In this document: positions 1 through 64,000 of the stretch, piece after piece
How the letters are laid out: each line of letters opens with the position of its first letter
Position numbering within the stretch: position 1 is the first letter of the stretch
Notes under the pieces: model-generated
Database searches by the model: none
Told to the model about the DNA's origin: nothing
Seen by the model: only the letters and a program-made list of their open reading frames with translations
Program-made: the position numbers and the translations under genes
NCBI GenBank assembly: GCA_015062495.1
Contig: SUUN01000001.1
Location: forward strand, 285,069 to 349,068
DNA length: 64,000 nt
From: Alphaproteobacteria bacterium
GTDB lineage: Bacteria > Pseudomonadota > Alphaproteobacteria > Rs-D84
Reading direction: 5' to 3'

Positions 1-1
1 A

Positions 2-202
2 TTTGGTACAATCGTATGCTTTATCGGCGTGTTGGTATTCGCACTGTTTACGGCGTATGATATGCAGAACCTGAAACGCGCATATGCCGTTATCGGGGAC
101 GAATCCCAGAAAAATCAATTGGCGGTATTGGGGGCGTTGCACCTGTATATTTCATTTATTGCAATGTTCCAATATTTGTTAAGTTTGTTTAATCGTGAAT
201 AA
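2..202 (+). CDS. Bax inhibitor-1 family membrane protein (3' end only)
   Basis: Only the last 66 codons are in the window; the gene enters from the left edge. The visible part has two hydrophobic segments. Between them lies the TAYDMQNLKRAY stretch typical of the BI-1/YccA family, where the last cytosolic loop normally carries a TAYDxQ motif. The C-terminus has the usual LHLYISFIAMFQYLLSLF helix followed by a short polar tail. Family members are inner-membrane proteins; in bacteria they are linked to FtsH regulation (YccA) or Ca2+ leak (YetJ). Which role applies cannot be judged from the fragment. It ends 19 bases before the ferredoxin start, so the two may be co-transcribed. Confidence 0.85.
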   Translation, partial: FGTIVCFIGVLVFALFTAYDMQNLKRAYAVIGDESQKNQLAVLGALHLYISFIAMFQYLLSLFNRE

Positions 203-221
203 GCATAGGGAGAAAAATAAA

Positions 222-404
222 ATGGCTTATAAAATTGATCCAAGTAAATGTATCGGATGTCATACATGCATGGGCACGTGTCCAGTATGTGCAATTTCAA
301 CAGGCGCGGATGGCAAGTGCGTAATTGACCCAGCAAAATGTATTTCATGCGGGACATGTGCTGCGATTTGCCCAGTTGGCGCAATCGCACCAGATATGCA
401 ATAA
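222..404 (+). CDS. 2x[4Fe-4S] ferredoxin, bacterial type
   Basis: 60-residue soluble electron carrier. Two CxxCxxCxxxC-type clusters are visible: CIGCHTCMGTCPVC in the first half and CISCGTCAAICPVG in the second, the pattern of clostridial-type 2[4Fe-4S] ferredoxins. The ATG at 222 is chosen over an in-frame ATG at 195 because AGGGAG (207-212) sits 9 bases before it and the protein then starts MAYKIDPSKC, as relatives do. The 195 start would overlap the upstream gene and add nine polar residues. It fits a low-potential, anaerobic metabolism; its partner enzyme is not in the window. A hairpin terminator follows directly. Confidence 0.93.
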   Translation: MAYKIDPSKCIGCHTCMGTCPVCAISTGADGKCVIDPAKCISCGTCAAICPVGAIAPDMQ

Positions 405-408
405 TTAA

Positions 409-436
409 AAACCGCCAAATGGCGGTTTTATTTTTT
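409..436. terminator. Bidirectional terminator between ferredoxin and ldh
   Basis: ACCGCC (411-416), loop AAAT, GGCGGT (421-426) with a T-rich tract on the + strand and an A-rich flank that becomes a T-tract on the - strand. It lies between convergent genes and can serve both. Confidence 0.85.
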
Positions 437-1364
437 ATAACAAATCAAAATTTTTGCGAATTATACGACCGCTGCGACGAAGGGCGGCAGATTCGGACGC
501 ATCCATTTTGGGCATTAACGTTGCAACAACGCCGCCACGTCCCACAATGCGCGGTAATGACATGGCCAATGCTTTATCCGCCACACCATCGACCGTGGAC
601 ACAGTCAAAATTCTGCGTTCATCGTTCGCGATACAGCGCACCAGGTCGGCAACCGCCCCCGCAATACCGTCCCAGGTTGCCCCGCGTCCCTGGATAATTT
701 CATACGCGGCATTATGAACACGGTGTTCGATTGTGTTGCGCGTAGTCTGGGGCAGACTGATTTTCGTCTGGCGACAGAATGAGGCCAAATCAACACCACC
801 AACACACGCGGATGACCAGGCAATCATACTGCTGTCACCATGTTCGCCCAGGACATAGGCATTAATAGACTGGGTTGAAACCGACAATTGGCGTGACAAA
901 ATTGTGCGCAGGCGCGCAGAATCCAACATTGTGCCCGTGCCAATGACGCGCGACGCGGGCAATTTTGATATTTTCTGGGCCAACATTACCATCACGTCCA
1001 ACGGATTGGTGACGATTACCAATTTTACATTTTTAGAATCAACATTTGCCATAACACGTGGCACGATGTCAGATATAACATCAGCATTTGCGTGCAATAA
1101 GTCAGTGCGGGTTTGTCCCGGTTTCTGATTTGCGCCGGCGGCAATAATAACAATTTCAGAACCACGGATTGCGCGATATGTGTTTACCGCGGTTATTTTT
1201 ATATCATATGAAAACGCGGCGGCGTGCCCCAAGTCTTCGGCGGCGGCGCGGGCGCGCACCCCGTTGCGGTCAAACAATACAATTTCATGCGCCAATCCAG
1301 TATTCGCAACCGCCGTCGCAACCGCAGAACCAACAGAACCAATGCCGATGATTGATATTTTCAT
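435..1364 (-). CDS. ldh: L-lactate dehydrogenase
   Basis: 309 residues, the length of bacterial NAD-dependent L-lactate/malate dehydrogenases. The N-terminal Rossmann motif is GIGSVGSAV (residues 7-15). The substrate-specificity loop reads GANQKPGQTR: the Gln at about residue 80 is the lactate-type residue (malate dehydrogenases carry Arg there), and Arg86 is the mobile-loop arginine. Substrate-binding Arg151 lies in DSARLR and the proton-acceptor His175 in GEHGDSS. It would reduce pyruvate to L-lactate and regenerate NAD+ during glycolysis, which matches gap and ackA in this window. It is a single gene on the - strand, ending in the terminator shared with the ferredoxin gene. Substrate choice is inferred from the loop residue; a malate role is less likely but not excluded. 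Confidence 0.88.
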   Translation of the reverse strand: MKISIIGIGSVGSAVATAVANTGLAHEIVLFDRNGVRARAAAEDLGHAAAFSYDIKITAVNTYRAIRGSEIVIIAAGANQKPGQTRTDLLHANADVISDIVPRVMANVDSKNVKLVIVTNPLDVMVMLAQKISKLPASRVIGTGTMLDSARLRTILSRQLSVSTQSINAYVLGEHGDSSMIAWSSACVGGVDLASFCRQTKISLPQTTRNTIEHRVHNAAYEIIQGRGATWDGIAGAVADLVRCIANDERRILTVSTVDGVADKALAMSLPRIVGRGGVVATLMPKMDASESAALRRSGRIIRKNFDLL

Positions 1365-1423
1365 ATTCCCCCCGTTAATCTTGTCATGGTTATTTTATCA
1401 TAAAAAAGCCGATTTATGTACGA

Positions 1424-1452
1424 GAAAAAAAACATGCGCCCGTAGGCGCATG
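1424..1452 (-). terminator. rnpB terminator
   Basis: On the - strand ATGCGCC, loop TACG, GGCGCAT followed by a run of eight T; it lies directly after the mature 3' end of the RNase P RNA. Confidence 0.88.
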
Positions 1453-1787
1453 GTGTCAGATGTTCATATAAGCCGGATTCTGTACTGCCATCGGGCCAGT
1501 ATGTTTCGCATACCACCCCGCGGTAGTGGGCATGATTAATCTGCGTATCACATTACTGCGAAACGTCAAGCCTTCTACCCGCCCCCGATGTGGGACACAT
1601 ATAGGGGGCCTATTTGAAGTTGCTGCGCGCAGAGATTGCCCGTTTCACTCGAATTTAATCGTTTACGTCACTGTTGCTCTGATCGTCGGGTCGCCCCGCC
1701 CGGTATATTAGCCGGTACGCTGTCCCAAGCAGTCCGGACTTTCCTCCACCCGTTGCCGAATGGCCATGCCCAGAACATCTGACAAGG
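1450..1787 (-). ncRNA. rnpB: RNase P RNA (type A)
   Basis: Catalytic RNA of RNase P, which matures tRNA 5' ends. The - strand carries the conserved P4-region string GAGGAAAGTCCGGACT near its 5' end and the matching ACAGAATCCGGCTTAT near its 3' end. The outer P1 helix is a perfect 11-bp inverted repeat (1454-1464 with 1773-1783), which fixes both ends to within a few bases. It is about 335 nt long. A promoter and a strong terminator flank it. Confidence 0.95.
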
Positions 1788-1791
1788 GGTG

Positions 1792-1819
1792 ATTTTAGCA
1801 GTTTTTTGCGACAATTCAA
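1792..1819 (-). promoter_or_regulatory. rnpB promoter
   Basis: - strand TTGAAT (1819-1814), 16-base spacer, TAAAAT (1797-1792), placing the transcription start a few bases before the P1 helix of rnpB. Confidence 0.6.
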
Positions 1820-1871
1820 CTTTTCTTTTTATTATTGAATATTTATGCTTTTTTCACTAAATTTATATGTG

Positions 1872-3926
1872 ATGAGGCGTGAAATTATTGATTTTTTAAC
1901 GACCGACCTGCAATTTATTCGCGGGGTTGGCCCGGCGTTAGCAGCGCGCCTGGAAGAAATTCTGGGGGGGCGACGGGTTATGGATTTTCTGCGGCATCGG
2001 CCGTCCTATGTGCGGGCACGCGGAATTACCGACAATGTGTTGGATGCAAATCCCGGCGACACAATCACAATTCCACTGTTAATCAAATCACATCGTGCGG
2101 GACGCGTGTTTCGTGGACGACGCAGTCCAACCCAGATTACATGCAATGATAAAATGGGAAACACGGTTATCATTCAATTCTTTAATGCAAAATATCTGGA
2201 TTATTGGTTGAACAAAATGCCGGTTGGCGCGTGGCGTATGGTGTCGGGGAAACTGGAAAAAACATCTAAGCCAACGATTAATCATCCAGACTTTATCGAA
2301 GAATTACAGAACGCAACAAAAATCCCGTCCGCCCAGGCAATTTATCCCGCCGGCGAAGGAATCACACAGAAAGTATTCGCAAATATTCGCGACCAGATTT
2401 TTTCTGCATTGCCCGATAAACTGCGCGGGGAAAGCGATGAACGCGTGCTGGAATTCTTTGACGCGTTGGAACATGTGCACTTTCCAAAATCAGATGATGA
2501 TTTAGCACCGAACAATACATATATGGCCAAGTTGGCGTACTGCGAATTATTGGCACACCAGGCAGCGATTGTTATCAGTCGGCGCAATCGGATGGATGAA
2601 CGCAATCGGCGCGCGGTGCGGGCGCAAAAATATAATTTAATGGAACGGTTTTGGGATGCCCTGCCCTTTGAAATGACAGGGGCACAGAAACGTACATGCG
2701 ATGAAATTTTTGACGATATGCAAAAAAATGTGCCGATGATGCGGTTGGTTCAGGGGGACGTTGGCAGCGGTAAAACAATTGTCGCATTGGCCGCCGCCGT
2801 GCGTATGGCGGAAATGGGTGGCCAGACCGCAATTTTAGCACCGACCGATACATTGGCACAGCAGCACCTGGCCAAACTAAAACCAATGTGCGATAAAATC
2901 GGGATTGTGTGTGATATATTAACCGGACGCGACAAAGGCGTGGCACGACGCGAAAAATTAATATCACTGCGATCGGGGCGGACGCGGGTTGTCGTAGGGA
3001 CGCACGCGTTGTTTTCTGCGGACGTGGAATACAAGGATTTAGGACTGGTCATTATTGATGAACAGCATAGATTTGGTGTTGCACAGCGCGAAGCACTGCG
3101 TAACAAGGGGGCGAACCCTGATTTGTTGGCGTTGTCGGCGACACCGATTCCAAGAACGCTGTCTATGACGATTTATGGCGACATGGATGTATCGATTATC
3201 AATGAAAAACCCGCCGGACGCAAACCGATTAAGACAACAAAATTGTCATGCGGGCGGATTATGGATTTACTGGAACGCATTGATATGCAGGTAGATGCAG
3301 GCGCAAAAGTGTTCTGGGTTTGTCCGTTGGTCGAAGAATCTGAAAACGACAATGCGATGGGCGCGGCCGAAGAACGTCATAAAATGTTGACCGAATATTT
3401 TCCCAAGGCCGGCCTGGTTCATGGCAAGATGGATAAAAAAGAACGCGACGCGGTTATGGCGGATTTTGCCGCCCCGGATTCTGATATGCCGATACTGGTC
3501 GCAACAACGGTTATAGAAGTTGGGATTGATGTACCCCAAGCGTCCATTATTGTGATAGAGAACGCAGAACGTTTTGGTTTGGCGGCATTGCACCAGTTGC
3601 GGGGGCGCGTTGGGCGCGGCAATACACAATCGTATTGCGTTCTGTTATTTGGTCGTAATGTGTCCGAAGACGGATTAAAGCGATTGGACGTCCTGTGCGA
3701 GACGGACGATGGATTTGTTATCGCGGAACAAGACCTGATGATGCGCGGTGTTGGGGAATTGTTGGGTACGCGGCAAAGCGGTTGGATGCGGTATTACTTT
3801 GTTGATTATCGTGAACATCGGGATTTATTCAAATTGGCATCCAGTGCCGCACGTGATAATGATATAGATTCATGGGTACGCGATTTAATGTTTTTCTTTG
3901 AACGTGGGGTGGTGCTGGGTGCGTAA
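1872..3926 (+). CDS. recG: ATP-dependent DNA helicase RecG
   Basis: Monomeric superfamily 2 helicase that reverses stalled forks and processes Holliday junctions. The protein (684 residues) has the N-terminal wedge/OB domain beginning LQFIRGVGP, then Walker A GDVGSGKT (about residue 296), the DEQHRFG box typical of RecG (about 396), LSATPIPRTL, and the C-terminal helicase block with EVGIDVP and HQLRGRVGRG. Length matches the family (about 690). The start at 1872 (MRREIIDF) aligns with other RecG N-termini; an in-frame ATG at 1845 adds nine residues, and neither has a clear Shine-Dalgarno. The stop overlaps the next gene by eight bases, suggesting coupled translation. Confidence 0.95.
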   Translation: MRREIIDFLTTDLQFIRGVGPALAARLEEILGGRRVMDFLRHRPSYVRARGITDNVLDANPGDTITIPLLIKSHRAGRVFRGRRSPTQITCNDKMGNTVIIQFFNAKYLDYWLNKMPVGAWRMVSGKLEKTSKPTINHPDFIEELQNATKIPSAQAIYPAGEGITQKVFANIRDQIFSALPDKLRGESDERVLEFFDALEHVHFPKSDDDLAPNNTYMAKLAYCELLAHQAAIVISRRNRMDERNRRAVRAQKYNLMERFWDALPFEMTGAQKRTCDEIFDDMQKNVPMMRLVQGDVGSGKTIVALAAAVRMAEMGGQTAILAPTDTLAQQHLAKLKPMCDKIGIVCDILTGRDKGVARREKLISLRSGRTRVVVGTHALFSADVEYKDLGLVIIDEQHRFGVAQREALRNKGANPDLLALSATPIPRTLSMTIYGDMDVSIINEKPAGRKPIKTTKLSCGRIMDLLERIDMQVDAGAKVFWVCPLVEESENDNAMGAAEERHKMLTEYFPKAGLVHGKMDKKERDAVMADFAAPDSDMPILVATTVIEVGIDVPQASIIVIENAERFGLAALHQLRGRVGRGNTQSYCVLLFGRNVSEDGLKRLDVLCETDDGFVIAEQDLMMRGVGELLGTRQSGWMRYYFVDYREHRDLFKLASSAARDNDIDSWVRDLMFFFERGVVLGA

Positions 3927-5223
3927 GGTAATTGTATTTTTATTATCGGTTATTATTATGATGCCGGCGTTTGGGGCGTCGCTGATTCACGATACGGAAA
4001 CAGAACGCGTGATAGGTAAATTAGTATTACCATTGGCGCAGGCCGCAAACATCCCAGAAAGTCGTATGAAAATTCACATCATAAATGACGAAGATTTTAA
4101 CGCATTCGTTATGGGTGGCGAAGATATTTATGTTTATACAGGTCTGTTAAAACAAATAAAAAATCCAAACGCATTACAGGCGGTGGTGGCGCACGAACTG
4201 GGGCATACGTTGGGTGGGCATATGGCCCAGATGTCAGATCGCATGAATGCCGAAATGAAACGCACTATGCTGATTCAGGCGTTGGGGGTCGGACTGATGG
4301 TGGCGGGTGGTAATCCGACACTTGGGGCTGGGGTTTTGGCGGGGTCATCCGGGGTGGCCCAGCAGTCTATGTTGGCGTTCACGCGTGACGAAGAACGCAT
4401 TGCTGATAATATGGGCGTGGATTTAATGGTGCGTGCAAAACAAAACCCAGGTGGTTTTATTACTGTGTTTGAACAAATGCACGAATTAACCGGGGCGATG
4501 GAATCGAAAATAAATCCAAACCGGGTGAATCATCCGTTGACCATGGAACGACTGAATAATGTAAAACAACAAATTGCAAAAGCAAAACCAGAAAAATGGG
4601 TCGAATTGGATGTGGCAGAATACGAACTGGTGCGGGCAAAGTTGGTGGGGTATCTGGATGATGCAAAACAGGTGCGCGAAAAATACCCATATTCAGATAA
4701 GTCAGATGCGGCGATTTATGCGCGCGCAATCGCAAATATGCGTGGGGGAAACCTGGATGGGGCGCGAATGGGAACGGAAACTTTAATTTCACGAAATCCA
4801 GACAACCCGTATTTCTATGAACTGTTGGGCGACATTGAATACCAATTTGGACATTATGACGACAGTGTAATGGCATATGAAAAATCAATCACACTGGCGG
4901 GTGACGCGCCCCAGATTCAGACAGCGTTGGCATTGGTACTGACAGAACGCAAAAAAAACGGTGATATGGCACGCGCCATCGAATTGTGTAAACGCGCAAT
5001 TTTAAGCGAACCTGCGCCATTGACTTACTGGGTTTTGGCACGCGCGTATGGCGACGACGACCCGGGGCGCAGCGCATGGGCATTGGCAGAATATTACAAT
5101 ATGATTGGCAAAGACAGTGATGCACGGACATATGCCAAGCGTGCACAAAAAGGACTGGGCAAAACAGATGCAGAATATATAAAGTCCGGCGATATTTTGC
5201 GCGGCAACACACACCAGAAATAA
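3919..5223 (+). CDS. Periplasmic M48 metalloprotease with TPR repeats, BepA/YfgC-like
   Basis: 434 residues. Starts with a cleavable signal peptide (MRKVIVFLLSVIIMMPAFGA), then an M48 zinc protease domain with HELGH (His92, Glu93, His96) followed by GGHMAQ, and the third ligand region DEERIADNMGVDLM. The second half holds helical TPR-like repeats (NPDNPYFYELLGDIEYQFG). This order is that of BepA, which degrades misassembled outer-membrane proteins at the BAM complex; the role here is inferred from that family. The GTG at 3919 is preferred because GGGGTGG lies upstream and it gives a clean signal peptide; a TTG at 3898 would add seven residues before it. Overlaps the recG stop by eight bases. 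Confidence 0.88.
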   Translation: MRKVIVFLLSVIIMMPAFGASLIHDTETERVIGKLVLPLAQAANIPESRMKIHIINDEDFNAFVMGGEDIYVYTGLLKQIKNPNALQAVVAHELGHTLGGHMAQMSDRMNAEMKRTMLIQALGVGLMVAGGNPTLGAGVLAGSSGVAQQSMLAFTRDEERIADNMGVDLMVRAKQNPGGFITVFEQMHELTGAMESKINPNRVNHPLTMERLNNVKQQIAKAKPEKWVELDVAEYELVRAKLVGYLDDAKQVREKYPYSDKSDAAIYARAIANMRGGNLDGARMGTETLISRNPDNPYFYELLGDIEYQFGHYDDSVMAYEKSITLAGDAPQIQTALALVLTERKKNGDMARAIELCKRAILSEPAPLTYWVLARAYGDDDPGRSAWALAEYYNMIGKDSDARTYAKRAQKGLGKTDAEYIKSGDILRGNTHQK

Positions 5224-5269
5224 GCCAGGATTCCTAGATAAGTACCTTTTCCTAAATACAGTATTGCAA

Positions 5270-5298
5270 TTGCATGATGTGTTTTAAAGGTTTATAAT
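5270..5298 (+). promoter_or_regulatory. Sigma-70-type promoter for the DUF378 gene
   Basis: TTGCAT (5270-5275), exactly 17 bases, TATAAT (5293-5298). The start would fall near 5305, just at a small hairpin (ATGTCTT/AAGACAT) in the short leader. Confidence 0.75.
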
Positions 5299-5350
5299 AT
5301 CAATGTCTTATTACAAGACATATGTAAAACCTTGAAAAGGAGAAAAATAG

Positions 5351-5566
5351 ATGAGAGGACTTACAAACTATGTTCTGATACCATTGACATTTATCGGCGC
5401 CTTGAACTGGGGGTTGGTTGGTATCTTTGGTTTCGATTTGGTTGCATTTTTGTTTGGGCCAGCAACATTGGCCAGCAACATCGTATATGCAATCATTGGT
5501 ATTGCGGCGTTGATATGGTTAATATGGATGTTTATCGACCGGCCTGTATCACGCAACGATCGTTAA
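5351..5566 (+). CDS. DUF378 (YuzA-like) small membrane protein
   Basis: 71-residue protein with two hydrophobic helices separated by FGPATLASN. It shows the DUF378 signature: NW near the N-terminus (GALNWGLVGIFGFDLVAFLFG) and the pair of helices ending in IDRP. Members are small inner-membrane proteins of unknown function, widespread in bacteria. AAGGAG (5337-5342) precedes the ATG. The gene stands alone between its own promoter and terminator. Confidence 0.85.
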   Translation: MRGLTNYVLIPLTFIGALNWGLVGIFGFDLVAFLFGPATLASNIVYAIIGIAALIWLIWMFIDRPVSRNDR

Positions 5567-5589
5567 TCACACAATAAAGTTTCATGTCT

Positions 5590-5617
5590 GCGCCCCAAAA
5601 AGTGGGGCGTTTTATTT
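5590..5617 (+). terminator. Terminator after the DUF378 gene
   Basis: CGCCCCA, loop, TGGGGCG followed by TTTTATTTAT. Confidence 0.88.
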
Positions 5618-5715
5618 ATGCACAAAGTTTGTAGGAATACTTTTATTTGTCGCGACATTGTTAGTGGGTTTATTCATCTTGAAATACAGATAAAATGTAT
5701 TATATTTATTGGGCT

Positions 5716-7479
5716 ATGAAGAACTATATTTTACCTTTTCGTGATTTGGTTGTGTCGCCGGGACTGACTGTGCCGGTGTTGGTTGACAATCATATGTCTG
5801 TTAATTGTATAAAAACAGCTGCAAATGCAGGACATCAGCAATTGATTTTAGTGCCACAACACAGTTGGGCATACCCATCCAATGTTGATGACATATATAC
5901 CATTGGAACAATTGGCGACGTGGTTCAGGTTCTGTCGATGCCAGATGGTGCGATTCACCTGTTGGTGCGGACAACGGATGCGGTTGCAATCAAAGATATT
6001 GAATTTAATGACGGTATATTTACAGGTGTTGCCGAACCGATTAAGATCGCCGATGATATGGATGCGGATCAAACGTTGCTGCTGCGTGATTTGTTGGCGG
6101 ATAATATGCAGACGCTGGCAATGTCGACGCGTAAGTTCAAGATGGAAAAACTGCGCAATGTGATTGAAAATTATCCCCTGCCCGCGTTTGTGGACGCAGT
6201 TATTCAAACGGCAGATGTGGATACCGATACCGCAATCAAGGTATTGGCCGCAGGCAGTTGGGCGGAAAAACTGACCATTTTGTTAGAAGGCGTTAAATTC
6301 ATGCTGGAAACAGTAAAAATCGAAGAATCGATTAACAAACGTATTCATCAGCAAATGGAAAACGGCCGACGTGATGCAATTTTACAGGAAAAAATGCGCG
6401 CCCTGCAAAAGGAAATGGGCGAAGACGACGGCGAGATTGATACTGCAAATATTCGCAAGCAAATTCTGAAATCTGCTATGCCGGCAGACGCCAAAGAAAA
6501 GGCCATGGCAGAATGGAAACGTATGCGTTCTATGTCGCCAATGTCGAATGAAGGCGGATTGCTGAAAACATATTTGGACGAACTGTTGGCGATGCCGTGG
6601 GGCAAGTCTGATAATGTCGAAATCGATTTAAAACGTGCACGTGAAGTATTGGACAGTGAACACTCGGGTATGGACGCGGTCAAGGAACGCATTCTGGAAC
6701 ATATCGCGGTTATGAAAAAAACAAAATCAAACCAGGGGTCTATTTTGTGCTTTGTTGGTGCGCCGGGTGTTGGGAAAACATCACTGGGAAAATCAATCGC
6801 GACAGCGTTGGGTCGCAAGTATCAGCGCATATCGTTGGGTGGCATTTCAGACGAAGCGCATTTCCGTGGTCATCGCAAGACATATATTGGCGCACAGACC
6901 GGCCGAATTATGGATGCACTGAAACGGTGCAAGACGAACAATCCGGTTATTGTGTTGGACGAAATCGATAAAATGGGGCGTGATTGGCGCGGCGATCCGG
7001 AATCTGCGTTGTTGGAAATTTTAGACCCAGAACAGAACAAGACATTCCGCGACCATTATTTAGAGGTGGACTTTGACCTGTCAAATGTGATGTTTATTGC
7101 GACGGCGAATAGTCTGAATATGTCAAATGCATTAAAAGACCGTATGGAAATTATCGAAATTCCGGGCTATTCAATGGATGACAAAGTCAAAATCGCCCGT
7201 GAACACTTGATTGGGCGCGCAGCACGCGACACAGGTTGGAATGTAGACGATATTGTTATGACGGATGATGCAATACGACATCTGATTCAGAACTATACAT
7301 CCGAACAAGGTGTGCGCCAGGTGCAGCGTGAAATTACCGCGGTTCTGCGTCGGTCGTTGCTGGAAAATGACTGTGTAGATATCAAAACAGAATTTACACC
7401 AGAAAAAATCGATGAACTGTTATCGTTGCGAAAATCGGCAGGATTTTCCAAAAAGATTGGATTTGGGGTGCGGATATGA
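5716..7479 (+). CDS. Lon-like AAA+ protein lacking the protease domain
   Basis: 587 residues from the ATG at 5716 (MKNYILPFRDLVVSPG, the usual Lon N-terminus); an ATG at 5695 would add seven. It contains the Lon substrate-binding domain, the long helical linker (KRIHQQMENGRRDAILQEKMRAL), Walker A GAPGVGKTS at about 347, Walker B VIVLDEIDKMG, the sensor region and the C-terminal AAA+ lid (YTSEQGVRQVQREI). Lon proteins are normally about 780-810 residues with a Ser-Lys protease domain after the lid. Here the frame stops at IGFGVRI, where that domain should begin. No protease-domain remnant is visible downstream in any frame, because tsaB starts inside the stop codon (ATGA overlap). ATPase and chaperone-type activity is plausible; proteolysis by this chain alone is not. 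Confidence 0.85.
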   Translation: MKNYILPFRDLVVSPGLTVPVLVDNHMSVNCIKTAANAGHQQLILVPQHSWAYPSNVDDIYTIGTIGDVVQVLSMPDGAIHLLVRTTDAVAIKDIEFNDGIFTGVAEPIKIADDMDADQTLLLRDLLADNMQTLAMSTRKFKMEKLRNVIENYPLPAFVDAVIQTADVDTDTAIKVLAAGSWAEKLTILLEGVKFMLETVKIEESINKRIHQQMENGRRDAILQEKMRALQKEMGEDDGEIDTANIRKQILKSAMPADAKEKAMAEWKRMRSMSPMSNEGGLLKTYLDELLAMPWGKSDNVEIDLKRAREVLDSEHSGMDAVKERILEHIAVMKKTKSNQGSILCFVGAPGVGKTSLGKSIATALGRKYQRISLGGISDEAHFRGHRKTYIGAQTGRIMDALKRCKTNNPVIVLDEIDKMGRDWRGDPESALLEILDPEQNKTFRDHYLEVDFDLSNVMFIATANSLNMSNALKDRMEIIEIPGYSMDDKVKIAREHLIGRAARDTGWNVDDIVMTDDAIRHLIQNYTSEQGVRQVQREITAVLRRSLLENDCVDIKTEFTPEKIDELLSLRKSAGFSKKIGFGVRI

Positions 7480-8021
7480 TTTTAGTTATCAACACATCAG
7501 GCAAGGATCTAGAATTTGTATTGGGCGATAAATACAAATCTGTTGTGGCGGAAAAACAATCTGTCGCATTGCCCGCGGAATGCGAAAAGTTTATTGCCGA
7601 ATGTGGCGCGACGTGGCGCGACATCAGTGCAATTGGTGTCGTCGTCGGGCCGGGCAGTTTTACTGGGATTCGACTGGGTATCGCATATGCCAAGGGGTTG
7701 GCGTTGGGACTGAATATACCGGTTGTTGGAATCAGCGCATTTGATCTGTATCTGGCGGCGACGCCTGATGCATTTGTTGCGATTGATTCAGGACGGGGGG
7801 ATTTCTTTGTTGCAGCGAATGGATTGCCCCCGCAAACAATGGGAATCGAAGAATTGGAAACCAAACAAATGGAATGGGCGCGCACCGTTGGACATAAACC
7901 ATTTGATTTAAAACTAGGGACACAGATTGTGGCACAAAAAATTGCAAATGATACTATTGCCCCCGTTGTGCCGATGTACCTGCGCCCCAGTTATGCAGAA
8001 GAAAATAAAAAAGGTAAATAA
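7476..8021 (+). CDS. tsaB: tRNA t6A synthesis protein TsaB
   Basis: 181 residues, somewhat shorter than the usual 220-230. The ASKHA-fold N-terminal half is well kept: ILVINTSG at the start and the hallmark GPGSFTGIRLGIAYAKGLA (about residues 58-76). TsaB dimerises with TsaD and is needed for N6-threonylcarbamoyladenosine on ANN-decoding tRNAs. The ATG overlaps the stop of the Lon-like gene by four bases and the stop overlaps the next start by one, so it is embedded in an operon. The nearby rimI is a common neighbour of tsaB. The shortened C-terminal half is the only oddity. Confidence 0.9.
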   Translation: MILVINTSGKDLEFVLGDKYKSVVAEKQSVALPAECEKFIAECGATWRDISAIGVVVGPGSFTGIRLGIAYAKGLALGLNIPVVGISAFDLYLAATPDAFVAIDSGRGDFFVAANGLPPQTMGIEELETKQMEWARTVGHKPFDLKLGTQIVAQKIANDTIAPVVPMYLRPSYAEENKKGK

Positions 8022-8392
8022 TGACAAAAAATTTTTTAAAGCAGAACCAAGAAAGAATTGATACCGCAATTAACAATACACCTGTTAAGTACGCGGCCAG
8101 TTCTGGCAAAGATACAGATACTGTGGTGCATTGTTATTATCTGGACGCACAGGACGTATCTATATCCGCGTACGTGATGAAAAACAAAAAAAGTCACACT
8201 GTGTATAAGCATTTATTAAAGGTAACAATAAAGTCCAATACCGGCGATAAACGAAATGATTCCGTGTCACAGGATAACGGTCAGATTGCCAAGATGTTCT
8301 TTAATAAACTGTCGACAAAATATAGCGAACAAATTGCAAAAACCCAATTAAAGCATAACTGGGTTAACCAGGCGTTTGTTCACAAGCGCTGA
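8021..8392 (+). CDS. Hypothetical protein, 123 residues
   Basis: Not recognised. Basic, hydrophilic, no signal peptide or membrane helix. The middle has alternating beta-like stretches (TVVHCYYLDAQDVSISAYVM, HLLKVTIKS). The C-terminal helix IAKMFFNKLSTKYSEQ resembles the end of the next gene's product (FARAMYNKLKKRYEQ), so the two may be distant paralogues. It starts within the tsaB stop codon (TAATG) after an AAAAAAGG ribosome site, in the tsaB-rimI operon. Confidence 0.65.
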   Translation: MTKNFLKQNQERIDTAINNTPVKYAASSGKDTDTVVHCYYLDAQDVSISAYVMKNKKSHTVYKHLLKVTIKSNTGDKRNDSVSQDNGQIAKMFFNKLSTKYSEQIAKTQLKHNWVNQAFVHKR

Positions 8393-8410
8393 TAGAACAA
8401 GAGGTATGCC

Positions 8411-8755
8411 ATGTCAGATGTGTTAACAAAAATGTTTATGAATCCAAAGCAAAGAACACTGTTTGATGCAGTCAACACAGGCCAGGTTCAGACACGTACA
8501 GGATATACATTGAATATGCGCGGCAGTTTTTCAACAACAACATTTTCCGCACAAACCGATATGGGCGTTATATGCGCAACATTTGCAAAACAGAATGCGT
8601 ATGAAATGAAACCGAATGATTATTATACCGTTTCAATAATCAGCCGGGATGCTGTACATGGTGTATCAGCAGATGAATACAGCGGTATGTTTGCACGGGC
8701 AATGTATAACAAATTGAAAAAAAGATACGAACAGAGAAATTGTCGTGCTAGATAA
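8411..8755 (+). CDS. Hypothetical protein, 114 residues
   Basis: Not recognised. Small soluble protein with predicted beta strands (TLNMRGSFSTTTFSAQ, YYTVSIISRD) and a C-terminal basic helix (MFARAMYNKLKKRYEQR) similar in position and sequence to the preceding protein. AGAGG lies 9 bases before the ATG. Its 3' end overlaps the rimI start by eleven bases, so it is translated from the same mRNA as tsaB and rimI. Confidence 0.65.
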   Translation: MSDVLTKMFMNPKQRTLFDAVNTGQVQTRTGYTLNMRGSFSTTTFSAQTDMGVICATFAKQNAYEMKPNDYYTVSIISRDAVHGVSADEYSGMFARAMYNKLKKRYEQRNCRAR

Positions 8756-9131
8756 CCTGGCAAATCTTCACAAGTTGTGTTTCCCGCACAAACCATGGAG
8801 TGCGGATGAATTTGCGGACCTGAAAAAATCGGGCTGTGAAATTATAGCCAGTCAAAACGGATTTGTCGTTTATCGCGCAACATTGGACGAAGCCGAAATA
8901 ATCACAATCGGCGTTCACCCCGACGCCCGACGGACAGGGATTGGTATCGCGCTTATCGGGGTGATGGAGGCAGACCTGAAAAAACAAGGCGTTAAACATA
9001 TATTCCTGGAAGTTGCAGCAGATAATGCGCCCGCACGTGCGCTGTACGAACAGGTTGGTTTTGTTCAAGTTGGCGTGCGTCCAAAATACTATGACGGCAT
9101 TGACGCCATTATGATGCGAAAGGATATATAA
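8745..9131 (+). CDS. rimI: Ribosomal protein S18-alanine N-acetyltransferase RimI (GNAT family)
   Basis: 128 residues with GTG start. GNAT fold: acetyl-CoA pyrophosphate loop HPDARRTGIGIALIG (motif A, about residues 66-80), then the RimI-type LEVAADNAPARALYEQVGFVQVGVRPKYYDG block, which is the family's best signature. N-terminal residues LHKLCFPHKPWSADEF match the RimI entry HxxxFxxPW. Acetylates the N-terminus of S18 in the model family. It overlaps the previous gene by eleven bases and the next by one (TAATG). Confidence 0.88.
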   Translation: MLDNLANLHKLCFPHKPWSADEFADLKKSGCEIIASQNGFVVYRATLDEAEIITIGVHPDARRTGIGIALIGVMEADLKKQGVKHIFLEVAADNAPARALYEQVGFVQVGVRPKYYDGIDAIMMRKDI

Positions 9132-10138
9132 TGAACTATGTCGGCAGCAGTGCATATGTTATCCAGGCGGCCCCCAGTTCCATGGGTGTGCAACGACCGT
9201 TTCGTTATGCTGATAAAATCGATTTGAACAAACCTGCACTGGTGGTGCTGGGTGGTGCGTTAACGACGACTGAACCTAAGGCGTTTGGATATATCGAACA
9301 CCTGGCCAAGACGGTAAGAAATAAAGCCAATATAAATTTATATGCTGCGGTTTATAATTTTGGAACAATTGATCCTATGTTGGTGAAAGCAAACACGTTT
9401 CGGCGTGCAGGACGAAAAATGGCACTGGATATGGACGCAACGATTGCACGCCGCAAAGAACAGCAATTAAATGAAATCAATGCAGCCGAGCCAACACCAG
9501 GCTATGTCGAAGATCTGTATGAAATAATTATCGAACCGCGTATCGTTCGTGGCAACGCGGAACGAACGGCCATGAACATGGGCAATTTGATAATTTATTC
9601 GCATTGTCATGGCGCAATTATTGTTAACCATTTTACAAATATGGCCACGCAACAAATGAAAGACGCCGGATTCGACGATAATGCAATTCAGAAATGCTTG
9701 TCACACGTCGTTGTTATACAACATAATCCAACCGCGCCACTGGAAAATGCAAAATTTACAACGCTGAATTTTATGTCGGCGTCTGATGATACGTTGAATT
9801 ATTTTGACACTTTTTCCAAGAACGTTTTACGACGCGATGATATTGCGCCTGCGTTTATGGGGGATGACTATGCCAATGTTTTTGTCGCAGGGAAATTAAA
9901 CAAAACAAATGGTTCGGAACACGGGTTCAGTGTTGGATATCGCGATGATGGGTCAGATCTGACACAAAATGGAAAAATTATTTTTGGCGCAGAACAAAAT
10001 GCGATAAACGCCGCCATAGACAATGCAATATCTGGGGCGTCATGTACAAATGTAGCGTCGATGGTTGCCAGTGATGAAATTGATATTCAACAATTACGCG
10101 CAAATGGTCGTGAACTGATGAAAAAATTTAGTCGTTAA
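9131..10138 (+). CDS. Hypothetical protein, possible alpha/beta-hydrolase fold with a Cys elbow
   Basis: 335 residues, not assigned to a family. The centre reads LIIYSHCHGAIIVNHF (about residues 153-168): a beta strand, a tight turn and a helix, as in the nucleophile elbow of alpha/beta hydrolases (GxSxG). Here Ser-His-Cys-His-Gly puts Cys in the nucleophile position. A candidate acid/base pair lies downstream (DDTLNYFD and SEHGFSVGY). No signal peptide. The start overlaps the rimI stop (TAATG), and the last 11 bases overlap the convergent helicase gene. Enzyme activity is inference only. Confidence 0.6.
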   Translation: MNYVGSSAYVIQAAPSSMGVQRPFRYADKIDLNKPALVVLGGALTTTEPKAFGYIEHLAKTVRNKANINLYAAVYNFGTIDPMLVKANTFRRAGRKMALDMDATIARRKEQQLNEINAAEPTPGYVEDLYEIIIEPRIVRGNAERTAMNMGNLIIYSHCHGAIIVNHFTNMATQQMKDAGFDDNAIQKCLSHVVVIQHNPTAPLENAKFTTLNFMSASDDTLNYFDTFSKNVLRRDDIAPAFMGDDYANVFVAGKLNKTNGSEHGFSVGYRDDGSDLTQNGKIIFGAEQNAINAAIDNAISGASCTNVASMVASDEIDIQQLRANGRELMKKFSR

Positions 10139-11402
10139 GTACGAAATCTAAAACACGTGGGTCAAAAATTACATCGCGCGGTCGCAGGGGCGCAGATATA
10201 TGCATGTCGGCACTGCGTCGTGTGCGCGATAACGCAACATAGACCTGGCCGTGGGTGAATGCACCACGCGAAATATCAACCACAACAGCATCCAATGTTT
10301 TGCCCTGGGCGCGATGAATTGTCATGGCATAGCCCAGCATTAATGGGAACTGTTTATAGGCGCCAACCTCGTTTTCAACAAGGCGTTCGTTTTCATCGCG
10401 CGAATATTCGATTTTTGCCCATTTATCTGGCTTTACCGACACCAGTTCACGTGAATCAGACAACAACTGGACAACTATTTCACGCGCAGACAAACTGCGC
10501 ACCAGGCCCATCGAACCGTTGTGCCATTTATCACCATTTTTTACAAAAACAACCAATGCACCAACCTTTAATTCCAGTGCCAGGGGGGCGGGCACATCAC
10601 GTTCAGAAAAATTCCCAGACAGCACACCATTATACACAACCGGTGTTTCATTTATCTGGGCCAGGCGCGTTGCATTTATCCGTTCGGCAACCGCACGAAA
10701 TGGTGTAATGATTACTGCGTTTGCGCGACGCGCATCGTCGTCAATTTTGCATGAATTAAAGTATTCCAAACTGCGTGTGTTATTGTTACGCAATTGCACC
10801 AGGTTTTCCAACAATGGCAAATCACTTTGGCGATACACAAAATCAAAATTGAATTTTATAAAATTTGCGCGACTGTACACATGGCTGTCAAAAAAATATG
10901 CGTTGGGATGGCCGTATTCTGTTTCATAATACTGGGTCGCGTCACGTGTGATAACAGGTGGTAACTGAAATAAATCACCAATGGCAACGACCTGGATTCC
11001 GCCAAAGGGTTCGTTGTTGTGACGCGCCCATCGCGCCAATATGTCAATTGCATCCAGTAAATCTGGCGCAACCATCGATATTTCATCAATAATTAAAACA
11101 TCCGTCGCCGCCAAGATATTGCGTGGCTTGGCCTTTAACTTCAAAAATTCAGGCATTATGAAATCGCGGGGCTGAATCTGAAACAGCGAATGTATCGTTT
11201 GTCCACCAACGTTTAATGCGGACACCGCCGTTGGACACGCACAGACAATACGCTTTTTCGACGCGCTTTTCAGATAGTTCACAAATGTCGATTTGCCCGT
11301 TCCCGCCGGCCCTAATATTAACAGGTTTGAATTAGTACGTTCAATTGCATCAAATGCAGATAACTGGGTCGCGTTCAAAATGGGTTTTACATTTTCCAGC
11401 AT
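10128..11402 (-). CDS. Pif1/RecD-like superfamily 1B DNA helicase
   Basis: 424 residues. Walker A GPAGTGKST (about residues 33-41), the Pif1-type motif II region DVLIIDEISM, motif III GDLFQLPPV, and the C-terminal motifs MTIHRAQGKTLDAV and VYVALSRTR. These are 5'-3' SF1B helicases of the Pif1/Dda/RecD group; bacterial Pif1 proteins unwind structured DNA such as G-quadruplexes and forks. It lies last in a - strand operon behind miaA, lemA and a PHP phosphatase (3-base gap). Confidence 0.87.
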   Translation of the reverse strand: MLENVKPILNATQLSAFDAIERTNSNLLILGPAGTGKSTFVNYLKSASKKRIVCACPTAVSALNVGGQTIHSLFQIQPRDFIMPEFLKLKAKPRNILAATDVLIIDEISMVAPDLLDAIDILARWARHNNEPFGGIQVVAIGDLFQLPPVITRDATQYYETEYGHPNAYFFDSHVYSRANFIKFNFDFVYRQSDLPLLENLVQLRNNNTRSLEYFNSCKIDDDARRANAVIITPFRAVAERINATRLAQINETPVVYNGVLSGNFSERDVPAPLALELKVGALVVFVKNGDKWHNGSMGLVRSLSAREIVVQLLSDSRELVSVKPDKWAKIEYSRDENERLVENEVGAYKQFPLMLGYAMTIHRAQGKTLDAVVVDISRGAFTHGQVYVALSRTRRSADMHISAPLRPRDVIFDPRVLDFVLND

Positions 11403-11405
11403 TGG

Positions 11406-12230
11406 CTATTTCACACAATCAGGGGTATAAAAATTCGTTATACCGCAATCACATGCCAATCGTTCGGCAACATCAAAGCGACGCCCAATCTGGTCAGAAC
11501 TGTGCGCATCGTCGGATATTAAAACAGGAATATTGTTTTTGGCGACTGTGCGCAAAATACGCGCCGATGGATACGGTTCGGATTCCAGACCAGTATTGAT
11601 TTCAATCGCAGCGTTATTCTGGGCCAAAACTTCGATGGCGCGTTGTTCCCGGTCAATCCATTTCTGTTCTGTGCCCAGACCAACCTTTTTCGGCAAATCC
11701 AGATGTGCCAACCAGGTAAATAAACCAGATGCGGCGGCCGCACCAATGTTTTGCCAGTATTGCGCCAACATTTCATCACGCGCGTCTGCGTCTGCGTTTG
11801 ACATATCGTGAACATTACACAGTACACCACCGTATTCCACAAAATGACACGAACCGATTATATAATCGGGCTTTAAAATGCGCATGGCGCGTTCAAAATC
11901 ACGATGCCATGTTGGGGTATTAAAAAAGTCCACTTCTAATCCACGCAGAACGCGTATGTTGGCATTGGCGGCAATCTGGGTCAATTCCGCATAGTGCGGA
12001 ACAAACAAATCCAGGATATCATCCAACGACGAGTTATAGATGTTTTTATATCCACGCGCGACCGCAAATGGATAGAATTTCGCATCTTGGATATCGGGAT
12101 GCAGAATAAAATGATTTGATATGCCAATCGCACGCATCCCCAGTTCCGTGGCGCGCGCAATCATGTCGGCGGGACGGCTGCGACCATCAAACCCGATTGT
12201 ATGCGTGTGAAGCGTGAATTTTTGTGTCAT
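11406..12230 (-). CDS. PHP-domain phosphatase (histidinol-phosphatase-like)
   Basis: 274 residues. Metal-binding PHP motifs in order: HTHTIGFDGRS at the N-terminus, SNHF near residue 40, the Glu of LRGLEVDF, GSCHFVEYGG in the middle, LAHLDLP, and ISDDAHSSDQIG at the end. The layout is that of trinuclear-metal phosphoesterases of the HisJ/YcdX type. No other histidine-synthesis gene is nearby, so histidinol phosphate may not be the substrate. It starts inside the lemA stop codon (1-base overlap), so translation is probably coupled. Confidence 0.8.
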   Translation of the reverse strand: MTQKFTLHTHTIGFDGRSRPADMIARATELGMRAIGISNHFILHPDIQDAKFYPFAVARGYKNIYNSSLDDILDLFVPHYAELTQIAANANIRVLRGLEVDFFNTPTWHRDFERAMRILKPDYIIGSCHFVEYGGVLCNVHDMSNADADARDEMLAQYWQNIGAAAASGLFTWLAHLDLPKKVGLGTEQKWIDREQRAIEVLAQNNAAIEINTGLESEPYPSARILRTVAKNNIPVLISDDAHSSDQIGRRFDVAERLACDCGITNFYTPDCVK

Positions 12231-12769
12231 CAGAACTTAACCTGTGGGGCTTTCTTTTCTGTTTCATCAATTTCAAACATTTTTTCAGGCAAAATGCCAA
12301 ACATGCGCGCAACAATGTTTGATGGGAATTGTTCAATCTGGGTGTTCAGTGCCATTACAACCGTGTTATAAAACTGGCGCGATGCCTGAATCTTGGTTTC
12401 TGTGTCCGTCAGTTCACGCTGTAATTCGATAAAATTCTGGTTTGCTTTTAAATCAGGGTATGATTCTGCGACCGCAAACAGGCTTTTTAATGTCTGGGTT
12501 AATTTATTCTGGGCGTCCGCAGATGTTGGACCATTTGCCGCCATTGCCGCATTGCGGGCCGATGTCACCGCAGACAATGTTTCAGATTCGTGTTTGGCCG
12601 CACCGCGCACGGTTTCAACCAGATTAGGAATTAAATCATATCGACGCTTTAACTGGGTATCAACCGTTGCCCAGGCTTCGCGTGCTTGGTTTCGGCGCGC
12701 AACCAACCCATTATACACCGCGATAACATATAACAACAATAATGCGATTACTGCGATTGTGGTCCACAT
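12230..12769 (-). CDS. lemA: LemA family protein
   Basis: 179 residues. N-terminal membrane anchor (TTIAVIALLLLYVIAVYN) followed by the LemA core: NGLVARRNQAREAWATVDTQLKRRYDLIPNLV, a family hallmark, and helical repeats ending with FPSNIVARMFG. LemA proteins are anchored with most of the chain outside the cytosol; their function is poorly known. An AGGAG site precedes the ATG. Second gene of the miaA operon. Confidence 0.93.
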   Translation of the reverse strand: MWTTIAVIALLLLYVIAVYNGLVARRNQAREAWATVDTQLKRRYDLIPNLVETVRGAAKHESETLSAVTSARNAAMAANGPTSADAQNKLTQTLKSLFAVAESYPDLKANQNFIELQRELTDTETKIQASRQFYNTVVMALNTQIEQFPSNIVARMFGILPEKMFEIDETEKKAPQVKF

Positions 12770-12799
12770 GATTTTTTCTCCTTTGGTTTATTTTTAATT

Positions 12800-13693
12800 C
12801 TATACATTGTTTAATAAAAAAGCAACATCGTCTGGGGTTGGGGTGTGATTGATGATGATATCAGGATTATACTGGGTGCGAAACCAGGTGCGCTGGCGTT
12901 TGGCATATTGATTCGTGCGCGTTATCCAGTTCTGAATACATTGGGATTCTGTGATTTCGCCACGGATAAATTTGCACAATTGTGATGCGCCAATTGCGCG
13001 GTTTTCATCCCAGCCAGAATCGATGACCGATTGCGCCTCGTCAAGCGCACCAGACGACAGCATCAGCGGGATACGCGCGGCGATACGTTCCCGTAAAGCA
13101 TTAGAATCAGGATTAATTAAAACGCGTTTCGCGTGTGGGATAACCGCGCCGGCGCGGGGCATATTCTGAAATTCTGTAATATGGTGGCCGGTGGTGAAAA
13201 AAACCTCTAATGCGCGGGCGACGCGTTGTGGGTCGGTCGCGGTAAATTCCGGCGGTAATAATTTGCGGGCGGCGTCAATATCGGTTGCCACCAATTCACG
13301 CGCACGTGTACGCGCATCATCTGAGACATCTGGCATTGGTGAAATACCATGAATCAACGCGTTTATGTAATAGCCTGTGCCACCAACAAATATTGGTGTG
13401 CGCCCCGCAGCAATGGCGGCATCGTATTCACGACGCGCCATGTCCAGGTATTCAGACACAGAAATTTGTTCGGACAAAGGCAATATTGAAAACAGACGAT
13501 ATGGAACGCCATCAATTTCGTCAAAAGTGTCACGGCCGACAAAAGGACTGGCCGAAATGGACTCAATCCCGCGATAGATTTGGACACTGTCGCAATTTAT
13601 GATTGTGCCATTTATTTGGCATGCCAATTCATGGGCAAAATCTGATTTACCCGACGCAGTTGGACCTGTGATTATATATGCGTTTGCATTCAT
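12800..13693 (-). CDS. miaA: tRNA dimethylallyltransferase MiaA
   Basis: 297 residues. P-loop GPTASGKSDFA (residues 9-19), then the DSVQIYRG motif that holds the catalytic Asp, FVGGTGYYINALI, and DPQRVARALEV with the tRNA-binding arginine. The C-terminal ITRTNQYAKRQRTWFR matches MiaA. It adds the dimethylallyl group to A37 of tRNAs reading UNN codons. First gene of the - strand operon with lemA, the PHP phosphatase and the helicase. Confidence 0.95.
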   Translation of the reverse strand: MNANAYIITGPTASGKSDFAHELACQINGTIINCDSVQIYRGIESISASPFVGRDTFDEIDGVPYRLFSILPLSEQISVSEYLDMARREYDAAIAAGRTPIFVGGTGYYINALIHGISPMPDVSDDARTRARELVATDIDAARKLLPPEFTATDPQRVARALEVFFTTGHHITEFQNMPRAGAVIPHAKRVLINPDSNALRERIAARIPLMLSSGALDEAQSVIDSGWDENRAIGASQLCKFIRGEITESQCIQNWITRTNQYAKRQRTWFRTQYNPDIIINHTPTPDDVAFLLNNV

Positions 13694-13736
13694 TTGTATC
13701 GATTATAGTCAAGATGTCCCAAATGTAAATAAAATA

Positions 13737-13765
13737 TTGTAATTTTATCCCGCGGGGTCTATGAT
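13737..13765 (+). promoter_or_regulatory. Promoter for gap
   Basis: TTGTAA (13737-13742), 17-base spacer, TATGAT (13760-13765); a ribosome site AAAGGAAA lies just before the gap ATG. Confidence 0.6.
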
Positions 13766-13801
13766 GAATCCGTCCAATTAAACAAACGAAAGGAAATAAT
13801 T

Positions 13802-14803
13802 ATGTCAAAATTAAGAGTAGCAATTAATGGTTTTGGGCGCATCGGACGCTTGGTATTGCGGGCGGCACTGGAATCGGGACGCGAAGATATTGAATTTGTG
13901 GCGGTTAATGATCTGGCACCGGCGGAACAGAATGCGTATCTGTTAAAGTATGATTCTGTGCATGGGAATTTGCCGATGGAAGTAAAACTGGATGGGGAAT
14001 ACATTTTGGTTGGTAATCAGAAAATCAAATGTATTGCGGAACGCGATCCGTCAAAACTGCCATGGGGCGAATTGAATATCGATGTTGTCATGGAATGTAC
14101 GGGTATCTTTACCGCCGCAGACAAGGCACGTGTACATATTGACGCAGGCGCGAAACGCGTATTGGTATCTGCACCATCAACGGGGGCGGACAAGACAATC
14201 GTATTCGGTGTAAACCAGGATACATTAACCCCAGATGACATTATCGTTTCAAATGCATCATGTACGACAAACTGTCTGGCCCCGGTGGTCAAGGTTCTGA
14301 ATGAAAAATTCGGCGTTGTGTCGGGATGGATGACGACCGTTCATGCGTACACAGGTGACCAGCAATTGCTGGATAAAAACCACAAAGATTTCCGGCGTGC
14401 ACGTGCGGCAAACCTGTCGATGATTCCGACCAGCACCGGCGCGGCCAAGGCAATTGGTTTGGTGTTGCCGGAACTGGCGGGTAAATTAGACGGTATGGCA
14501 ATTCGCGTTCCAACACCAGATGTATCGGTTGTGGAATTGGTTGTTAATCTGGAACACGATGCGACGGTCGAAGAAATCAACAACGCGATGCGCGCAGCCG
14601 AATCCAAGACATTTGGTTATAACGAATTGCCATTGGTATCAATTGACTTTACACATGATGCGCACAGCTCTATATTCGATGCCAGCCAGACCAAGGTTCT
14701 GGGGGATAAATTGGCGCACGTGACCGCGTGGTATGATAACGAATGGGGTTTTTCAAACCGTATGTGCGATACCGCCGTCGCGATGGGCAAATTGATTAAG
14801 TAA
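13802..14803 (+). CDS. gap: Glyceraldehyde-3-phosphate dehydrogenase
   Basis: 333 residues, full length. NAD-binding INGFGRIGRLVLR at residues 8-20 and catalytic Cys154 in SNASCTTNCLAP; His181 lies in the TVHAYTGDQ segment; WYDNEWGFSNRM near the C-terminus. Asp37 in VAVNDLAP points to NAD rather than NADP. Converts glyceraldehyde-3-phosphate to 1,3-bisphosphoglycerate in glycolysis. A single gene with its own promoter and a strong terminator shared with the convergent gene. Confidence 0.97.
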   Translation: MSKLRVAINGFGRIGRLVLRAALESGREDIEFVAVNDLAPAEQNAYLLKYDSVHGNLPMEVKLDGEYILVGNQKIKCIAERDPSKLPWGELNIDVVMECTGIFTAADKARVHIDAGAKRVLVSAPSTGADKTIVFGVNQDTLTPDDIIVSNASCTTNCLAPVVKVLNEKFGVVSGWMTTVHAYTGDQQLLDKNHKDFRRARAANLSMIPTSTGAAKAIGLVLPELAGKLDGMAIRVPTPDVSVVELVVNLEHDATVEEINNAMRAAESKTFGYNELPLVSIDFTHDAHSSIFDASQTKVLGDKLAHVTAWYDNEWGFSNRMCDTAVAMGKLIK

Positions 14804-14804
14804 A

Positions 14805-14830
14805 AAATCCCGCCAAATGGCGGGATTTTT
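14805..14830. terminator. Bidirectional terminator between gap and the Cys-rich gene
   Basis: ATCCCGCC, loop AAAT, GGCGGGAT, flanked by A-run and T-run so that it can work from both sides. Confidence 0.88.
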
Positions 14831-15569
14831 AGTACATGCATACACCATTGGCAGATATTGTAAATTTTCCAGACGCGTCATAATATGTACCAGCGGGCAG
14901 ATAACATGCGGCAGAATCAGTAGCCGCACTTATAAGCGTTGGGCCCGCAGTTGTTGCAGTGGCAGCGGTTGTTAGGGTGCTGTCCGTATAAACACCTGTG
15001 GTGGCACATGCGCGACAGCCGGCGCCGATTGCGCTGCTGCTGATGGCGACATAGCCCTGGTTGCAATATACGTTGGCTTGTTCCATGCCGCCGGGGCACG
15101 TTGCGTTGCCGGGACACGCGTTGCAACCACCGTTGGCATCGCTGCTGTTATCATATGCACGGTCGGTCGCGCTGTAATATCCAGCATTGCAACGATAGGT
15201 AGTTGACGCGTTACACGTGTTGGTGACTGTGGACCATTGACGCGTTATCCAGTTTTGAATTTTGCCGTAACTGGCGCTGGGTTCGTTATCACTGCTGCAC
15301 AACGTTTTCATTAACGCAACACAATTATCCGCGCTGTATCCAGCAGTGATACATGCACATACTGATATATCATCTGCTACTATACTATACTCGCATGAAG
15401 AACCTGAGATACTGGAACTGAGGCACGGTTTGTTACAGTTTGTTTTGCAAGCAGACAATGCCGCGGTGTATTGATTTTTTGTGCATGTTATATCAGCACT
15501 GTTCCATGCGTGCGCAGATGTGCATACACAGGATATTGCAGCGATGGATAACAAAAGTTTATTAGTCAT
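14829..15569 (-). CDS. Secreted Cys-rich surface protein
   Basis: 246 residues from the ATG at 15569, which has an AAGGAAA site and gives a clear signal peptide (MTNKLLLSIAAISCVCTSAHA). A longer in-frame ORF runs upstream, but only by reading through the leader terminator. The mature part has over 20 cysteines in spaced pairs, including CNAGYY, CNACPGNATCPGG, CNQGYV and CRACA, then a Ser/Thr/Ala-rich stretch and a C-terminal CYLPAGTYYDASGKF...C.Y motif. The same terminal motif occurs in the product at 33045-33878. The pattern suggests a disulfide-rich exported protein; function unknown. It lies directly behind a folded leader with a terminator. Confidence 0.72.
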   Translation of the reverse strand: MTNKLLLSIAAISCVCTSAHAWNSADITCTKNQYTAALSACKTNCNKPCLSSSISGSSCEYSIVADDISVCACITAGYSADNCVALMKTLCSSDNEPSASYGKIQNWITRQWSTVTNTCNASTTYRCNAGYYSATDRAYDNSSDANGGCNACPGNATCPGGMEQANVYCNQGYVAISSSAIGAGCRACATTGVYTDSTLTTAATATTAGPTLISAATDSAACYLPAGTYYDASGKFTISANGVCMY

Positions 15570-15595
15570 GATTTTCCTTCCCTTTTTTGGTTTTG

Positions 15596-15624
15596 TTAAA
15601 AAGAAACCGCCAAAGGCATGGCGG
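15596..15624 (-). terminator. Leader terminator / attenuator before the Cys-rich gene
   Basis: - strand CCGCC, loop ATGCCTTT, GGCGG followed by TTTCTTTTT. Confidence 0.75.
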
Positions 15625-15849
15625 TCGGGGATTAGAAAAATCATAATAGTGAATGACCCTGCGATTTTCGGGCATGCCCTGTTGTATAATCGCAGACCCC
15701 CGACCGATTTATTTCCAGTCGGGAATAAAAAACATACGGCGGCCACAAACAGTCGCCGACGTTTCATTCGTCGGATTCAATGCGCAATATCGCGCATCGC
15801 ACTATTACGGGATTTTCTAGGTCCCTGAGCCAACATCCCTGTTGATTCA
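15596..15849 (-). ncRNA. Structured RNA leader or independent ncRNA ending in a terminator
   Basis: Transcribed from the promoter at 15855-15883 towards the Cys-rich gene. A long-range closing helix joins 15825-15795 with 15655-15627; its complementary blocks include TAATAGTG/CACTATTA and TAGAAAA/TTTTCTA. Inside it at least four local hairpins form: ATGCGC/GCGCAT, CCGACG/CGTCGG, CCCGAC/GTCGGG and CTGCGATT/AATCGCAG. It ends in a rho-independent terminator 27 bases before the start codon at 15569. No match to 6S, tmRNA, SRP RNA or a known riboswitch could be made by eye. It could be a stand-alone ncRNA of about 254 nt or an attenuation leader. Confidence 0.55.
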
Positions 15850-15854
15850 GTACC

Positions 15855-15883
15855 ATTATAAGACAACAGAATAAAAAACACAA
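15855..15883 (-). promoter_or_regulatory. Promoter of the structured RNA
   Basis: - strand TTGTGT (15883-15878), 17-base spacer, TATAAT (15860-15855). Confidence 0.65.
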
Positions 15884-15919
15884 ATGCTTAGTTTGGATAA
15901 GGATTATTGGGCATTAGCG

Positions 15920-16000
15920 GGTGGAAAAATAAAAAAACAGTCACCCTCCTGGCGCACTGACGTGCGCTATCCCCCCGCCAAGGGCGGTGGACATTCAATA
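15920..16000 (-). other. Hairpin cluster with a - strand T-tract, in gene-free DNA
   Basis: Two adjacent hairpins, CCGCC/GGCGG (15975-15979 with 15983-15987) and GCGCAC/GTGCGC (15952-15957 with 15962-15967). On the - strand they are followed by GGTGAC and a run of seven T, so it looks like the 3' end of an RNA read leftwards. No protein-coding frame is convincing here. Confidence 0.4.
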
Positions 16001-16030
16001 AGAGACAGGAATACCGCGACAAATAAAAGT

Positions 16031-16125
16031 TTAGTGGTTAGTGTAAGGGCAAGTGTTTAGTGAATGTGTGCGGCGTTTGCCGCACATTATAGTGCCACCA
16101 CTAACCACTGGCACTAACCACTTAC
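16031..16125. repeat. Iterated inverted repeat AGTGGTTAGTG / CACTAACCACT
   Basis: AGTGGTTAGTG at 16033 and a variant AGTGTTTAGTG at 16052 face two copies of CACTAACCACT (16099 and 16112). In the centre lies a perfect 8-bp hairpin TGTGCGGC-GTTT-GCCGCACA (16067-16086). The arms can pair in register or shifted by one copy. Confidence 0.7.
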
Positions 16126-16177
16126 ACTTATACCCACCCTGGCACTGTGTGCCATCCCACCACAGGATGGGAATTAG

Positions 16178-16205
16178 AAATCCCCCATTTGGGGGATTTT
16201 TATTT
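16178..16205. terminator. Terminator downstream of the glycine-zipper gene
   Basis: ATCCCCC, loop ATTT, GGGGGAT with T-run on the + strand and A-run upstream; sits directly after the - strand stop at 16200-16202. Confidence 0.85.
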
Positions 16206-17942
16206 GTCATCCATTTGGGGGATTATTACTGTGTCGTTATAGTGCGACAGGAATCGTGTGCCGGTGGCACAATATATTTTCTGTAATGAATCCTTGTATT
16301 CCTGGACCGCGGAAACCCAGCGATCTTCGATATCCTGTTGTGCGCCCTGGTATCCGGCAAACGCCCCCATGCCACCACCAATGCCCGCGCCGGTCAGCGT
16401 GCCCTTCATACGCGCCTTGTTCGACAGGTCAATGATGCCGCCATCTTCGGAATCTTGGTACAGCGGGACAAAGCCACCATCCTGAAGTGTGCGTTTTTTG
16501 GTTGTATTGTCCAGATTTGCAGCAACACCACGGCCAGTGCGACCGACCACTTCGCGTGTGCCAAAGCGCGAAACAAATTTAGACCAATCAGATTTTTTCC
16601 AGCCCATGCCCTTGTCTTCGACATTGACGACCATGGCCGGGGTGCGGTTGTTAATTATGCTGACATCGCCGTTCAATTTAATCCAGACATTGTCGCAGTT
16701 GCCGTTATATGTTTCCATCTTGTTATTCTGATAACAAAACTTTTCGGTTGAGGTTTGAATTAAATTGTTCGTTCCCTGTTGATATATGGTTTCGATGTCC
16801 ATTTTTTGACCGGTTGAACGGTTGGTTTGGGAAAAAACCTGCCGTTTTTCGTCTTGGCCATCGGCATTTTTAACCGTTATTTCCGATGTCCAGCCCGCAA
16901 TTGTGGCATTTTGGATATTTAAATCTTTGTATTCACACGTTTCTGTGCCATTTGCGTCAGTTTTACACACCTTGAAATCACTGGGGTTCTGGGCGGAAAT
17001 GTATGGCGTGCCGTCAAGTTTGTCATACTGTTCCAAATACCCCCACAGGCATTGTGTATCGCGGCCGTCGACGGTACAGGCCTCAATCCGCAGGACAGAA
17101 TCGCCCGTCGCGACGATATTGCCAACAACCGCGCCCGCCGCCGCATTTACACCGGTGGATAAAATCGTGTCGCCGGCAACCTTGCCTGTATAGGCGTTGC
17201 CCGCCATTAATGCCGCACCACCCAGCGCGCCGATAATCGTGCTGTTGGTTTTAGCCTTGCCCCCGCCCAGGATGCCATCATGTCCCGGTTCGGGCGCACC
17301 CGCCATATTACCACCCAGGCCACCCAAAATCGCGCCGGCCGCAATCTTGAACCCGGCATTTTGTTTTTGTTCGGCGTTCATAATTTCAATAACGTCATCA
17401 ATGGTTGGTTGGGCGTCTGCGGGAAATTCTATTTCGCCCGCCGCGGGCAGCCATGCCCCCTCGGGAAAATGGGAAATATTACATTCAACCACATCGCCCG
17501 CCGCCAGATTTGCGCGCGCCAAAATCGCATCAGAACCGTTTAACCCCGCACCAATCGCGCGCATTTCAACGACCGCCGTACATGTCGATGCGCCGCCCGC
17601 GCCATTGCCAACCGTTGGGCGCGACCACGCAAATTCACCATCTGGATATATCATAGAGCACTGTTCCAATTTTGCCATATTTTCGGCCGCATTTGCGTCG
17701 CCAGTGCGAATACTGTTCGACATTGCGGCGTTCGATACCGGAATCGGTGTATCCGCAGGAATTGGGTTTACCGCAGCAGCGACGGTGGCCGTATTTGCCG
17801 CGGCATTATAGCGCATATCGTTAACCTGCTGATAACCCTGGGCATTGTTGCGCGACATATTTCCAACGCGAATCCCCGCAGATGCCATACAAGGCGCCAA
17901 TGTGGCCAGCAAAGAATAAAAAAGAAACGAATTTGCACGCAT
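16200..17942 (-). CDS. Exported glycine-zipper protein, unknown function
   Basis: 580 residues from the ATG at 17942, which follows a GGGGGA site and gives a signal peptide (MRANSFLFYSLLATLAPCMASAG); an ATG 15 bases upstream has no such site. Several Gly/Ala-rich stretches look like glycine zippers: GAILGGLGGNMAGA, IIGALGGAALMAGN, AAAGAVVGNIVATG, and GTLTGAGIGGGMGAFAGYQGAQ near the end. Between them are Cys pairs (CTVDGRDTQC, CKTDANGTETC). The C-terminal QEYKDSLQKIYCATGTRFLSHYND tail is hydrophilic. Likely periplasmic or outer-membrane inserted. It lies beside the OMP gene on the same strand, but a hairpin separates them. Confidence 0.7.
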   Translation of the reverse strand: MRANSFLFYSLLATLAPCMASAGIRVGNMSRNNAQGYQQVNDMRYNAAANTATVAAAVNPIPADTPIPVSNAAMSNSIRTGDANAAENMAKLEQCSMIYPDGEFAWSRPTVGNGAGGASTCTAVVEMRAIGAGLNGSDAILARANLAAGDVVECNISHFPEGAWLPAAGEIEFPADAQPTIDDVIEIMNAEQKQNAGFKIAAGAILGGLGGNMAGAPEPGHDGILGGGKAKTNSTIIGALGGAALMAGNAYTGKVAGDTILSTGVNAAAGAVVGNIVATGDSVLRIEACTVDGRDTQCLWGYLEQYDKLDGTPYISAQNPSDFKVCKTDANGTETCEYKDLNIQNATIAGWTSEITVKNADGQDEKRQVFSQTNRSTGQKMDIETIYQQGTNNLIQTSTEKFCYQNNKMETYNGNCDNVWIKLNGDVSIINNRTPAMVVNVEDKGMGWKKSDWSKFVSRFGTREVVGRTGRGVAANLDNTTKKRTLQDGGFVPLYQDSEDGGIIDLSNKARMKGTLTGAGIGGGMGAFAGYQGAQQDIEDRWVSAVQEYKDSLQKIYCATGTRFLSHYNDTVIIPQMDDK

Positions 17943-17971
17943 AAAAAATCCCCCCATACCAATAAATCAAC

Positions 17972-17998
17972 ACAACCGGGCATGTGCCCGGATGTGTA
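17972..17998 (-). terminator. Hairpin after the OMP gene
   Basis: ACAC...CCGGGCA and TGCCCGG...GTGT arms in the 50-base gap after the OMP stop; the - strand T-tract is weak (TTGATTTATT). Confidence 0.55.
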
Positions 17999-18005
17999 TT
18001 ATATC

Positions 18006-19121
18006 CTAGAACTGTAATCGCAGGCGCACCCCAAGATCAACCATCCCCAGGCGTCCACTTTCGTACCAATTTGTATAGTGGAATACGCTGTCATATGGGG
18101 CTTGGTATTCGCCGTCGGGTGTGCCAGAACCGTCACCCAGCCATTCAATCTGACTTAACACAATGCTGCCGGATGTTTTAACCTTGCCCAGGTTAGCATA
18201 GCGGACAAAGAAGTCCATTTTGATACCGCCCTCTAATTCCGTGGTAAGGCCACCTTCTAGCATAAAGGCAAGTTGTTCGTTTGTGCCACCATTGTGATAT
18301 GCATAGATATCAGAAATCCCAGTCAATTGGCCAGCATAGGCATATTCTGGATTTAAAATATTATAAAATGTATTATCGTATATGACATAGTCAGCAATCG
18401 TATTTAATGCCATACCGACACCCGCGCCAATATATGGACGCAAAGAACCGCCCGCCAGATATCCTGTAAATGAATCAATATTATAGTATATATTCAGCAT
18501 CGTCACATTGGATGTGATTGCACCACCATCAACCTGGGCTGGGGTATCGGTTGGTGTCAAACTGGCATCGGCGGGAACGTCCACCGAATTGGGATATGAA
18601 ATGCCAGAATATCTGAGATACGAAAAATCAACACGAACATCGTTGTTAATGGCCGCGCCAACAGAAATCTGTAATGGGATTACATTGTCAGACGCAAAAT
18701 CCGCACCATAAAACGCGCCAGGCACAGTATATGAATCTTCTTCGCCGATATAGTCAGCCTTGATATTACCCATCAGGGACGCGGTATAACCAACAGACAG
18801 CCCGACATACAACCCACTGTCCGCCAGGCGATCATAATCAGCCGGTTGATAATATTGACGACCCGCCACCGTTTGTGCAGATCCCACACGTGGCAACGCA
18901 CCGGTCACACGTGTCGGTTGGGCCGCAGCAACGGTATTATAACCCGCCGGCACATATCCATTTGTTGAAACAACACGACTGTTTGCCGATGGCAAATACA
19001 TCATTTGACCATTTGCCCCAGTCGCCTGATACGTCGGATACGCAGGATATGCGGCGTCGCCCACCAGTGGCACACCCAACAGAATACCAGCAAAAACGGC
19101 AGAAATGCTTATTTTTTTCAT
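18006..19121 (-). CDS. Outer-membrane beta-barrel protein
   Basis: 371 residues. The ATG at 19121 follows an AAAGG site and begins a signal peptide (MKKISISAVFAGILLGVPLVGDA); upstream in-frame codons lack one. After a Pro/Tyr/Ala-rich linker comes a barrel domain: GLYVGLSVGYTASLMG, LQISVGAAINNDVRVDFSYLRY, RPYIGAGVGMALN, FMLEGGLTTEL, and the closing strand GMVDLGVRLRLQF ending in Phe, the C-terminal signal for BAM-mediated insertion. This is the Omp25/OmpA-type 8-strand barrel common in Alphaproteobacteria. Role: surface porin or structural protein. Confidence 0.87.
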   Translation of the reverse strand: MKKISISAVFAGILLGVPLVGDAAYPAYPTYQATGANGQMMYLPSANSRVVSTNGYVPAGYNTVAAAQPTRVTGALPRVGSAQTVAGRQYYQPADYDRLADSGLYVGLSVGYTASLMGNIKADYIGEEDSYTVPGAFYGADFASDNVIPLQISVGAAINNDVRVDFSYLRYSGISYPNSVDVPADASLTPTDTPAQVDGGAITSNVTMLNIYYNIDSFTGYLAGGSLRPYIGAGVGMALNTIADYVIYDNTFYNILNPEYAYAGQLTGISDIYAYHNGGTNEQLAFMLEGGLTTELEGGIKMDFFVRYANLGKVKTSGSIVLSQIEWLGDGSGTPDGEYQAPYDSVFHYTNWYESGRLGMVDLGVRLRLQF

Positions 19122-19187
19122 GCCTTTCCCATCTTTCTTTCGTTTTATTATATCATTTTCGCAGGTGGCGGGCAAGTACTTATCAAC

Positions 19188-19217
19188 AAAAAATCCCCCA
19201 ACCGGGGGATTTTTTAT
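19188..19217. terminator. Terminator after the coiled-coil membrane gene
   Basis: ATCCCCC, loop AACC, GGGGGAT with A-run and T-run on both sides. Confidence 0.87.
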
Positions 19218-19230
19218 TTGGGTATCATAT

Positions 19231-20220
19231 TTAAAACCATTTCCATGGTTGAAAAACCTTTAACAGGCCCATTGCGGTGCGTTTGTCGGCATAGGTATGA
19301 CCACAACGTGGACAAACATTGAATGGTTTGATGATGGCCTTGGCCCGGCCAAAAACCAAATGCCACAGATAAATACCCAATGCCCATGCCGCAATCACCA
19401 ATCCCCATGCGACATAGCCAAAATATGTATCAACCGTGTTTGTTATAACTGTTATTGTTGTGATATCCGATTTTGACAGGTCGTTGTATATTTTTGTCGT
19501 AACCGGCCAGGTCGACGGACGCCACGGATAAACATGTGAAATACCATAATCCGTTAACAATGTAGTCCCCAATCCACCCGACGATTTATCCAGCGCAGAT
19601 TTAATTGCAGCGTCCAGCATGGTATCCACTTCGGCCTGGGCAACACGGGTTAAATCTGTTTTTATCTTGTCCAGTTGCTGGTTTACACGGGCGGCGGTTT
19701 GGTCAACGTCGGCAATCGCATCGTTTGTTTTGGCGATTCCTTTGTCCACTTCGGCGACGGCACGATCCACACCATCAGTTTTAGCACCAAACATCTTGGC
19801 CAAACCGGTTATTTTTTTCACACCAGACGTTGTCCGGGACGCTTCTTCGGTTTTCTGTTTGGCGGCGGCGGTTGTGTCGGTCACTTTGTCCACGGCGTTT
19901 TCGGCCAGTTTTACCTTGTCCAATGCGATGGCAATCGGTTTTTCCAGATTTACTGCATCGGCGACCCCATCCAGCAACGCTTCGTATTGTTTTACAATGC
20001 CACGCTGCAAGTCATAGAACATTGACACAACAATGGATTTTTTTATCGGTCCAGAATATGTGTTTTTTACATGCAATGGAAACCATATCAACAGCGCAAA
20101 CCAAATTATAGTAAATATAGTTATGAACGTTTTTACGCCACGAACCAGCGATTTCTTTTTCGCGACGGTTTTTGCGCCGCCCATGTCAATGACTTCGATT
20201 TGTTTTTTCTGTCTGGCCAT
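19231..20220 (-). CDS. Coiled-coil inner-membrane protein, unknown
   Basis: 329 residues, not recognised. Basic N-terminus, then a membrane helix (TFITIFTIIWFALLIWFPL, about 32-50). A long Ala/Lys/Asp-rich helical region follows (about 95-200; heptads such as VDRAVAEVDKGIAKTND) that should form a coiled coil. A second membrane helix (YVAWGLVIAAWALGIYLWHLV, about 265-285) precedes a short cytosolic tail with CPRCG, half of a zinc ribbon. The topology suggests a periplasmic coiled-coil loop held by two helices. It lies 58 bases after tgt on the same strand, and its ribosome site is buried in a hairpin. Confidence 0.7.
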   Translation of the reverse strand: MARQKKQIEVIDMGGAKTVAKKKSLVRGVKTFITIFTIIWFALLIWFPLHVKNTYSGPIKKSIVVSMFYDLQRGIVKQYEALLDGVADAVNLEKPIAIALDKVKLAENAVDKVTDTTAAAKQKTEEASRTTSGVKKITGLAKMFGAKTDGVDRAVAEVDKGIAKTNDAIADVDQTAARVNQQLDKIKTDLTRVAQAEVDTMLDAAIKSALDKSSGGLGTTLLTDYGISHVYPWRPSTWPVTTKIYNDLSKSDITTITVITNTVDTYFGYVAWGLVIAAWALGIYLWHLVFGRAKAIIKPFNVCPRCGHTYADKRTAMGLLKVFQPWKWF

Positions 20221-20255
20221 AAAAAAACTCCTTTACATTATGTAAAAGAGTTTAA
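20219..20255 (-). promoter_or_regulatory. Hairpin covering the ribosome site, followed by seven T
   Basis: - strand AAACTCTTTTACAT pairs with ATGTAAAGGAGTTT (14 positions, one G-T), enclosing the AAGGAG Shine-Dalgarno, and runs straight into TTTTTTT and the ATG. It is both a terminator for tgt and a lid on the next start. Confidence 0.65.
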
Positions 20256-20278
20256 ACGATTATTGCCTGATATTGCAA

Positions 20279-21811
<1,533 letters not shown>

Positions 21812-21812
<1 letters not shown>

Positions 21813-22855
21813 TAGTTTACCTCCCCCATTTGTAATTCTTTTCTAAACAACAAACAACAATCGCCGTAACTGAAAAAACGATATTTTTCCGCGACTGCGT
21901 GCGAATACGCATTTTTCATTTCTGGCAATCCCGCAAATGCGGACACCAACATAAACAATGTTGATTTTGGCAAATGAAAATTCGTCAGCAATACATCCAC
22001 CGCCCGAAACTGATACCCAGGTGTGATAAATATTCGTGTATTTCGACAAAACGGCGCGACACGGCGGTATTTAGCGGGCGCACTGTTGTACCTTGCCGCA
22101 CTTTCCAGCAATCGCAAAGACGTTGTTCCCACCGCAATAACACGTGTGGCATTGTTGATAATTTCAGCCTGGGATTCTGTGATGCGCCCCCATTCGCTGT
22201 GCATCTTGTGTTGGGATATATCTTCGACCTTGACCGGCATCCAGGTGCCTGCGCCAACGTGTAATGTAATATTTACAATTTTTGCACCGCGCGCACGGAT
22301 TTCGTCCAATAATTCAGGCGTAAAGTGCAGACCCGCCGTCGGCGCCGCCATCGACCCCAGGGGCTGGGAATATACGGTCTGATAACGTTCACGGTCGGCA
22401 ATTTCCGCATCGCGCTTCATATACGGGGGCAGCGGAATTTTACCAACGCGTTCCAGTGTTTCAAACACATCATCGCACAAGAATTTTAGTTTCAGACCAC
22501 TGTCCATATTCTGGGAAACAACCGCGACCTGGGTGCCATCATCCAAAGATAACAGACGGCCCGGCTTTAATTTTGTAAATTTTTTACACAATCCCCACCA
22601 ACATCCATCCTTGGTCGCGGTGTGCAGTGTGATTTCGTGTTTGCCGTCCGCCATAAAACGCGCCGGTATTACACGCGAATTGTTAAATACAACAACATCA
22701 CCCGGGTGCAATATATCCAGAAAATCACGAATATGTTTATCGACGATGGTATCGCCACTGACCACCAGCATGCGTGATGCATCACGTTGCGCCAGTGGAT
22801 GCGACGCAATCAAATCATTCGGCAGTTCAAAATCAAAATCAGATAATGTCAACAT
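21812..22855 (-). CDS. queA: S-adenosylmethionine:tRNA ribosyltransferase-isomerase QueA
   Basis: 347 residues from the ATG at 22855 (MLTLSDFDFELPNDLIASHP), the family's usual start; the ORF extends 32 codons further but only into era. Typical blocks: PLAQRDASRML, DVVVFNNSRVIPAR, AAPTAGLHFTPELL, LHVGAGTWMPVK, and TNFHLPKSTLFMLVSAFAG. Transfers ribose from SAM to preQ1-tRNA, the step after Tgt. Starts four bases after the era stop. Confidence 0.96.
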
Positions 22856-22859
22856 GGTT

Positions 22860-23756
22860 TTACTTCTTAAACTCCAGCCCCTGGTCAATATAGTTTTCGG
22901 CGCGTTCTTCCCAATCGGGTTCAACACGCACAAACAGGTGCAGGCGCGCATTTACACCCCACTGGTCCTGGATATCATGACGGGCGGCCGTGCCGATGCG
23001 TTTTAATTGTTCCCCGCCGCGACCGACAACAATCTTTTTATGGGCGTCACTGCGAACCGCAATCTTTTGATAAATGTCCAACACACCATCGGGCGCGACA
23101 TCCACGCGTTCGGTTACAACGTTGATATGGTATGGCAATTCCTGGTGAATATATTTATAAATCTTTTCACGTGTTAATTCCGACAGATACAGTTCATCAG
23201 GCACATCGGGCGCGTCGGTGGCATCAAACAGGTATGGGGATTGGGGCATCACATCCGCCAATGCCGTCAGCATTTTTTCAATACCATCATTTTTCAGTGC
23301 CGAAATCATAAATATTTCACGCCACGGCGCCAGGGTTGATATTTCAGCCACCATGGGCAACAAATCTAGTTTTGCGATTGCGTCAACCTTGTTCAGGGCG
23401 ACAAAGATATTTGGTCGATCGGCAATTTTTTCCGCCAGGGCACGAATTGTTTCGGTTATCCCCTTTTGCGCATCAATCAGCAACAGTACCGCATCCGCAT
23501 CAGATACCGCGTCCATAGCGGCGGCAACCATTGCACGATCCAGGCGACGCGACGGCTTGAAAACACCGGGGGTATCGACAAAAATCAACTGACGCGCCCC
23601 AACCATTTTTACGGCGCGCAGACGGGTGCGTGTGGTCTGAACCTTGTGCGAGACAATGGACACCTTGCGTCCCATGATTTGATTTAACAATGTACTTTTG
23701 CCCGCATTGGTCGGGCCAATAATGGCAACAAAGCCGGAATATGTTTTTTCTGTCAT
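22860..23756 (-). CDS. era: GTPase Era
   Basis: 298 residues. G1 GPTNAGKST (the family usually has GRPNVGKS), switch II DTPGVFKPSRRL, G4 NKVD, G5 SALKNDG; C-terminal KH domain with IYQKIAVRSDAHKKIVVGRGGEQLKRIG. Binds the 3' end of 16S rRNA and helps 30S assembly. MTEKTYSGF (23756) is the family start; an ATG four codons upstream is also possible, and neither has a strong ribosome site. First gene of the era-queA-orf-tgt operon. Confidence 0.95.
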   Translation of the reverse strand: MTEKTYSGFVAIIGPTNAGKSTLLNQIMGRKVSIVSHKVQTTRTRLRAVKMVGARQLIFVDTPGVFKPSRRLDRAMVAAAMDAVSDADAVLLLIDAQKGITETIRALAEKIADRPNIFVALNKVDAIAKLDLLPMVAEISTLAPWREIFMISALKNDGIEKMLTALADVMPQSPYLFDATDAPDVPDELYLSELTREKIYKYIHQELPYHINVVTERVDVAPDGVLDIYQKIAVRSDAHKKIVVGRGGEQLKRIGTAARHDIQDQWGVNARLHLFVRVEPDWEERAENYIDQGLEFKK

Positions 23757-23867
23757 GATGAAAACCATAGCACACCAAAATCAAAAGTAAATAAAAAACC
23801 TTGCAAAACAGCGCAGTTTTGTACAGAATATTCGCGTAGGCGGGGCAACGTAGAAAGGATACTAAAT

Positions 23868-24614
23868 ATGCAATTGACCGGACCTGAAATCCTGCGCCGG
23901 ATGCAGGAAAAAGATAAACCAGATATTATTATTAAACCTTTTGATATACGATGCCTGGGGTCAAACAGTTATGATTTGCACCTGGCCGATACACTGCGCG
24001 TATATAAACACACAATCCCCAAAGGTATGAAGCCCGCCATTGAATACAAGGGCAGTACCGGCATGCACCATATGCGCGATTGGTTTTATGATACACAAAA
24101 AAATCCTGTTATGGGTGACTGTGATTTTGAGCCACATTATTATTTAGACTATCTGAAACATCCAGAAAAATATGACATTCGCAATCCACGATATCTGATT
24201 GACCCAACAAACACGACACACCACGAAACAATTGATATTAAGATTCCTGAACGTGGTCTGGTTTTATCACCGGATGTTGGATACCTGGGGTCAACGGTCG
24301 AATATACGGAAACGCGCAATCTGTTCCCGTATATTGACGGGAAATCCAGTGTCGGACGCAATTTTATATTAAATCACCATACCGCGGGACGTGGGGATGA
24401 CGGGTTCTGTGGCGAATGGACATTGGAAATTCGCGTTTTGTACCCAACGGTTGTTTATCCATATATGCGAATTGGCCAGATTTACTATGAACAATTCGAA
24501 GGGGAACGTATGCCGTATGACAAAAACCCACACAGCCATTATAATTGCCAACGTGGGCCGACCGCCGCAGCGATTATACCAATTGATACATTCTTGAAAG
24601 AAAAGCAAAAATAA
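23868..24614 (+). CDS. dcd: dCTP deaminase-like protein with an inserted segment
   Basis: 248 residues; the family is usually about 190. Start MQLTGPEILRRM, then SNSYDLHLADTL. The core is kept: GKSSVGR and the signature HHTAGRGDDGFCGEWTLEI with the catalytic Glu, and a C-terminal GQIYYEQFEG. An extra stretch of about 60 residues (roughly 50-110, rich in His, Tyr, Asp) lies between the first strands and LSPDVGYLGSTVEYTE. Predicted to turn dCTP into dUTP for dTTP synthesis. Single gene on the + strand. Confidence 0.85.
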   Translation: MQLTGPEILRRMQEKDKPDIIIKPFDIRCLGSNSYDLHLADTLRVYKHTIPKGMKPAIEYKGSTGMHHMRDWFYDTQKNPVMGDCDFEPHYYLDYLKHPEKYDIRNPRYLIDPTNTTHHETIDIKIPERGLVLSPDVGYLGSTVEYTETRNLFPYIDGKSSVGRNFILNHHTAGRGDDGFCGEWTLEIRVLYPTVVYPYMRIGQIYYEQFEGERMPYDKNPHSHYNCQRGPTAAAIIPIDTFLKEKQK

Positions 24615-24657
24615 AAATTTCCCCGGCGTTGGATGCCCCGCCATGGGAATGGAAATA

Positions 24658-24687
24658 AAAAAATCCCCCGTTTGGGGGATTTTTATT
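24658..24687. terminator. Terminator after dcd
   Basis: ATCCCCC, loop GTTT, GGGGGAT, then TTTTTATTTG. Confidence 0.87.
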
Positions 24688-24706
24688 TGTCTGTTGCCGT
24701 GCAACA

Positions 24707-24887
24707 ATTAAACGACCGACAAGCGGTCGTTAAATTTCTGGTGGGGACACAGGGACTGTATATTCCCATGTTCGTTGCACTCCATGGGCCCCTTTCACTA
24801 CGTAAGGTTCAAACGGCGCATATGCTTGTTTTCACCAACTGGCGTTCCGAAACCTTTTACGGGTTCTCGTCCGTGCGCCATACAAAA
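24707..24887. repeat. Tandem repeat unit 1 carrying the tRNA-Lys 3' end
   Basis: About 181 bp, over 90% identical to the unit at 24888-25069. Its first 51 bases (24707-24757) repeat the tRNA-Lys terminator plus the last 19 bases of the tRNA gene including CCA; the rest is unrelated to tRNA. Reading frames across it are probably spurious. Confidence 0.85.
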
Positions 24888-25069
24888 ATTAAACGACCGG
24901 CAAGCGGTCGTTGAATTTCTGGTGGGGACACAGGGACTGTATATTCCCATGTTTGCTTTCGCTCCATGGGCCCCTTTCACTACGTAAGGTTCAAACGGCG
25001 CATATGCTTGTTTTCACCAACTGGCGTTCCGAACCCTTTTACGGGTTCTCGTCCGTGCGCCATACAAAA
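24888..25069. repeat. Tandem repeat unit 2 carrying the tRNA-Lys 3' end
   Basis: 182 bp, adjacent to unit 1. The third start of the repeat (25070-25120) runs directly into the intact tRNA-Lys, so the array is two full copies plus a 51-base partial one. Copies differ in the stretch around 24770 and 24950. Confidence 0.85.
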
Positions 25070-25070
25070 A

Positions 25071-25095
25071 TTAAACGACCGGCAAGCGGTCGTTA
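25071..25095 (-). terminator. tRNA-Lys terminator
   Basis: - strand AACGACCG, loop, CGGTCGTT then TTAATTTTTG; copies of it lie in each 182-bp repeat. Confidence 0.75.
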
Positions 25096-25101
25096 AATTT
25101 C

Positions 25102-25177
25102 TGGTGGGGACACAGGGACTCGAACCCTGGACCCAATGATTAAAAGTCATTTGCTCTACCAACTGAGCTATGTCCCC
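25102..25177 (-). tRNA. tRNA-Lys (anticodon TTT)
   Basis: 76 nt with encoded CCA. Acceptor GGGGACA/TGTCCCC, D arm GCTCAGTTGGTAGAGC, anticodon loop CTTTTAA, T arm with GGTTCGAGTCC. Confidence 0.96.
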
Positions 25178-25282
25178 AAAACCGGACCTGGAAAGGGAGA
25201 ACGCAAGGTTCTGTTTCCAAGGTACGGGGGCAATTTTGACATATAAAAATATAAAATGCAAGAAAAAATACAAAAAAATGAA

Positions 25283-25960
25283 TTATTTTTTCTGGGGGGA
25301 TACATCTGTATCTGATAAATGCTGGGCCAGGTTTATTGCCGCCACACTGTCCGAATCCAGCCAATCCAAAATGCGCCCCATCATAGATTCTGTATATTTG
25401 GCGGACAGGTGTCTGTTTTTACGAAATTTATTTTCGTTAATAAAATGTGTCATATCACGCGCCAATCCCGCCAGGATTTGCGCCTGTTCGGTATTCAAAA
25501 CCGGCGATTGGCCGTTGCGATACAACAGATTGTCCAGGTCGCTGTGATATTCCTGAAATTTATCCAATATGCGTGGTGTTATTTTTATGCGTTTGGTAAT
25601 TTCTGGGGCGCGCCAAATCAACATTCGGTTCAGGTTTTCAGTGGTCAATTTTCCCCGCACACCCATTGATTCGCGCAGCAAAACAATGATATTTAACATC
25701 AGCACGTTTAATTTATCCGTCATACTGTTAATCATTGTACGTTTCATCTGGTTGGCGATGCGCGAATTGGTATAATCGTACAGCAAAAACACCAACGGTA
25801 TTGATAACAACGACGCAGATACATTAATTACCAAATCGCGAATATTCGCGTTTGGCGCGTTGTCAATCGCGCCTGTGTACAGTATTATCCCGCCTGCAAT
25901 CGACATTAAATATGGCAAGGATTTTAACAAGAACGTGCGAACATGTATTTTCATGTTCAT
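25283..25960 (-). CDS. Hypothetical membrane protein, 225 residues
   Basis: Not recognised. Two N-terminal membrane helices (LPYLMSIAGGIILYTGAI, about 15-32, and LVINVSASLLSIPLVFLLYDY, about 43-63) followed by a cytosolic helical domain of about 160 residues with MKRTMINSMTDKLNVLMLNIIVLLRES and a C-terminal Asp/Ser-rich tail. It may be a membrane-tethered coiled-coil or regulator. It stands between tRNA-Lys and the MFS pair, with no clear ribosome site. Confidence 0.6.
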   Translation of the reverse strand: MNMKIHVRTFLLKSLPYLMSIAGGIILYTGAIDNAPNANIRDLVINVSASLLSIPLVFLLYDYTNSRIANQMKRTMINSMTDKLNVLMLNIIVLLRESMGVRGKLTTENLNRMLIWRAPEITKRIKITPRILDKFQEYHSDLDNLLYRNGQSPVLNTEQAQILAGLARDMTHFINENKFRKNRHLSAKYTESMMGRILDWLDSDSVAAINLAQHLSDTDVSPQKK

Positions 25961-26008
25961 ATTATTGCATAATGCATAACGTAATATACACAGGAATCAA
26001 TTCCGCGA

Positions 26009-27250
26009 CTAAACTACGTCATCATTTGCGGGTCGCAAAGTCTTGCTGATACGGATATTTGGGTTGTTTTCAATGCCACAGCGGTCACGAATAAACAATA
26101 ACGCCCAAAAGCCAATGCCAACCAATATTGCGCCCAGTATTAAAACGCTGTATCGCCAACTGCCCATCGTTCCGCCCAGGCCAATCAACAGGCATGTAAA
26201 CACATAGATTATATTATCGCCAATACTGTACAGCGATAAAATTACGGCGCGATATGATTGGGGCAAAAAGTCCTGAAATCGCGAATACAATAAAACATAC
26301 AATCCTGCGAACAATACATACGATGCACCCAACAGCCACAGTCCCGCCACAGAATAAAATATTCCGAACAAAACGTATCCCATACCCGCCACGCAAATTA
26401 TGGAAAACAAAATCCAGTCTGGAATTTTTTGGAATCTGTATGCAAATGTTTGTCCCAACACGGTGCATCCCAAAATAAAGAATTGGACAATTCCGACAAA
26501 CGCCACCGGCAACCCAATTTCTACACCAATTGGGCTTAAATAGTCATCCAGATAGCAAATATTACTGACCAACAATGTTAACATCATCATTAAAAATATA
26601 CACGGTGTACGAATACAAATCCGTGTGCCCGTCTTAAACAACGTCATAAATCGCGTCTTGCGTACGTGCCTACGCCCACTGCGCAGATGTGCGCGCGGTT
26701 TGATTCGCAACAAAAACACCACAGACAGCATCAAAATCGCAACAGAAATATATGTAATCCATTCATATCCTGCAAACATCAGCAATGAACCAAACGCAGA
26801 CAATGCGCCACCTGCCGCCACAACGTTTGATCGCGCACCCAGAACGCGTGCATAAATATCATGATGCCGCCGGGCGCGCAATTCGTCATACAGCATGCCT
26901 TCAAACGCGACATTCCAAAATGCCGTTTGTACGCCCCATAAAAACATTCCCAATGCGAAACCCAGGTATGTTGGGCATATCAACCATAATATAAACGCCA
27001 CCGCTTTTAATCCTTGGGCAAAAACCATAGCGTATCTTTGGCCCAGTTTATTTGTCATCCATGTAACAGGTATTTGCGTCATAAACGTTCCGACCGACAA
27101 AATAATAAACAGCGATGATAACTGCATGTCTGACATGCCGTGTTCCTGCATAAAAATTGCATACACCGGCGACAACAGCATCAGCTTATTAAAAAATGAA
27201 AACGCATAAATATTCGTCAGAAAACGACGCAAAGACGACTTCTTTTTCAT
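26009..27250 (-). CDS. MFS transporter (paralogue A)
   Basis: 413 residues with about 12 membrane helices. The N-terminal half has the MFS loop 2-3 motif in the form TWMTNKLGQRYAM (family GxxxDrxGrR-type). YAFSFFNKLMLLSPVYAIFMQEHG opens the protein and is nearly the same as the opening of the next gene's product. Substrate unknown. AAGGAAT precedes the ATG. The two MFS genes lie in tandem on the - strand, 60 bases apart, and look like a duplication that has since diverged. Confidence 0.85.
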   Translation of the reverse strand: MKKKSSLRRFLTNIYAFSFFNKLMLLSPVYAIFMQEHGMSDMQLSSLFIILSVGTFMTQIPVTWMTNKLGQRYAMVFAQGLKAVAFILWLICPTYLGFALGMFLWGVQTAFWNVAFEGMLYDELRARRHHDIYARVLGARSNVVAAGGALSAFGSLLMFAGYEWITYISVAILMLSVVFLLRIKPRAHLRSGRRHVRKTRFMTLFKTGTRICIRTPCIFLMMMLTLLVSNICYLDDYLSPIGVEIGLPVAFVGIVQFFILGCTVLGQTFAYRFQKIPDWILFSIICVAGMGYVLFGIFYSVAGLWLLGASYVLFAGLYVLLYSRFQDFLPQSYRAVILSLYSIGDNIIYVFTCLLIGLGGTMGSWRYSVLILGAILVGIGFWALLFIRDRCGIENNPNIRISKTLRPANDDVV

Positions 27251-27310
27251 ATTCCTTACCCATACACTATGAGATTATAATCATTTTTTATGAAAAAGCC
27301 CAGTCTAAAA

Positions 27311-28474
27311 TCACCTGTGTGTGACACATTGTTTGCGCATAAATACCATCGCCCACACCCCCAGGGTTATCATCAAGCCACCCAGTATAAATATACTGTA
27401 TCGCCAACTGCCCAATGTCGCGCCCAATCCAACAATGCCACATACAATCATATACAGGATATAGTTTACCGTTGTGTATAATGACAGCACAACGGAACGA
27501 TGACGTGGTGGAATCATATGCTGAAACCGGGAATACATTAATGTATATATCCCATAAAACAGCATATATGCAACACCCATCATCCACAATGCTGCCGGGG
27601 TATAATCCACGCCAAATCCAATGAACGCAATCCCAACAACCCCAATCAGAATATACAACAGCATTTCTGAGATATTTGCGAATTTATACGCAAATCGTTG
27701 ACCAATTGTTGCGCACCCCAATAAAAACAACGGCACAATTCCAACGTATTCGGTCGGAATTCCAATCTGCAATCCAATCGGACTTAAAAAATCGTCCAGG
27801 TATGGGATATTTATAATTAACAATGTTAACATCATAACGGACATCAGGCACGGCGTTTTTAGTGCTATCTTGACCCCTGTGCGCATCAATTTACGCATCG
27901 GAACAGACTTTGCTGTGGCGGTCGGTGTTGTCGGTCGATATGGCACGGCAATTAAGCAAATCATAGAAATCAATATTGCCGCAACCGATGCCCAGGTTAC
28001 CCAATCATACCCCATAAACATCAGCAATGAACCAAACGCAGACAGTGCCGTCCCAACAGATTCATACGTTGATTTTCGCCCCAGAATACGCGAATATTCG
28101 CGCTGTTTTCCGTACGCGGATACGGAATCGTATACCAGACCTTCGAACGCGACACTGCGAAAACCGGCCTGGACACCCCACAGGAACATCCCCACCACAA
28201 ATCCGGCATATATTGGCAACGCCAACCATAATAAAATTGCAAATGCCTTTAAAATTTGGCCGATAATCATAGACCAACGTTGGCCCACGCGATTTGTAAT
28301 GTATGTGATTGGTGCCTGGCCCAGAATTGTGCCCAGGGCCGATATAATAAACATTGTTGACAATTGCAAATCGGTCAGCCCATTGGCCTGCATAAAAATC
28401 GCATAGACAGGTGTCAGCAATAAAAACTTGTTAAAAAATGAAAATCCGTACAGGGATGCCAGCAATCTTGTCAT
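27311..28474 (-). CDS. MFS transporter (paralogue B)
   Basis: 387 residues from the ATG at 28474, which follows AAAGGAAAGG; an earlier in-frame ATG has no ribosome site. Twelve predicted helices; loop motif TYITNRVGQRWSM; opening YGFSFFNKFLLLTPVYAIFMQ closely matches paralogue A, as do the segments around YLDDFLSPIGLQIGIP and SFSRFQ-type ends. It is upstream of paralogue A in transcription order. Export of a shared or related small molecule is likely; the substrate cannot be told. Confidence 0.85.
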   Translation of the reverse strand: MTRLLASLYGFSFFNKFLLLTPVYAIFMQANGLTDLQLSTMFIISALGTILGQAPITYITNRVGQRWSMIIGQILKAFAILLWLALPIYAGFVVGMFLWGVQAGFRSVAFEGLVYDSVSAYGKQREYSRILGRKSTYESVGTALSAFGSLLMFMGYDWVTWASVAAILISMICLIAVPYRPTTPTATAKSVPMRKLMRTGVKIALKTPCLMSVMMLTLLIINIPYLDDFLSPIGLQIGIPTEYVGIVPLFLLGCATIGQRFAYKFANISEMLLYILIGVVGIAFIGFGVDYTPAALWMMGVAYMLFYGIYTLMYSRFQHMIPPRHRSVVLSLYTTVNYILYMIVCGIVGLGATLGSWRYSIFILGGLMITLGVWAMVFMRKQCVTHR

Positions 28475-28533
28475 AACGCCTTTCCTTTTGGAAAAAAGTA
28501 TAATCAAAAAACGATAAAAAAGTACAGTAAATA

Positions 28534-28562
28534 TTGAAAATTTGTCAAATTTGAACTATAAT
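28534..28562 (+). promoter_or_regulatory. Promoter for the 807-residue protein
   Basis: TTGAAA (28534-28539), 17-base spacer, TATAAT (28557-28562); start about 20 bases before the ATG. Confidence 0.72.
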
Positions 28563-28588
28563 AAATTGGATAGACAAAGGGTGCGATT

Positions 28589-31012
28589 ATGGCAGATGTA
28601 AAGATGGCTGATTTTTTGTTGCAGTATTTTATGCAGTTGCGTTTCAATGAAATGCCACCAGAAGTGCGCGCCCAGTACGATGCATATGCCAAAAGCGATG
28701 ATTTTCGCGGTCATATGAAGGAATGGAAAGCACGTTTAGCGGGTCATGACTTGCCAGATCCAAATGGTCCGGACTATCACTTGACCGAAGATGAGTGGAA
28801 AGAACTATTTCGTGAATTCCAAAGCGCATTTCGTAAAATGGATACCAATCGCAAGAACTTTGTCAACGCGGTTGATTTTGGTATAAACAACAAAGATGCG
28901 ATTGAATTTCTGGACGAATATTTTGGGGCAGGAAAACTGTTCGACAAAGCAACCGCCAGCCCCGCCGCCGAGGCACAGATTCAAGTATTAGCCAATGTAT
29001 TAAATTCATATAAAAATATCCTTGAAATTCAATTCTCGGAATGGGGGTTGACTGGTGGTGATTTCTCGTATAATGACTTGACCAAGGGTATCAAAGACAA
29101 GAAATATAATACGGATAGTGATTTTCAGACCAAGGTCAAAAATGTCGCGTATTACCTGACGGCATATACGACAAATCCGTACTACAAAAATGATGACTTG
29201 ATACGTGCGCTGGGTGGAAACGCATTTGACTTTAAGGACATTCAGGAAGGCTTTGACGATAAAGCGGTTGACCCTGCAAAATTAAATGCGTTTAAAACCG
29301 AGTATGATATCCTGTTGCGTACTTTGGCGCACAAGGATAAAATCCGTGACGTATTCCCATCTGACAAAATAAAAACGGCATTTAATACCGCCAAAGAAAA
29401 TGTTGCCTATGATGATAAAAACAGCAAAGATTATGTGCCGCCAAAACGCGACGATGAATTAACACCACTGCAACAACTTTCTAGGTGGGCGGATGATACG
29501 TATGCCGACGTGTTTGAAAAATACATCAAGTTCAAGGGCGACAGACTGTATTTTTCACCACAGGCAAAACAAATTGTTGCCGCTATACACAAGGCCAAGG
29601 TTAAACCAACCGATGGTATCAAAGGCGTCTTGGACAAGGCAGGTGATATAGAAAAGGGATTGTTGTACAAATCGCCCAAGGCAACCGAACACTTTAAATG
29701 GTTTACCAAAACGATGGGCGAACTAAGCAATACAATGCCCAAGGCGTTTGAGGGTGCGTTGCGCAATGGTCGCCAAATGCACGCAATAATCGAAGAAATG
29801 ATTATGATTGCCGTACGTGACGGCAAGGTGGACGAGGCCAAAAGCGCAATGGAAGTCTTGTCCGTTATCAAATACGGATACACCACCAGCAAGATTATGG
29901 ACGCACTGGGCAAGGAAAAGTTAAGCATCTTTTCCGACGGTAAATTGTCTTGGAATAAAAACGAAGGAATGAAATTCGTTACAACCGCCCTGGACAAAAG
30001 TATTAAAACTGCATTTATGGGGATTGGGTACGGTATCACCATGGTTGGGAATGCAATCAACCTGTCGGGCAGCAAGTTTAACGGTCGTCGCGGCCGAATG
30101 ATGGACAAACAACAAGAATGGGCAACGCAAAATGCCGCGGATAAGGCCGCCGCCCAGACCCGCAGAAACACCCTGAATACCCAGGACCAAGCATTGATTC
30201 AGCAAGAAAATCAAAACAAAAGCGATGTAAATCAGAATCTGCAACCTGGTCAACGGACTATTACAGACGCAAATTTTCAACAACAAAAAACAGACCTAGA
30301 AACCGCTCGAACCGCCGAAGACGCAGAAAAGACACGCCTGGAACAGCGCACCCAAGATCCTGCATATATGGCGTCTGCGCAACGGGTTAATGATTATAAT
30401 AATTTATTACAGGAACAAACCTCGTACCAACAAAATCAACCAGTTCTGACCCAGCAAATCGCTGATTTGGATAACCAGATTCAAGCAATTCAGACCGATC
30501 CAAACATGTCCCAGACAGAAAAAGATATGCGCAGTCAGGGATTGATTCAGAATAAGATAGAAAAACAAAATCAACTGGCTCAGATAAATCAAAGACTGGC
30601 CGATATACCGAACGAACTGAATGCGATAACAACGAATCCAAACTGGACAAACGATCAACACATCGTTCAACAGCATCAGGCGGAAACGCAGGCTTATAAT
30701 AATACAGTTGACCAAAATAATGCCCAAAAAGACAGAATCAAAAAATGGGAAAATGCGACCAAAAGTATCGAGGAAATCAACGAACGCATATCCAAACGTG
30801 ACGAAGTTATGGACAAGTGGGACGATAACCACAAGGATAAATACCTGGAACTGATGGCGTATTGGGATATGCTGGAAAGCGGACGCAATACGCATATGGG
30901 AAAAATGTATAACTGGAAACCAATCAAGGCAGGCAATGCCCAGAAAAAATTTGATGGACAAAAACAGACAATTATTTCCGATTATCTGTCAGGGTATTCA
31001 TATGCGGCTTGA
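28589..31012 (+). CDS. Large coiled-coil protein of unknown function
   Basis: 807 residues, no signal peptide, not recognised. Residues 1-450 are mixed helical, Lys/Asp/Tyr-rich. A short hydrophobic patch (FMGIGYGITMVGNAINL, about 473-489) could touch a membrane. From about 510 to 740 the chain is Gln/Asn-rich and strongly helical (QQENQNKSDVNQNLQPGQ; DLDNQIQAIQTDP) with coiled-coil heptads. The end is WDMLESGRNTHMGKMYNWKP. The style (long, Gln-rich, cytosolic start) recalls effector or structural proteins, but nothing visible proves secretion. Own promoter; ribosome site AAAGGG. Confidence 0.7.
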   Translation: MADVKMADFLLQYFMQLRFNEMPPEVRAQYDAYAKSDDFRGHMKEWKARLAGHDLPDPNGPDYHLTEDEWKELFREFQSAFRKMDTNRKNFVNAVDFGINNKDAIEFLDEYFGAGKLFDKATASPAAEAQIQVLANVLNSYKNILEIQFSEWGLTGGDFSYNDLTKGIKDKKYNTDSDFQTKVKNVAYYLTAYTTNPYYKNDDLIRALGGNAFDFKDIQEGFDDKAVDPAKLNAFKTEYDILLRTLAHKDKIRDVFPSDKIKTAFNTAKENVAYDDKNSKDYVPPKRDDELTPLQQLSRWADDTYADVFEKYIKFKGDRLYFSPQAKQIVAAIHKAKVKPTDGIKGVLDKAGDIEKGLLYKSPKATEHFKWFTKTMGELSNTMPKAFEGALRNGRQMHAIIEEMIMIAVRDGKVDEAKSAMEVLSVIKYGYTTSKIMDALGKEKLSIFSDGKLSWNKNEGMKFVTTALDKSIKTAFMGIGYGITMVGNAINLSGSKFNGRRGRMMDKQQEWATQNAADKAAAQTRRNTLNTQDQALIQQENQNKSDVNQNLQPGQRTITDANFQQQKTDLETARTAEDAEKTRLEQRTQDPAYMASAQRVNDYNNLLQEQTSYQQNQPVLTQQIADLDNQIQAIQTDPNMSQTEKDMRSQGLIQNKIEKQNQLAQINQRLADIPNELNAITTNPNWTNDQHIVQQHQAETQAYNNTVDQNNAQKDRIKKWENATKSIEEINERISKRDEVMDKWDDNHKDKYLELMAYWDMLESGRNTHMGKMYNWKPIKAGNAQKKFDGQKQTIISDYLSGYSYAA

Positions 31013-31037
31013 TTTTTTTGGTGATTTGTGATATAAT
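31009..31037 (+). promoter_or_regulatory. Promoter of the two-hairpin leader before the tail-fibre-like gene
   Basis: TTGATT (31009-31014, overlapping the end of the previous gene), 17-base spacer, TATAAT (31032-31037). Confidence 0.68.
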
Positions 31038-31045
31038 ATGGACAT

Positions 31046-31076
31046 GCGTCATCGGGAACGATGGCGTTTGTTTTTT
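31046..31076 (+). terminator. Leader hairpin 1 with GGAA tetraloop and T-tract
   Basis: CGTCATCG, loop GGAA, CGATGGCG (8 bp with one G-U), then TTTGTTTTTT; starts only a few bases after the predicted transcription start. Confidence 0.7.
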
Positions 31077-31080
31077 ATAT

Positions 31081-31107
31081 ACCCGCCTGCTGGCGGGCTT
31101 TTTTTAT
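31081..31107 (+). terminator. Leader hairpin 2 (terminator)
   Basis: CCCGCC, loop TGCT, GGCGGG, then CTTTTTTTATTTT, still upstream of the gene at 31134. Confidence 0.82.
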
Positions 31108-31133
31108 TTTCATGAAAACAAAAAGGATTACTT

Positions 31134-31706
31134 ATGACACGTGTATTACAACTGCGACGTGGCAGTACCGCGCAAAATGACAGTTTTACCGGTCTGCCCG
31201 GCGAAATTACAATGGATACAGACGCCAAGACCGTGCGTATTCATGATGGTGAAACATTGGGTGGATTTGCACTGATGCGCGCGGATAACGCGGCAACCAA
31301 CACCGGAACATTTGATATTACAACGGTTTCTGATGAATTTTGGGCAGATATGGTCGCGCGCCATGCGCCTGCGCCATTTACGGTTGCAAAATCAACCCCA
31401 ATCCAGATGAACAGTAAAACCAGTCATGTAAACTGTATATTCAGCACCGCCCCCATGCCAACATTTGTGCGGGTTGCGCTGATTTGCCAGAATGACCAGG
31501 CCGGATACACCGCAGGCGACGAAGTATGGTCATTTGGAATTGGGGACTGTGCCAATATAACACCAAACTGTTTTATTGATGGGAATGGGCTGAACGTGCG
31601 CTTGATGGTTGGTGCACAAACGTACTGGGCCCCGCATCGCGACACAGGAATACGAACACAACTGAGTGATGAAAATTGGCGTATTTTATTCTATGTTTAT
31701 TATTGA
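31134..31706 (+). CDS. Orphan phage tail-fibre-like protein (MtdN-type N-terminus)
   Basis: 190 residues. The first 50 residues (MTRVLQLRRGSTAQ, GLPGEITMDTDAKTVRIHD, GGFAL) match the N-terminal domain found on many phage tail fibres and receptor-binding proteins, as in the major tropism determinant. The remaining 140 residues are beta-rich (FVRVALICQNDQAGYTAGDE) and end in ENWRILFYVYY. No other tail gene is nearby. Ribosome site AAAAGGATT. It sits behind a leader with two terminators, the same arrangement as the MuF gene at 42869. It may be domesticated or a phage remnant. Confidence 0.7.
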   Translation: MTRVLQLRRGSTAQNDSFTGLPGEITMDTDAKTVRIHDGETLGGFALMRADNAATNTGTFDITTVSDEFWADMVARHAPAPFTVAKSTPIQMNSKTSHVNCIFSTAPMPTFVRVALICQNDQAGYTAGDEVWSFGIGDCANITPNCFIDGNGLNVRLMVGAQTYWAPHRDTGIRTQLSDENWRILFYVYY

Positions 31707-31731
31707 AAATCGTAAAAAACATTGCTATGCT
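31703..31731 (+). promoter_or_regulatory. Promoter for ackA
   Basis: TTGAAA (31703-31708), 17-base spacer, TATGCT (31726-31731). Confidence 0.65.
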
Positions 31732-31760
31732 GTGCGCCGAAGAAGAAAAAAGGATTTCAT

Positions 31761-33017
31761 ATGTATATACTTGCATTAAATTGTGGTTCTTCGTCCCTGA
31801 AATACCAGGTCTTTGACGCAGGCACAAAAAGCGCCATTGTCGGTGGCAATGTTGAAAAAATTGGTTTGCCAGATTCTTTTGTAACCCAGAAATATCCAGA
31901 TGGCACAAAACAAAAGAAAGAAACACCAATGAAAAATCATGACGAAGCATTGAATGTTGTTTTGTTCATGTTGCGCGAAGCGTCTATTGACCTGAATGAA
32001 ATTGGTGGCGTGGGTCATCGTGTTGTTATGGGTGGCGATAAATTTGCATCGTCTGTTGAAATCACAGACGAAGTTATCAAGACAATTGATAAATTGTCAC
32101 CACTGGCACCATTGCACAATCCGCCGGCACTGCGTGGTATTATGACTGCAAAACAGTTGTTGCCAAATGCAACACAGGTTGCAGTATTTGATACTGCGTT
32201 CCACCAGACAATGCCAGACTATTCATATCGCTATGCCGTTCCACGCGCATGGTACACGGAATTGGGCGTACGTAAATATGGTTTCCACGGGACAAGCCAC
32301 CTGTACGTGTCTAAACGTGCGGCGGCAATGTTGGGCAAACCGGCCGATCAGTGCAATTTGATTACAATGCATATCGGTTCGGGTGCGTCTGCAACGGCCA
32401 TTCGCAATGGTATTTCTGTTGACACATCCCTGGGGATGACACCATTGTCGGGTCTGACCATGGGAACACGTCCAGGCGACCTGGACCCAGGTGTTGTTCT
32501 GTATGTTATGGAACAGTTAAAATTGTCACCGGCCCAGATGCAAACACACTTAAGCAAGGATTCAGGCTTGAAAGGCTTAACAGAATGTTATGCCGACCGT
32601 CGCGATGTTGAAGAAAACAAAGCAACCAACGATTCATGCCGCTTGGCCATTGATATGGAAGTGCAAAATGTAAAAAAATATATTGGCGCATTCATGGCCG
32701 AACTGGGGCGCGTTGATGCGGTTGTGTTCACCGCCGGTGTTGGTGAAAACGATGAATATCTGCGTGGCAAGTTCTGTGAAGGCTTGGAAAACCTGGGTAT
32801 CAAGTTGGATATGAATAAAAATAACGAAACATTGGCGCGTAAAGGTGCAGGTGAAACAGTTATCAGCACACCTGACAGCCCAGTTAAGTTGTTTATGATT
32901 CCAACAAATGAAGAATTGGTAATTGTCGAAGATACCTTGGCGATTATGAACAAGAAATATAATCCAAATCACTTGTTAATGGATTATAGTTTCGCCCAGA
33001 ATCAAAAACAAAAATAA
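31761..33017 (+). CDS. ackA: Acetate kinase
   Basis: 418 residues from the ATG at 31761 (AAAAGGATT upstream); an earlier in-frame ATG overlaps the promoter. ASKHA signature ILALNCGSSSLKYQVF at the start; GHRVVMGGDKF with the substrate-contact Arg, VFDTAFHQTMP, RKYGFHGTSHLYVS with the catalytic region, MHIGSGASATAI, MGTRPGDLDPG and FTAGVGEND. Converts acetyl phosphate plus ADP to acetate plus ATP, so it indicates acetate formation. No pta gene is next to it in this window. Confidence 0.97.
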   Translation: MYILALNCGSSSLKYQVFDAGTKSAIVGGNVEKIGLPDSFVTQKYPDGTKQKKETPMKNHDEALNVVLFMLREASIDLNEIGGVGHRVVMGGDKFASSVEITDEVIKTIDKLSPLAPLHNPPALRGIMTAKQLLPNATQVAVFDTAFHQTMPDYSYRYAVPRAWYTELGVRKYGFHGTSHLYVSKRAAAMLGKPADQCNLITMHIGSGASATAIRNGISVDTSLGMTPLSGLTMGTRPGDLDPGVVLYVMEQLKLSPAQMQTHLSKDSGLKGLTECYADRRDVEENKATNDSCRLAIDMEVQNVKKYIGAFMAELGRVDAVVFTAGVGENDEYLRGKFCEGLENLGIKLDMNKNNETLARKGAGETVISTPDSPVKLFMIPTNEELVIVEDTLAIMNKKYNPNHLLMDYSFAQNQKQK

Positions 33018-33018
33018 A

Positions 33019-33047
33019 GAAATCCCCCCGACCGGGGGATTTTTTTA
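33019..33047. terminator. Bidirectional terminator between ackA and the Cys-rich gene
   Basis: ATCCCCC, loop CGACC, GGGGGAT, then T7. Confidence 0.88.
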
Positions 33048-33878
33048 GTTTTGATACTTACAATTATATGAAAATTTAAAAGTCCCTGTACTATCGGTAA
33101 TACTTACATTTTGTGGCGCATAGCACGACGTCACACCCAAAGAACCGTCGCTACGTGCTATTTCTTCCACGTCTTCATTACCAACGGTTGGGCAATACTT
33201 ACAGGTTGCATAACCATCTGTAAAGGCCCTGTAAAACCCTGAAAGGCATGTAAAAGTGTTGTTATCGGTATCACAAGAAGCCATTGCTGTCTCGCTATCG
33301 CCGACTATCCCATCCCAATCACACGGATAGCAGGTGGACGACCAATCTACATCTTCATGATTAGACACATGATCCGGTTTGCATTGATATGAACTTTGGT
33401 AACTGCAACTATTTTCCGTTGCCAGATATGTACGTTTTAGCTGTTTATTTCCAGTAACATCTGTCCAATCAAGATAATTATATTCCATCGTACCCCCAAT
33501 AATATTGTCAACACCGACATCAACGACCAAATAATCCGCATCATAAAAAGGTGGATAGTTACTGCAGTCACCTATAGGCTCAGTTGGATCTTCTAAAAGA
33601 GAAGTATCTACATCATGACAACATAACGTGTATGGCTCATTCCACCCGTAAGCATAATCACGCGCCTCGGTAATATCAAAATAACATTCGTTGGGGGCTT
33701 GACAATAACTAAGGTCACCCGTCAGTTCTTCACATTCAATCAACATTGGCCCACAAATATCTGTAACGTGGCCGGCACTATTTTCTTGCTCCCATAAACT
33801 TTCTGACCACGCTTCAAGAGCAACCGACGCGGTTGTCCACCCAATTGCCACACCCAAACCGACGTTTAGATTCGGCAA
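33045..33878 (-). CDS. Cys-rich protein, paralogous C-terminus to the 14.8-kb protein; start uncertain
   Basis: 277 residues from a TTG at 33878; no in-frame ATG exists before an upstream stop. Over 20 cysteines in pairs (CEELTGDLSYC, CCHDVD, STCYPCDW, CLSGFYRAFTDGYATCKYC). The C-terminus SCYAPQNVSITDSTGTF...NCKY matches the end of the secreted protein at 14829-15569. That relative has a normal signal peptide, while this one opens with LNVGLGVAIGWTTASVALEAW, at best a poor one. A frameshift or lost 5' end is possible. A promoter lies at 33988-34016. Confidence 0.6.
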   Translation of the reverse strand: MPNLNVGLGVAIGWTTASVALEAWSESLWEQENSAGHVTDICGPMLIECEELTGDLSYCQAPNECYFDITEARDYAYGWNEPYTLCCHDVDTSLLEDPTEPIGDCSNYPPFYDADYLVVDVGVDNIIGGTMEYNYLDWTDVTGNKQLKRTYLATENSCSYQSSYQCKPDHVSNHEDVDWSSTCYPCDWDGIVGDSETAMASCDTDNNTFTCLSGFYRAFTDGYATCKYCPTVGNEDVEEIARSDGSLGVTSCYAPQNVSITDSTGTFKFSYNCKYQN

Positions 33879-33987
33879 TAAAATGGGGGATAAATTATGC
33901 GGAAATCTGGGAATAAATTTTGGGGATTAATGTCGAAAACAATCGTCCCTTTGGATTCGGCATTGTTTTTCTTGCTCTATGCCATGT

Positions 33988-34016
33988 ATTATACCGCATT
34001 GCGCGTTTTTTGGCAA
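33988..34016 (-). promoter_or_regulatory. Promoter for the Cys-rich gene at 33 kb
   Basis: - strand TTGCCA (34016-34011), 17-base spacer, TATAAT (33993-33988). The 100-base leader holds near-repeats (TGCCGAATC twice) before the TTG start; otherwise 33879-34070 shows nothing convincing. Confidence 0.65.
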
Positions 34017-34069
34017 TATGTTTTTTGGTAAGATAAATAAAAGTTTATCTTAGCATTCATATCTCAAAT

Positions 34070-34097
34070 AAAAATCCCCCGGCTGGGGGATTTTTAT
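34070..34097. terminator. Terminator after the small lipoprotein gene
   Basis: ATCCCCC, loop GGCT, GGGGGAT, then TTTTTATT. Confidence 0.85.
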
Positions 34098-34246
34098 TAA
34101 CAACCACCGGTCATATTGCCAATGATTTTAGAAACCGAGATATCCTTGTGCAGCAGGAAATCATATTCACAATTACCAGATTTATAATGCCCCATGCATG
34201 CGCTTAATGTCAAAACGGCAAACAATGCCAATAATGCTTTTTTCAT
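34097..34246 (-). CDS. Small lipoprotein, 49 residues
   Basis: From the ATG at 34246, preceded by AAAGGAGAA. Signal sequence MKKALLALFAVLTLSAC with lipobox LSAC at residue 17, then 32 mature residues with two more Cys (NCEYDFLLHKDISVSKIIGNMTGGC). The upstream in-frame part overlaps nothing real. It would be lipid-anchored in the inner or outer membrane. Last gene behind yraN and the VirB8-like genes; function unknown. Confidence 0.72.
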   Translation of the reverse strand: MKKALLALFAVLTLSACMGHYKSGNCEYDFLLHKDISVSKIIGNMTGGC

Positions 34247-34311
34247 GTGTTCTCCTTTTATAGTTAGGTCAATACCCAGATTATACAAGAACGCATTCCC
34301 ATTTTCAATAT

Positions 34312-34662
34312 TTATATGGCGTTTTTTATCCAATGAATATGAAATCCACAAACCGCAATAATGTCAAAGCGCGCATTACCACCCCACCCTGTTTTCATAA
34401 TATACGTTTCCGCCGCACGGCGCAGGCGCGCCGCCTGGGTGGGCGTCACCGCATCGCAGGCAGTGTGGATGGTGGGGCGATTTTTAACCTCTATAAAAAC
34501 AAGTAATTGTCCGCGGCGGGCAATTATGTCAATTTCAGCACGGTGCGTGTTGCGGCCCGTGATATAGCGCGATTTTACAATACTAAACCCGTGCAGGCGC
34601 AAATAAGCACGCGCCAGAAATTCGGCGAACAGTCCACGTTGATAAGATGTTTTAGAATGCAT
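34312..34662 (-). CDS. yraN: YraN/UPF0102 family, predicted endonuclease-fold protein
   Basis: 116 residues. Family pattern: GLFAEFLARAYLRLHGF at the N-terminus, then the PD-(D/E)xK-like core AEIDIIARRGQLLVFIEVKNR (Asp and Glu-x-Lys), and ARFDIIAV near the end. Members resemble Holliday-junction resolvases, but their substrate is unknown. The first codons overlap the end of the upstream gene by eleven bases. Confidence 0.88.
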   Translation of the reverse strand: MHSKTSYQRGLFAEFLARAYLRLHGFSIVKSRYITGRNTHRAEIDIIARRGQLLVFIEVKNRPTIHTACDAVTPTQAARLRRAAETYIMKTGWGGNARFDIIAVCGFHIHWIKNAI

Positions 34663-35431
34663 ATGGTTTGGCCCGGAAATTTTCGCGCGCAGACTGAATA
34701 TTTTTTACCAAGTCTGATGCATTGCGACCGTTATCAATCAAATCCAACGCGCCATAGTATGCAATCAACATTGGGTCGTATGAATTCGTACTGGATATCC
34801 AATGGTCGTTGCCAGAATTTGGCGCACCATATTTGTCCAAGACGTTTTGCCAAAATACCAGGATTTTGTTTTCGCGCTGCTTTTCAAATTTTTCGGCCGC
34901 CCCTTCGACTTCGTTAACGTCGTTATTATAAACAACACGATAAACGCGATTGTCGGTTGCATTGCTGGTAAAATACACAACTATCGTTTCGCCGGTATTT
35001 TCACGCACCAGGTGTAATTCGGACGCGTACAACAGGCCGCGATTACGCGCCAGGCTGTGGATACATTTTTCCAATTCCGCCGGTATCACTGTGCCACCAG
35101 ACCGACATTCGTAATCCAGGTTATATTTCCAATCAGGATGAATTGTGTATATTATGCTGTCCCGTTCGCGTGGCGCGTACAGGCCACGTTCGCGAAAAAA
35201 CAATGTGTACACATCATCAAACGACATGCCCAACATAATGCCCGCAATATCAAACGATGCAACCGACGCAACAGACGCACCGGAATTTAAATCCACATCT
35301 TCCATTGTTATATCGGCGTCCGCACTGTCCACAATTGCGAAATTATCAAAATCAAACGCATCGGATGCCGCACAGGCAGGCGCTATAAACGCCATACATA
35401 AAATCGTAAAAATTTTTAGCATCTGTTTCAT
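34652..35431 (-). CDS. Exported hypothetical protein, 259 residues
   Basis: Signal peptide MKQMLKIFTILCMAFIAPACAA, possibly lipoprotein-like (APAC at 17-20). Acidic linker, then a domain with GIMLGMSFDDVYTLFF, CRSGGTVIPAELEKCI (a Cys pair) and FWQNVLDKYGAPN. The SFDDV...KYG(A/E)P arrangement is seen in periplasmic proteins of unknown role. It lies between the VirB8-like pair and yraN on one strand with short gaps, so probably in one operon. Confidence 0.68.
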   Translation of the reverse strand: MKQMLKIFTILCMAFIAPACAASDAFDFDNFAIVDSADADITMEDVDLNSGASVASVASFDIAGIMLGMSFDDVYTLFFRERGLYAPRERDSIIYTIHPDWKYNLDYECRSGGTVIPAELEKCIHSLARNRGLLYASELHLVRENTGETIVVYFTSNATDNRVYRVVYNNDVNEVEGAAEKFEKQRENKILVFWQNVLDKYGAPNSGNDHWISSTNSYDPMLIAYYGALDLIDNGRNASDLVKNIQSARENFRAKPYAF

Positions 35432-35451
35432 ATAATCCTATTATTCCCATT

Positions 35452-36093
35452 TTAGCCGTGCGATGCAACATCAATAACAACAAACTTGAACACAGCCGCA
35501 GGGTCACCACCGGATTCCAGGTAATCTTCGACCGATTGTTTTCCAACTGTGTCACGCATGCCCGGCGCATAGTTTATCCCCAGATATATTGTGCCGCGCG
35601 TGACATCCGGGGTCGACGCAAAATTATTTGGGGTGCGCCACGTCCGCAGTTCATAATTTACAATCCAATATTTGTTATTGGTATCGGGGGCAACTGAAAT
35701 TAATGATACAGTTCGCAGAGCACGATTTTTAGCCAGGTCTTCGATTTCAGGGGCAACTTTTTGTAACCACGTATTAAATACATCGCGCGACGACATACGA
35801 CGCAGGGATGTGCGCCCTTCGCGCCGGCGGGTTACGTCGGACATGTCGGGTGTTACGTAAAAATATTCCGTGATATATTTCGCAATCAGGCGTTCACGCA
35901 TCTTGTCTGCGCCCAGGGTGTGGTCGGACACAGGCACACCAGGACGACGGATGGCGTTATCGTCGGGCTGAAAAAAATATGTGTTGATGGTTGTTTTTGC
36001 GCCTGTGTCGTAAATAACACCCGTCAAAACCAAGGCACCGCACATCAGTACCATTAACAACAATCCCGATAAAAACATTATCAATTTTTTCAT
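35452..36093 (-). CDS. VirB8-like membrane protein 2 (type IV secretion-related)
   Basis: 213 residues: short cytosolic start, membrane helix (LIMFLSGLLLMVLMCGALVLTGVIY), then a periplasmic domain. KMRERLIAKYITEYFYVTPD is followed by FNTWLQKVAPE and a strand pair VSLISVAPDTNNKYWIVNYEL and TRGTIYLGINYAP, the outline of the NTF2-like VirB8/ComB8 fold. Its ATG overlaps the stop of the upstream VirB8-like gene. VirB8 joins inner and outer parts of type IV secretion systems. Assignment rests on topology and pairing, so moderate. Confidence 0.55.
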   Translation of the reverse strand: MKKLIMFLSGLLLMVLMCGALVLTGVIYDTGAKTTINTYFFQPDDNAIRRPGVPVSDHTLGADKMRERLIAKYITEYFYVTPDMSDVTRRREGRTSLRRMSSRDVFNTWLQKVAPEIEDLAKNRALRTVSLISVAPDTNNKYWIVNYELRTWRTPNNFASTPDVTRGTIYLGINYAPGMRDTVGKQSVEDYLESGGDPAAVFKFVVIDVASHG

Positions 36094-36791
36094 CAGTTCA
36101 TCCGATATGCGTTAAAGTCCGCCACATAGTACCCCAATGTTTGTGGATATGCGTCCGTGTTGCGTCCAACCGTCGCATACGCCAAGATTTCAATTGGTGC
36201 AGATTTGTTCGAAATAATTTTTGCACGAATTTGCCACGTGCCACCGTTCGGCAAGACTTCGCCAATTGGTAACATCTGGACAGATGACATATCAATGCGC
36301 CATGTTTCGCCATCCAATATGCGCGCCTGATATTCAGGTTTGACAGTCGAATTAAAACGTGAAAACATATCGTCGCCCGTCAGGCAATATATACCACATG
36401 CACCGGTTTCAACGCCGGTCTTGTTTTCAGGGGTGCAATCAGCCGTACGGTCGCATTTGTTCCAACGCGCGGTGTTTAAATCTGTATTATCTGCAATCCA
36501 AAACCAGTTACGAATAAATTTTCCAATCACAGATTCTTGCAGTGTTTGGGTTGTGGACATTTCGCGCATTGCGCCATGCTGGTGCCCGATGATTTCCCAG
36601 TTGCCTGTGATACTGTTAATCGACACTAAAAATGGATGAACATGGGCGGAACGCTGAACCCACAGCAACAATCCACACGAACATATTATCAGAAAAAACA
36701 CCGTCATTATCGCAATAGACAACGTGCGGGACGACGCAATTCGCGGTCCCGCGGGAAATGTCGGTGTGTTAAATTCGTCTGGATATCTCAA
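36093..36791 (-). CDS. VirB8-like membrane protein 1 (type IV secretion-related)
   Basis: 232 residues. Cytosolic N-terminus of about 25 residues, one membrane helix (LSIAIMTVFFLIICSCGLLLWV), then HPFLVSINSITGNWEIIGH, which matches the VirB8 opening where the strand after the helix reads P(y/f)(v/l)..vd..tG. The domain continues with SVIGKFIRNWFWIADN and closes with LGYYVADFNAYRMN, as in VirB8 (..G..v..Y). Two Cys pairs in an insert (CDRTADC, CGIYC). One-base overlap with the second VirB8-like gene. No VirB4, B9, B10, B11 or D4 is in this window. Confidence 0.65.
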   Translation of the reverse strand: MRYPDEFNTPTFPAGPRIASSRTLSIAIMTVFFLIICSCGLLLWVQRSAHVHPFLVSINSITGNWEIIGHQHGAMREMSTTQTLQESVIGKFIRNWFWIADNTDLNTARWNKCDRTADCTPENKTGVETGACGIYCLTGDDMFSRFNSTVKPEYQARILDGETWRIDMSSVQMLPIGEVLPNGGTWQIRAKIISNKSAPIEILAYATVGRNTDAYPQTLGYYVADFNAYRMN

Positions 36792-36830
36792 AATTCTGTC
36801 CCCCCAGTTCCAGAATCAAGATTATTTATT

Positions 36831-36977
36831 TTAAGCCTGGTACACCATGATGCAGGCGCATGGACTTAACTTTAATTCATTGTTGTCATAGCCAACACCA
36901 ACCGGTTCGCGGTCGTAAACCTGGCCACAGCCGGCCAGCGCAATCGCAACCAAAACACCAAGAAATAATTTTTTCAT
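36831..36977 (-). CDS. Small lipoprotein upstream of the VirB8-like pair
   Basis: 48 residues: MKKLFLGVLVAIALAGC signal with lipobox LAGC, then a short mature part with SPCACIMVYQA. GGGGGA lies before the ATG. It is 39 bases upstream of the first VirB8-like gene. Position and size fit a VirB7-like role, but no sequence motif proves it. Confidence 0.65.
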   Translation of the reverse strand: MKKLFLGVLVAIALAGCGQVYDREPVGVGYDNNELKLSPCACIMVYQA

Positions 36978-37006
36978 GTGTATGTCCCCCTTTCCTGAAT
37001 ATTCAA

Positions 37007-37036
37007 ATTATACGCAATTTTTGCAATCCACGTCAA
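37007..37036 (-). promoter_or_regulatory. Promoter for the lipoprotein/VirB8-like operon
   Basis: - strand TTGACG (37036-37031), 18-base spacer, TATAAT (37012-37007), between bamA and the lipoprotein gene. Confidence 0.68.
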
Positions 37037-37038
37037 GA

Positions 37039-39315
37039 CTAAAACTGGGTTTCGAACGATAACAGGAATCGCTGTTCACGGTCATAGTCGGTCATCTTTA
37101 ACGGCCAGCCCCAACTGAAATTCATTGGGCCCATTGGGGTATTCCAATAAATACCAACACCAACAGATGTGCGCCATGAATCATCGATATAGTTCGGTAA
37201 ATGATAGAAAGGGTCGGTGTATTCTTTCTGGGGCGGTTTGCCCAAAACACCATAGTCAAAGAATACAAAGCCTTTGACCTGGTATTCATCGGGGATGAAA
37301 ATCGGGAAGTTCAACTGGGTCGAACCGTTTAATTTCCACAGACCACCAAGCGCATATGTTGTGTTATACCACAAACGCGATCCAACGCCCGCCACGTCAA
37401 AACCGCGCAGGGATTCACCGCCCAAGAAATAACGATAAACACGCGATACATAGTCGCCATCCAATGGCTGAATATAGCCAAAATCCAATGACGAACGCAG
37501 TTGCCAACGGTCATCCCAGAATTTTACCATTCCAACAATATCTGCGTTATAGCGCATATAGGATTCTGTGCCACCAAAGCCTGTGTACGCAACCCCCAGG
37601 TTCGCCACAACACCGGTGTGGGTGTTCTGGGCAAAGTTTGTGTCCAAGTTGTGATAACGGAAATTTGTGCCTAAGGTGAACAGGGTCGCATCCTGCCAGC
37701 CATTGTCGGCCTGGATATCATAGTTCTGGTCGAATGCGGCAGACAGGCGTACATTTTGTGTCCAATGGTCAGTCAGACGCCATCCCATGCGCCCCGCCAC
37801 AGTCAAAGAATCACGGTCGTATCCAAAACCACCCAATGCCGAATAATTATACATTGTGTAAGACACATCAAATCCCGCCGACAGCGCACGCCCAAACAGG
37901 TATGGTTCGGTAAAACTGAACAAGGCCTGTTTCTGGTATTCGGCGATTGAACCGCGGATTTGGACAATTTGACCGCGCCCCATAAAGTTGTTTTCGGTTA
38001 TACCCGCGTCAACCATAAACCCGTTAATGTTTGACCAACCAAAACCACCCGACAGTTCACCGGTGGGCTGTTCTTCGACACGAACATCAAGGTTCATCAT
38101 ATTTGATTCCGCAACACGGGTTGGAACCATTTGGACGTCTTTGAAATAGCGGGTGCGCATTAAACGCTGGCGTCCTTCTTCAATAGTTTGCAATGAAAAT
38201 GGGTCGCCTGCGCGCATTGGCAACGACTGATAAATCACAGAATCAAATGTGCGGACATTGCCCAGGATGTTAATAGAATTTAGGTAAATACGATTGGTCT
38301 TTTGTATTTTGAATACTAAATCAATCGTTTTGTCATCTGCGTTTTTTGTTGGCACAGGTTCAACATTAATAAACGCATAGCCATAATCGGCAACCGCACT
38401 GCGCAGCGCAGATAATGTTTCATCAACCATGTCCACATTGTATGTGTCGCCAGACGACATCGCAATCACGTCCATCAGTTCGTCAGTCGGCACGTCCGGG
38501 AACGGATTGTCGATTGTCAATTTGCCGAAATCGTATTGGTCGCCTTCGTCTACGGTGAATACAACCGAATAATACTGGCGATCGGGGGTAAATGTGCCGG
38601 ATGTGTCCGTCACATTAAAATCAACATAGCCGTTGCGCAAATAAAACTGGCGCAACATTTGGCCGTCGTATTGGATACGGTCTTCGTCAAATGTATCAAA
38701 TTGTGTCATAAAACGCCACCAGGCGTGTTCACGCGACAAAATTTCACCACGCAGGGTGCGATCGGAAAACTTTTTATTTCCTTCGAATTTAATGTCGGTT
38801 ATCCAGGTGGGGTGCCCTTCGGTAATTTCATAGACAACGTTGACGCGATTATCCGACAGTTCGATTTTTTGTGGTTCTATTTTTGTGCCAAAGTAACCCT
38901 GGCGTTGATAGACCGTCAACATACGCTGAACATCGGCACCAATCGTGGCGGCGTCATAGGAAGCACGTTCGGCGGTTCGGATTTCCTTTTTTAAATCGTC
39001 GTTGGATACGGCATCATTGCCTTCGACTGTGACCATGTTAATAATCGGGGATTCGACAACGTCAATCTTTAATACATTGCCCGACATGCGGACGTTGATT
39101 TTGGAAAAATAACCACTTTCCTGTAATTTTTTCGCGATTGCGTTCGTGCGTGATTCGCCAACATTGTCGCCAATTTTCACATCTGACAAAATACGGATTG
39201 ATTCCGCATCCATACGCGTGTTACCCGACACATCAATACGTGAAACAGTTGCCCCGAACGCAGCGGGGGCAACAACAGACAACAATAATGCAAACAGTGA
39301 TACTTTCTTCATCAT
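37039..39315 (-). CDS. bamA: Outer-membrane protein assembly factor BamA
   Basis: 758 residues. Signal peptide MMKKVSLFALLLSVVAPAAFGA, five POTRA domains (about 22-420; e.g. IDVSGNTRMDAESIR, VYEITEGHPTWITDIKFEGNKKFS) and an Omp85 barrel. The conserved L6 motif is GGESLRGFD and the last residue is Phe (FLLSFETQF). Central pore of the BAM complex. Two tandem ATGs (39315, 39312) are possible starts. Last gene of frr-uppS-cdsA-rseP-bamA, directly after rseP. Confidence 0.96.
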   Translation of the reverse strand: MMKKVSLFALLLSVVAPAAFGATVSRIDVSGNTRMDAESIRILSDVKIGDNVGESRTNAIAKKLQESGYFSKINVRMSGNVLKIDVVESPIINMVTVEGNDAVSNDDLKKEIRTAERASYDAATIGADVQRMLTVYQRQGYFGTKIEPQKIELSDNRVNVVYEITEGHPTWITDIKFEGNKKFSDRTLRGEILSREHAWWRFMTQFDTFDEDRIQYDGQMLRQFYLRNGYVDFNVTDTSGTFTPDRQYYSVVFTVDEGDQYDFGKLTIDNPFPDVPTDELMDVIAMSSGDTYNVDMVDETLSALRSAVADYGYAFINVEPVPTKNADDKTIDLVFKIQKTNRIYLNSINILGNVRTFDSVIYQSLPMRAGDPFSLQTIEEGRQRLMRTRYFKDVQMVPTRVAESNMMNLDVRVEEQPTGELSGGFGWSNINGFMVDAGITENNFMGRGQIVQIRGSIAEYQKQALFSFTEPYLFGRALSAGFDVSYTMYNYSALGGFGYDRDSLTVAGRMGWRLTDHWTQNVRLSAAFDQNYDIQADNGWQDATLFTLGTNFRYHNLDTNFAQNTHTGVVANLGVAYTGFGGTESYMRYNADIVGMVKFWDDRWQLRSSLDFGYIQPLDGDYVSRVYRYFLGGESLRGFDVAGVGSRLWYNTTYALGGLWKLNGSTQLNFPIFIPDEYQVKGFVFFDYGVLGKPPQKEYTDPFYHLPNYIDDSWRTSVGVGIYWNTPMGPMNFSWGWPLKMTDYDREQRFLLSFETQF

Positions 39316-39316
39316 T

Positions 39317-40384
39317 TTATAACCCAAATACACGTGCTAAATCATTCCACATTGTTAATATAAACAGTCCCAGAATCAAAACCCAACCACACATAATGGC
39401 GATTTCCATACCGCGCCCCTGCAATTTGCGACGGGTTATCCCTTCGATAATCAAAATTAACAGGTATCCACCATCCAGCACCGGCAATGGCAACAAATTC
39501 AGCACGCCTAAATTCACAGACAACAACGCAATCAACGCCAACAAGCTGAAAAATCCAGCCGCCATCGCCAGGCCTGAATACTGGGCAATCGTGATGAATG
39601 ACCCCAACTGCTTCGATGAACGTTCGCCGGTGATAATCTGCTTTAACACAACGACCAAAGTTTTCGATTCATAATATGTTTTACGCGCACCTGAATACAT
39701 CGCACGAAACAGTCCCTGGGGTTTTGGGTCGGCACGACGCGCGCCGTCGGCAACCATGCCCCAACGTTCAGCCGGCGCTAATTTCACGTTTACCAATTCA
39801 TCGCCACGAACAATCAGAACATCCGCGTCACGGTTTGAAGCCAATTCTTTGGCCAAGATTACTTCGCCCCAATTGCTGATTTTTTCATCGTCAATGCGGA
39901 CAATTGTGTCGCCTGGTTTTACGCCGGCATTAAATGCAACGGATTCTTGGATAACCTGGCCGATGACGGGCAGTTGGGAATTGGCAACCAGGCGCGGTTG
40001 GAACATAAACAGCGATGTGTAAATTATCCACGCCAATAAAAAGTTCATAAATACGCCCGCCCCAATAATTATAAACTGTTTCCAGGCGGGGGCAGATAAA
40101 TAATGACCAACCCGTTTGTCGGCGGGCAATTCGGCGTATTTTTTGCGGTTGAACATGTCTTCTTGGCCATAGATGGAAACATATCCCCCCAATGGCAGAC
40201 ACGCAATTTTCCACAACGTGCCACGTTTGTCGTGCCATTTTACAATCGCAGGTCCAAAACCAATGGAAAAGGTATCAACACGCACCCCGGCCCAACGCGC
40301 CGCCAAAAAGTGCCCCAGTTCATGCACAAATACAACAACCCCAAGGACGATTAGCAATGCCAAAATCGTTAATAATACATGCAT
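39317..40384 (-). CDS. rseP: Site-2 intramembrane zinc protease RseP
   Basis: 355 residues. HELGH in the first membrane helix (His21, Glu22, His25), then FSIGFGPAIVKW. A single PDZ domain lies in the middle (VIQESVAFNAGVKPGDTIVRIDDEKISNW), and the third-ligand motif NLLPLPVLDGGYLL near the C-terminus with two further helices. Cleaves membrane-bound anti-sigma factors and remnant signal peptides in its family. The E. coli protein has two PDZ domains; alphaproteobacterial forms often have one. Operon with cdsA and bamA. Confidence 0.95.
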   Translation of the reverse strand: MHVLLTILALLIVLGVVVFVHELGHFLAARWAGVRVDTFSIGFGPAIVKWHDKRGTLWKIACLPLGGYVSIYGQEDMFNRKKYAELPADKRVGHYLSAPAWKQFIIIGAGVFMNFLLAWIIYTSLFMFQPRLVANSQLPVIGQVIQESVAFNAGVKPGDTIVRIDDEKISNWGEVILAKELASNRDADVLIVRGDELVNVKLAPAERWGMVADGARRADPKPQGLFRAMYSGARKTYYESKTLVVVLKQIITGERSSKQLGSFITIAQYSGLAMAAGFFSLLALIALLSVNLGVLNLLPLPVLDGGYLLILIIEGITRRKLQGRGMEIAIMCGWVLILGLFILTMWNDLARVFGL

Positions 40385-40412
40385 GTTTATACCCTTCCTT
40401 TACAATAATACT

Positions 40413-41060
40413 TTATAACATTATCAACCATACCAATGGCAGTACATAAATCCAGCCATCAAATCTGTCCAGGACGCCACCGTGCCCAGGCAAAATCGTG
40501 CCAAAATCTTTGATGCCCATTTTACGTTTTAGCCAACTGGCGGTTAAATCACCGTATTGGGATAACAAAGAAACACTGATACCAATCCACATTAGTTGTG
40601 GCATAAATGTGTCCGCCCCCAACAGGCCGTACATTACACCTGCAAATGTACCACAGATAATGCCCGCAATCTGGCCCGACCAGGTTTTGCCCGATGACAG
40701 ACGTTCCCACATCTTGTCCCCGCCAATCAGACGACCAAACAGCCATGCGCCAATGTCCGCCGAACAGATTATCATCAGCATTAATAAAATAATCCATGGA
40801 CGCGCACCAACAACATTAATTGCCGCCAACATCACAAACAGCCAAACCAAAAATCCACCAAACGATAACCAATTCGTACGCAGGATATCGTTGGACACAC
40901 GACGCAGACATAAAATGTATTCTGCAATCATTGCCAAAACAACGATAATACCCAAAATACGCACCGCAGGCAATCCAAAGTATTCACCCAGTGCCGCCAG
41001 TGCCGCGATAATCGCCATAACCGCACCGACAATGATTCTTTGTTTAGTATTTGACATCAT
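40413..41060 (-). CDS. cdsA: Phosphatidate cytidylyltransferase CdsA
   Basis: 215 residues, shorter than the usual 265-285, with missing helices at the N-terminal side. About six membrane helices. The CDP-diglyceride synthase signature SWLKRKMGIKDFGTILPGHGG followed by VLDRFDG is intact. Forms CDP-diacylglycerol for all phospholipids. Adjacent to the uppS stop (no gap), as in the classic uppS-cdsA-rseP order. dxr, often between frr and cdsA/rseP, is absent. Confidence 0.9.
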   Translation of the reverse strand: MMSNTKQRIIVGAVMAIIAALAALGEYFGLPAVRILGIIVVLAMIAEYILCLRRVSNDILRTNWLSFGGFLVWLFVMLAAINVVGARPWIILLMLMIICSADIGAWLFGRLIGGDKMWERLSSGKTWSGQIAGIICGTFAGVMYGLLGADTFMPQLMWIGISVSLLSQYGDLTASWLKRKMGIKDFGTILPGHGGVLDRFDGWIYVLPLVWLIML

Positions 41061-41828
41061 TTACCCCTGTTTCTTTTTGCCCAGATAATTTGCTTTTTTC
41101 CCACCACCAAAACGACGATTACGTTTGGCAAATTCATCCAAAACATTTTGCCATCCGCGTTCATTCTTGACCAAATCAGGCCAATGTTCGGGAACAAATA
41201 ACAATTCTGCATATGCCAATTTCCACAGCAAGAAATTAGAAATACGGTTTTCGTTGCTGGTGCGAACCATCAAATCAATCGGCAACAGGTCACCCGTATC
41301 CAGATACGTTTCAAATGTTTCCAGTGTTACAGGTTCGCCCGCCGCAATTGCCGCATTTACCGCATCTACGATTTCCTGTTGACCGCCATAGTTTACAGCG
41401 AACGCGACCGTACCGCCTGTGTTTTCGGCGGTTCTTTCTTCTAATTCATCGCACAGCGCAGCCAATTTTTCTGGCAACCTGTCGCGCGAACCAATCACAC
41501 GGCAGCGAATGTTTTTTTCCAGCGCATGTTCCATATTCTTGGTCAATTCCGTATAGAACAAGTCCATAAGGAAATCAACCTCGTCTGTGGAACGATTCCA
41601 GTTTTCCGTAGAAAAACAAAAGAACGTTATCGTTGAAACACCACGTGCAAAAAACCAATCGACCAAATTTTCAAAGTTTGCAATGCCGGCCTGGTGTCCC
41701 ATTAATGGTGGCAGACCACGCATTTCTGCCCAACGACGATTGCCATCACAAATAAAGGCGATATGCTGGGGCACTTTGCCAGATGTGGCAACAGCAGGCG
41801 CTGTTTTTTTCTTGAATAATTTTAACAT
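41061..41828 (-). CDS. uppS: Undecaprenyl diphosphate synthase
   Basis: 255 residues. HIAFICDGNRRWAEMRG with catalytic Asp28, GHQAGIANFENLVDW, FFCFSTENWNRSTDEV, then MVRTSNENRISNFLLWKLAYAELLFVPEHWPD near the end: the full cis-prenyltransferase set. Makes the C55 lipid carrier for peptidoglycan and O-antigen. Second gene of the frr operon. Confidence 0.95.
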   Translation of the reverse strand: MLKLFKKKTAPAVATSGKVPQHIAFICDGNRRWAEMRGLPPLMGHQAGIANFENLVDWFFARGVSTITFFCFSTENWNRSTDEVDFLMDLFYTELTKNMEHALEKNIRCRVIGSRDRLPEKLAALCDELEERTAENTGGTVAFAVNYGGQQEIVDAVNAAIAAGEPVTLETFETYLDTGDLLPIDLMVRTSNENRISNFLLWKLAYAELLFVPEHWPDLVKNERGWQNVLDEFAKRNRRFGGGKKANYLGKKKQG

Positions 41829-41848
41829 AGTATTCCCGATTGCTTGGA

Positions 41849-42409
41849 TTAAACAGACATAATGTCGGCTTCTTTTTCACGTGCCAGGGCGTCAACCTCG
41901 GCCCCACGTTTATCAAAGACCTTTTGAATGTCGTCTTCGAATTTACGTTGGTCGTCTTCGGAAATTTCTTTGTCGGTGACGGCACGTTTGATTTTACCCA
42001 TTGCATCCTGGCGGATATTGCGCATGGAAATTTTGGCCTCTTCGGCGTATTTACCGGCAACCTTGGTCAATTCGCGGCGGCGTTCTTCGGTAAGTGGCGG
42101 CATGTTCAGGCGAATTACACCACCCGCCGTCATCGGGTTCAGCCCCAGGCCCGAATCGCGTATCGCCTTTTCAACCGCGGGGGCATTAGTAATATCCCAA
42201 ACCGTTACGGATAAAGTTTGGTTGTCGGGGGTTGAAACTGTCGCAACCTGATTAACCGGCATTTCAGAGCCGTAAACCGGCACACGCACCGCGTCCAGCA
42301 AATGTACAGACGCACGCCCAGTACGCAGACCTGCGTATTCATTCTTTAAAACTTCCAGTGTTTGGGCCGTTTTCTGTTCAACCTCGGCCTTTAATAATTG
42401 ATAGTCCAT
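41849..42409 (-). CDS. frr: Ribosome recycling factor
   Basis: 186 residues, full length. Typical helices: LKNEYAGLRTGRASVHLLD, VNQVATVSTPDNQTL, LGLNPMTAGGVIRLNMPPLTEERR and a C-terminal DIQKVFDKRGAEVDALAREKE. The ATG at 42409 has AAGGAGACTCT in front. A much longer open frame runs upstream but only through the tRNA genes, so it is not coding. First gene of the envelope operon. Confidence 0.96.
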   Translation of the reverse strand: MDYQLLKAEVEQKTAQTLEVLKNEYAGLRTGRASVHLLDAVRVPVYGSEMPVNQVATVSTPDNQTLSVTVWDITNAPAVEKAIRDSGLGLNPMTAGGVIRLNMPPLTEERRRELTKVAGKYAEEAKISMRNIRQDAMGKIKRAVTDKEISEDDQRKFEDDIQKVFDKRGAEVDALAREKEADIMSV

Positions 42410-42435
42410 ATAGAGTCTCCTTAAAGTACAGAAAA

Positions 42436-42465
42436 AGATTAGCAAATTGATTTGACATTTGGCAA
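42436..42465 (-). promoter_or_regulatory. Promoter for the frr operon
   Basis: - strand TTGCCA (42465-42460), 18-base spacer, TAATCT (42441-42436). It overlaps the divergent tRNA promoter. Confidence 0.5.
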
Positions 42466-42480
42466 GAAGAAATATAGAAT
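42452..42480 (+). promoter_or_regulatory. Promoter for the tRNA-Ala/tRNA-His cluster
   Basis: Perfect TTGACA (42452-42457), 17-base spacer, TAGAAT (42475-42480). Confidence 0.75.
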
Positions 42481-42490
42481 ATGTCGGCAC

Positions 42491-42555
42491 ATGGGGTTGT
42501 AGCTCATCCGTCTGTGCATAGCACAGCCGAGATTGGGGGCAAGTCCAAAGTATCG
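42491..42555 (+). pseudogene. Truncated tRNA-Ala-like relic
   Basis: 42491-42505 repeats the first 14 bases of tRNA-Ala plus one base (TGGGGTTGTAGCTCA), then diverges. A CTGTGC-ATA-GCACAG hairpin follows, but there is no T arm or 3' acceptor strand. The unit is 65 bases and directly precedes the intact gene. Confidence 0.6.
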
Positions 42556-42556
42556 T

Positions 42557-42632
42557 GGGGTTGTAGCTCAGTTGGTAGAGCACTTGCATGGCATGCAAGG
42601 GGTCGTCGGTTCGAGTCCGATCAGCTCCACCA
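42557..42632 (+). tRNA. tRNA-Ala (anticodon GGC)
   Basis: 76 nt with encoded CCA. Acceptor GGGGTTG/CAGCTCC (two G-U pairs), anticodon stem CTTGC/GCAAG with loop ATGGCAT, T arm GTTCGAGTCC. Confidence 0.94.
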
Positions 42633-42654
42633 CGAATTTTGAAAGATTCAGTAT

Positions 42655-42732
42655 GGCGGATATAGCTCAGTTGGTTAGAGCGTTGGTTTGTGGTACCAAA
42701 TGTCGCCGGTTCGAGTCCGGTTATCCGCCCCA
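42655..42732 (+). tRNA. tRNA-His (anticodon GTG)
   Basis: Anticodon stem TTGGT/ACCAA with loop TTGTGGT; the extra G at -1 faces C73, as tRNA-His requires; CCA encoded. Confidence 0.94.
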
Positions 42733-42739
42733 TTAATAA

Positions 42740-42763
42740 ACGTCCCGTTTGGGGCGTTTTTTG
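42740..42763 (+). terminator. Terminator of the tRNA cluster
   Basis: CGTCCC, loop GTTT, GGGGCG, then TTTTTTG. It touches the next promoter. Confidence 0.82.
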
Positions 42764-42792
42764 TTGAAAAAATTTGTGTTTTATGGTATAAT
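42764..42792 (+). promoter_or_regulatory. Promoter of the two-hairpin leader before the MuF gene
   Basis: TTGAAA (42764-42769), 17-base spacer, TATAAT (42787-42792). Confidence 0.7.
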
Positions 42793-42806
42793 TCTTGCAT
42801 TTAGTG

Positions 42807-42829
42807 GACGACATTTGGTCGTCTTTTTT
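42807..42829 (+). terminator. Leader hairpin 1 with T-tract
   Basis: GACGAC, loop ATTTG, GTCGTC, then TTTTTTA, about 8 bases after the predicted start. Confidence 0.7.
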
Positions 42830-42832
42830 ATT

Positions 42833-42855
42833 GCCCGCATATGCGGGTGTTTTTT
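42833..42855 (+). terminator. Leader hairpin 2 with T-tract
   Basis: CCCGCAT/ATGCGGG then TGTTTTTTAT, ending 14 bases before the ATG at 42869. Confidence 0.75.
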
Positions 42856-42868
42856 ATGGGGGAAGAAA

Positions 42869-44014
42869 ATGCAAACACCAAAATTTTTACAAGAACTGAT
42901 ATCATCGCCTGAATATGGCGATAAAAACAGCGAAACATATAAACGCGCAACCAAGTATATGAATATCCTGTATCCCGGCACAGTACAGTTTGATGCCACA
43001 GGTCGTATGATGCGCCCAGAATATGATATGACATTGGAGCAGTTTTATAATGCACAACATGAAATAGAAACGGAGTTCGAGTCTGATAAAAGCGAGGCAG
43101 AAGCAGATGTCCTGGACACATACGGTGATTACTTTGAAACAATTGGTTTTAATTTTAACATTGAAGAATATGTTGTTCCTGGCACGCCGATACCGGTCAA
43201 AGTTTTAATGCCGGGTGGCCATGTATCAAAGCGCAGTTTGGAAACTTATGCTTTGAATATTCCAGAGTTTGAAATAAAGCCCAAAATATGGATATGGCAC
43301 AGCGAGCATGGCGAAAATACATGCGACGACTGCTTGGGGAATGATGGGACGGTCTATGAAAACAAAGAAGGCATACCGACGTGTCCCGTTCACCCAAACT
43401 GTCGTTGTTGGGTTGAAGAAATAGAGCTGGACAAAAATGGCAAGAAAATAGACAGCAAGGTTTATAAAGGCCAAAAGCCAGAAACACAAAAGGTAACTGA
43501 TATGAAATTTGAACAAGCGTACAATAAATTACAAGAACCCGAAGGAGGCTATACAGACGGCAAAGATCAAGTTGATGATGAACCAACAAATATGGGCATA
43601 AAACAAAGCACGCTGGATAGATACGCTAACAAGCATCCAGACAAAAATTTCCCAGCAGATGTAAAATATTTAACCGCCGCACAGGCCAAAGAAATTTATA
43701 AAAACGAATATTGGGATAATACAAGAATCCCGGAAATCAAAAATGACAGAATACGTGATGCTGTTTTCGATATGAATGTAATGGGTGGCGCAGGCAAAAC
43801 CGTTCAGCGTGCATTAAATTCTTTCTTGGACGCAAATTTAGTTGTTGATGGCGCAATAGGTGGTAATACAATTAAATCTATAAATGCGATTCCTGATAGC
43901 AAAGTCAATGAATTTATGGTTGCACTAAAATCTGAAAGAATAGATTATTTAAAGAGCACGCCAAACTGGGTAACAGCAAAAAACGGTTGGTTGAAAAGAG
44001 TAAATAAATACTAA
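42869..44014 (+). CDS. MuF-like phage head protein fused to a GH108-type muramidase
   Basis: 381 residues from the ATG at 42869, which follows GGGGGAAG; an earlier frame would run through the leader hairpins. The N-terminal third is helical. A MuF-like zinc/Cys segment follows: CDDC (152-155), C172, H175, C178 and C180 in HPNCRCW, as in phage Mu gpF-type minor head proteins. From about 212 a lysozyme-like domain begins with QEPEGGY (Glu225 the likely acid) and MGIKQSTLDRYA. It ends with a peptidoglycan-binding-like block (VDGAIGGNTIKSINAI). This order resembles MuF polymorphic toxins with a C-terminal effector. No other phage gene is close. The next gene is convergent, with no gap. Confidence 0.75.
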   Translation: MQTPKFLQELISSPEYGDKNSETYKRATKYMNILYPGTVQFDATGRMMRPEYDMTLEQFYNAQHEIETEFESDKSEAEADVLDTYGDYFETIGFNFNIEEYVVPGTPIPVKVLMPGGHVSKRSLETYALNIPEFEIKPKIWIWHSEHGENTCDDCLGNDGTVYENKEGIPTCPVHPNCRCWVEEIELDKNGKKIDSKVYKGQKPETQKVTDMKFEQAYNKLQEPEGGYTDGKDQVDDEPTNMGIKQSTLDRYANKHPDKNFPADVKYLTAAQAKEIYKNEYWDNTRIPEIKNDRIRDAVFDMNVMGGAGKTVQRALNSFLDANLVVDGAIGGNTIKSINAIPDSKVNEFMVALKSERIDYLKSTPNWVTAKNGWLKRVNKY

Positions 44015-44449
44015 TTACTGTCTAATCCATACCCCTTCAAGTGTTGCTTGTATGCCACAAAAGGCGCTAAATGAATCTGCATTGATAAAATGCAGATTCA
44101 TTTTATCTTCTGACTCCATTTGAAACAATATACCAACAGGGATAAAATATTCCGTATCTGTCTCTCTGTCATATTGATATTTTTTGCTGTTGTATTCTGC
44201 CTTATCTCCGCTGATTTTTATTTTACCTTCAACATCACAGATATGTAAGTCGTACCAAGATTCCAATTTAAAATCGCATGTTGTATCAACACAATCAAAA
44301 ATTTCCATCACGCCACCAAAAACAGTGTCCTGGTCATTTAGATACCACTTCCCCGCCCACTTTTGGGTTGTGTTTTCACATTTTGCCGACTGATGAATCA
44401 GCATACAAGAACATAAAGTGTATATAAAAAAATGCGCGTTTTTATTCAT
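44015..44449 (-). CDS. Exported protein facing the MuF-muramidase gene; possible immunity protein
   Basis: 144 residues, not recognised. Signal peptide (NAHFFIYTLCSCMLIHQSA), then a beta-rich domain with two Cys pairs (CVDTTC, and ICDVEG with CGIQATLEGVW). The build (small, periplasmic, disulfides) is that of lysozyme inhibitors of the LprI/PliC kind, but no diagnostic motif is visible. Its stop abuts the stop of the muramidase fusion gene (44014/44015). A role in protecting the cell wall is inference from that position. Confidence 0.6.
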   Translation of the reverse strand: MNKNAHFFIYTLCSCMLIHQSAKCENTTQKWAGKWYLNDQDTVFGGVMEIFDCVDTTCDFKLESWYDLHICDVEGKIKISGDKAEYNSKKYQYDRETDTEYFIPVGILFQMESEDKMNLHFINADSFSAFCGIQATLEGVWIRQ

Positions 44450-44646
44450 CTATGTGTATTATATTGCTATGCTTAACAGGTGTCAATTATGAAAAAATAG
44501 ATTGCACAAAGGCAATTGATATTGATTTTTTATTATCTGATTTGCCATAATGCCAGTATGAAAAAGATAAAGTACTAACTTGCTTTTTCAATTTCTACAA
44601 ATATTTCGTTCGATGACCGGTACTGTTTTGTGCGTGTTTATTGTAT

Positions 44647-44672
44647 GAAAAAACCGCCCGATGGGCGGTTTG
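44647..44672 (-). terminator. fabI terminator
   Basis: - strand AACCGCCC, loop AT, GGGCGGTT then TTTTCATAC. The 44450-44646 stretch holds nothing else convincing. Confidence 0.82.
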
Positions 44673-44673
44673 A

Positions 44674-45480
44674 TTAATCCAGATTTTTTAACAGGATATC
44701 TTTCATTTCGTTTGGCATCATACCAGTGGTTGAATATCCACAGTCGACATGGTGCACTTCGCCCGTGACGCCGGATGACAAATCACTGAACAGGTACATC
44801 GCCGCACCAGACACATCGTCCAGGGTCATATTACGACGCAATGGCGTTGTTTCCGCGTTCAGGCGCAGCATAGCCTTGAAGCCCCCTACCCCGCTGGACG
44901 CCAATGTCATGATTGGGCCGGCACTGATTGCATTTATGCGAATACCGTCACGTCCCAGGTCAGATGCCAGATAGCGAACACTGCTGTCCAGGGCAGATTT
45001 GGCAACCCCCATCACATTGTAATTTGGAACAGATTTTTCCCCACCAAAGTATGTCAGGGTCACGATACTGCCCCCGTTGGTCATCAGTTTGGATGCACGA
45101 CGTGTTAAATCAACCAATGAATATACGGAAATATCCATTGTGTTTTTGAAATTTTCGCGCGTAGTATCGGCATAGCGACCAGTTAATTCGTTTTTGTCTG
45201 AAAATGCAATCGCGTGCAACATACCATCTAAATGTCCCCATTCGGATTCAATTTTGTTGAACAAGTCATTCATCTGGTCGTCGTTTTGGACGTTGCATTC
45301 CTGGACGAATTTGGCACCAATGGATTCCGCCAATGGGCGAACACGCTTTTCCAATGCGGGCATCGCGTATGGCATCGCAATTTCAGCCCCCATTTCATGC
45401 GCACGTTTGGCAATCGCCCACGCCATAGACCAATCGTTGGCGACGCCCGTGATTAAAATCTTTTTACCCTGTAATAACAT
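44674..45480 (-). CDS. fabI: Enoyl-[acyl-carrier-protein] reductase FabI
   Basis: 268 residues from the ATG at 45480 (AAAAGGAA upstream). SDR fold with ITGVANDWSMAWAIA at the N-terminus. The catalytic pair YNVMGVAK (Tyr-x6-Lys) is preceded by LTYFGGEKSVPNYN, and ISAGPIMTLASSGV follows. Reduces the trans-2 double bond in fatty acid elongation. Single gene with its own terminator. Confidence 0.96.
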   Translation of the reverse strand: MLLQGKKILITGVANDWSMAWAIAKRAHEMGAEIAMPYAMPALEKRVRPLAESIGAKFVQECNVQNDDQMNDLFNKIESEWGHLDGMLHAIAFSDKNELTGRYADTTRENFKNTMDISVYSLVDLTRRASKLMTNGGSIVTLTYFGGEKSVPNYNVMGVAKSALDSSVRYLASDLGRDGIRINAISAGPIMTLASSGVGGFKAMLRLNAETTPLRRNMTLDDVSGAAMYLFSDLSSGVTGEVHHVDCGYSTTGMMPNEMKDILLKNLD

Positions 45481-45563
45481 TGTATAATTCCTTTTGTTAT
45501 TCTTATTGGACAGATAAAAATATAACACCGAACGGTAATAATCGCAACAGGTAAAAATAAGTT

Positions 45564-45815
45564 CTAGCGTTCTTTGTTTCGTGATTTACGGTCGCAGATT
45601 GCACCAAAGTCTGACATTGACATATGCTGTTCGTTTAAAACCTTGGTAATTGTACGCAGGGACGGAAAGCGCGATTTACCAAATGCATCGCAACGCTTGC
45701 TCTTGTTAAAAGTCGTTGCGTCCAACCCACAATTTATAGCCATTCTGGATGGACTGATGTTATTTTCACTGGCGATTTCGTCAATCGCATCCCAGATATC
45801 ATCATGGGTTATCAT
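45564..45815 (-). CDS. Small helix-turn-helix regulator
   Basis: 83 residues. HDDIWDAIDEIASENNISPSRMAINCGLDATTFNKSKR is a lambda-repressor-like HTH, and RFPSLRTITKVLNEQHMSMSDF the following helix, as in the DNA-binding half of alphaproteobacterial phage-type repressors. The usual S24 peptidase half is missing, so it may be a stand-alone regulator or a cut-down repressor. It lies 50 bases from the fabI side and close to the island edge. Confidence 0.75.
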   Translation of the reverse strand: MITHDDIWDAIDEIASENNISPSRMAINCGLDATTFNKSKRCDAFGKSRFPSLRTITKVLNEQHMSMSDFGAICDRKSRNKER

Positions 45816-46003
45816 GAATGTCCCCCCTGAGTTTATTTAGTTGTTGTCACATTGCTATATTGTGTATAAAAACCCAGCGCATAGCAAGCATTTTTAATAG
45901 GTTATTTTTCTTATTTCTGCCCGGTTTTGCGTTTTGCCATTCTAGTTCTTTACCGTAAAATCGTAAAATTCGCTCATTTTATATAACACATTGTAATTTT
46001 CCA

Positions 46004-46033
46004 AAGAAAAAACCGCCCCGAAATGTGGCGGTA
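46004..46033 (-). terminator. Terminator behind the tRNA-Asn fragment
   Basis: - strand CCGCC, loop, GGCGG then TTTTTTCTTT. It is the original tRNA-Asn terminator if the interpretation of the fragment is right. Confidence 0.75.
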
Positions 46034-46040
46034 TAAATTC

Positions 46041-46085
46041 TGGCTCGGGCAGTTGGACTCGAACCAACGACATACGGCTTAACAG
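46041..46085 (-). pseudogene. 3' half of tRNA-Asn(GTT): left attachment site of the genomic island
   Basis: Read on the - strand it runs from the anticodon loop (CTGTTAA) through GCCGT, ATGTC, a perfect T arm (GTTGG-TTCGAGT-CCAAC) and acceptor strand TGCCCGA to GCCA. The 5' side (CAAGAACTTG) cannot form the anticodon stem, so homology stops in the anticodon loop, where P4-type integrases cross over. A complete tRNA-Asn should lie at the right end of the island, outside the window. Confidence 0.75.
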
Positions 46086-46188
46086 CAAGTTCTTGATTTC
46101 AGGGCTTTTTTTGCGATATGTCGTGTTGGCCCAGATTCCCGCCACTTTTTGCACATATCTGTGTATGCGCCGTATAGCTGTTTTTTAG

Positions 46189-46209
46189 TATGTAGCAATT
46201 ATGTAGCAA
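46189..46209. repeat. Direct repeat TATGTAGCAA x2 beside the attachment site
   Basis: Copies at 46189-46198 and 46200-46209, one helical turn apart, about 100 bases inside the island end. They fit arm-type integrase binding sites. The rest of 46086-46393 shows no gene. Confidence 0.5.
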
Positions 46210-46393
46210 AAAAATTGCACCCCCGTATACCCACAAGTGTCTAAATCATACAAAAATGACGTCCGCCAAAAATGAAATTACGGAATGCGTTTGTCGGGCA
46301 ATAATCATACCTTGAATGCGGGTGCCATACGGTTGATTTCTGCTTGTGGTAAACCATAGCGTCTGGCAACGGTTTGCCATATTTTGTCTCTTT

Positions 46394-46711
46394 TTATATC
46401 GTTTTTGGTGCTCTGGCCCGTTTTGGTAATTTATCAGCGTCCAGCATCAATCCGACTTGGTCAAAGCTTATGTCTGCAACTTCTGCCAGTCTGTCGTGCA
46501 GTCCCAATACAAACAATACCTTGGCATAAATGCCCATAGATGTTGCAGGGTCGCCTTTTTCAACCTTGGCCAGTGTTGGTCTGGTTATGCCTGCGCGTTG
46601 TATCATCATTTCTGCGGTTATGCGTCTGCGAATTCGGGCGTCTTTGATGTCTGCCCCCAGTTTTACCAATGCGCGCTTAACCGGGTTTGGATAAATTGTT
46701 GTTTTTCTCAT
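46394..46711 (-). CDS. XRE-family (HipB-like) regulator
   Basis: 105 residues. HTH: LGADIKDARIRRRITAEMMIQRAGITRPTLAKVEKGD, with the spacing of HipB-type antitoxins and transcriptional repressors. The tail (LMLDADKLPKRARAPKTI) is basic. No hipA-like toxin is adjacent. The gene faces an upstream region with repeated TTTACATTA/TAATGTAAA half-sites, which suggests autoregulation. Confidence 0.82.
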   Translation of the reverse strand: MRKTTIYPNPVKRALVKLGADIKDARIRRRITAEMMIQRAGITRPTLAKVEKGDPATSMGIYAKVLFVLGLHDRLAEVADISFDQVGLMLDADKLPKRARAPKTI

Positions 46712-46724
46712 GTCTTTTCTCTCT

Positions 46725-46767
46725 ATAATGTAAATTATATTTTACATTACGCCAGAATAATGTAAAA
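46725..46767. promoter_or_regulatory. Operator-like inverted repeat before the XRE gene
   Basis: ATAATGTAAA (46725-46734) faces TTTACATTA (46741-46749), with a third half-site ATAATGTAAA at 46757. TATAAT-like -10 boxes overlap them. From here to 47194 (about 430 bases, AT-rich) no coding frame was seen. Confidence 0.6.
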
Positions 46768-47194
46768 GATAATTTCTGTTTTGTCAAATTCATTATACCA
46801 CAAATCGCACTAAAAAGAAAGAGGTATCACATCGGATACAAAAATAAGAGGTTTATTATTGGTATTAGCCATCCTAAAAAACATGAAAAATCCCAAAATT
46901 CGATTCGGGGCAAAAGTTTGATTTTTTTGTCGAGTGCCGTCGATGAGCCGTTGTTTCAAAAACTGACAAAATATGATTTAATACTATTTAGACGTGTTTT
47001 AATGTAGTTTTGATACATTATGATACAAATTTTTTTAGTAAAAACAGGCCGTTTTTTGCTGGTTTTGCAAGACTTTTACTTTTTTATGTGCTATAAATTA
47101 TATGTACAGATATAAAAAGTTGTTGTGATATCAGATTGTATAAAGCGACCTTTTTATATCCTACAAACCATATTGAAACCCAAAGGAGAATAAC

Positions 47195-47449
47195 ATGGAT
47201 TACCAATTCATGAACCATGGAGGACAAGAGAGAGATACAAGACAATACGCCCTGAACAAGGAAGCGTTTAAAGACAGACTGTTTACACCAAAGCAATTAG
47301 CTGACTATCTTTGTTCGTCTGTTTCGGCATTAAGTCAATATCGTGCACTGGGGATTGGACCTGCGTACTTCAAGATCGGCAAAATGGTACGTTACCCCCT
47401 GTCTGAGGTAAATAAGTGGCTGGAACAAAAAAGAAGCGATAAAAAATAG
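47195..47449 (+). CDS. AlpA/excisionase-like HTH protein
   Basis: 84 residues. After a polar start comes the MerR/HTH_17 pattern: LFTPKQLADYLCSSVSALSQYRALGIGP, then FKIGKMVRYPLSEVNKWLEQ (wing with R-Y). Such proteins act as excisionases or activate the integrase gene. AAAGGAG lies before the ATG. The integrase starts 64 bases further on. Confidence 0.85.
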   Translation: MDYQFMNHGGQERDTRQYALNKEAFKDRLFTPKQLADYLCSSVSALSQYRALGIGPAYFKIGKMVRYPLSEVNKWLEQKRSDKK

Positions 47450-47512
47450 CTGTTTCTGCTGGATATTATGTTTTTATCGTGCATTGTGTGTTTGTAATAA
47501 AGGAGTGCACAC

Positions 47513-48721
47513 ATGGCAGAACAATGGAAATGCTATACAAAGCCGTTTCGGGACACTTGGATACATCTGTTGCATTCAGATGTTAACCTGCAGGTCAGCG
47601 ACGGCACCATCCCAGGATTATTCCTGCGATATTCTGCGGCAACACGCAATATTCGGTTTTTCCTGGGGTGTAAAATAGATAACAAGAAATGCAATATTTT
47701 TATAGGTCGCTACAGAGATTATTCTATCAAAGATATTCGTGACATGGCGTGGAATATGCGACATCAAATTGCCCAAGGCGAAGACCCACGCAGAAAAAGA
47801 ATAGAAGAACAACTGAAAGAAAAAGAAACGCTGGGTGAACAGGTAAAAGTACTGTTCCCGCAATATATGGACAAATATTCCAAAATATACAAGAAGCCAC
47901 GAACCCAGGATTCTAATTGGGGGCAATATAGATTATATTTAGCGCCTATGTTTGATAAGCTGTACATACGCCAAATAGAAGAAAAACATGTAATGGACGC
48001 CTATGCCAAGTGGGTAAAGAAAACGTCTTTCTCAACCGCGAACAAAGCGCTGTCTCTGTTCTCTAATTTCTGGGATTGGTGCGAAATGTATAAATACGTA
48101 GATCGCAATACAAACCCATGCAAGTATGTTCGCAAAGGTTCAAACAAAGTTTATAAGCCACAAATACTGGACCAAGACGGTTATCGTGCATTATCGCATG
48201 CGCTGGATGTTGGGCCCCAGGTATCTAAAATGCACCCACGGTTATTCAATGCGTTGCGGGTGCTGATGCTGACTGGGTGTCGTGCGTCTGAAATAACCGG
48301 GCTAGAGGTAGAAGAACTTGCGCTTATGCACAAGGTAATACACCTGAAAGACAGCAAGACCGGCGCTCGGGATGTAAAACTGTCTGATGCGGTTATACCA
48401 TACTTGCAGGCTGCGCTGGATGAAGCAACCGCACTGGGCAGCAAATATGTATTCCCAGGTGTTGGGAACGAGCACAGACCAATAAACAACATCCGCAAGC
48501 CATTTGAATGGGCACTGTCATATGCCAAGCTGCCACATATGCGAATACACGACCTGCGACATTCGTTTATCAGTATGGGTGCAAATATCGGTGAAAATAT
48601 AGCTGCCATGAAAGAAGCAGCTGGCCATTCCCGTATAACCACCACCGAAGGATATACCCACATCATGGACAGCAGCACCTATCGTGCCATCAATAACGTT
48701 GCAAATGCAATATGTGCCTAA
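47513..48721 (+). CDS. int: P4-type tyrosine integrase
   Basis: 402 residues. N-terminal arm-binding domain, then a core-binding region and the catalytic domain with Arg257 (LTGCRASEITGL), His346 and Arg349 (HDLRHSF), His372 (GHSRITTTEGY) and the nucleophile Tyr381. A complete set, so probably active. P4-like integrases enter the 3' part of tRNA genes, which agrees with the tRNA-Asn fragment 1.4 kb away. Ribosome site AAAGGAG. Confidence 0.93.
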   Translation: MAEQWKCYTKPFRDTWIHLLHSDVNLQVSDGTIPGLFLRYSAATRNIRFFLGCKIDNKKCNIFIGRYRDYSIKDIRDMAWNMRHQIAQGEDPRRKRIEEQLKEKETLGEQVKVLFPQYMDKYSKIYKKPRTQDSNWGQYRLYLAPMFDKLYIRQIEEKHVMDAYAKWVKKTSFSTANKALSLFSNFWDWCEMYKYVDRNTNPCKYVRKGSNKVYKPQILDQDGYRALSHALDVGPQVSKMHPRLFNALRVLMLTGCRASEITGLEVEELALMHKVIHLKDSKTGARDVKLSDAVIPYLQAALDEATALGSKYVFPGVGNEHRPINNIRKPFEWALSYAKLPHMRIHDLRHSFISMGANIGENIAAMKEAAGHSRITTTEGYTHIMDSSTYRAINNVANAICA

Positions 48722-48780
48722 ATGGTGCATGTTGCATTTCAGTAAAATAAAATAGGTTCTGTAAAACCTCTTTTGATTGG

Positions 48781-48813
48781 GGGTAACGGCGACCTCGACA
48801 CCTTGTTACACAC
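48781..48813. repeat. 33-bp direct repeat, left copy, flanking the fic gene
   Basis: Begins GGGTAACGGCGACC and ends TACACAC; 30 of 33 bases match the copy at 50111-50143. Ends show a short inverted GTAAC/GTTAC. Confidence 0.85.
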
Positions 48814-48827
48814 GGGTTTGAAAAATT

Positions 48828-48897
48828 GGTTCGCAGGTTCGCACTTTGGGTGTTTTAATAGTAATTACAATATGATAAGTGCGAACCTGGTTCGCAC
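48828..48897. repeat. GGTTCGCA repeats with palindrome
   Basis: GGTTCGCA occurs at 48828, 48836 and 48889. CAGGTTCGCACTT (48834-48846) pairs with AAGTGCGAACCTG (48877-48889), and 48879-48897 is a perfect 9+1+9 palindrome GTGCGAACC-T-GGTTCGCAC, just past the fic stop. Confidence 0.8.
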
Positions 48898-48924
48898 CTA
48901 AGAACACATTTTCTTATAAATCGA

Positions 48925-50031
48925 TTATCGTTTTTCTGGCAGACTATATTTGCGGCCTTTGTTTTGACCGGTGGCAACCAAGAAACCTTTGTTAACCAAT
49001 GCGACAAACAGTTGGCGTACGCGCTGTGGCGATTTGCCTGTTATAGAAATTGCGTCCGCAGCAGTAACATAACCCATTGTACATAACTTTTCAGCCATAG
49101 CGATAAAGAACGCCCGTTCTGTTTTGTTCAGGTCGTCTATATTCAAATCGCTACATTTATCGCTAGTTATATCGCTAGTTTTTATTTCGGGATTAGCGAT
49201 ATTTATAACCATGTCGTCACCTTTCAGCGAATTGTTTTCGTCCAGCAACAGATTTCCAAAGAACAAGTTCAGGTATTTATAGGTCCGTTTGATACCGCGC
49301 GGTATATTTTCATAGTTGGCGCGAACCAAGGCATTGCGAAAATATTCTGCATAATCCTTGAATAATTCGTTATCAGCAGCAAAGCCTTTATTGCGCAGAT
49401 ACTTGATTGCAAATACGGCGATTGTGCGCGTATTGCCTTCGCGAAATGGATGAATTTGCCACAGGCCAGACACGAATTGCGCGATATGTTCAACTTGCGC
49501 ACGTGTGTTAAGCGTACTGTAATCAAAACGTTCTTCGCGGTCAAAGTCGTATTCCAGTGTTGGCATAATGTCCATATGGCTGGCATAGTGCACAGTATCC
49601 CCCATCAGCACGTTTTCTGCCTTGATAATATCCTTGGTACGAACATTCCCAACCCAGTGTTCAGGCAATGCCGCATTAAACAAATACTTGTGAATAGACA
49701 GCAAAGTAGTCGGCGCAAAGGTAAAAGACGAATTGCTTAACAGTTCTGCAATACGGTTGGAAACGGTGTCGGCCTCCCAGTATTCAATACCCAGTTCGTC
49801 ACCCTCTGGGGTGCGGTAATACTGGCGCAGCGACTGATGAACTTCGTCATGACTCAGCTTGCCTTCGATATTATCACGTGCCACCTGGTACAGATAACGC
49901 GATGGTGTCAACCCATCAACCTGTTGCAGGCCAATGGCGATATCCCAATTACGTGCCTTTTCTTGTTTAGATGGCTCTTGGGCTGTTTTGTATTCGCTGA
50001 TAAAATCTGAAAACTTTGCCATATCTTTCAT
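48925..50031 (-). CDS. Fic-domain protein (predicted AMPylator) with C-terminal winged helix
   Basis: 368 residues. Fic motif HPFREGNTR (His194) is complete, preceded by the beta-flap region ENVLMGDTVHYAS. An N-terminal helix VARDNIEGKLSHDEVHQSL resembles inhibitory helices that carry an S/T-x-x-x-E-G or E-G motif, so activity may be held down in cis. The C-terminal 90 residues (KTERAFFIAMAEKL, ITGKSPQRVRQLFVALVNKG) form a winged-helix DNA-binding domain. Fic enzymes attach AMP or similar to Ser/Thr/Tyr of targets and often act as toxins. It is flanked by 33-bp direct repeats. Confidence 0.88.
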   Translation of the reverse strand: MKDMAKFSDFISEYKTAQEPSKQEKARNWDIAIGLQQVDGLTPSRYLYQVARDNIEGKLSHDEVHQSLRQYYRTPEGDELGIEYWEADTVSNRIAELLSNSSFTFAPTTLLSIHKYLFNAALPEHWVGNVRTKDIIKAENVLMGDTVHYASHMDIMPTLEYDFDREERFDYSTLNTRAQVEHIAQFVSGLWQIHPFREGNTRTIAVFAIKYLRNKGFAADNELFKDYAEYFRNALVRANYENIPRGIKRTYKYLNLFFGNLLLDENNSLKGDDMVINIANPEIKTSDITSDKCSDLNIDDLNKTERAFFIAMAEKLCTMGYVTAADAISITGKSPQRVRQLFVALVNKGFLVATGQNKGRKYSLPEKR

Positions 50032-50110
50032 GCCTTACCCTATTGATTATATCCAAGAAATACAAAAATTCCAGTTATTTAATGGGTCTTGTGACGGGCG
50101 TTTCATATAC

Positions 50111-50143
50111 GGGTAACGGCGACCCCGCCACCTTGCTACACAC
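50111..50143. repeat. 33-bp direct repeat, right copy
   Basis: Matches 48781-48813 at 30 of 33 positions; together they enclose a 1.3-kb unit with the fic gene. Confidence 0.85.
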
Positions 50144-50194
50144 TGATAAAAAAACAAGACCGCATGCCGCACTGTCTAATTTCATAAATCAGAA

Positions 50195-50226
50195 TTGATT
50201 TCATGTTGATTTCAATATTGATTTCA
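50195..50226. repeat. Three TTGATTTCA iterons
   Basis: Copies at 50195, 50206 and 50218, one helical turn apart. They sit at the start of an AT-rich, purine-skewed stretch (50230-50500) without a gene. Confidence 0.65.
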
Positions 50227-50506
50227 TAAGTAAGGAAAGTAGTAGTAGTAAAGAAAAATAAAAGATAATAAAAATAAAAGATAAAGAAAAGGTAGTGAAA
50301 GTAGTAATGCACAAAAAATTGTTGAAAACTTACGTAAAACTGTTGATATGCTGTTAGTTGTATCTAAATACAAAAATATCCTAAAAATTCACCTTAAATG
50401 TATCGTGGTGTATCTCTATGCATAAACGCTAAAATCCGCAGAAAATAAGGACTTTACAAACCTAAAAAAACAGTGCAAGATGGTGTTGTAAAGGAAAGGA
50501 TTCAGT

Positions 50507-50893
50507 GTGAAAGTAACTGCTGCGATTTTTAGAAATGGGGATAAAGTTCTGCTGATGCGTCGTGCGGCGGATCAGCCGTTGGCGGGCGAATGGGAATACC
50601 CCGGTGGTAAGTTTGAAGATGGCGAAGACGGCCCAACATGCCTGCACCGGGAGTTGTTTGAAGAATTGGGAATAGACGCACAAATCGGCGACCTGATTAC
50701 CATCGCAAAACACACAACAGATTCTGGCAAGGTTATTGAACTTCATACATACGAAATCACATTCTACACAGGCGAAATTCAACTGCGCGTCCACGATGAT
50801 ATGCACTGGGTGCCAGTCCAGGACTTACCCTCCCACCCACAACTCCCCGCCGACCAAATCGTATCCAAAACCCTGCAAACCAAAGGAAAGTAA
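50507..50893 (+). CDS. NUDIX hydrolase, MutT/CTP-pyrophosphohydrolase type
   Basis: 128 residues, GTG start. Full Nudix box from Gly34 to Ile56: GKFEDGEDGPTCLHRELFEE then LGI. N-terminus VTAAIFRNGDKVLLMRRA and GEWEYPGGK match 8-oxo-dGTP or CTP pyrophosphohydrolases. One base separates it from the nuclease-helicase gene, so the two are co-translated. The pairing suggests nucleotide clean-up or signalling in a defence operon rather than housekeeping. Confidence 0.88.
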   Translation: MKVTAAIFRNGDKVLLMRRAADQPLAGEWEYPGGKFEDGEDGPTCLHRELFEELGIDAQIGDLITIAKHTTDSGKVIELHTYEITFYTGEIQLRVHDDMHWVPVQDLPSHPQLPADQIVSKTLQTKGK

Positions 50894-50894
50894 A

Positions 50895-52868
50895 ATGAGC
50901 GACGCTTTCTACAAAAACAGTATTCATAACTTTTTGCGCCAAAGCGATGATGAAATCTTTGGTATTATCGCCGCAGGTGACAGATACGACACAGTTGCAG
51001 CACAAAAAGACGCATGGATGGAACAAATTCGCGTGTTGAAATATGCGCTGGCATACGCGCCATCTGGCAGCATTCTGTTTGAATACACTTTGCCACGCGT
51101 GGGCGGTCGCATAGACAACATCTTGCTGATAAACAATACTGTCTTTGTTTTGGAATTTAAGGTCGGCGCAGAAACATATGCCAGTGACGCAATCCGCCAG
51201 GTTCGCACATATGCATTTGATTTGCAAAACTATCACGAAGAAAGCCGTCGGTGTAAAATCGTTCCTATCTTGGTGGCAACAGGTGTGCCGGATGACTACC
51301 GCAAACACGATGTCCCAGAAGACGTAATCCTGACCGATGGTGATGAATTGCGTAATATAATTATTCGCAACACAGATACTTCGTGCACAACAATCAATAT
51401 GGATAAATGGGCAAATTCCAGATATCTTCCAACGCCAACGATTATTGAGGCCGCCAAAGCCCTATATAACACTCACTCTGTCGCAGATATTGCGCAAAAT
51501 ACGGCAGCCGAAAACCTGACAAAAACATCAGACGCGGTTCAGCGCATAATTGAACATTCAAAACAGAATAAACAAAAATCAATCTGCTTTGTCACCGGTG
51601 TGCCTGGTGCGGGCAAAACCTTGGCTGGTCTGAACATTGTATTTGCAAATCAGAAAACAACGGGGCAAAGTTATTCGTGCTTTTTGACAGGTAATCAGCC
51701 ATTGGTTTCGGTACTTAGCGAGGCTTTGGCTCTAGATGCATACAAGCAAAATGGTACGTCCAAATCTCTTACGCACAGCAAGATAAAATCTTCTATTCAG
51801 ATAATTCATCACTTTCGTGATCGTTCCTTGAATGAGGCAGACGTTCCAACTGAAAATGTTGTCATATTTGACGAAGCACAGCGTGCATGGAACCAACGTA
51901 TGTTATCAGACTTTATGCAAAAGAAGAAAGGGGCGATTCTTAACCGTCTAACAGATGATCAGCGTGCCCACTTCTTGGCTATGAGCGAGCCAGAGTTGTT
52001 AATTGACTATATGAACCGACACCAAGATTGGGCCGTAATTGTATGTCTTGTTGGTGGCGGTCAGGATATTAACACTGGCGAGGCCGGTATCCAGGAATGG
52101 TTTGCGTCATTAAAGCGTTCTTTCCCAGATTGGAATGTTTACGTGTCTGGCGATATAACTGCCAGTGAATACCTGGGCGACCAATCGTTTGCAGAACTGA
52201 CCGATGGGCTGAAATGCGAAACGATTAAAGAGTTGCACCTGTCTGTATCGTTGCGCGCACACAGAACATCCGATGTTGCGGGCTTTGTGGATTCTTTGCT
52301 GGATAATGATGCCGCAGCCGCCGCAGAAAAATATAAACGATTGTCCGAAGTCTATCCAATTTATATGACGCGTGATTTGGCGCGTGCCAAACAATGGGTG
52401 CGTGAACAGACCGCCGGCAAGACGTTGCGTCATGGCCTGATTGCCAGTTCAAATGGTCGCAGATTGCGTGCGGACGGAATTTGGATAGAAAGTAAGTGCA
52501 AGCCGGAAAAGTGGTTCCTGGGTGAACGTGATGATATCAAGTCGTCATACTTTATGGAAGAAGCGGCCAGTGAATTTGATATCCAGGGACTGGAAATAGA
52601 CTATGCGGTTGTTGGCTGGGACGCAGATTACAGATATGTTGACAGCAAATTTGAATATTATAAACCCAGTGGTTCGCGTTGGCTATCAATCAACCAAGAA
52701 GACAAGCGCCGTTATCTTAAAAACGCGTATCGTGTACTGCTGACCCGCGCCCGTGAAGGTTTTGTAATATTCGTCCCACGCGGCGACGTATCAGACGCTA
52801 CCCGCCAACCAAAATTCTACGACGCCCTATGGCAATACCTAACCGCAATCGGCGTGGAGGAGTTGTAA
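50895..52868 (+). CDS. Nuclease-like domain fused to DUF2075 helicase
   Basis: 657 residues from the ATG at 50895 (AAAGGAAAG upstream). Residues about 55-95 have the PD-(D/E)xK outline: GGRIDNILLINNTVFVLEFK (Asp ... Glu-x-Lys). Then Walker A GVPGAGKTLAGLN, Walker B VVIFDEAQRAWN, and the DUF2075 C-terminal part with DIQGLEIDYAVVGWDADY and RVLLTRAREGFVIFVP (motif VI). DUF2075 proteins are SF1-type helicases found in defence islands. It probably acts on nucleic acid with the NUDIX partner; no such two-gene system is recognised here with certainty. Confidence 0.82.
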   Translation: MSDAFYKNSIHNFLRQSDDEIFGIIAAGDRYDTVAAQKDAWMEQIRVLKYALAYAPSGSILFEYTLPRVGGRIDNILLINNTVFVLEFKVGAETYASDAIRQVRTYAFDLQNYHEESRRCKIVPILVATGVPDDYRKHDVPEDVILTDGDELRNIIIRNTDTSCTTINMDKWANSRYLPTPTIIEAAKALYNTHSVADIAQNTAAENLTKTSDAVQRIIEHSKQNKQKSICFVTGVPGAGKTLAGLNIVFANQKTTGQSYSCFLTGNQPLVSVLSEALALDAYKQNGTSKSLTHSKIKSSIQIIHHFRDRSLNEADVPTENVVIFDEAQRAWNQRMLSDFMQKKKGAILNRLTDDQRAHFLAMSEPELLIDYMNRHQDWAVIVCLVGGGQDINTGEAGIQEWFASLKRSFPDWNVYVSGDITASEYLGDQSFAELTDGLKCETIKELHLSVSLRAHRTSDVAGFVDSLLDNDAAAAAEKYKRLSEVYPIYMTRDLARAKQWVREQTAGKTLRHGLIASSNGRRLRADGIWIESKCKPEKWFLGERDDIKSSYFMEEAASEFDIQGLEIDYAVVGWDADYRYVDSKFEYYKPSGSRWLSINQEDKRRYLKNAYRVLLTRAREGFVIFVPRGDVSDATRQPKFYDALWQYLTAIGVEEL

Positions 52869-53002
52869 AACATGACAATGCAAACAGAAAAAAAAGACCG
52901 GCAGTTTTTATCAAGAAGGGATGGTTTGTATTTTGGTGCTTGGCATGCCCTCCCATCGCCTTTTTATATGTAATTTTCGCCGATAGCACAGAGGTGTAAT
53001 AA

Positions 53003-54544
53003 GTGAATATTGAGAAATCTAAAGGCCTTACAGAATCAGAGCATCGTTTAGTCAAATTGGGTGAAAGGGTTTTTATGGGGCTTTGGAGTTACCCAAACCC
53101 GCAGGTTGAAACTTCGTCCGGATTTAAAGAATTGTGTGACTTGTTAGTCATTTGTGGTGATAATGTTTTAATATTTTCGGACAAAAACATTAAGTACAAC
53201 GAAGAAATCAAACCGTTTGTGGCTTGGCAACGCTGGGAACGCAAGGCAATTATAGAATCTATTAAACAATTACATCATGCAGAAAATATAATTCGAGACC
53301 ACCCAGAGAAAGTCTGGTTAAACCCTAAACAAAAATTGCCTGTTAACATACCAGATAAAAAACAAATTAAAATACATTTAATTTGTGTTGCTAATGGGGC
53401 TACAGAGGCGTGTAAAAACTTCTTTGGAGGGAAGCGTCGCGGAAGTTTGAGTTTTTCAAATGTTAATGAAGAAAAAACGATAGATTATCAGAAGTTTATC
53501 AGCGTGTCACAAGAAGATCAAGATGAATATTTATTAGATCATTTATTCTCAACGTATGATTATGATAAGACAAAAACATTTGTTCATGTGTTTGATGATT
53601 ATTCATTACCATTTGTTTTAAACGAATTAGATACATTAACTGATTTTGTAAGATATTTAAATGAAAAAGAAAAACTAATCAGAACTAGGTATACTAGTTA
53701 TGCAGGAGAGGAAGATCTATTATATCAATATATTCATAATTTTGATCAAGAACGTAAATGCCACGTTTTTTTATCAAAGGAAGAAATAGGGACCGGAAGT
53801 TCAGAATACCATGTGCCAGAGTGTGACTGGGAGAGCTTTAAGAAAAGCTCTAAGTATTTGTCGCGCAATAGAGCTAATAAACCAAGTTATTTTTGGGATC
53901 GTTTAGTAGAAGAAAGTGCTGTTTGTGCACTTGATGGTTCCATGAAAATAATCAGCAAAACCAGCACTGATAGTGAGGATGTTGTTTTGCGATATATGGC
54001 AACGGAAGATAGATTATCTAGACGAGTTTTGTCTAAGTCGATTTTTAATGCTATAAAAAAGTGCGGTCCTGACCAAGTTTGTGTAACTGTTTTTTTATCG
54101 AACACTACAGCAGATTTGTTGTACCTTTTTTTACAGGTAGATACAGCGCGCGCTACTTCGTATACAGAATATATATATCGCAGAAGAGATCTTTTAGGTC
54201 TCTATATAAATTTTGCTAAGGCCAAATGTGTTGCCGAAAATAAAAATATAAATAAAATTATCGGTATAGCAATAGAACCCCCGAAATATAGAAAAGTTAC
54301 AAGTTCGGATTTAGTGTTGGTGAATTTTAGAGGATGGCCCAAACAAGAACAAGATTTCTGGAATGCAGAGAGAATCAAACAAGGTGTGTTAATACAACCA
54401 ATCGGTAAATGGTTTCAAAATATGGAAGCAGAGTGGCCTGATGGTGTTAGGACTATAAAAATAGGCGTTAATGACAAATGCCCTTGTGGCAGCGGCAAAA
54501 AATATAAGAAATGTTGCGGAAGCGTGTTAAACGCAAATCGATGA
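53003..54544 (+). CDS. SEC-C motif protein with possible nuclease domain
   Basis: 513 residues, GTG start. The C-terminus is a SEC-C zinc motif (NDKCPCGSGKKYKKCCG). The N-terminal part has FKELCDLLVICGDNVLIFSD then K, which fits a PD-(D/E)xK core with Glu, Asp and a Lys after the second strand. The middle is helical. Similar SEC-C proteins occur in defence islands, but no function is established here. AT-rich, unlike the chromosomal genes. Converges with the next gene with no gap. Confidence 0.68.
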   Translation: MNIEKSKGLTESEHRLVKLGERVFMGLWSYPNPQVETSSGFKELCDLLVICGDNVLIFSDKNIKYNEEIKPFVAWQRWERKAIIESIKQLHHAENIIRDHPEKVWLNPKQKLPVNIPDKKQIKIHLICVANGATEACKNFFGGKRRGSLSFSNVNEEKTIDYQKFISVSQEDQDEYLLDHLFSTYDYDKTKTFVHVFDDYSLPFVLNELDTLTDFVRYLNEKEKLIRTRYTSYAGEEDLLYQYIHNFDQERKCHVFLSKEEIGTGSSEYHVPECDWESFKKSSKYLSRNRANKPSYFWDRLVEESAVCALDGSMKIISKTSTDSEDVVLRYMATEDRLSRRVLSKSIFNAIKKCGPDQVCVTVFLSNTTADLLYLFLQVDTARATSYTEYIYRRRDLLGLYINFAKAKCVAENKNINKIIGIAIEPPKYRKVTSSDLVLVNFRGWPKQEQDFWNAERIKQGVLIQPIGKWFQNMEAEWPDGVRTIKIGVNDKCPCGSGKKYKKCCGSVLNANR

Positions 54545-56122
54545 TTATTGTGCCGCTATAATTTTAACATAAGCAGAATACCCCTTAATGTTATTTATTT
54601 CAGATATGACATGATTTAATGTGATCTTACTAAAAAATGGGAGATTTTGTGCTTTTTCAGGGTTTTTGTCGCTCAATATCACAAGAATAATATTATAGTT
54701 ATCTTTTTCGATAAATTGAAAATGATCATTGTTGCTCTTCATTTTATCGACTACAGCTTGTTTAAATTCTGATGATTGTTTAAAAAGTGTGGCTGAAACA
54801 TAGGCCTGATTAAACAAATGGCTTAATACGGAAGAGCCTGCATATTTTTTTACATGTATTATATTACCGTTATCGTGATCAAATACGTCACAAAATTCAA
54901 TTTGGCTGTGTCCACCGCCATATACTATATTTTGCGCATCCATATATAAAGAACCAGGTATGTTATCGTTTAATTGCGCGTTAAAGTCTTTTTCTTTCTG
55001 ATTCGGAGAGTATACACCCCATGCTAAATCAGGTACCTTCGTTTCCAATATGCTACGAAATTTATTGTCTGTTTCACGCTGAAAATCAGCATTTATCTGA
55101 TACCAATTAGAATTGATGAACATGTAAACGTTGCCATTGAAATTTATTTCCGCATATAAACATTCAAGAGCAGACCATTCGTATAGTATATCGTCATTCA
55201 AAGCACTTAATGCGTGAACTTTTATGTGCTTTAATTTATCTACAGTTAAATCTTCACCCAAATCTAAAAGGTCGATATCATCTTTCAAATCTTTTTTGTT
55301 TTTATAATAGAAACCTCGTATATCTTCCCATTTTATAATTTCTGGAACAGCAAGCCATACCTTATCAGTTACATCTGCAGGTTTGTTCAAAAGTTTATCC
55401 AATTCACAATTTAATTGAACAAACAGCGGTTCTTGTGCAGAAATCCTGTTTATGTTATCTATCCATCCAAACCCTTTATTTTTATAGTCCTCTTTTGTAT
55501 AGGCTATATAAGCAGTTTCTAAAAAATGATCCACTGTGTCAGCATCGAATTTAACATTTACAGAAAGAGAGTCTTTCCCAGTAACGTTAGTCCCAAACGT
55601 ATTATATAATTCCGGTTCGGTTTGTTTGTTTATGCCACCGGTTATTCCTGTTAATATATCTGCTTCATAATCAATGCCAAAATCTTTTAGATCACCTAAT
55701 TTAGTTATTTGTTCAGATTTATGCTTGGGAACACTTGATATGTTTTGGGTGTCTATTTTTTTTAGGTTTTTATTATTAACAATATTAAGAACTATTTTTA
55801 AACCAAAATTTGGCACTATAGCGGATTTTTTTAATAAGTATAAACCATTACCAAAAGCCAGAGCAAACGAATGTGTTTGTCCCATAATATTAAGCTTTTT
55901 TATAAATACCGCTTGTGATGAAGCGGATTTAAACGTGTCTGCTATAATAGCCTCATTCTTAAAAAAATTGGACACCCAAGCAGGTATGTTTATCGGCCTT
56001 TTTGTGTAATAAAGGGTGCCGCCACATAATTCACAATACAAACATTTGTTCTTTAAAACCTCTGTTTCTATATCTAAACCGTCTTTGATAAAATATACAT
56101 TTATTTTGTTTGTTTTTGTCAT
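54545..56122 (-). CDS. TIGR04141/DUF6119-like sporadically distributed protein
   Basis: 525 residues. Features that recall the family: a short LTIYLLK-type start (KINVYFIKDG), MGQTHSFALAFGNGLYLLKK (residues about 80-100) and the C-terminal block IEFCDVFDHDNGNIIHVKKY followed by GSSVLSHLFNQAYVSA. No catalytic motif. A single N-terminal CxxC pair (CLYCELCGG). Members occur patchily in defence and mobile islands and their role is unknown. AT-rich; convergent with the SEC-C gene. Confidence 0.6.
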   Translation of the reverse strand: MTKTNKINVYFIKDGLDIETEVLKNKCLYCELCGGTLYYTKRPINIPAWVSNFFKNEAIIADTFKSASSQAVFIKKLNIMGQTHSFALAFGNGLYLLKKSAIVPNFGLKIVLNIVNNKNLKKIDTQNISSVPKHKSEQITKLGDLKDFGIDYEADILTGITGGINKQTEPELYNTFGTNVTGKDSLSVNVKFDADTVDHFLETAYIAYTKEDYKNKGFGWIDNINRISAQEPLFVQLNCELDKLLNKPADVTDKVWLAVPEIIKWEDIRGFYYKNKKDLKDDIDLLDLGEDLTVDKLKHIKVHALSALNDDILYEWSALECLYAEINFNGNVYMFINSNWYQINADFQRETDNKFRSILETKVPDLAWGVYSPNQKEKDFNAQLNDNIPGSLYMDAQNIVYGGGHSQIEFCDVFDHDNGNIIHVKKYAGSSVLSHLFNQAYVSATLFKQSSEFKQAVVDKMKSNNDHFQFIEKDNYNIILVILSDKNPEKAQNLPFFSKITLNHVISEINNIKGYSAYVKIIAAQ

Positions 56123-56275
56123 ACGTGCCCTTTTGCTACATTATAGTAAAAAAAAAGGAAACATCAACAAGATAAAAGAAAAAAATAGCATGTGCTAAAT
56201 ATTATAAAATGACCATTTGTTCTCTTGACTTAGATGGTGGTTTTGTTCTAAATTTCTAACTGAAAGGAAGAAAGT

Positions 56276-57310
56276 GTGAGCGGGTATAAAACCTCTAAGA
56301 TAAATAACCGGCGTTATTTAGGTAATAAGTATAAATTATTGCCCTTTATTGTCGATGTTGTTGAAAAGGAGTGTCGTAATATCAAAGTGATAGCCGATAT
56401 TTTTGCTGGTACAGGCGCTGTGTCTTCCGCTTTTGATAAAAGCATGGTTATCATTACAAATGATTTGATGTACAGTAATTATATTTGCAATTACGCCTGG
56501 TTTGGTGCGGAAACATATGATCAACAAAAAATTATTGATCTTGTGGTTAAATATAACTCATTAGGATCTTGTCGTGATAATTATATGACAAGAAATTTTG
56601 CAGACACCTATTTTAGCAAGAAAGATTGTTCCAAAATTGGCTATATAAGAAACGACATAGAACAGTTGTTCAAAAAGAAACAAATAAACGCCAGAGAAAG
56701 AGCGATTCTAATAACCTCGTTGTTGTATGCTATGGATAAAATAGCACAAACCTGTGGACATTATGACGCTTATCGCAAGGGTTGTAATTATGAAAATGAA
56801 CTGGAATTGTATGTGCCACTGGCTCCGGTTGATAACAACCCCAAAAACAAATGTTTTAACACAGATGCAAATTTGCTTGTCAGAGAAATAGAAGCCGATC
56901 TGGTCTATATTGATCCTCCATATAATTCTAGACAATATTGCGATGCGTACCATTTGTTGGAAAATGTAGCTCGTTGGGAAAAGCCAGAGGTGCATGGTGT
57001 GGCGAAAAAGATGGATCGCAGTAAATTAAAAAGCGAATATTGCACAAATAAAGCAACAGATGCATTTGCAGATTTGATCAGTAATATCAAGGCAAAATAT
57101 ATTATGTTGTCTTATAATAACATGTCGCAAAAGGGTAATGACAGATCTAATGCCAAGATTTCTGACGAAGATATACTGCGTATACTGAGAGGCAAAGGCA
57201 AGGTAAAGGTGTTTTCTCAGCAGTACAAGGCTTTTACAACGGGTAAGTCAGATATAGCAGACAATGAGGAGAGATTGTTTTTGTGCGAATGTTCGGGAGG
57301 TGTAGAGTAA
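56276..57310 (+). CDS. D12-class adenine DNA methyltransferase 1
   Basis: 344 residues, GTG start after GAAAGGAAG. RRYLGNKYKLLPFI opens, the SAM motif I is DIFAGTGAVSSAF (about 41-53) and motif IV is DPPYNSRQY (Asp213). This order is the alpha (D12/Dam) type, producing N6-methyladenine. Together with the next two genes it forms a restriction-modification operon. Spacing is three bases to methyltransferase 2. Confidence 0.88.
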   Translation: MSGYKTSKINNRRYLGNKYKLLPFIVDVVEKECRNIKVIADIFAGTGAVSSAFDKSMVIITNDLMYSNYICNYAWFGAETYDQQKIIDLVVKYNSLGSCRDNYMTRNFADTYFSKKDCSKIGYIRNDIEQLFKKKQINARERAILITSLLYAMDKIAQTCGHYDAYRKGCNYENELELYVPLAPVDNNPKNKCFNTDANLLVREIEADLVYIDPPYNSRQYCDAYHLLENVARWEKPEVHGVAKKMDRSKLKSEYCTNKATDAFADLISNIKAKYIMLSYNNMSQKGNDRSNAKISDEDILRILRGKGKVKVFSQQYKAFTTGKSDIADNEERLFLCECSGGVE

Positions 57311-57313
57311 ATC

Positions 57314-58231
57314 ATGGCATTTGTACAATCTCCTCTTAATTATACGGGCGGAAAAGCCAAATTGTTGCCACAGATATTGCCATTGTTCCCCAAGCAAATA
57401 AACACATTTGTAGATTTGTTTTGTGGTGGATGTAATGTTGGGGTTAATGCCGTAGCATCTAAAGTAATATATAACGATTTAGATAGAAATTTGATTTATC
57501 TATATCATACATTAAAAAATCTGGACAAACAGGCTGTTTTCAACTGGGTATACGAAATAATAGATAAGTATGGTTTGTCTCTTGTTAGTCTACATGGTTA
57601 TGAGCACTATGGTTGTGATAGTAGTTCAGGACTAGGAGATTATAACAGAGAAAAATTTCTAAAATTACGAGAAGATTTTAACACAAAATTAGCTAAAGAC
57701 TATTATTACTATGTGGTTCTATATGTATTGATTGTATATGCCTTTAACAACCAGATACGATTTAATGCCAATCAGCATTTTAATTTACCAGTAGGTAAGC
57801 GTGACTTTAACTCAAAAATGGCAGAGAAATTATCTTCGTTTATAGACAAACTGCATGAGCAAGATTGTGAATTTACCTGTCGGGATTTTAGAGAATTTGA
57901 TATAGAAAGTTTGAGTGTTGATGATTTTGTGTATGTGGACCCTCCTTATTTGATTACGTGTGCTACATATAATGAACAAGGCGGTTGGGACTTGAAAGCC
58001 GAGCAGGATTTGCTAAACTTTTTAGACAAACTAAATGCAAAGGGAATAAAATTTGCGTTATCTAACGTATTGCGCAGTAAAGGCAAAGAAAATAAGCTGT
58101 TGATTCAGTGGTTGGAAAATAATTCAAATAAATATAAGGCAATCAGATTGAATTATAACTATGCCAATTCTAGCTATCACACAAAAGACAGAACTAAATC
58201 TAGTGAAGAAGTGCTAATTATTAACTATTAG
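57314..58231 (+). CDS. D12-class adenine DNA methyltransferase 2
   Basis: 305 residues. SPLNYTGGKAKLLPQI, motif I DLFCGGCNVGVN, motif IV DPPYLIT (Asp209), and FALSNVLRSKGKEN in the C-terminal part: a Dam-like N6-adenine methyltransferase. Two separate enzymes are expected if the site is not a palindrome, one for each strand, which agrees with the AlwI-like nuclease four bases downstream. Confidence 0.9.
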   Translation: MAFVQSPLNYTGGKAKLLPQILPLFPKQINTFVDLFCGGCNVGVNAVASKVIYNDLDRNLIYLYHTLKNLDKQAVFNWVYEIIDKYGLSLVSLHGYEHYGCDSSSGLGDYNREKFLKLREDFNTKLAKDYYYYVVLYVLIVYAFNNQIRFNANQHFNLPVGKRDFNSKMAEKLSSFIDKLHEQDCEFTCRDFREFDIESLSVDDFVYVDPPYLITCATYNEQGGWDLKAEQDLLNFLDKLNAKGIKFALSNVLRSKGKENKLLIQWLENNSNKYKAIRLNYNYANSSYHTKDRTKSSEEVLIINY

Positions 58232-58235
58232 GGGT

Positions 58236-60224
58236 ATGAATATGGAGTTTTCTTATAAGAGCTTTTGTTGGTGTTTGGGAACAACAAGTTTCAGAACAAA
58301 GAATTTTAATAAGACGATAGAAACACAGTTGGGGTTACTGGATTCTTTTTGGAACTTACCTGAGAACAATACCGATAGTTGGCAGGGAAATGATATTTTG
58401 CAAACCAGATATTATGATTATATGAAAAATAATAATTTTGTGTATGGTGAAGCTAAAAATAAACCCAAAGACGCTAGAGAAAAAACATCAGGACTGGTTG
58501 ATTTTGGGTTAGTTATGCCAGATAGAAAATTGTCTAAAGTTGGGAAGCAGCTATTGCAAATGAGTCGTAAGAATGATTTTGTGTCAGATAACTTTTTCAA
58601 TATACCAAAAGACAGTTTTTTATTTGCCAAGCAATTGCTCAAAACTTCGGTAGATGTTGATTCTGAATTCGTACGTCCATTCATTATTTTAATTTATGCG
58701 CTGGAACACTTAGAGTATATCACATTTGAAGAATTTATGTATTTATTGCCACTGTGTACAAATTCACAAAATACAGAAGAAATTATTGATAAAATCAAGC
58801 AATTTAGAACGGGGGCAGTTTCTATAGACGATATTATCTTTAATAGAATAATAAATATGGACAACTATAAAGCAGCACTACAATATTTTTTAGATTCAGA
58901 TGTCACAGAAGATATTATTTGTACTGTTGGAATAAATAGAAAGAGCAGATCGTATGACAAAGCATATTATCCATTGTATGTTGCCTTAAAGTCTATATAT
59001 TTGGATAATAAATATGATAGTATACCTGAGTTATTAGAAGCGGTAAAAGGTTTATCAAGTGGCATAAGTGGTCGATGGAAGAAGATATTATTTTCCACGC
59101 CGCTTGAAAGAAATATACGCAAACTAGGTAAAGAAGCTTTAAATGCAACTATTTTTGATAACATAACTAGCGAGGAGGATTTTAAAAGAGTTTTCTTCAG
59201 ATTATTGCAAACAAACAAAGCAAAAGCCACTTTGTCTGATTATTTTGATTTAAACAGAAGATATTTTAAGACGTCAGATTTGGTTCTGTTTCAAGAAAAT
59301 AAAGTTGAATTAGATACTATTCCAAAATATTTTTTTGCTCCGATTGTGAATTGCTTATATCAAGATGCTTTTGTTGAGAGTAATAGTTTGTTTGACGATA
59401 TTTCATTAGAAGAAATTTCACCTTGTCTGGAGTTAAATAAAGAAGATTTACTGGCAAGATTAAGCAAACGGTTCGGTGTTTCTGTAAAAACATTAGAAGA
59501 AGCTAATCAAATTGTTGAAGACGAACGTTATAAACGTTTACAACAATTGATTGATGACAAGTTTACAGATGAAAAGATTTTAGCATTGTTAGACATGTTT
59601 CAATGTAGAGCAGATCAAGCAATACAAGAACAAGTAACGGATAATGCAGATATACCCACTATTTTTGAGTATGTACTGGGGATATTGTGGTATAAGATAA
59701 GCGAAAGACAAGGTAAGGTTCTGGATTATATGAAATTGTCTTTAGGGGCCGATTTGCTACCTAAAACTCATGCGGCAGGTGGTGAAGCTGATATTGTATA
59801 CGAGTATTCTGGGAGCGACGATTATCCAGAACACTCTTTGCTCTTGGAGGCAACTTTAGCAGACAATACAAATCAGCGCAGAATGGAAATGGAACCTGTT
59901 TCAAGACATTTAGGACAACATTTATTACGCTCTAAAAATATGGACTCATACTGTATATTTGCAACAAATTATTTGCACCCAAATGTTGTATCTGATTTCA
60001 GATCAAGGAAAAATGTGCCATATTATGATCAACAAGATGATACCAAATGTGTAGAATCAATGAAAATCATACCGTTAAGCACAGATGATTTAAAAGCAAT
60101 TATTCGCACAGGTAGAAAATATAGAGACTTATACCGGATCTTCGATAATGCGTATAAGGATGAAACGCAGGTAAGACCGCTAGAATGGCGTAAACAGATG
60201 ATAGAGAATATTTTGTCTGAATGA
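58236..60224 (+). CDS. AlwI-like type IIS restriction endonuclease
   Basis: 662 residues. The opening KSFCWCLGTTSFRTKNFNK and QLGLLDSFW matches the AlwI restriction family (RE_AlwI), as does the helical middle. A nuclease core is likely at HAAGGEADIVYEYSG (Asp) with SLLLEATLADNTNQRR after it. AlwI cuts at GGATC, four and five bases downstream of the site. The enzyme follows its two methyltransferases by four bases. AT-rich. An in-frame ATG two codons on is an alternative start. Recognition of GGATC is inferred from family, not read from sequence. Confidence 0.82.
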   Translation: MNMEFSYKSFCWCLGTTSFRTKNFNKTIETQLGLLDSFWNLPENNTDSWQGNDILQTRYYDYMKNNNFVYGEAKNKPKDAREKTSGLVDFGLVMPDRKLSKVGKQLLQMSRKNDFVSDNFFNIPKDSFLFAKQLLKTSVDVDSEFVRPFIILIYALEHLEYITFEEFMYLLPLCTNSQNTEEIIDKIKQFRTGAVSIDDIIFNRIINMDNYKAALQYFLDSDVTEDIICTVGINRKSRSYDKAYYPLYVALKSIYLDNKYDSIPELLEAVKGLSSGISGRWKKILFSTPLERNIRKLGKEALNATIFDNITSEEDFKRVFFRLLQTNKAKATLSDYFDLNRRYFKTSDLVLFQENKVELDTIPKYFFAPIVNCLYQDAFVESNSLFDDISLEEISPCLELNKEDLLARLSKRFGVSVKTLEEANQIVEDERYKRLQQLIDDKFTDEKILALLDMFQCRADQAIQEQVTDNADIPTIFEYVLGILWYKISERQGKVLDYMKLSLGADLLPKTHAAGGEADIVYEYSGSDDYPEHSLLLEATLADNTNQRRMEMEPVSRHLGQHLLRSKNMDSYCIFATNYLHPNVVSDFRSRKNVPYYDQQDDTKCVESMKIIPLSTDDLKAIIRTGRKYRDLYRIFDNAYKDETQVRPLEWRKQMIENILSE

Positions 60225-60331
60225 TTTTCGTTTATTTCTATCTTGTTGATATTGGTTCACAGTACGTCTGAATAAATTTAAATGGTGTTTAATAGATATT
60301 GTGATATAATTCTTGAAAAAAGAGGAAAATT

Positions 60332-61249
60332 ATGTCCATCCCAAGTTATCAAGATTTTATGAACCCTGTATTGCAAGTGTATGCAAAATCGGGCGATATT
60401 ATGAAACGTACAGATGTAATTGACGCTGTTGTGAATATATTGAACTTAACACCAGAAGATATAGATAAAACATTGAAGTCCGGCGAGCCGATTGTGTCTA
60501 GTCGTGTGTATTGGGCTGCATATTTTATGTTTCGTGCGGGGCTTTTAGAACGTGTAAAACGTGGTAGTTATAAAATTACAGATGAAGGCAAAAGAGTCGC
60601 CTCTTCAGGTGATAGAGTAGACGACGCATATTTAATGAAGTATCCAGATTTTGTAAACTTTATGAACACATCAAATACAGGTAAAAAAACAAAAGCTCAA
60701 TCTGCACCAAATACACCTGATTCCACTTGTCAAACGCCGATAGATCCAGAAGAAATGCTGGAAAGTGCAATTAACGACCTAAATTCTGTATTAGAAGATG
60801 ATATTTTATCAAATTTAAAGACTGTTGACCCAAGACGCTTTGAGACAATAGTAGTAGATTTAATGGAGGCTATGGATTATGGCGTGGGTACACCAACTAG
60901 ATATGTTGCGGATGGAGGCATTGATGGAATTATAGATGAAGATGAGCTGGGGCTGTCCAAGATATACCTACAGGCCAAACGTTATACAGATTCCAAAGTT
61001 AATGAAAAAGAAATGCGCGATTTTGTGGGCGCTCTGGCAACAAATAATGTAAACAAGGGCGTGTTTATAACGACTTCTGATTTTTCAGAAAAGGCGGAAA
61101 AAGCTGCAAAAGGCGCACATGGCTATACAATTGTTTTAATAAATGGGGCCAAACTGGCGCAGTTAATGCGCGAACACGGTTTGGGTGCCAAACCGAAGAA
61201 AAATTACGACGTAAAAGAGTTTGACGCGTCGTATTTTGAGATTGTGTAA
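60332..61249 (+). CDS. mrr: Mrr-type restriction endonuclease (type IV)
   Basis: 305 residues. N-terminal winged helix (Mrr_N; PVLQVYAKSGDIMKRTDVID) and a catalytic domain with DPRRFETIVVDLM, GGIDGIID (Asp198) and LQAKRY (Gln214-x-Lys216), the PD-QxK form of Mrr. Such enzymes cut DNA with modified bases. Next to an active adenine methylation system it must tolerate that mark. A 107-base gap with TATAAT near 60315 precedes it. Confidence 0.93.
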   Translation: MSIPSYQDFMNPVLQVYAKSGDIMKRTDVIDAVVNILNLTPEDIDKTLKSGEPIVSSRVYWAAYFMFRAGLLERVKRGSYKITDEGKRVASSGDRVDDAYLMKYPDFVNFMNTSNTGKKTKAQSAPNTPDSTCQTPIDPEEMLESAINDLNSVLEDDILSNLKTVDPRRFETIVVDLMEAMDYGVGTPTRYVADGGIDGIIDEDELGLSKIYLQAKRYTDSKVNEKEMRDFVGALATNNVNKGVFITTSDFSEKAEKAAKGAHGYTIVLINGAKLAQLMREHGLGAKPKKNYDVKEFDASYFEIV

Positions 61250-61253
61250 CTAA

Positions 61254-61279
61254 CAATGCCCCGGTTGGGGCATTTTTCT
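61254..61279 (+). terminator. mrr terminator
   Basis: ATGCCCC, loop GGTT, GGGGCAT, then TTTTTCTTG. It does not have the ATCCCCC stem common left of the island. Confidence 0.85.
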
Positions 61280-61355
61280 TGCACGTTCCTGTCTATTTCA
61301 CTAGCTATTCCATTTTTTGTTGGCATTGTTGTGTTGAAAAAGCAAGAGGCACAAC

Positions 61356-61889
61356 ATGACAACTATAAACAAGCAATACGGATTTTATGGTGCGCTGGCG
61401 GCACATTATGGCAGCCCAGACCACCGAAACGCAATCTGGGACGTGACGGTTAAACGCCTGGGGCAAATTCACCCCGAAAAGTCCGCCGATGAAATACTGG
61501 AATTTCTGAACGGGCGCGCCGGACGACACCTGGCCGATGAAATATTCGACGGCACCGGCACCCTGAGTTATGGGGTGGCGATGTTGCGCGTGGCAATGCT
61601 GAACAAACTAAAAATAGCCAAGTGGTGGGCGTATCACGCCGGCACAATGCCACGCCCCATCACAGTAGACAGGCGCATGCTGTACCGGTCCGCAATCAAG
61701 AACGAAATGCGCCACCGCCGCATCCGCAAATTGGTGGAGAGCGCACTGGCCTGTACCCAGGACGACGTATGGCAGACCCCAGAAATGTGGTTGAAATCAG
61801 ACCTGACGGGGCTGGACGAACTGGAATTGATGTGGACACAGATTCAGCAAGAGCTTAAAACCAAAGGCGCTGCACATGGAAACGATTGA
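61356..61889 (+). CDS. Hypothetical protein, 177 residues
   Basis: Not recognised. Helical, soluble; KQYGFYGALAAHYGSPDHRNAIWDV at the start, RHLADEIFDGTGTL and a basic segment RRMLYRSAIKNEMRHRRIRK. GC-rich and unlike the AT-rich restriction genes beside it, so it may have a different origin. Fourteen bases overlap the next gene. Confidence 0.62.
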   Translation: MTTINKQYGFYGALAAHYGSPDHRNAIWDVTVKRLGQIHPEKSADEILEFLNGRAGRHLADEIFDGTGTLSYGVAMLRVAMLNKLKIAKWWAYHAGTMPRPITVDRRMLYRSAIKNEMRHRRIRKLVESALACTQDDVWQTPEMWLKSDLTGLDELELMWTQIQQELKTKGAAHGND

Positions 61890-62145
61890 AGCGCTGGAAC
61901 GGAAACTGCACGTCGCCCGGCGGGGTGTACCGGGGGCGAAGTACCAAACAGGCCTGGTCATTGACCTGAACGGACCGGCGGGCAATATATTCTATCTTAT
62001 GGGAGTGTGTAATCGCCTGGTGCGTGAACTTGGGTTGTCGGCACAACTAAAACGCGAGTATGAAACAGAAATCAATTCTGCGAACGACTATCAATCCCGC
62101 CTGAGCATCATGCAAAAATGGTTTGGCATTGTGTTTGTGGAGTAA
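61876..62145 (+). CDS. Hypothetical protein, 89 residues
   Basis: Not recognised. Mostly helical (TIEALERKLHVARRG; IFYLMGVCNRLVRELGLSAQL) with a C-terminal IMQKWFGIVFVE. Start ATG at 61876 with AAAGG in the 3' end of the previous gene; the overlap suggests both are translated together. Confidence 0.6.
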   Translation: METIEALERKLHVARRGVPGAKYQTGLVIDLNGPAGNIFYLMGVCNRLVRELGLSAQLKREYETEINSANDYQSRLSIMQKWFGIVFVE

Positions 62146-62182
62146 ATATTCGTAATAATAAATTAAAAATAATTGTGAGAGA

Positions 62183-62518
62183 TTACATAGGCAGTTCAAG
62201 CTGTTCACGTAATACGTATGTTCCGCGTCTGTGTGATGACAGAACTGCACCAGAATCCTTGCTCATGCTGTAAAGCTTAAGGGTTATTTGACGTTTCGTT
62301 TTAGGAGTCACTCCCGGCTTGGTTTCGTAAACACCATCTGCATTTTTAGTAGCAGAAAACATTCTATAATGCGCAACCAGTACCTCATTTATCGTGAGCG
62401 GCCTGTTTGCAATATTAAACAGTCTAATAATTTCTTCTGCAAATTGATCAATACCCAATTCCGTTTGGATCACTTCAGGAACGTCATCAATTTTTGAAAT
62501 ATCAAAAATATCGTCCAT
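62183..62518 (-). CDS. Hypothetical winged-helix-like protein
   Basis: 111 residues from the ATG at 62518 with AGAGG upstream; a GTG three codons before is possible. FAEEIIRLFNIANRPLTINEVLVAHYRMF, then TPKTKRQITLKLYSMSKDSGAVLSSHRRGTYVL look like the helix-turn-helix and wing of a small DNA-binding domain. Acidic N-terminus. It faces the leader of the MBL gene and could regulate it. Confidence 0.55.
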   Translation of the reverse strand: MDDIFDISKIDDVPEVIQTELGIDQFAEEIIRLFNIANRPLTINEVLVAHYRMFSATKNADGVYETKPGVTPKTKRQITLKLYSMSKDSGAVLSSHRRGTYVLREQLELPM

Positions 62519-62626
62519 GTCTAGCACCTCTTTGTTTTTAGTATTGCAAACAATTCGCTGTTGTCAAGCGTTTAAAAGTATGTTCATTGTCTTTTATTAA
62601 ATTTTATTGAATGTATACAGTTTGTC

Positions 62627-62654
62627 TTGACATTGCGTATTTCTGCGGTATGCT
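62627..62654 (+). promoter_or_regulatory. Promoter of the MBL/membrane-protein pair
   Basis: TTGACA (62627-62632), 16-base spacer, TATGCT (62649-62654); start near 62661, about 185 bases before the ATG. Confidence 0.68.
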
Positions 62655-62668
62655 GTATCCATACTCGA

Positions 62669-62784
62669 ATCGGCGAATTGCCGAAACGAAAAAAAATCTG
62701 TCGCGCCAACGACAGATTTGGGATATCCAATATAATCGGACACCACTTGACAAGTCTGATTATATCAAATTCCCACAAAGTGGT
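62669..62784 (+). promoter_or_regulatory. Folded leader with a possible pseudoknot
   Basis: Three consecutive stems: CGGC/GCCG (62671-62683); a perfect 10-bp AAATCTGTCG/CGACAGATTT (62694-62719); and TATAATC-G-GAC/GTC-T-GATTATA (62731-62764). The loop of the third (ACCACTT, 62742-62748) can pair with AAGTGGT (62778-62784). The last 60 bases before the ATG hold the ribosome site GAAAAGGAA. Confidence 0.6.
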
Positions 62785-62844
62785 CAATCAGTTTGTTAAT
62801 TGATATGGCTGAATGTTTGAAGAAACGAAGAAAAGGAATTAGAT

Positions 62845-63690
62845 ATGGCAGAAACAAAAATAACATTTTTTGACGTGGGACACGGTTCCTGCACACATAT
62901 ACAAACCCCAAATGGAAAAAATATTTTGGTTGATATAGGCGGTAGTGACGATTTCTCGCCAGCTTACCATCTGGTAAACATCGGTCAAATCAGCCAGTTG
63001 GATGCGTTGGTTATCACACATCCACATGAAGATCACTATCACGATATTATGAATCTTGAAAGGTATGGAATAAGCCCCAGGGTCTTAAGCAGGGCAAAAT
63101 CTGCATTCCCGATAGATCGTACCAAATTTGATGTAAAAGATCGTACTAGAGTTGATTATATAAACGCAATGAACAGCAGTTATACAAAAGCCGTTCCACC
63201 AGAGGAAGATCCTTTTTCAGAATATGTCAATGGTGGGCTTAAATGGCAGGCGTTTAGCCCAGATAAAAACGACCAAGATCTAGAAGACCCAAACACTTTC
63301 TCTAAAGTTTATGTTTTAAGTTTTGGGGAATGTAAAGTCGTGCTTACTGGTGATAACAACAAAGAAATCTTGGTAAAGATGATGACGAATCCAGAATTTG
63401 TGGCCGCAGTAAAAAACGCTGATTTTTTATTAGCGCCACATCATGGTCGTACAACAGATTTTTGTCCCGAATTTTTCGCTGTGGTTAATCCGCGCGCAAC
63501 GATTATATCTGATAAACGTTGCGAGCACGATAGTCAACTTGGATCTTCATGCGCTTATAATAATGGACGCGGAATATGGCTTAACGGTGAATCCAGACAT
63601 GTGTTAACGACCAGAAAAGACGGCAACATTGTTTTACGCATTGATCAGTTTGGGAATTACTCATTTGATTCTTGGCATCATGCCGCATAA
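62845..63690 (+). CDS. MBL-fold hydrolase (ComEC C-terminal type)
   Basis: 281 residues. Opens ITFFDVGHGSCTHIQTPNGK; metal motif THPHEDHYHD (His59, His61, Asp63, His64), later VLTGDNN and LAPHHGRTTDF, giving the complete metallo-beta-lactamase ligand set. This is the ComEC/Rec2-like group of MBL proteins that often stand alone in defence or mobile loci and may cut nucleic acid or small nucleotides. The next gene, a membrane protein, starts 12 bases on. Confidence 0.82.
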   Translation: MAETKITFFDVGHGSCTHIQTPNGKNILVDIGGSDDFSPAYHLVNIGQISQLDALVITHPHEDHYHDIMNLERYGISPRVLSRAKSAFPIDRTKFDVKDRTRVDYINAMNSSYTKAVPPEEDPFSEYVNGGLKWQAFSPDKNDQDLEDPNTFSKVYVLSFGECKVVLTGDNNKEILVKMMTNPEFVAAVKNADFLLAPHHGRTTDFCPEFFAVVNPRATIISDKRCEHDSQLGSSCAYNNGRGIWLNGESRHVLTTRKDGNIVLRIDQFGNYSFDSWHHAA

Positions 63691-63702
63691 GTGGGGGTGG
63701 TC

Positions 63703-64000
63703 ATGAACAAGATTCCTTTTTATCATTTGATAAACATGTTGTTTATTGGTCTGGTTTCTTTAATTGGGCTTGTGTTAATCGATCCTTTGTTCTTTGGCGC
63801 ACAGTGGCGACTGCTACAAGGGGTAATAAATAGCCCAACTACGGAAACAGTGTGTTTTATTGCATTGGCTTATTTTGTAGGACTGGTTATGAACCGTATG
63901 GCATCCGTATTCCTGGAAGAAATTCTAATGACGGACGTGCCCCCAGAACGCAGAACTTGGGTGTCGCGTAAAATCAAGATCCAATGGCATGATTATAAAG
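63703..64000 (+). CDS. Membrane protein, 5' part only
   Basis: The first 99 residues are visible; the gene runs off the right edge. Start ATG after GGGGGTGG. Two hydrophobic helices (LINMLFIGLVSLIGLVLI and TVCFIALAYFVGLVM), then a cytosolic VPPERRTWVSRKIKIQ segment. It is 12 bases behind the MBL gene and probably acts with it. Not recognised. Confidence 0.65.
   Translation, partial: MNKIPFYHLINMLFIGLVSLIGLVLIDPLFFGAQWRLLQGVINSPTTETVCFIALAYFVGLVMNRMASVFLEEILMTDVPPERRTWVSRKIKIQWHDYK

What the first reader, a model, noticed from the sequence alone, without database searches (positions are those of the whole stretch)
42764..42868. The same promoter plus two-terminator leader precedes two unlinked phage-derived genes
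At 31009-31133 and 42764-42868 the order is TTGAxx-N17-TATAAT, a hairpin with T-tract within about 10 bases of the start, a CCCGC...GCGGG hairpin with T-tract, then ATG. Sequences differ outside the stems, so this looks like convergent or conserved design, not a simple duplication. It implies control by antitermination and might mark a regulon of domesticated phage genes.
Basis: partly seen in the sequence, partly recalled or inferred. Interest (0 to 1): 0.7.

Follow-up and report, generated by a model that had tools for sequence, protein, structure and literature searches.

The report
Double-terminator lock on phage-like toxin genes
A family of gut bacteria keeps scattered phage-like genes (cell-wall-cutting enzymes, tail-fibre proteins, a DNA methylase) behind one conserved switch, a strong promoter blocked at once by two transcription stop signals, which suggests an unknown factor that releases a hidden arsenal.

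Summary
Both leaders exist: TTGA-N19-TATAAT with an extended -10, then two tandem intrinsic terminators, then a ribosome-binding site and ATG. A third copy in the same genome is 87% identical and precedes a Tlde1-type gene. A covariance model finds the leader in 153 of 156 genomes of the genus and in further genera of the same family, but not in the listed genomes of other families of the order. Both hairpins show strong compensatory change over 81 leaders. Nearly all downstream genes are phage-like: MuF-type proteins with swappable peptidoglycan-hydrolase ends, lone lysozymes, tail-fibre proteins, EcoRI-type methylases. Many effectors lie next to a small exported or membrane protein (likely immunity) and directly behind a tRNA gene; some are flanked by direct repeats. 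Among promoters with the same -10 motif, those with an A/T tract next to the -35 have terminators behind them (23/28), the others do not (1/32). The best reading is an OFF-by-default regulon released by a processive antiterminator loaded at the promoter, as with AlpA or Q. No antiterminator was identified and no transcripts were available, so that step is inferred. The leader was not found in phages, and no phage portal gene in the genus sample.

The parts
42764..42792 (+). Leader promoter of the MuF-GH108 gene: TTGA, A/T tract (42768-42773), extended -10 TATGGTATAAT
42768..42773 (+). A/T tract next to the -35; candidate loading site (inferred); 0 of 78 leaders have G or C at its first four positions
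42806..42830 (+). Intrinsic terminator 1 (GGACGAC..GTCGTC plus T-tract)
42832..42855 (+). Intrinsic terminator 2 (GCCCGC..GCGGGT plus T-tract)
42869..44014 (+). Effector gene, 381 aa: MuF-like N-terminal part, GH108 muramidase C-terminal part, no signal peptide
   Evidence: dN/dS 0.13-0.16
44015..44449 (-). Probable immunity gene, 144 aa, borderline signal-peptide-like start, converges on the effector; no Pfam family
44458..44486 (-). Perfect consensus promoter TTGACA-17-TATAAT of the probable immunity gene, no terminator behind it, also present in L076
42656..42759 (+). tRNA-His (42656-42732) and its terminator (42738-42759), 31 nt upstream of the leader promoter
31009..31037 (+). Leader promoter of the tail-fibre-like gene: TTGATTTTTT...TTTGTGATATAAT
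31046..31075 (+). Intrinsic terminator 1 of the second leader
31082..31105 (+). Intrinsic terminator 2 of the second leader
31134..31706 (+). 190 aa protein with Mtd_N tail-fibre N-terminal domain; purifying selection

Best explanation
The leader is a shared OFF-by-default switch. A strong extended -10 promoter starts transcription, and two intrinsic terminators stop RNA polymerase about 30 and 60 nt later, so the phage-like gene behind them (peptidoglycan-hydrolase effector, tail-fibre protein, methylase) is silent or nearly so, while the neighbouring immunity gene, at least in the window, has its own unblocked consensus promoter. Under some signal, a processive antiterminator loads on polymerase at the promoter, probably through the A/T tract between -35 and -10, and carries it through both terminators, switching on all scattered members together. 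Shown: the leader, its conservation and covariation, its gene set, the tie between the A/T tract and the terminators, selection on the genes. Inferred: silence, the signal, the antiterminator, delivery of the effectors.
For: Leader in 153 of 156 genus genomes, mostly several copies each. 11 of 11 base pairs show double-sided changes, 154 cells against 31+-10 in shuffles, 95% paired, so termination-type hairpins are kept while their sequence changes. Among promoters chosen only by TTG-N13-TTTRTGRTATAAT, those with TTG[AC]W5 have at least one terminator in 23/28 and two in 13/28, others 1/32 and 0/32 (p=9e-11, 7e-6), and only the first class precedes phage-like genes; this links a site inside the promoter to the terminators, as QBE/ABE do. 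76 of 78 leader RNAs form exactly two hairpins with no competing fold, which disfavours a riboswitch or ordinary attenuator; two terminators in a row call for processive antitermination. dN/dS 0.13-0.26 means the genes are used. AlpA of Pseudomonas aeruginosa is a precedent: binding element between -35 and -10, terminators in front of lysis genes and of the peptidoglycan factor ampDh3, the latter with two (PMC7969949, PMC9371919).
Against: No antiterminator gene was found. No -10-like pause element is enriched at +1 to +10 (13/78 against 23% in shuffles), although Q and AlpA need one. No transcript data exist. Terminator 1 lies very close to the start, which could make it weak. About half of the independent A/T-tract promoters show only one or no terminator to a strict scan.
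Confidence: 0.5

Rival explanations
1. Leaky lock without a dedicated factor: strong promoter plus two terminators gives constant low, noisy expression of harmful proteins, enough for their use.
For: Explains silence and conserved hairpins; many products are cell-wall hydrolases that could harm the producer, and many have an adjacent immunity-type gene.
Against: Does not explain the A/T tract tied to the terminators, nor why tail fibres and methylases carry the same lock; a weak promoter would do the same.
Confidence: 0.25
2. Late promoters left by decayed prophages or belonging to a phage: the leader is a phage late-gene switch and the genes are prophage remnants or cargo.
For: Gene types are phage late genes; many loci follow tRNA genes (30 of 75 within 400 nt, same strand), a usual integration site; direct repeats flank some.
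Against: Leader absent from 80 phage contigs with related tail-fibre starts; whole IMG/VR pattern scans give only three true leaders, all before a methylase near a P2-like tail module or host genes; no portal (PF04860) in 45 genomes although controls ring; genes under purifying selection.
Confidence: 0.15
3. The leader's main product is a small two-hairpin RNA acting in trans, with the downstream gene a passenger.
For: About 55-60 nt RNA with two terminators behind a strong promoter.
Against: Mainly structure is kept; no strongly conserved single-stranded stretch before hairpin 1; no Rfam match at that place; the downstream gene type is consistent.
Confidence: 0.05

Closest known systems
AlpA regulon of Pseudomonas aeruginosa (alpBCDE, PA0807 ampDh3)
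   Same: Unlinked chromosomal loci; element between -35 and -10; intrinsic terminators just before the first gene (two at PA0807); lysis or peptidoglycan-active products (PMC7969949, PMC9371919).
   Different: Here an A/T tract instead of GGGACG, several loci per genome in over 150 species, many in small cassettes at tRNA genes, no antiterminator known, no pause element seen.
Lambdoid Q-dependent late promoters (lambda pR'-tR', phage 21, phage 82)
   Same: Strong promoter, terminator near the start, lysis-type genes behind it, site inside the promoter.
   Different: Not in a phage; scattered single genes; two terminators; no sigma-dependent pause element detected.
MuF polymorphic toxins
   Same: MuF-like part with exchangeable toxin ends and immunity-type neighbours (PMC3482391).
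   Different: MuF systems sit with terminase, portal and capsid genes; here no portal was found in the genus sample and the loci are lone cassettes.
Bactericidal T4SS effector-immunity pairs (X-Tfe/X-Tfi)
   Same: Cytoplasmic lysozyme-like effector without signal peptide and a periplasmic lipoprotein inhibitor (PMC10933484); the genome has a VirB4 gene and a VirB8-like gene.
   Different: Shared part is N-terminal and MuF-like; the XVIP C-terminal domain was not tested.

Membership tests
Q/AlpA-type promoter-loaded antitermination | Promoter followed at once by intrinsic terminator(s), then the gene | tested here: met
Q/AlpA-type promoter-loaded antitermination | Conserved recognition site between -35 and -10 specific to the regulated promoters | tested here: inconclusive
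   A/T tract strongly tied to terminators; no protein bound to it is known
Q/AlpA-type promoter-loaded antitermination | -10-like sigma pause element in the first transcribed bases | tested here: not met
   13/78 against 23% in shuffled sequences
Q/AlpA-type promoter-loaded antitermination | Cognate antiterminator protein | not tested
NusG-paralogue antitermination (LoaP, RfaH) | A second NusG-domain protein in the genome | tested here: not met
   At most one NusG match per genome; 37 of 40 genomes have one
Riboswitch or attenuator | Competing antiterminator fold | tested here: not met
   Native -20.3 against best alternative -8.3 kcal/mol on average; 5 of 78 within 5 kcal
Prophage or gene transfer agent | Portal or other structural genes | tested here: not met
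   PF04860 absent in 45 relatives incl. own; P2-like sheath absent in 40 (no positive control); other portal, capsid and terminase families not searched
MuF polymorphic toxins | MuF domain fused to variable C-terminal toxin domains | tested here: met
   Same N-terminal part with GH108, GH24 or Tlde1 ends; the window protein's own MuF score is under the Pfam cut-off (24.3 of 29.6)
MuF polymorphic toxins | Immunity gene neighbour | tested here: inconclusive
   Exported or membrane small protein next to 43 of 72 leader genes, most MuF and Tlde1 ones; function not tested

The most novel reading that the evidence does not exclude
A whole bacterial family has its own chromosomal antitermination regulon: an unknown factor, unrelated to NusG paralogues, recognises an A/T tract in the promoter and releases a scattered, partly mobile set of phage-type effectors, tail-fibre proteins and methylases together, each newly acquired cassette joining the regulon because it carries its own double-terminator leader.
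Probability: 0.4. Interest if true: 0.85.

Novelty: new variant of a known kind. Interest (0 to 1): 0.68.

Why it matters
Antitermination regulons of unlinked chromosomal genes are rare (to my knowledge AlpA is the clearest processive example). A family-wide one that travels with effector cassettes would show how acquired toxin genes can be kept silent and yet be wired into a common response at once, and it gives a defined sequence handle for finding a new antiterminator and the delivery route of these effectors in uncultured gut bacteria.

Tried and rejected
A first leader pattern was mis-spaced and found nothing; a first Python regex was also wrong. Classical attenuation or riboswitch: no competing fold (the attempt was invalid because the constraint blocked all pairing). 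NusG paralogue: none. Phage late promoter: no phage contig with the leader; the GH108-MuF protein has no relative in viral contigs by that search. P2-like tail module as common partner: sheath not found in the genus (no positive control). Direct repeats for the GH108 cassette of the window itself: none. Structure prediction of the effector gave a match only for the GH108 part; the N-terminal part remains unassigned by fold. Several family scans failed on wrong coordinates and were rerun. Literature searches found no earlier description of this leader or of such tandem-terminator regulons beyond AlpA; the library is incomplete.

Full report
What was checked. Both leaders are exactly as described. 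Each has TTGA, 17-nt spacing, an extended -10 TATAAT, a first hairpin whose stem begins about 8-13 nt after the -10, a T-tract, a second CCCGC..GCGGG hairpin, a T-tract, then a ribosome-binding site and ATG. Leader RNAs are far more stable than shuffles. The window is part of a 0.9 Mb genome of the Alphaproteobacteria; the nearest named relatives are gut metagenome genomes from goat, sheep, deer and buffalo.

More copies. The own genome holds a third copy, 87% identical, before a Tlde1/L,D-transpeptidase-like gene with a peptidoglycan-binding part. The pattern TATAAT plus two T-tracts gives no other real double terminator in the genome. In relatives the leader is common. A covariance model built from 21 leaders, without the 31009 copy, hits 153 of 156 genus genomes at E<=0.01 and, at E<=1e-4, ten genomes of other genera of the same family, but none of the genomes of other families listed.

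Structure. Over 81 leaders aligned to the model, 95% of cells pair, all 11 pairs show double-sided changes, 154 such cells against 31+-10 after shuffling and 15-22 when the partners are slid. The alignment is fitted to the structure, so these counts lean towards it, but the slid controls and the 21-sequence MAFFT alignment agree. 76 of 78 leader RNAs fold as exactly two hairpins. No alternative fold competes.

Genes behind it. Of the leaders read nearly all precede phage-type genes: MuF-like proteins ending in GH108, GH24-type lysozyme or Tlde1 domains, lone lysozymes, lone GH108, Mtd_N tail-fibre proteins, other tail-fibre starts, EcoRI-type adenine methylases. The same N-terminal part carries different hydrolase ends. 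These sampled loci were chosen by leader score, so the list is not a census. Genes evolve under purifying selection, dN/dS 0.13-0.26.

Effector-immunity and mobility. By a simple hydrophobicity rule 79 of 80 leader genes lack a signal-peptide-like start, whereas 43 of 72 next genes have one or a membrane segment, concentrated in the MuF and Tlde1 classes; tail-fibre genes and many lone lysozymes lack such a neighbour. In the window the neighbour 44015-44449(-) scores 1.8, just under my cut of 2.0, so it is called probable; its relative in L076 scores 2.83, and both have a perfect unblocked TTGACA-17-TATAAT. 30 of 75 leaders with enough upstream sequence lie within 400 nt behind a tRNA gene on the same strand; I estimate about 1% by chance from some 40 tRNA genes per 0.9 Mb. 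Direct repeats of 20-52 nt bracket about seven cassettes of 1.6-2.4 kb, including the Tlde1 cassette of this genome (27 nt from the tRNA-Glu end). Control pairs of other loci also gave occasional long matches, so the repeats are supportive, not proof. No integrase was seen inside the cassettes that were read out.

The promoter test. To separate the leader from ordinary promoters I took promoters by the shared motif TTG-N13-TTTRTGRTATAAT alone and read what follows. With TTG[AC]W5 spacers, 23 of 28 have a terminator within 60 nt and 13 have two; with other spacers 1 of 32 and 0 of 32. Genes of the second class look ordinary (CarD-like, pilin-like and exported proteins). So a feature inside the promoter predicts terminators downstream. 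Some of the 28 belong to genomes used for the model, but these loci were not. Such promoters are also rarer in other families (3 of 38 against 43 of 96).

Mechanism. Silent by default and released by a promoter-loaded processive antiterminator fits best. The AlpA case shows the same anatomy with experiments (PMC7969949, PMC9371919). Against it stand the missing pause element and the missing factor. A second NusG-domain protein was not found in 40 genomes. A phage origin of the switch is disfavoured. Delivery of the effectors is open: a T4SS ATPase is present in most genomes of the order (VirB4) and the window has a VirB8-like gene just under the cut-off, which makes a T4SS a candidate only.

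Verdict.

Noticed in passing
44458-44486 and 44015-44449 (-): Perfect consensus promoter ending 8-9 nt before the start codon of the probable immunity gene, so its mRNA would be almost leaderless; kept in relative L076.
   Followed up: partly
L217, L218, L219 (IMG/VR contigs): P2-like tail module (sheath, tube, tape measure, gpU, gpD-like; L217 and L218) beside a leader-controlled EcoRI-type methylase and a PLD-like nuclease, flanked by bacterial genes: a possible tailocin or prophage of this family.
   Followed up: partly
L155, L167, L170, L176, L190 downstream of the effector: 165 aa exported protein that by eye resembles a GH108 domain (no Pfam match), next to a MuF-like effector; may be an inactive enzyme copy used as immunity.
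   Followed up: no
46394-46711 (-) with promoter 46792-46820: XRE-type regulator behind an extended -10 promoter of the same motif, with an inverted repeat TTTACATTA/TAATGTAAA in its leader and no terminators.
   Followed up: partly
47513-48721 (+): Phage-type integrase with a small excisionase-like gene (47195-47449) 3.5 kb beyond the GH108 cassette; no att repeat found with the tRNA-His end.
   Followed up: partly
35452-36791 (-): Two adjacent genes, one with a weak VirB8 match (just under cut-off), in a genome with VirB4 elsewhere: scattered T4SS genes.
   Followed up: partly
L091 and L165: Leader before a 216 aa protein without Pfam match, followed by a 148 aa protein that looks DUF488-like by eye; could be another module in the same regulon.
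   Followed up: no
28589-31012 (+): 807 aa protein of no clear family; its stop codon overlaps the -35 of the 31009 leader.
   Followed up: no
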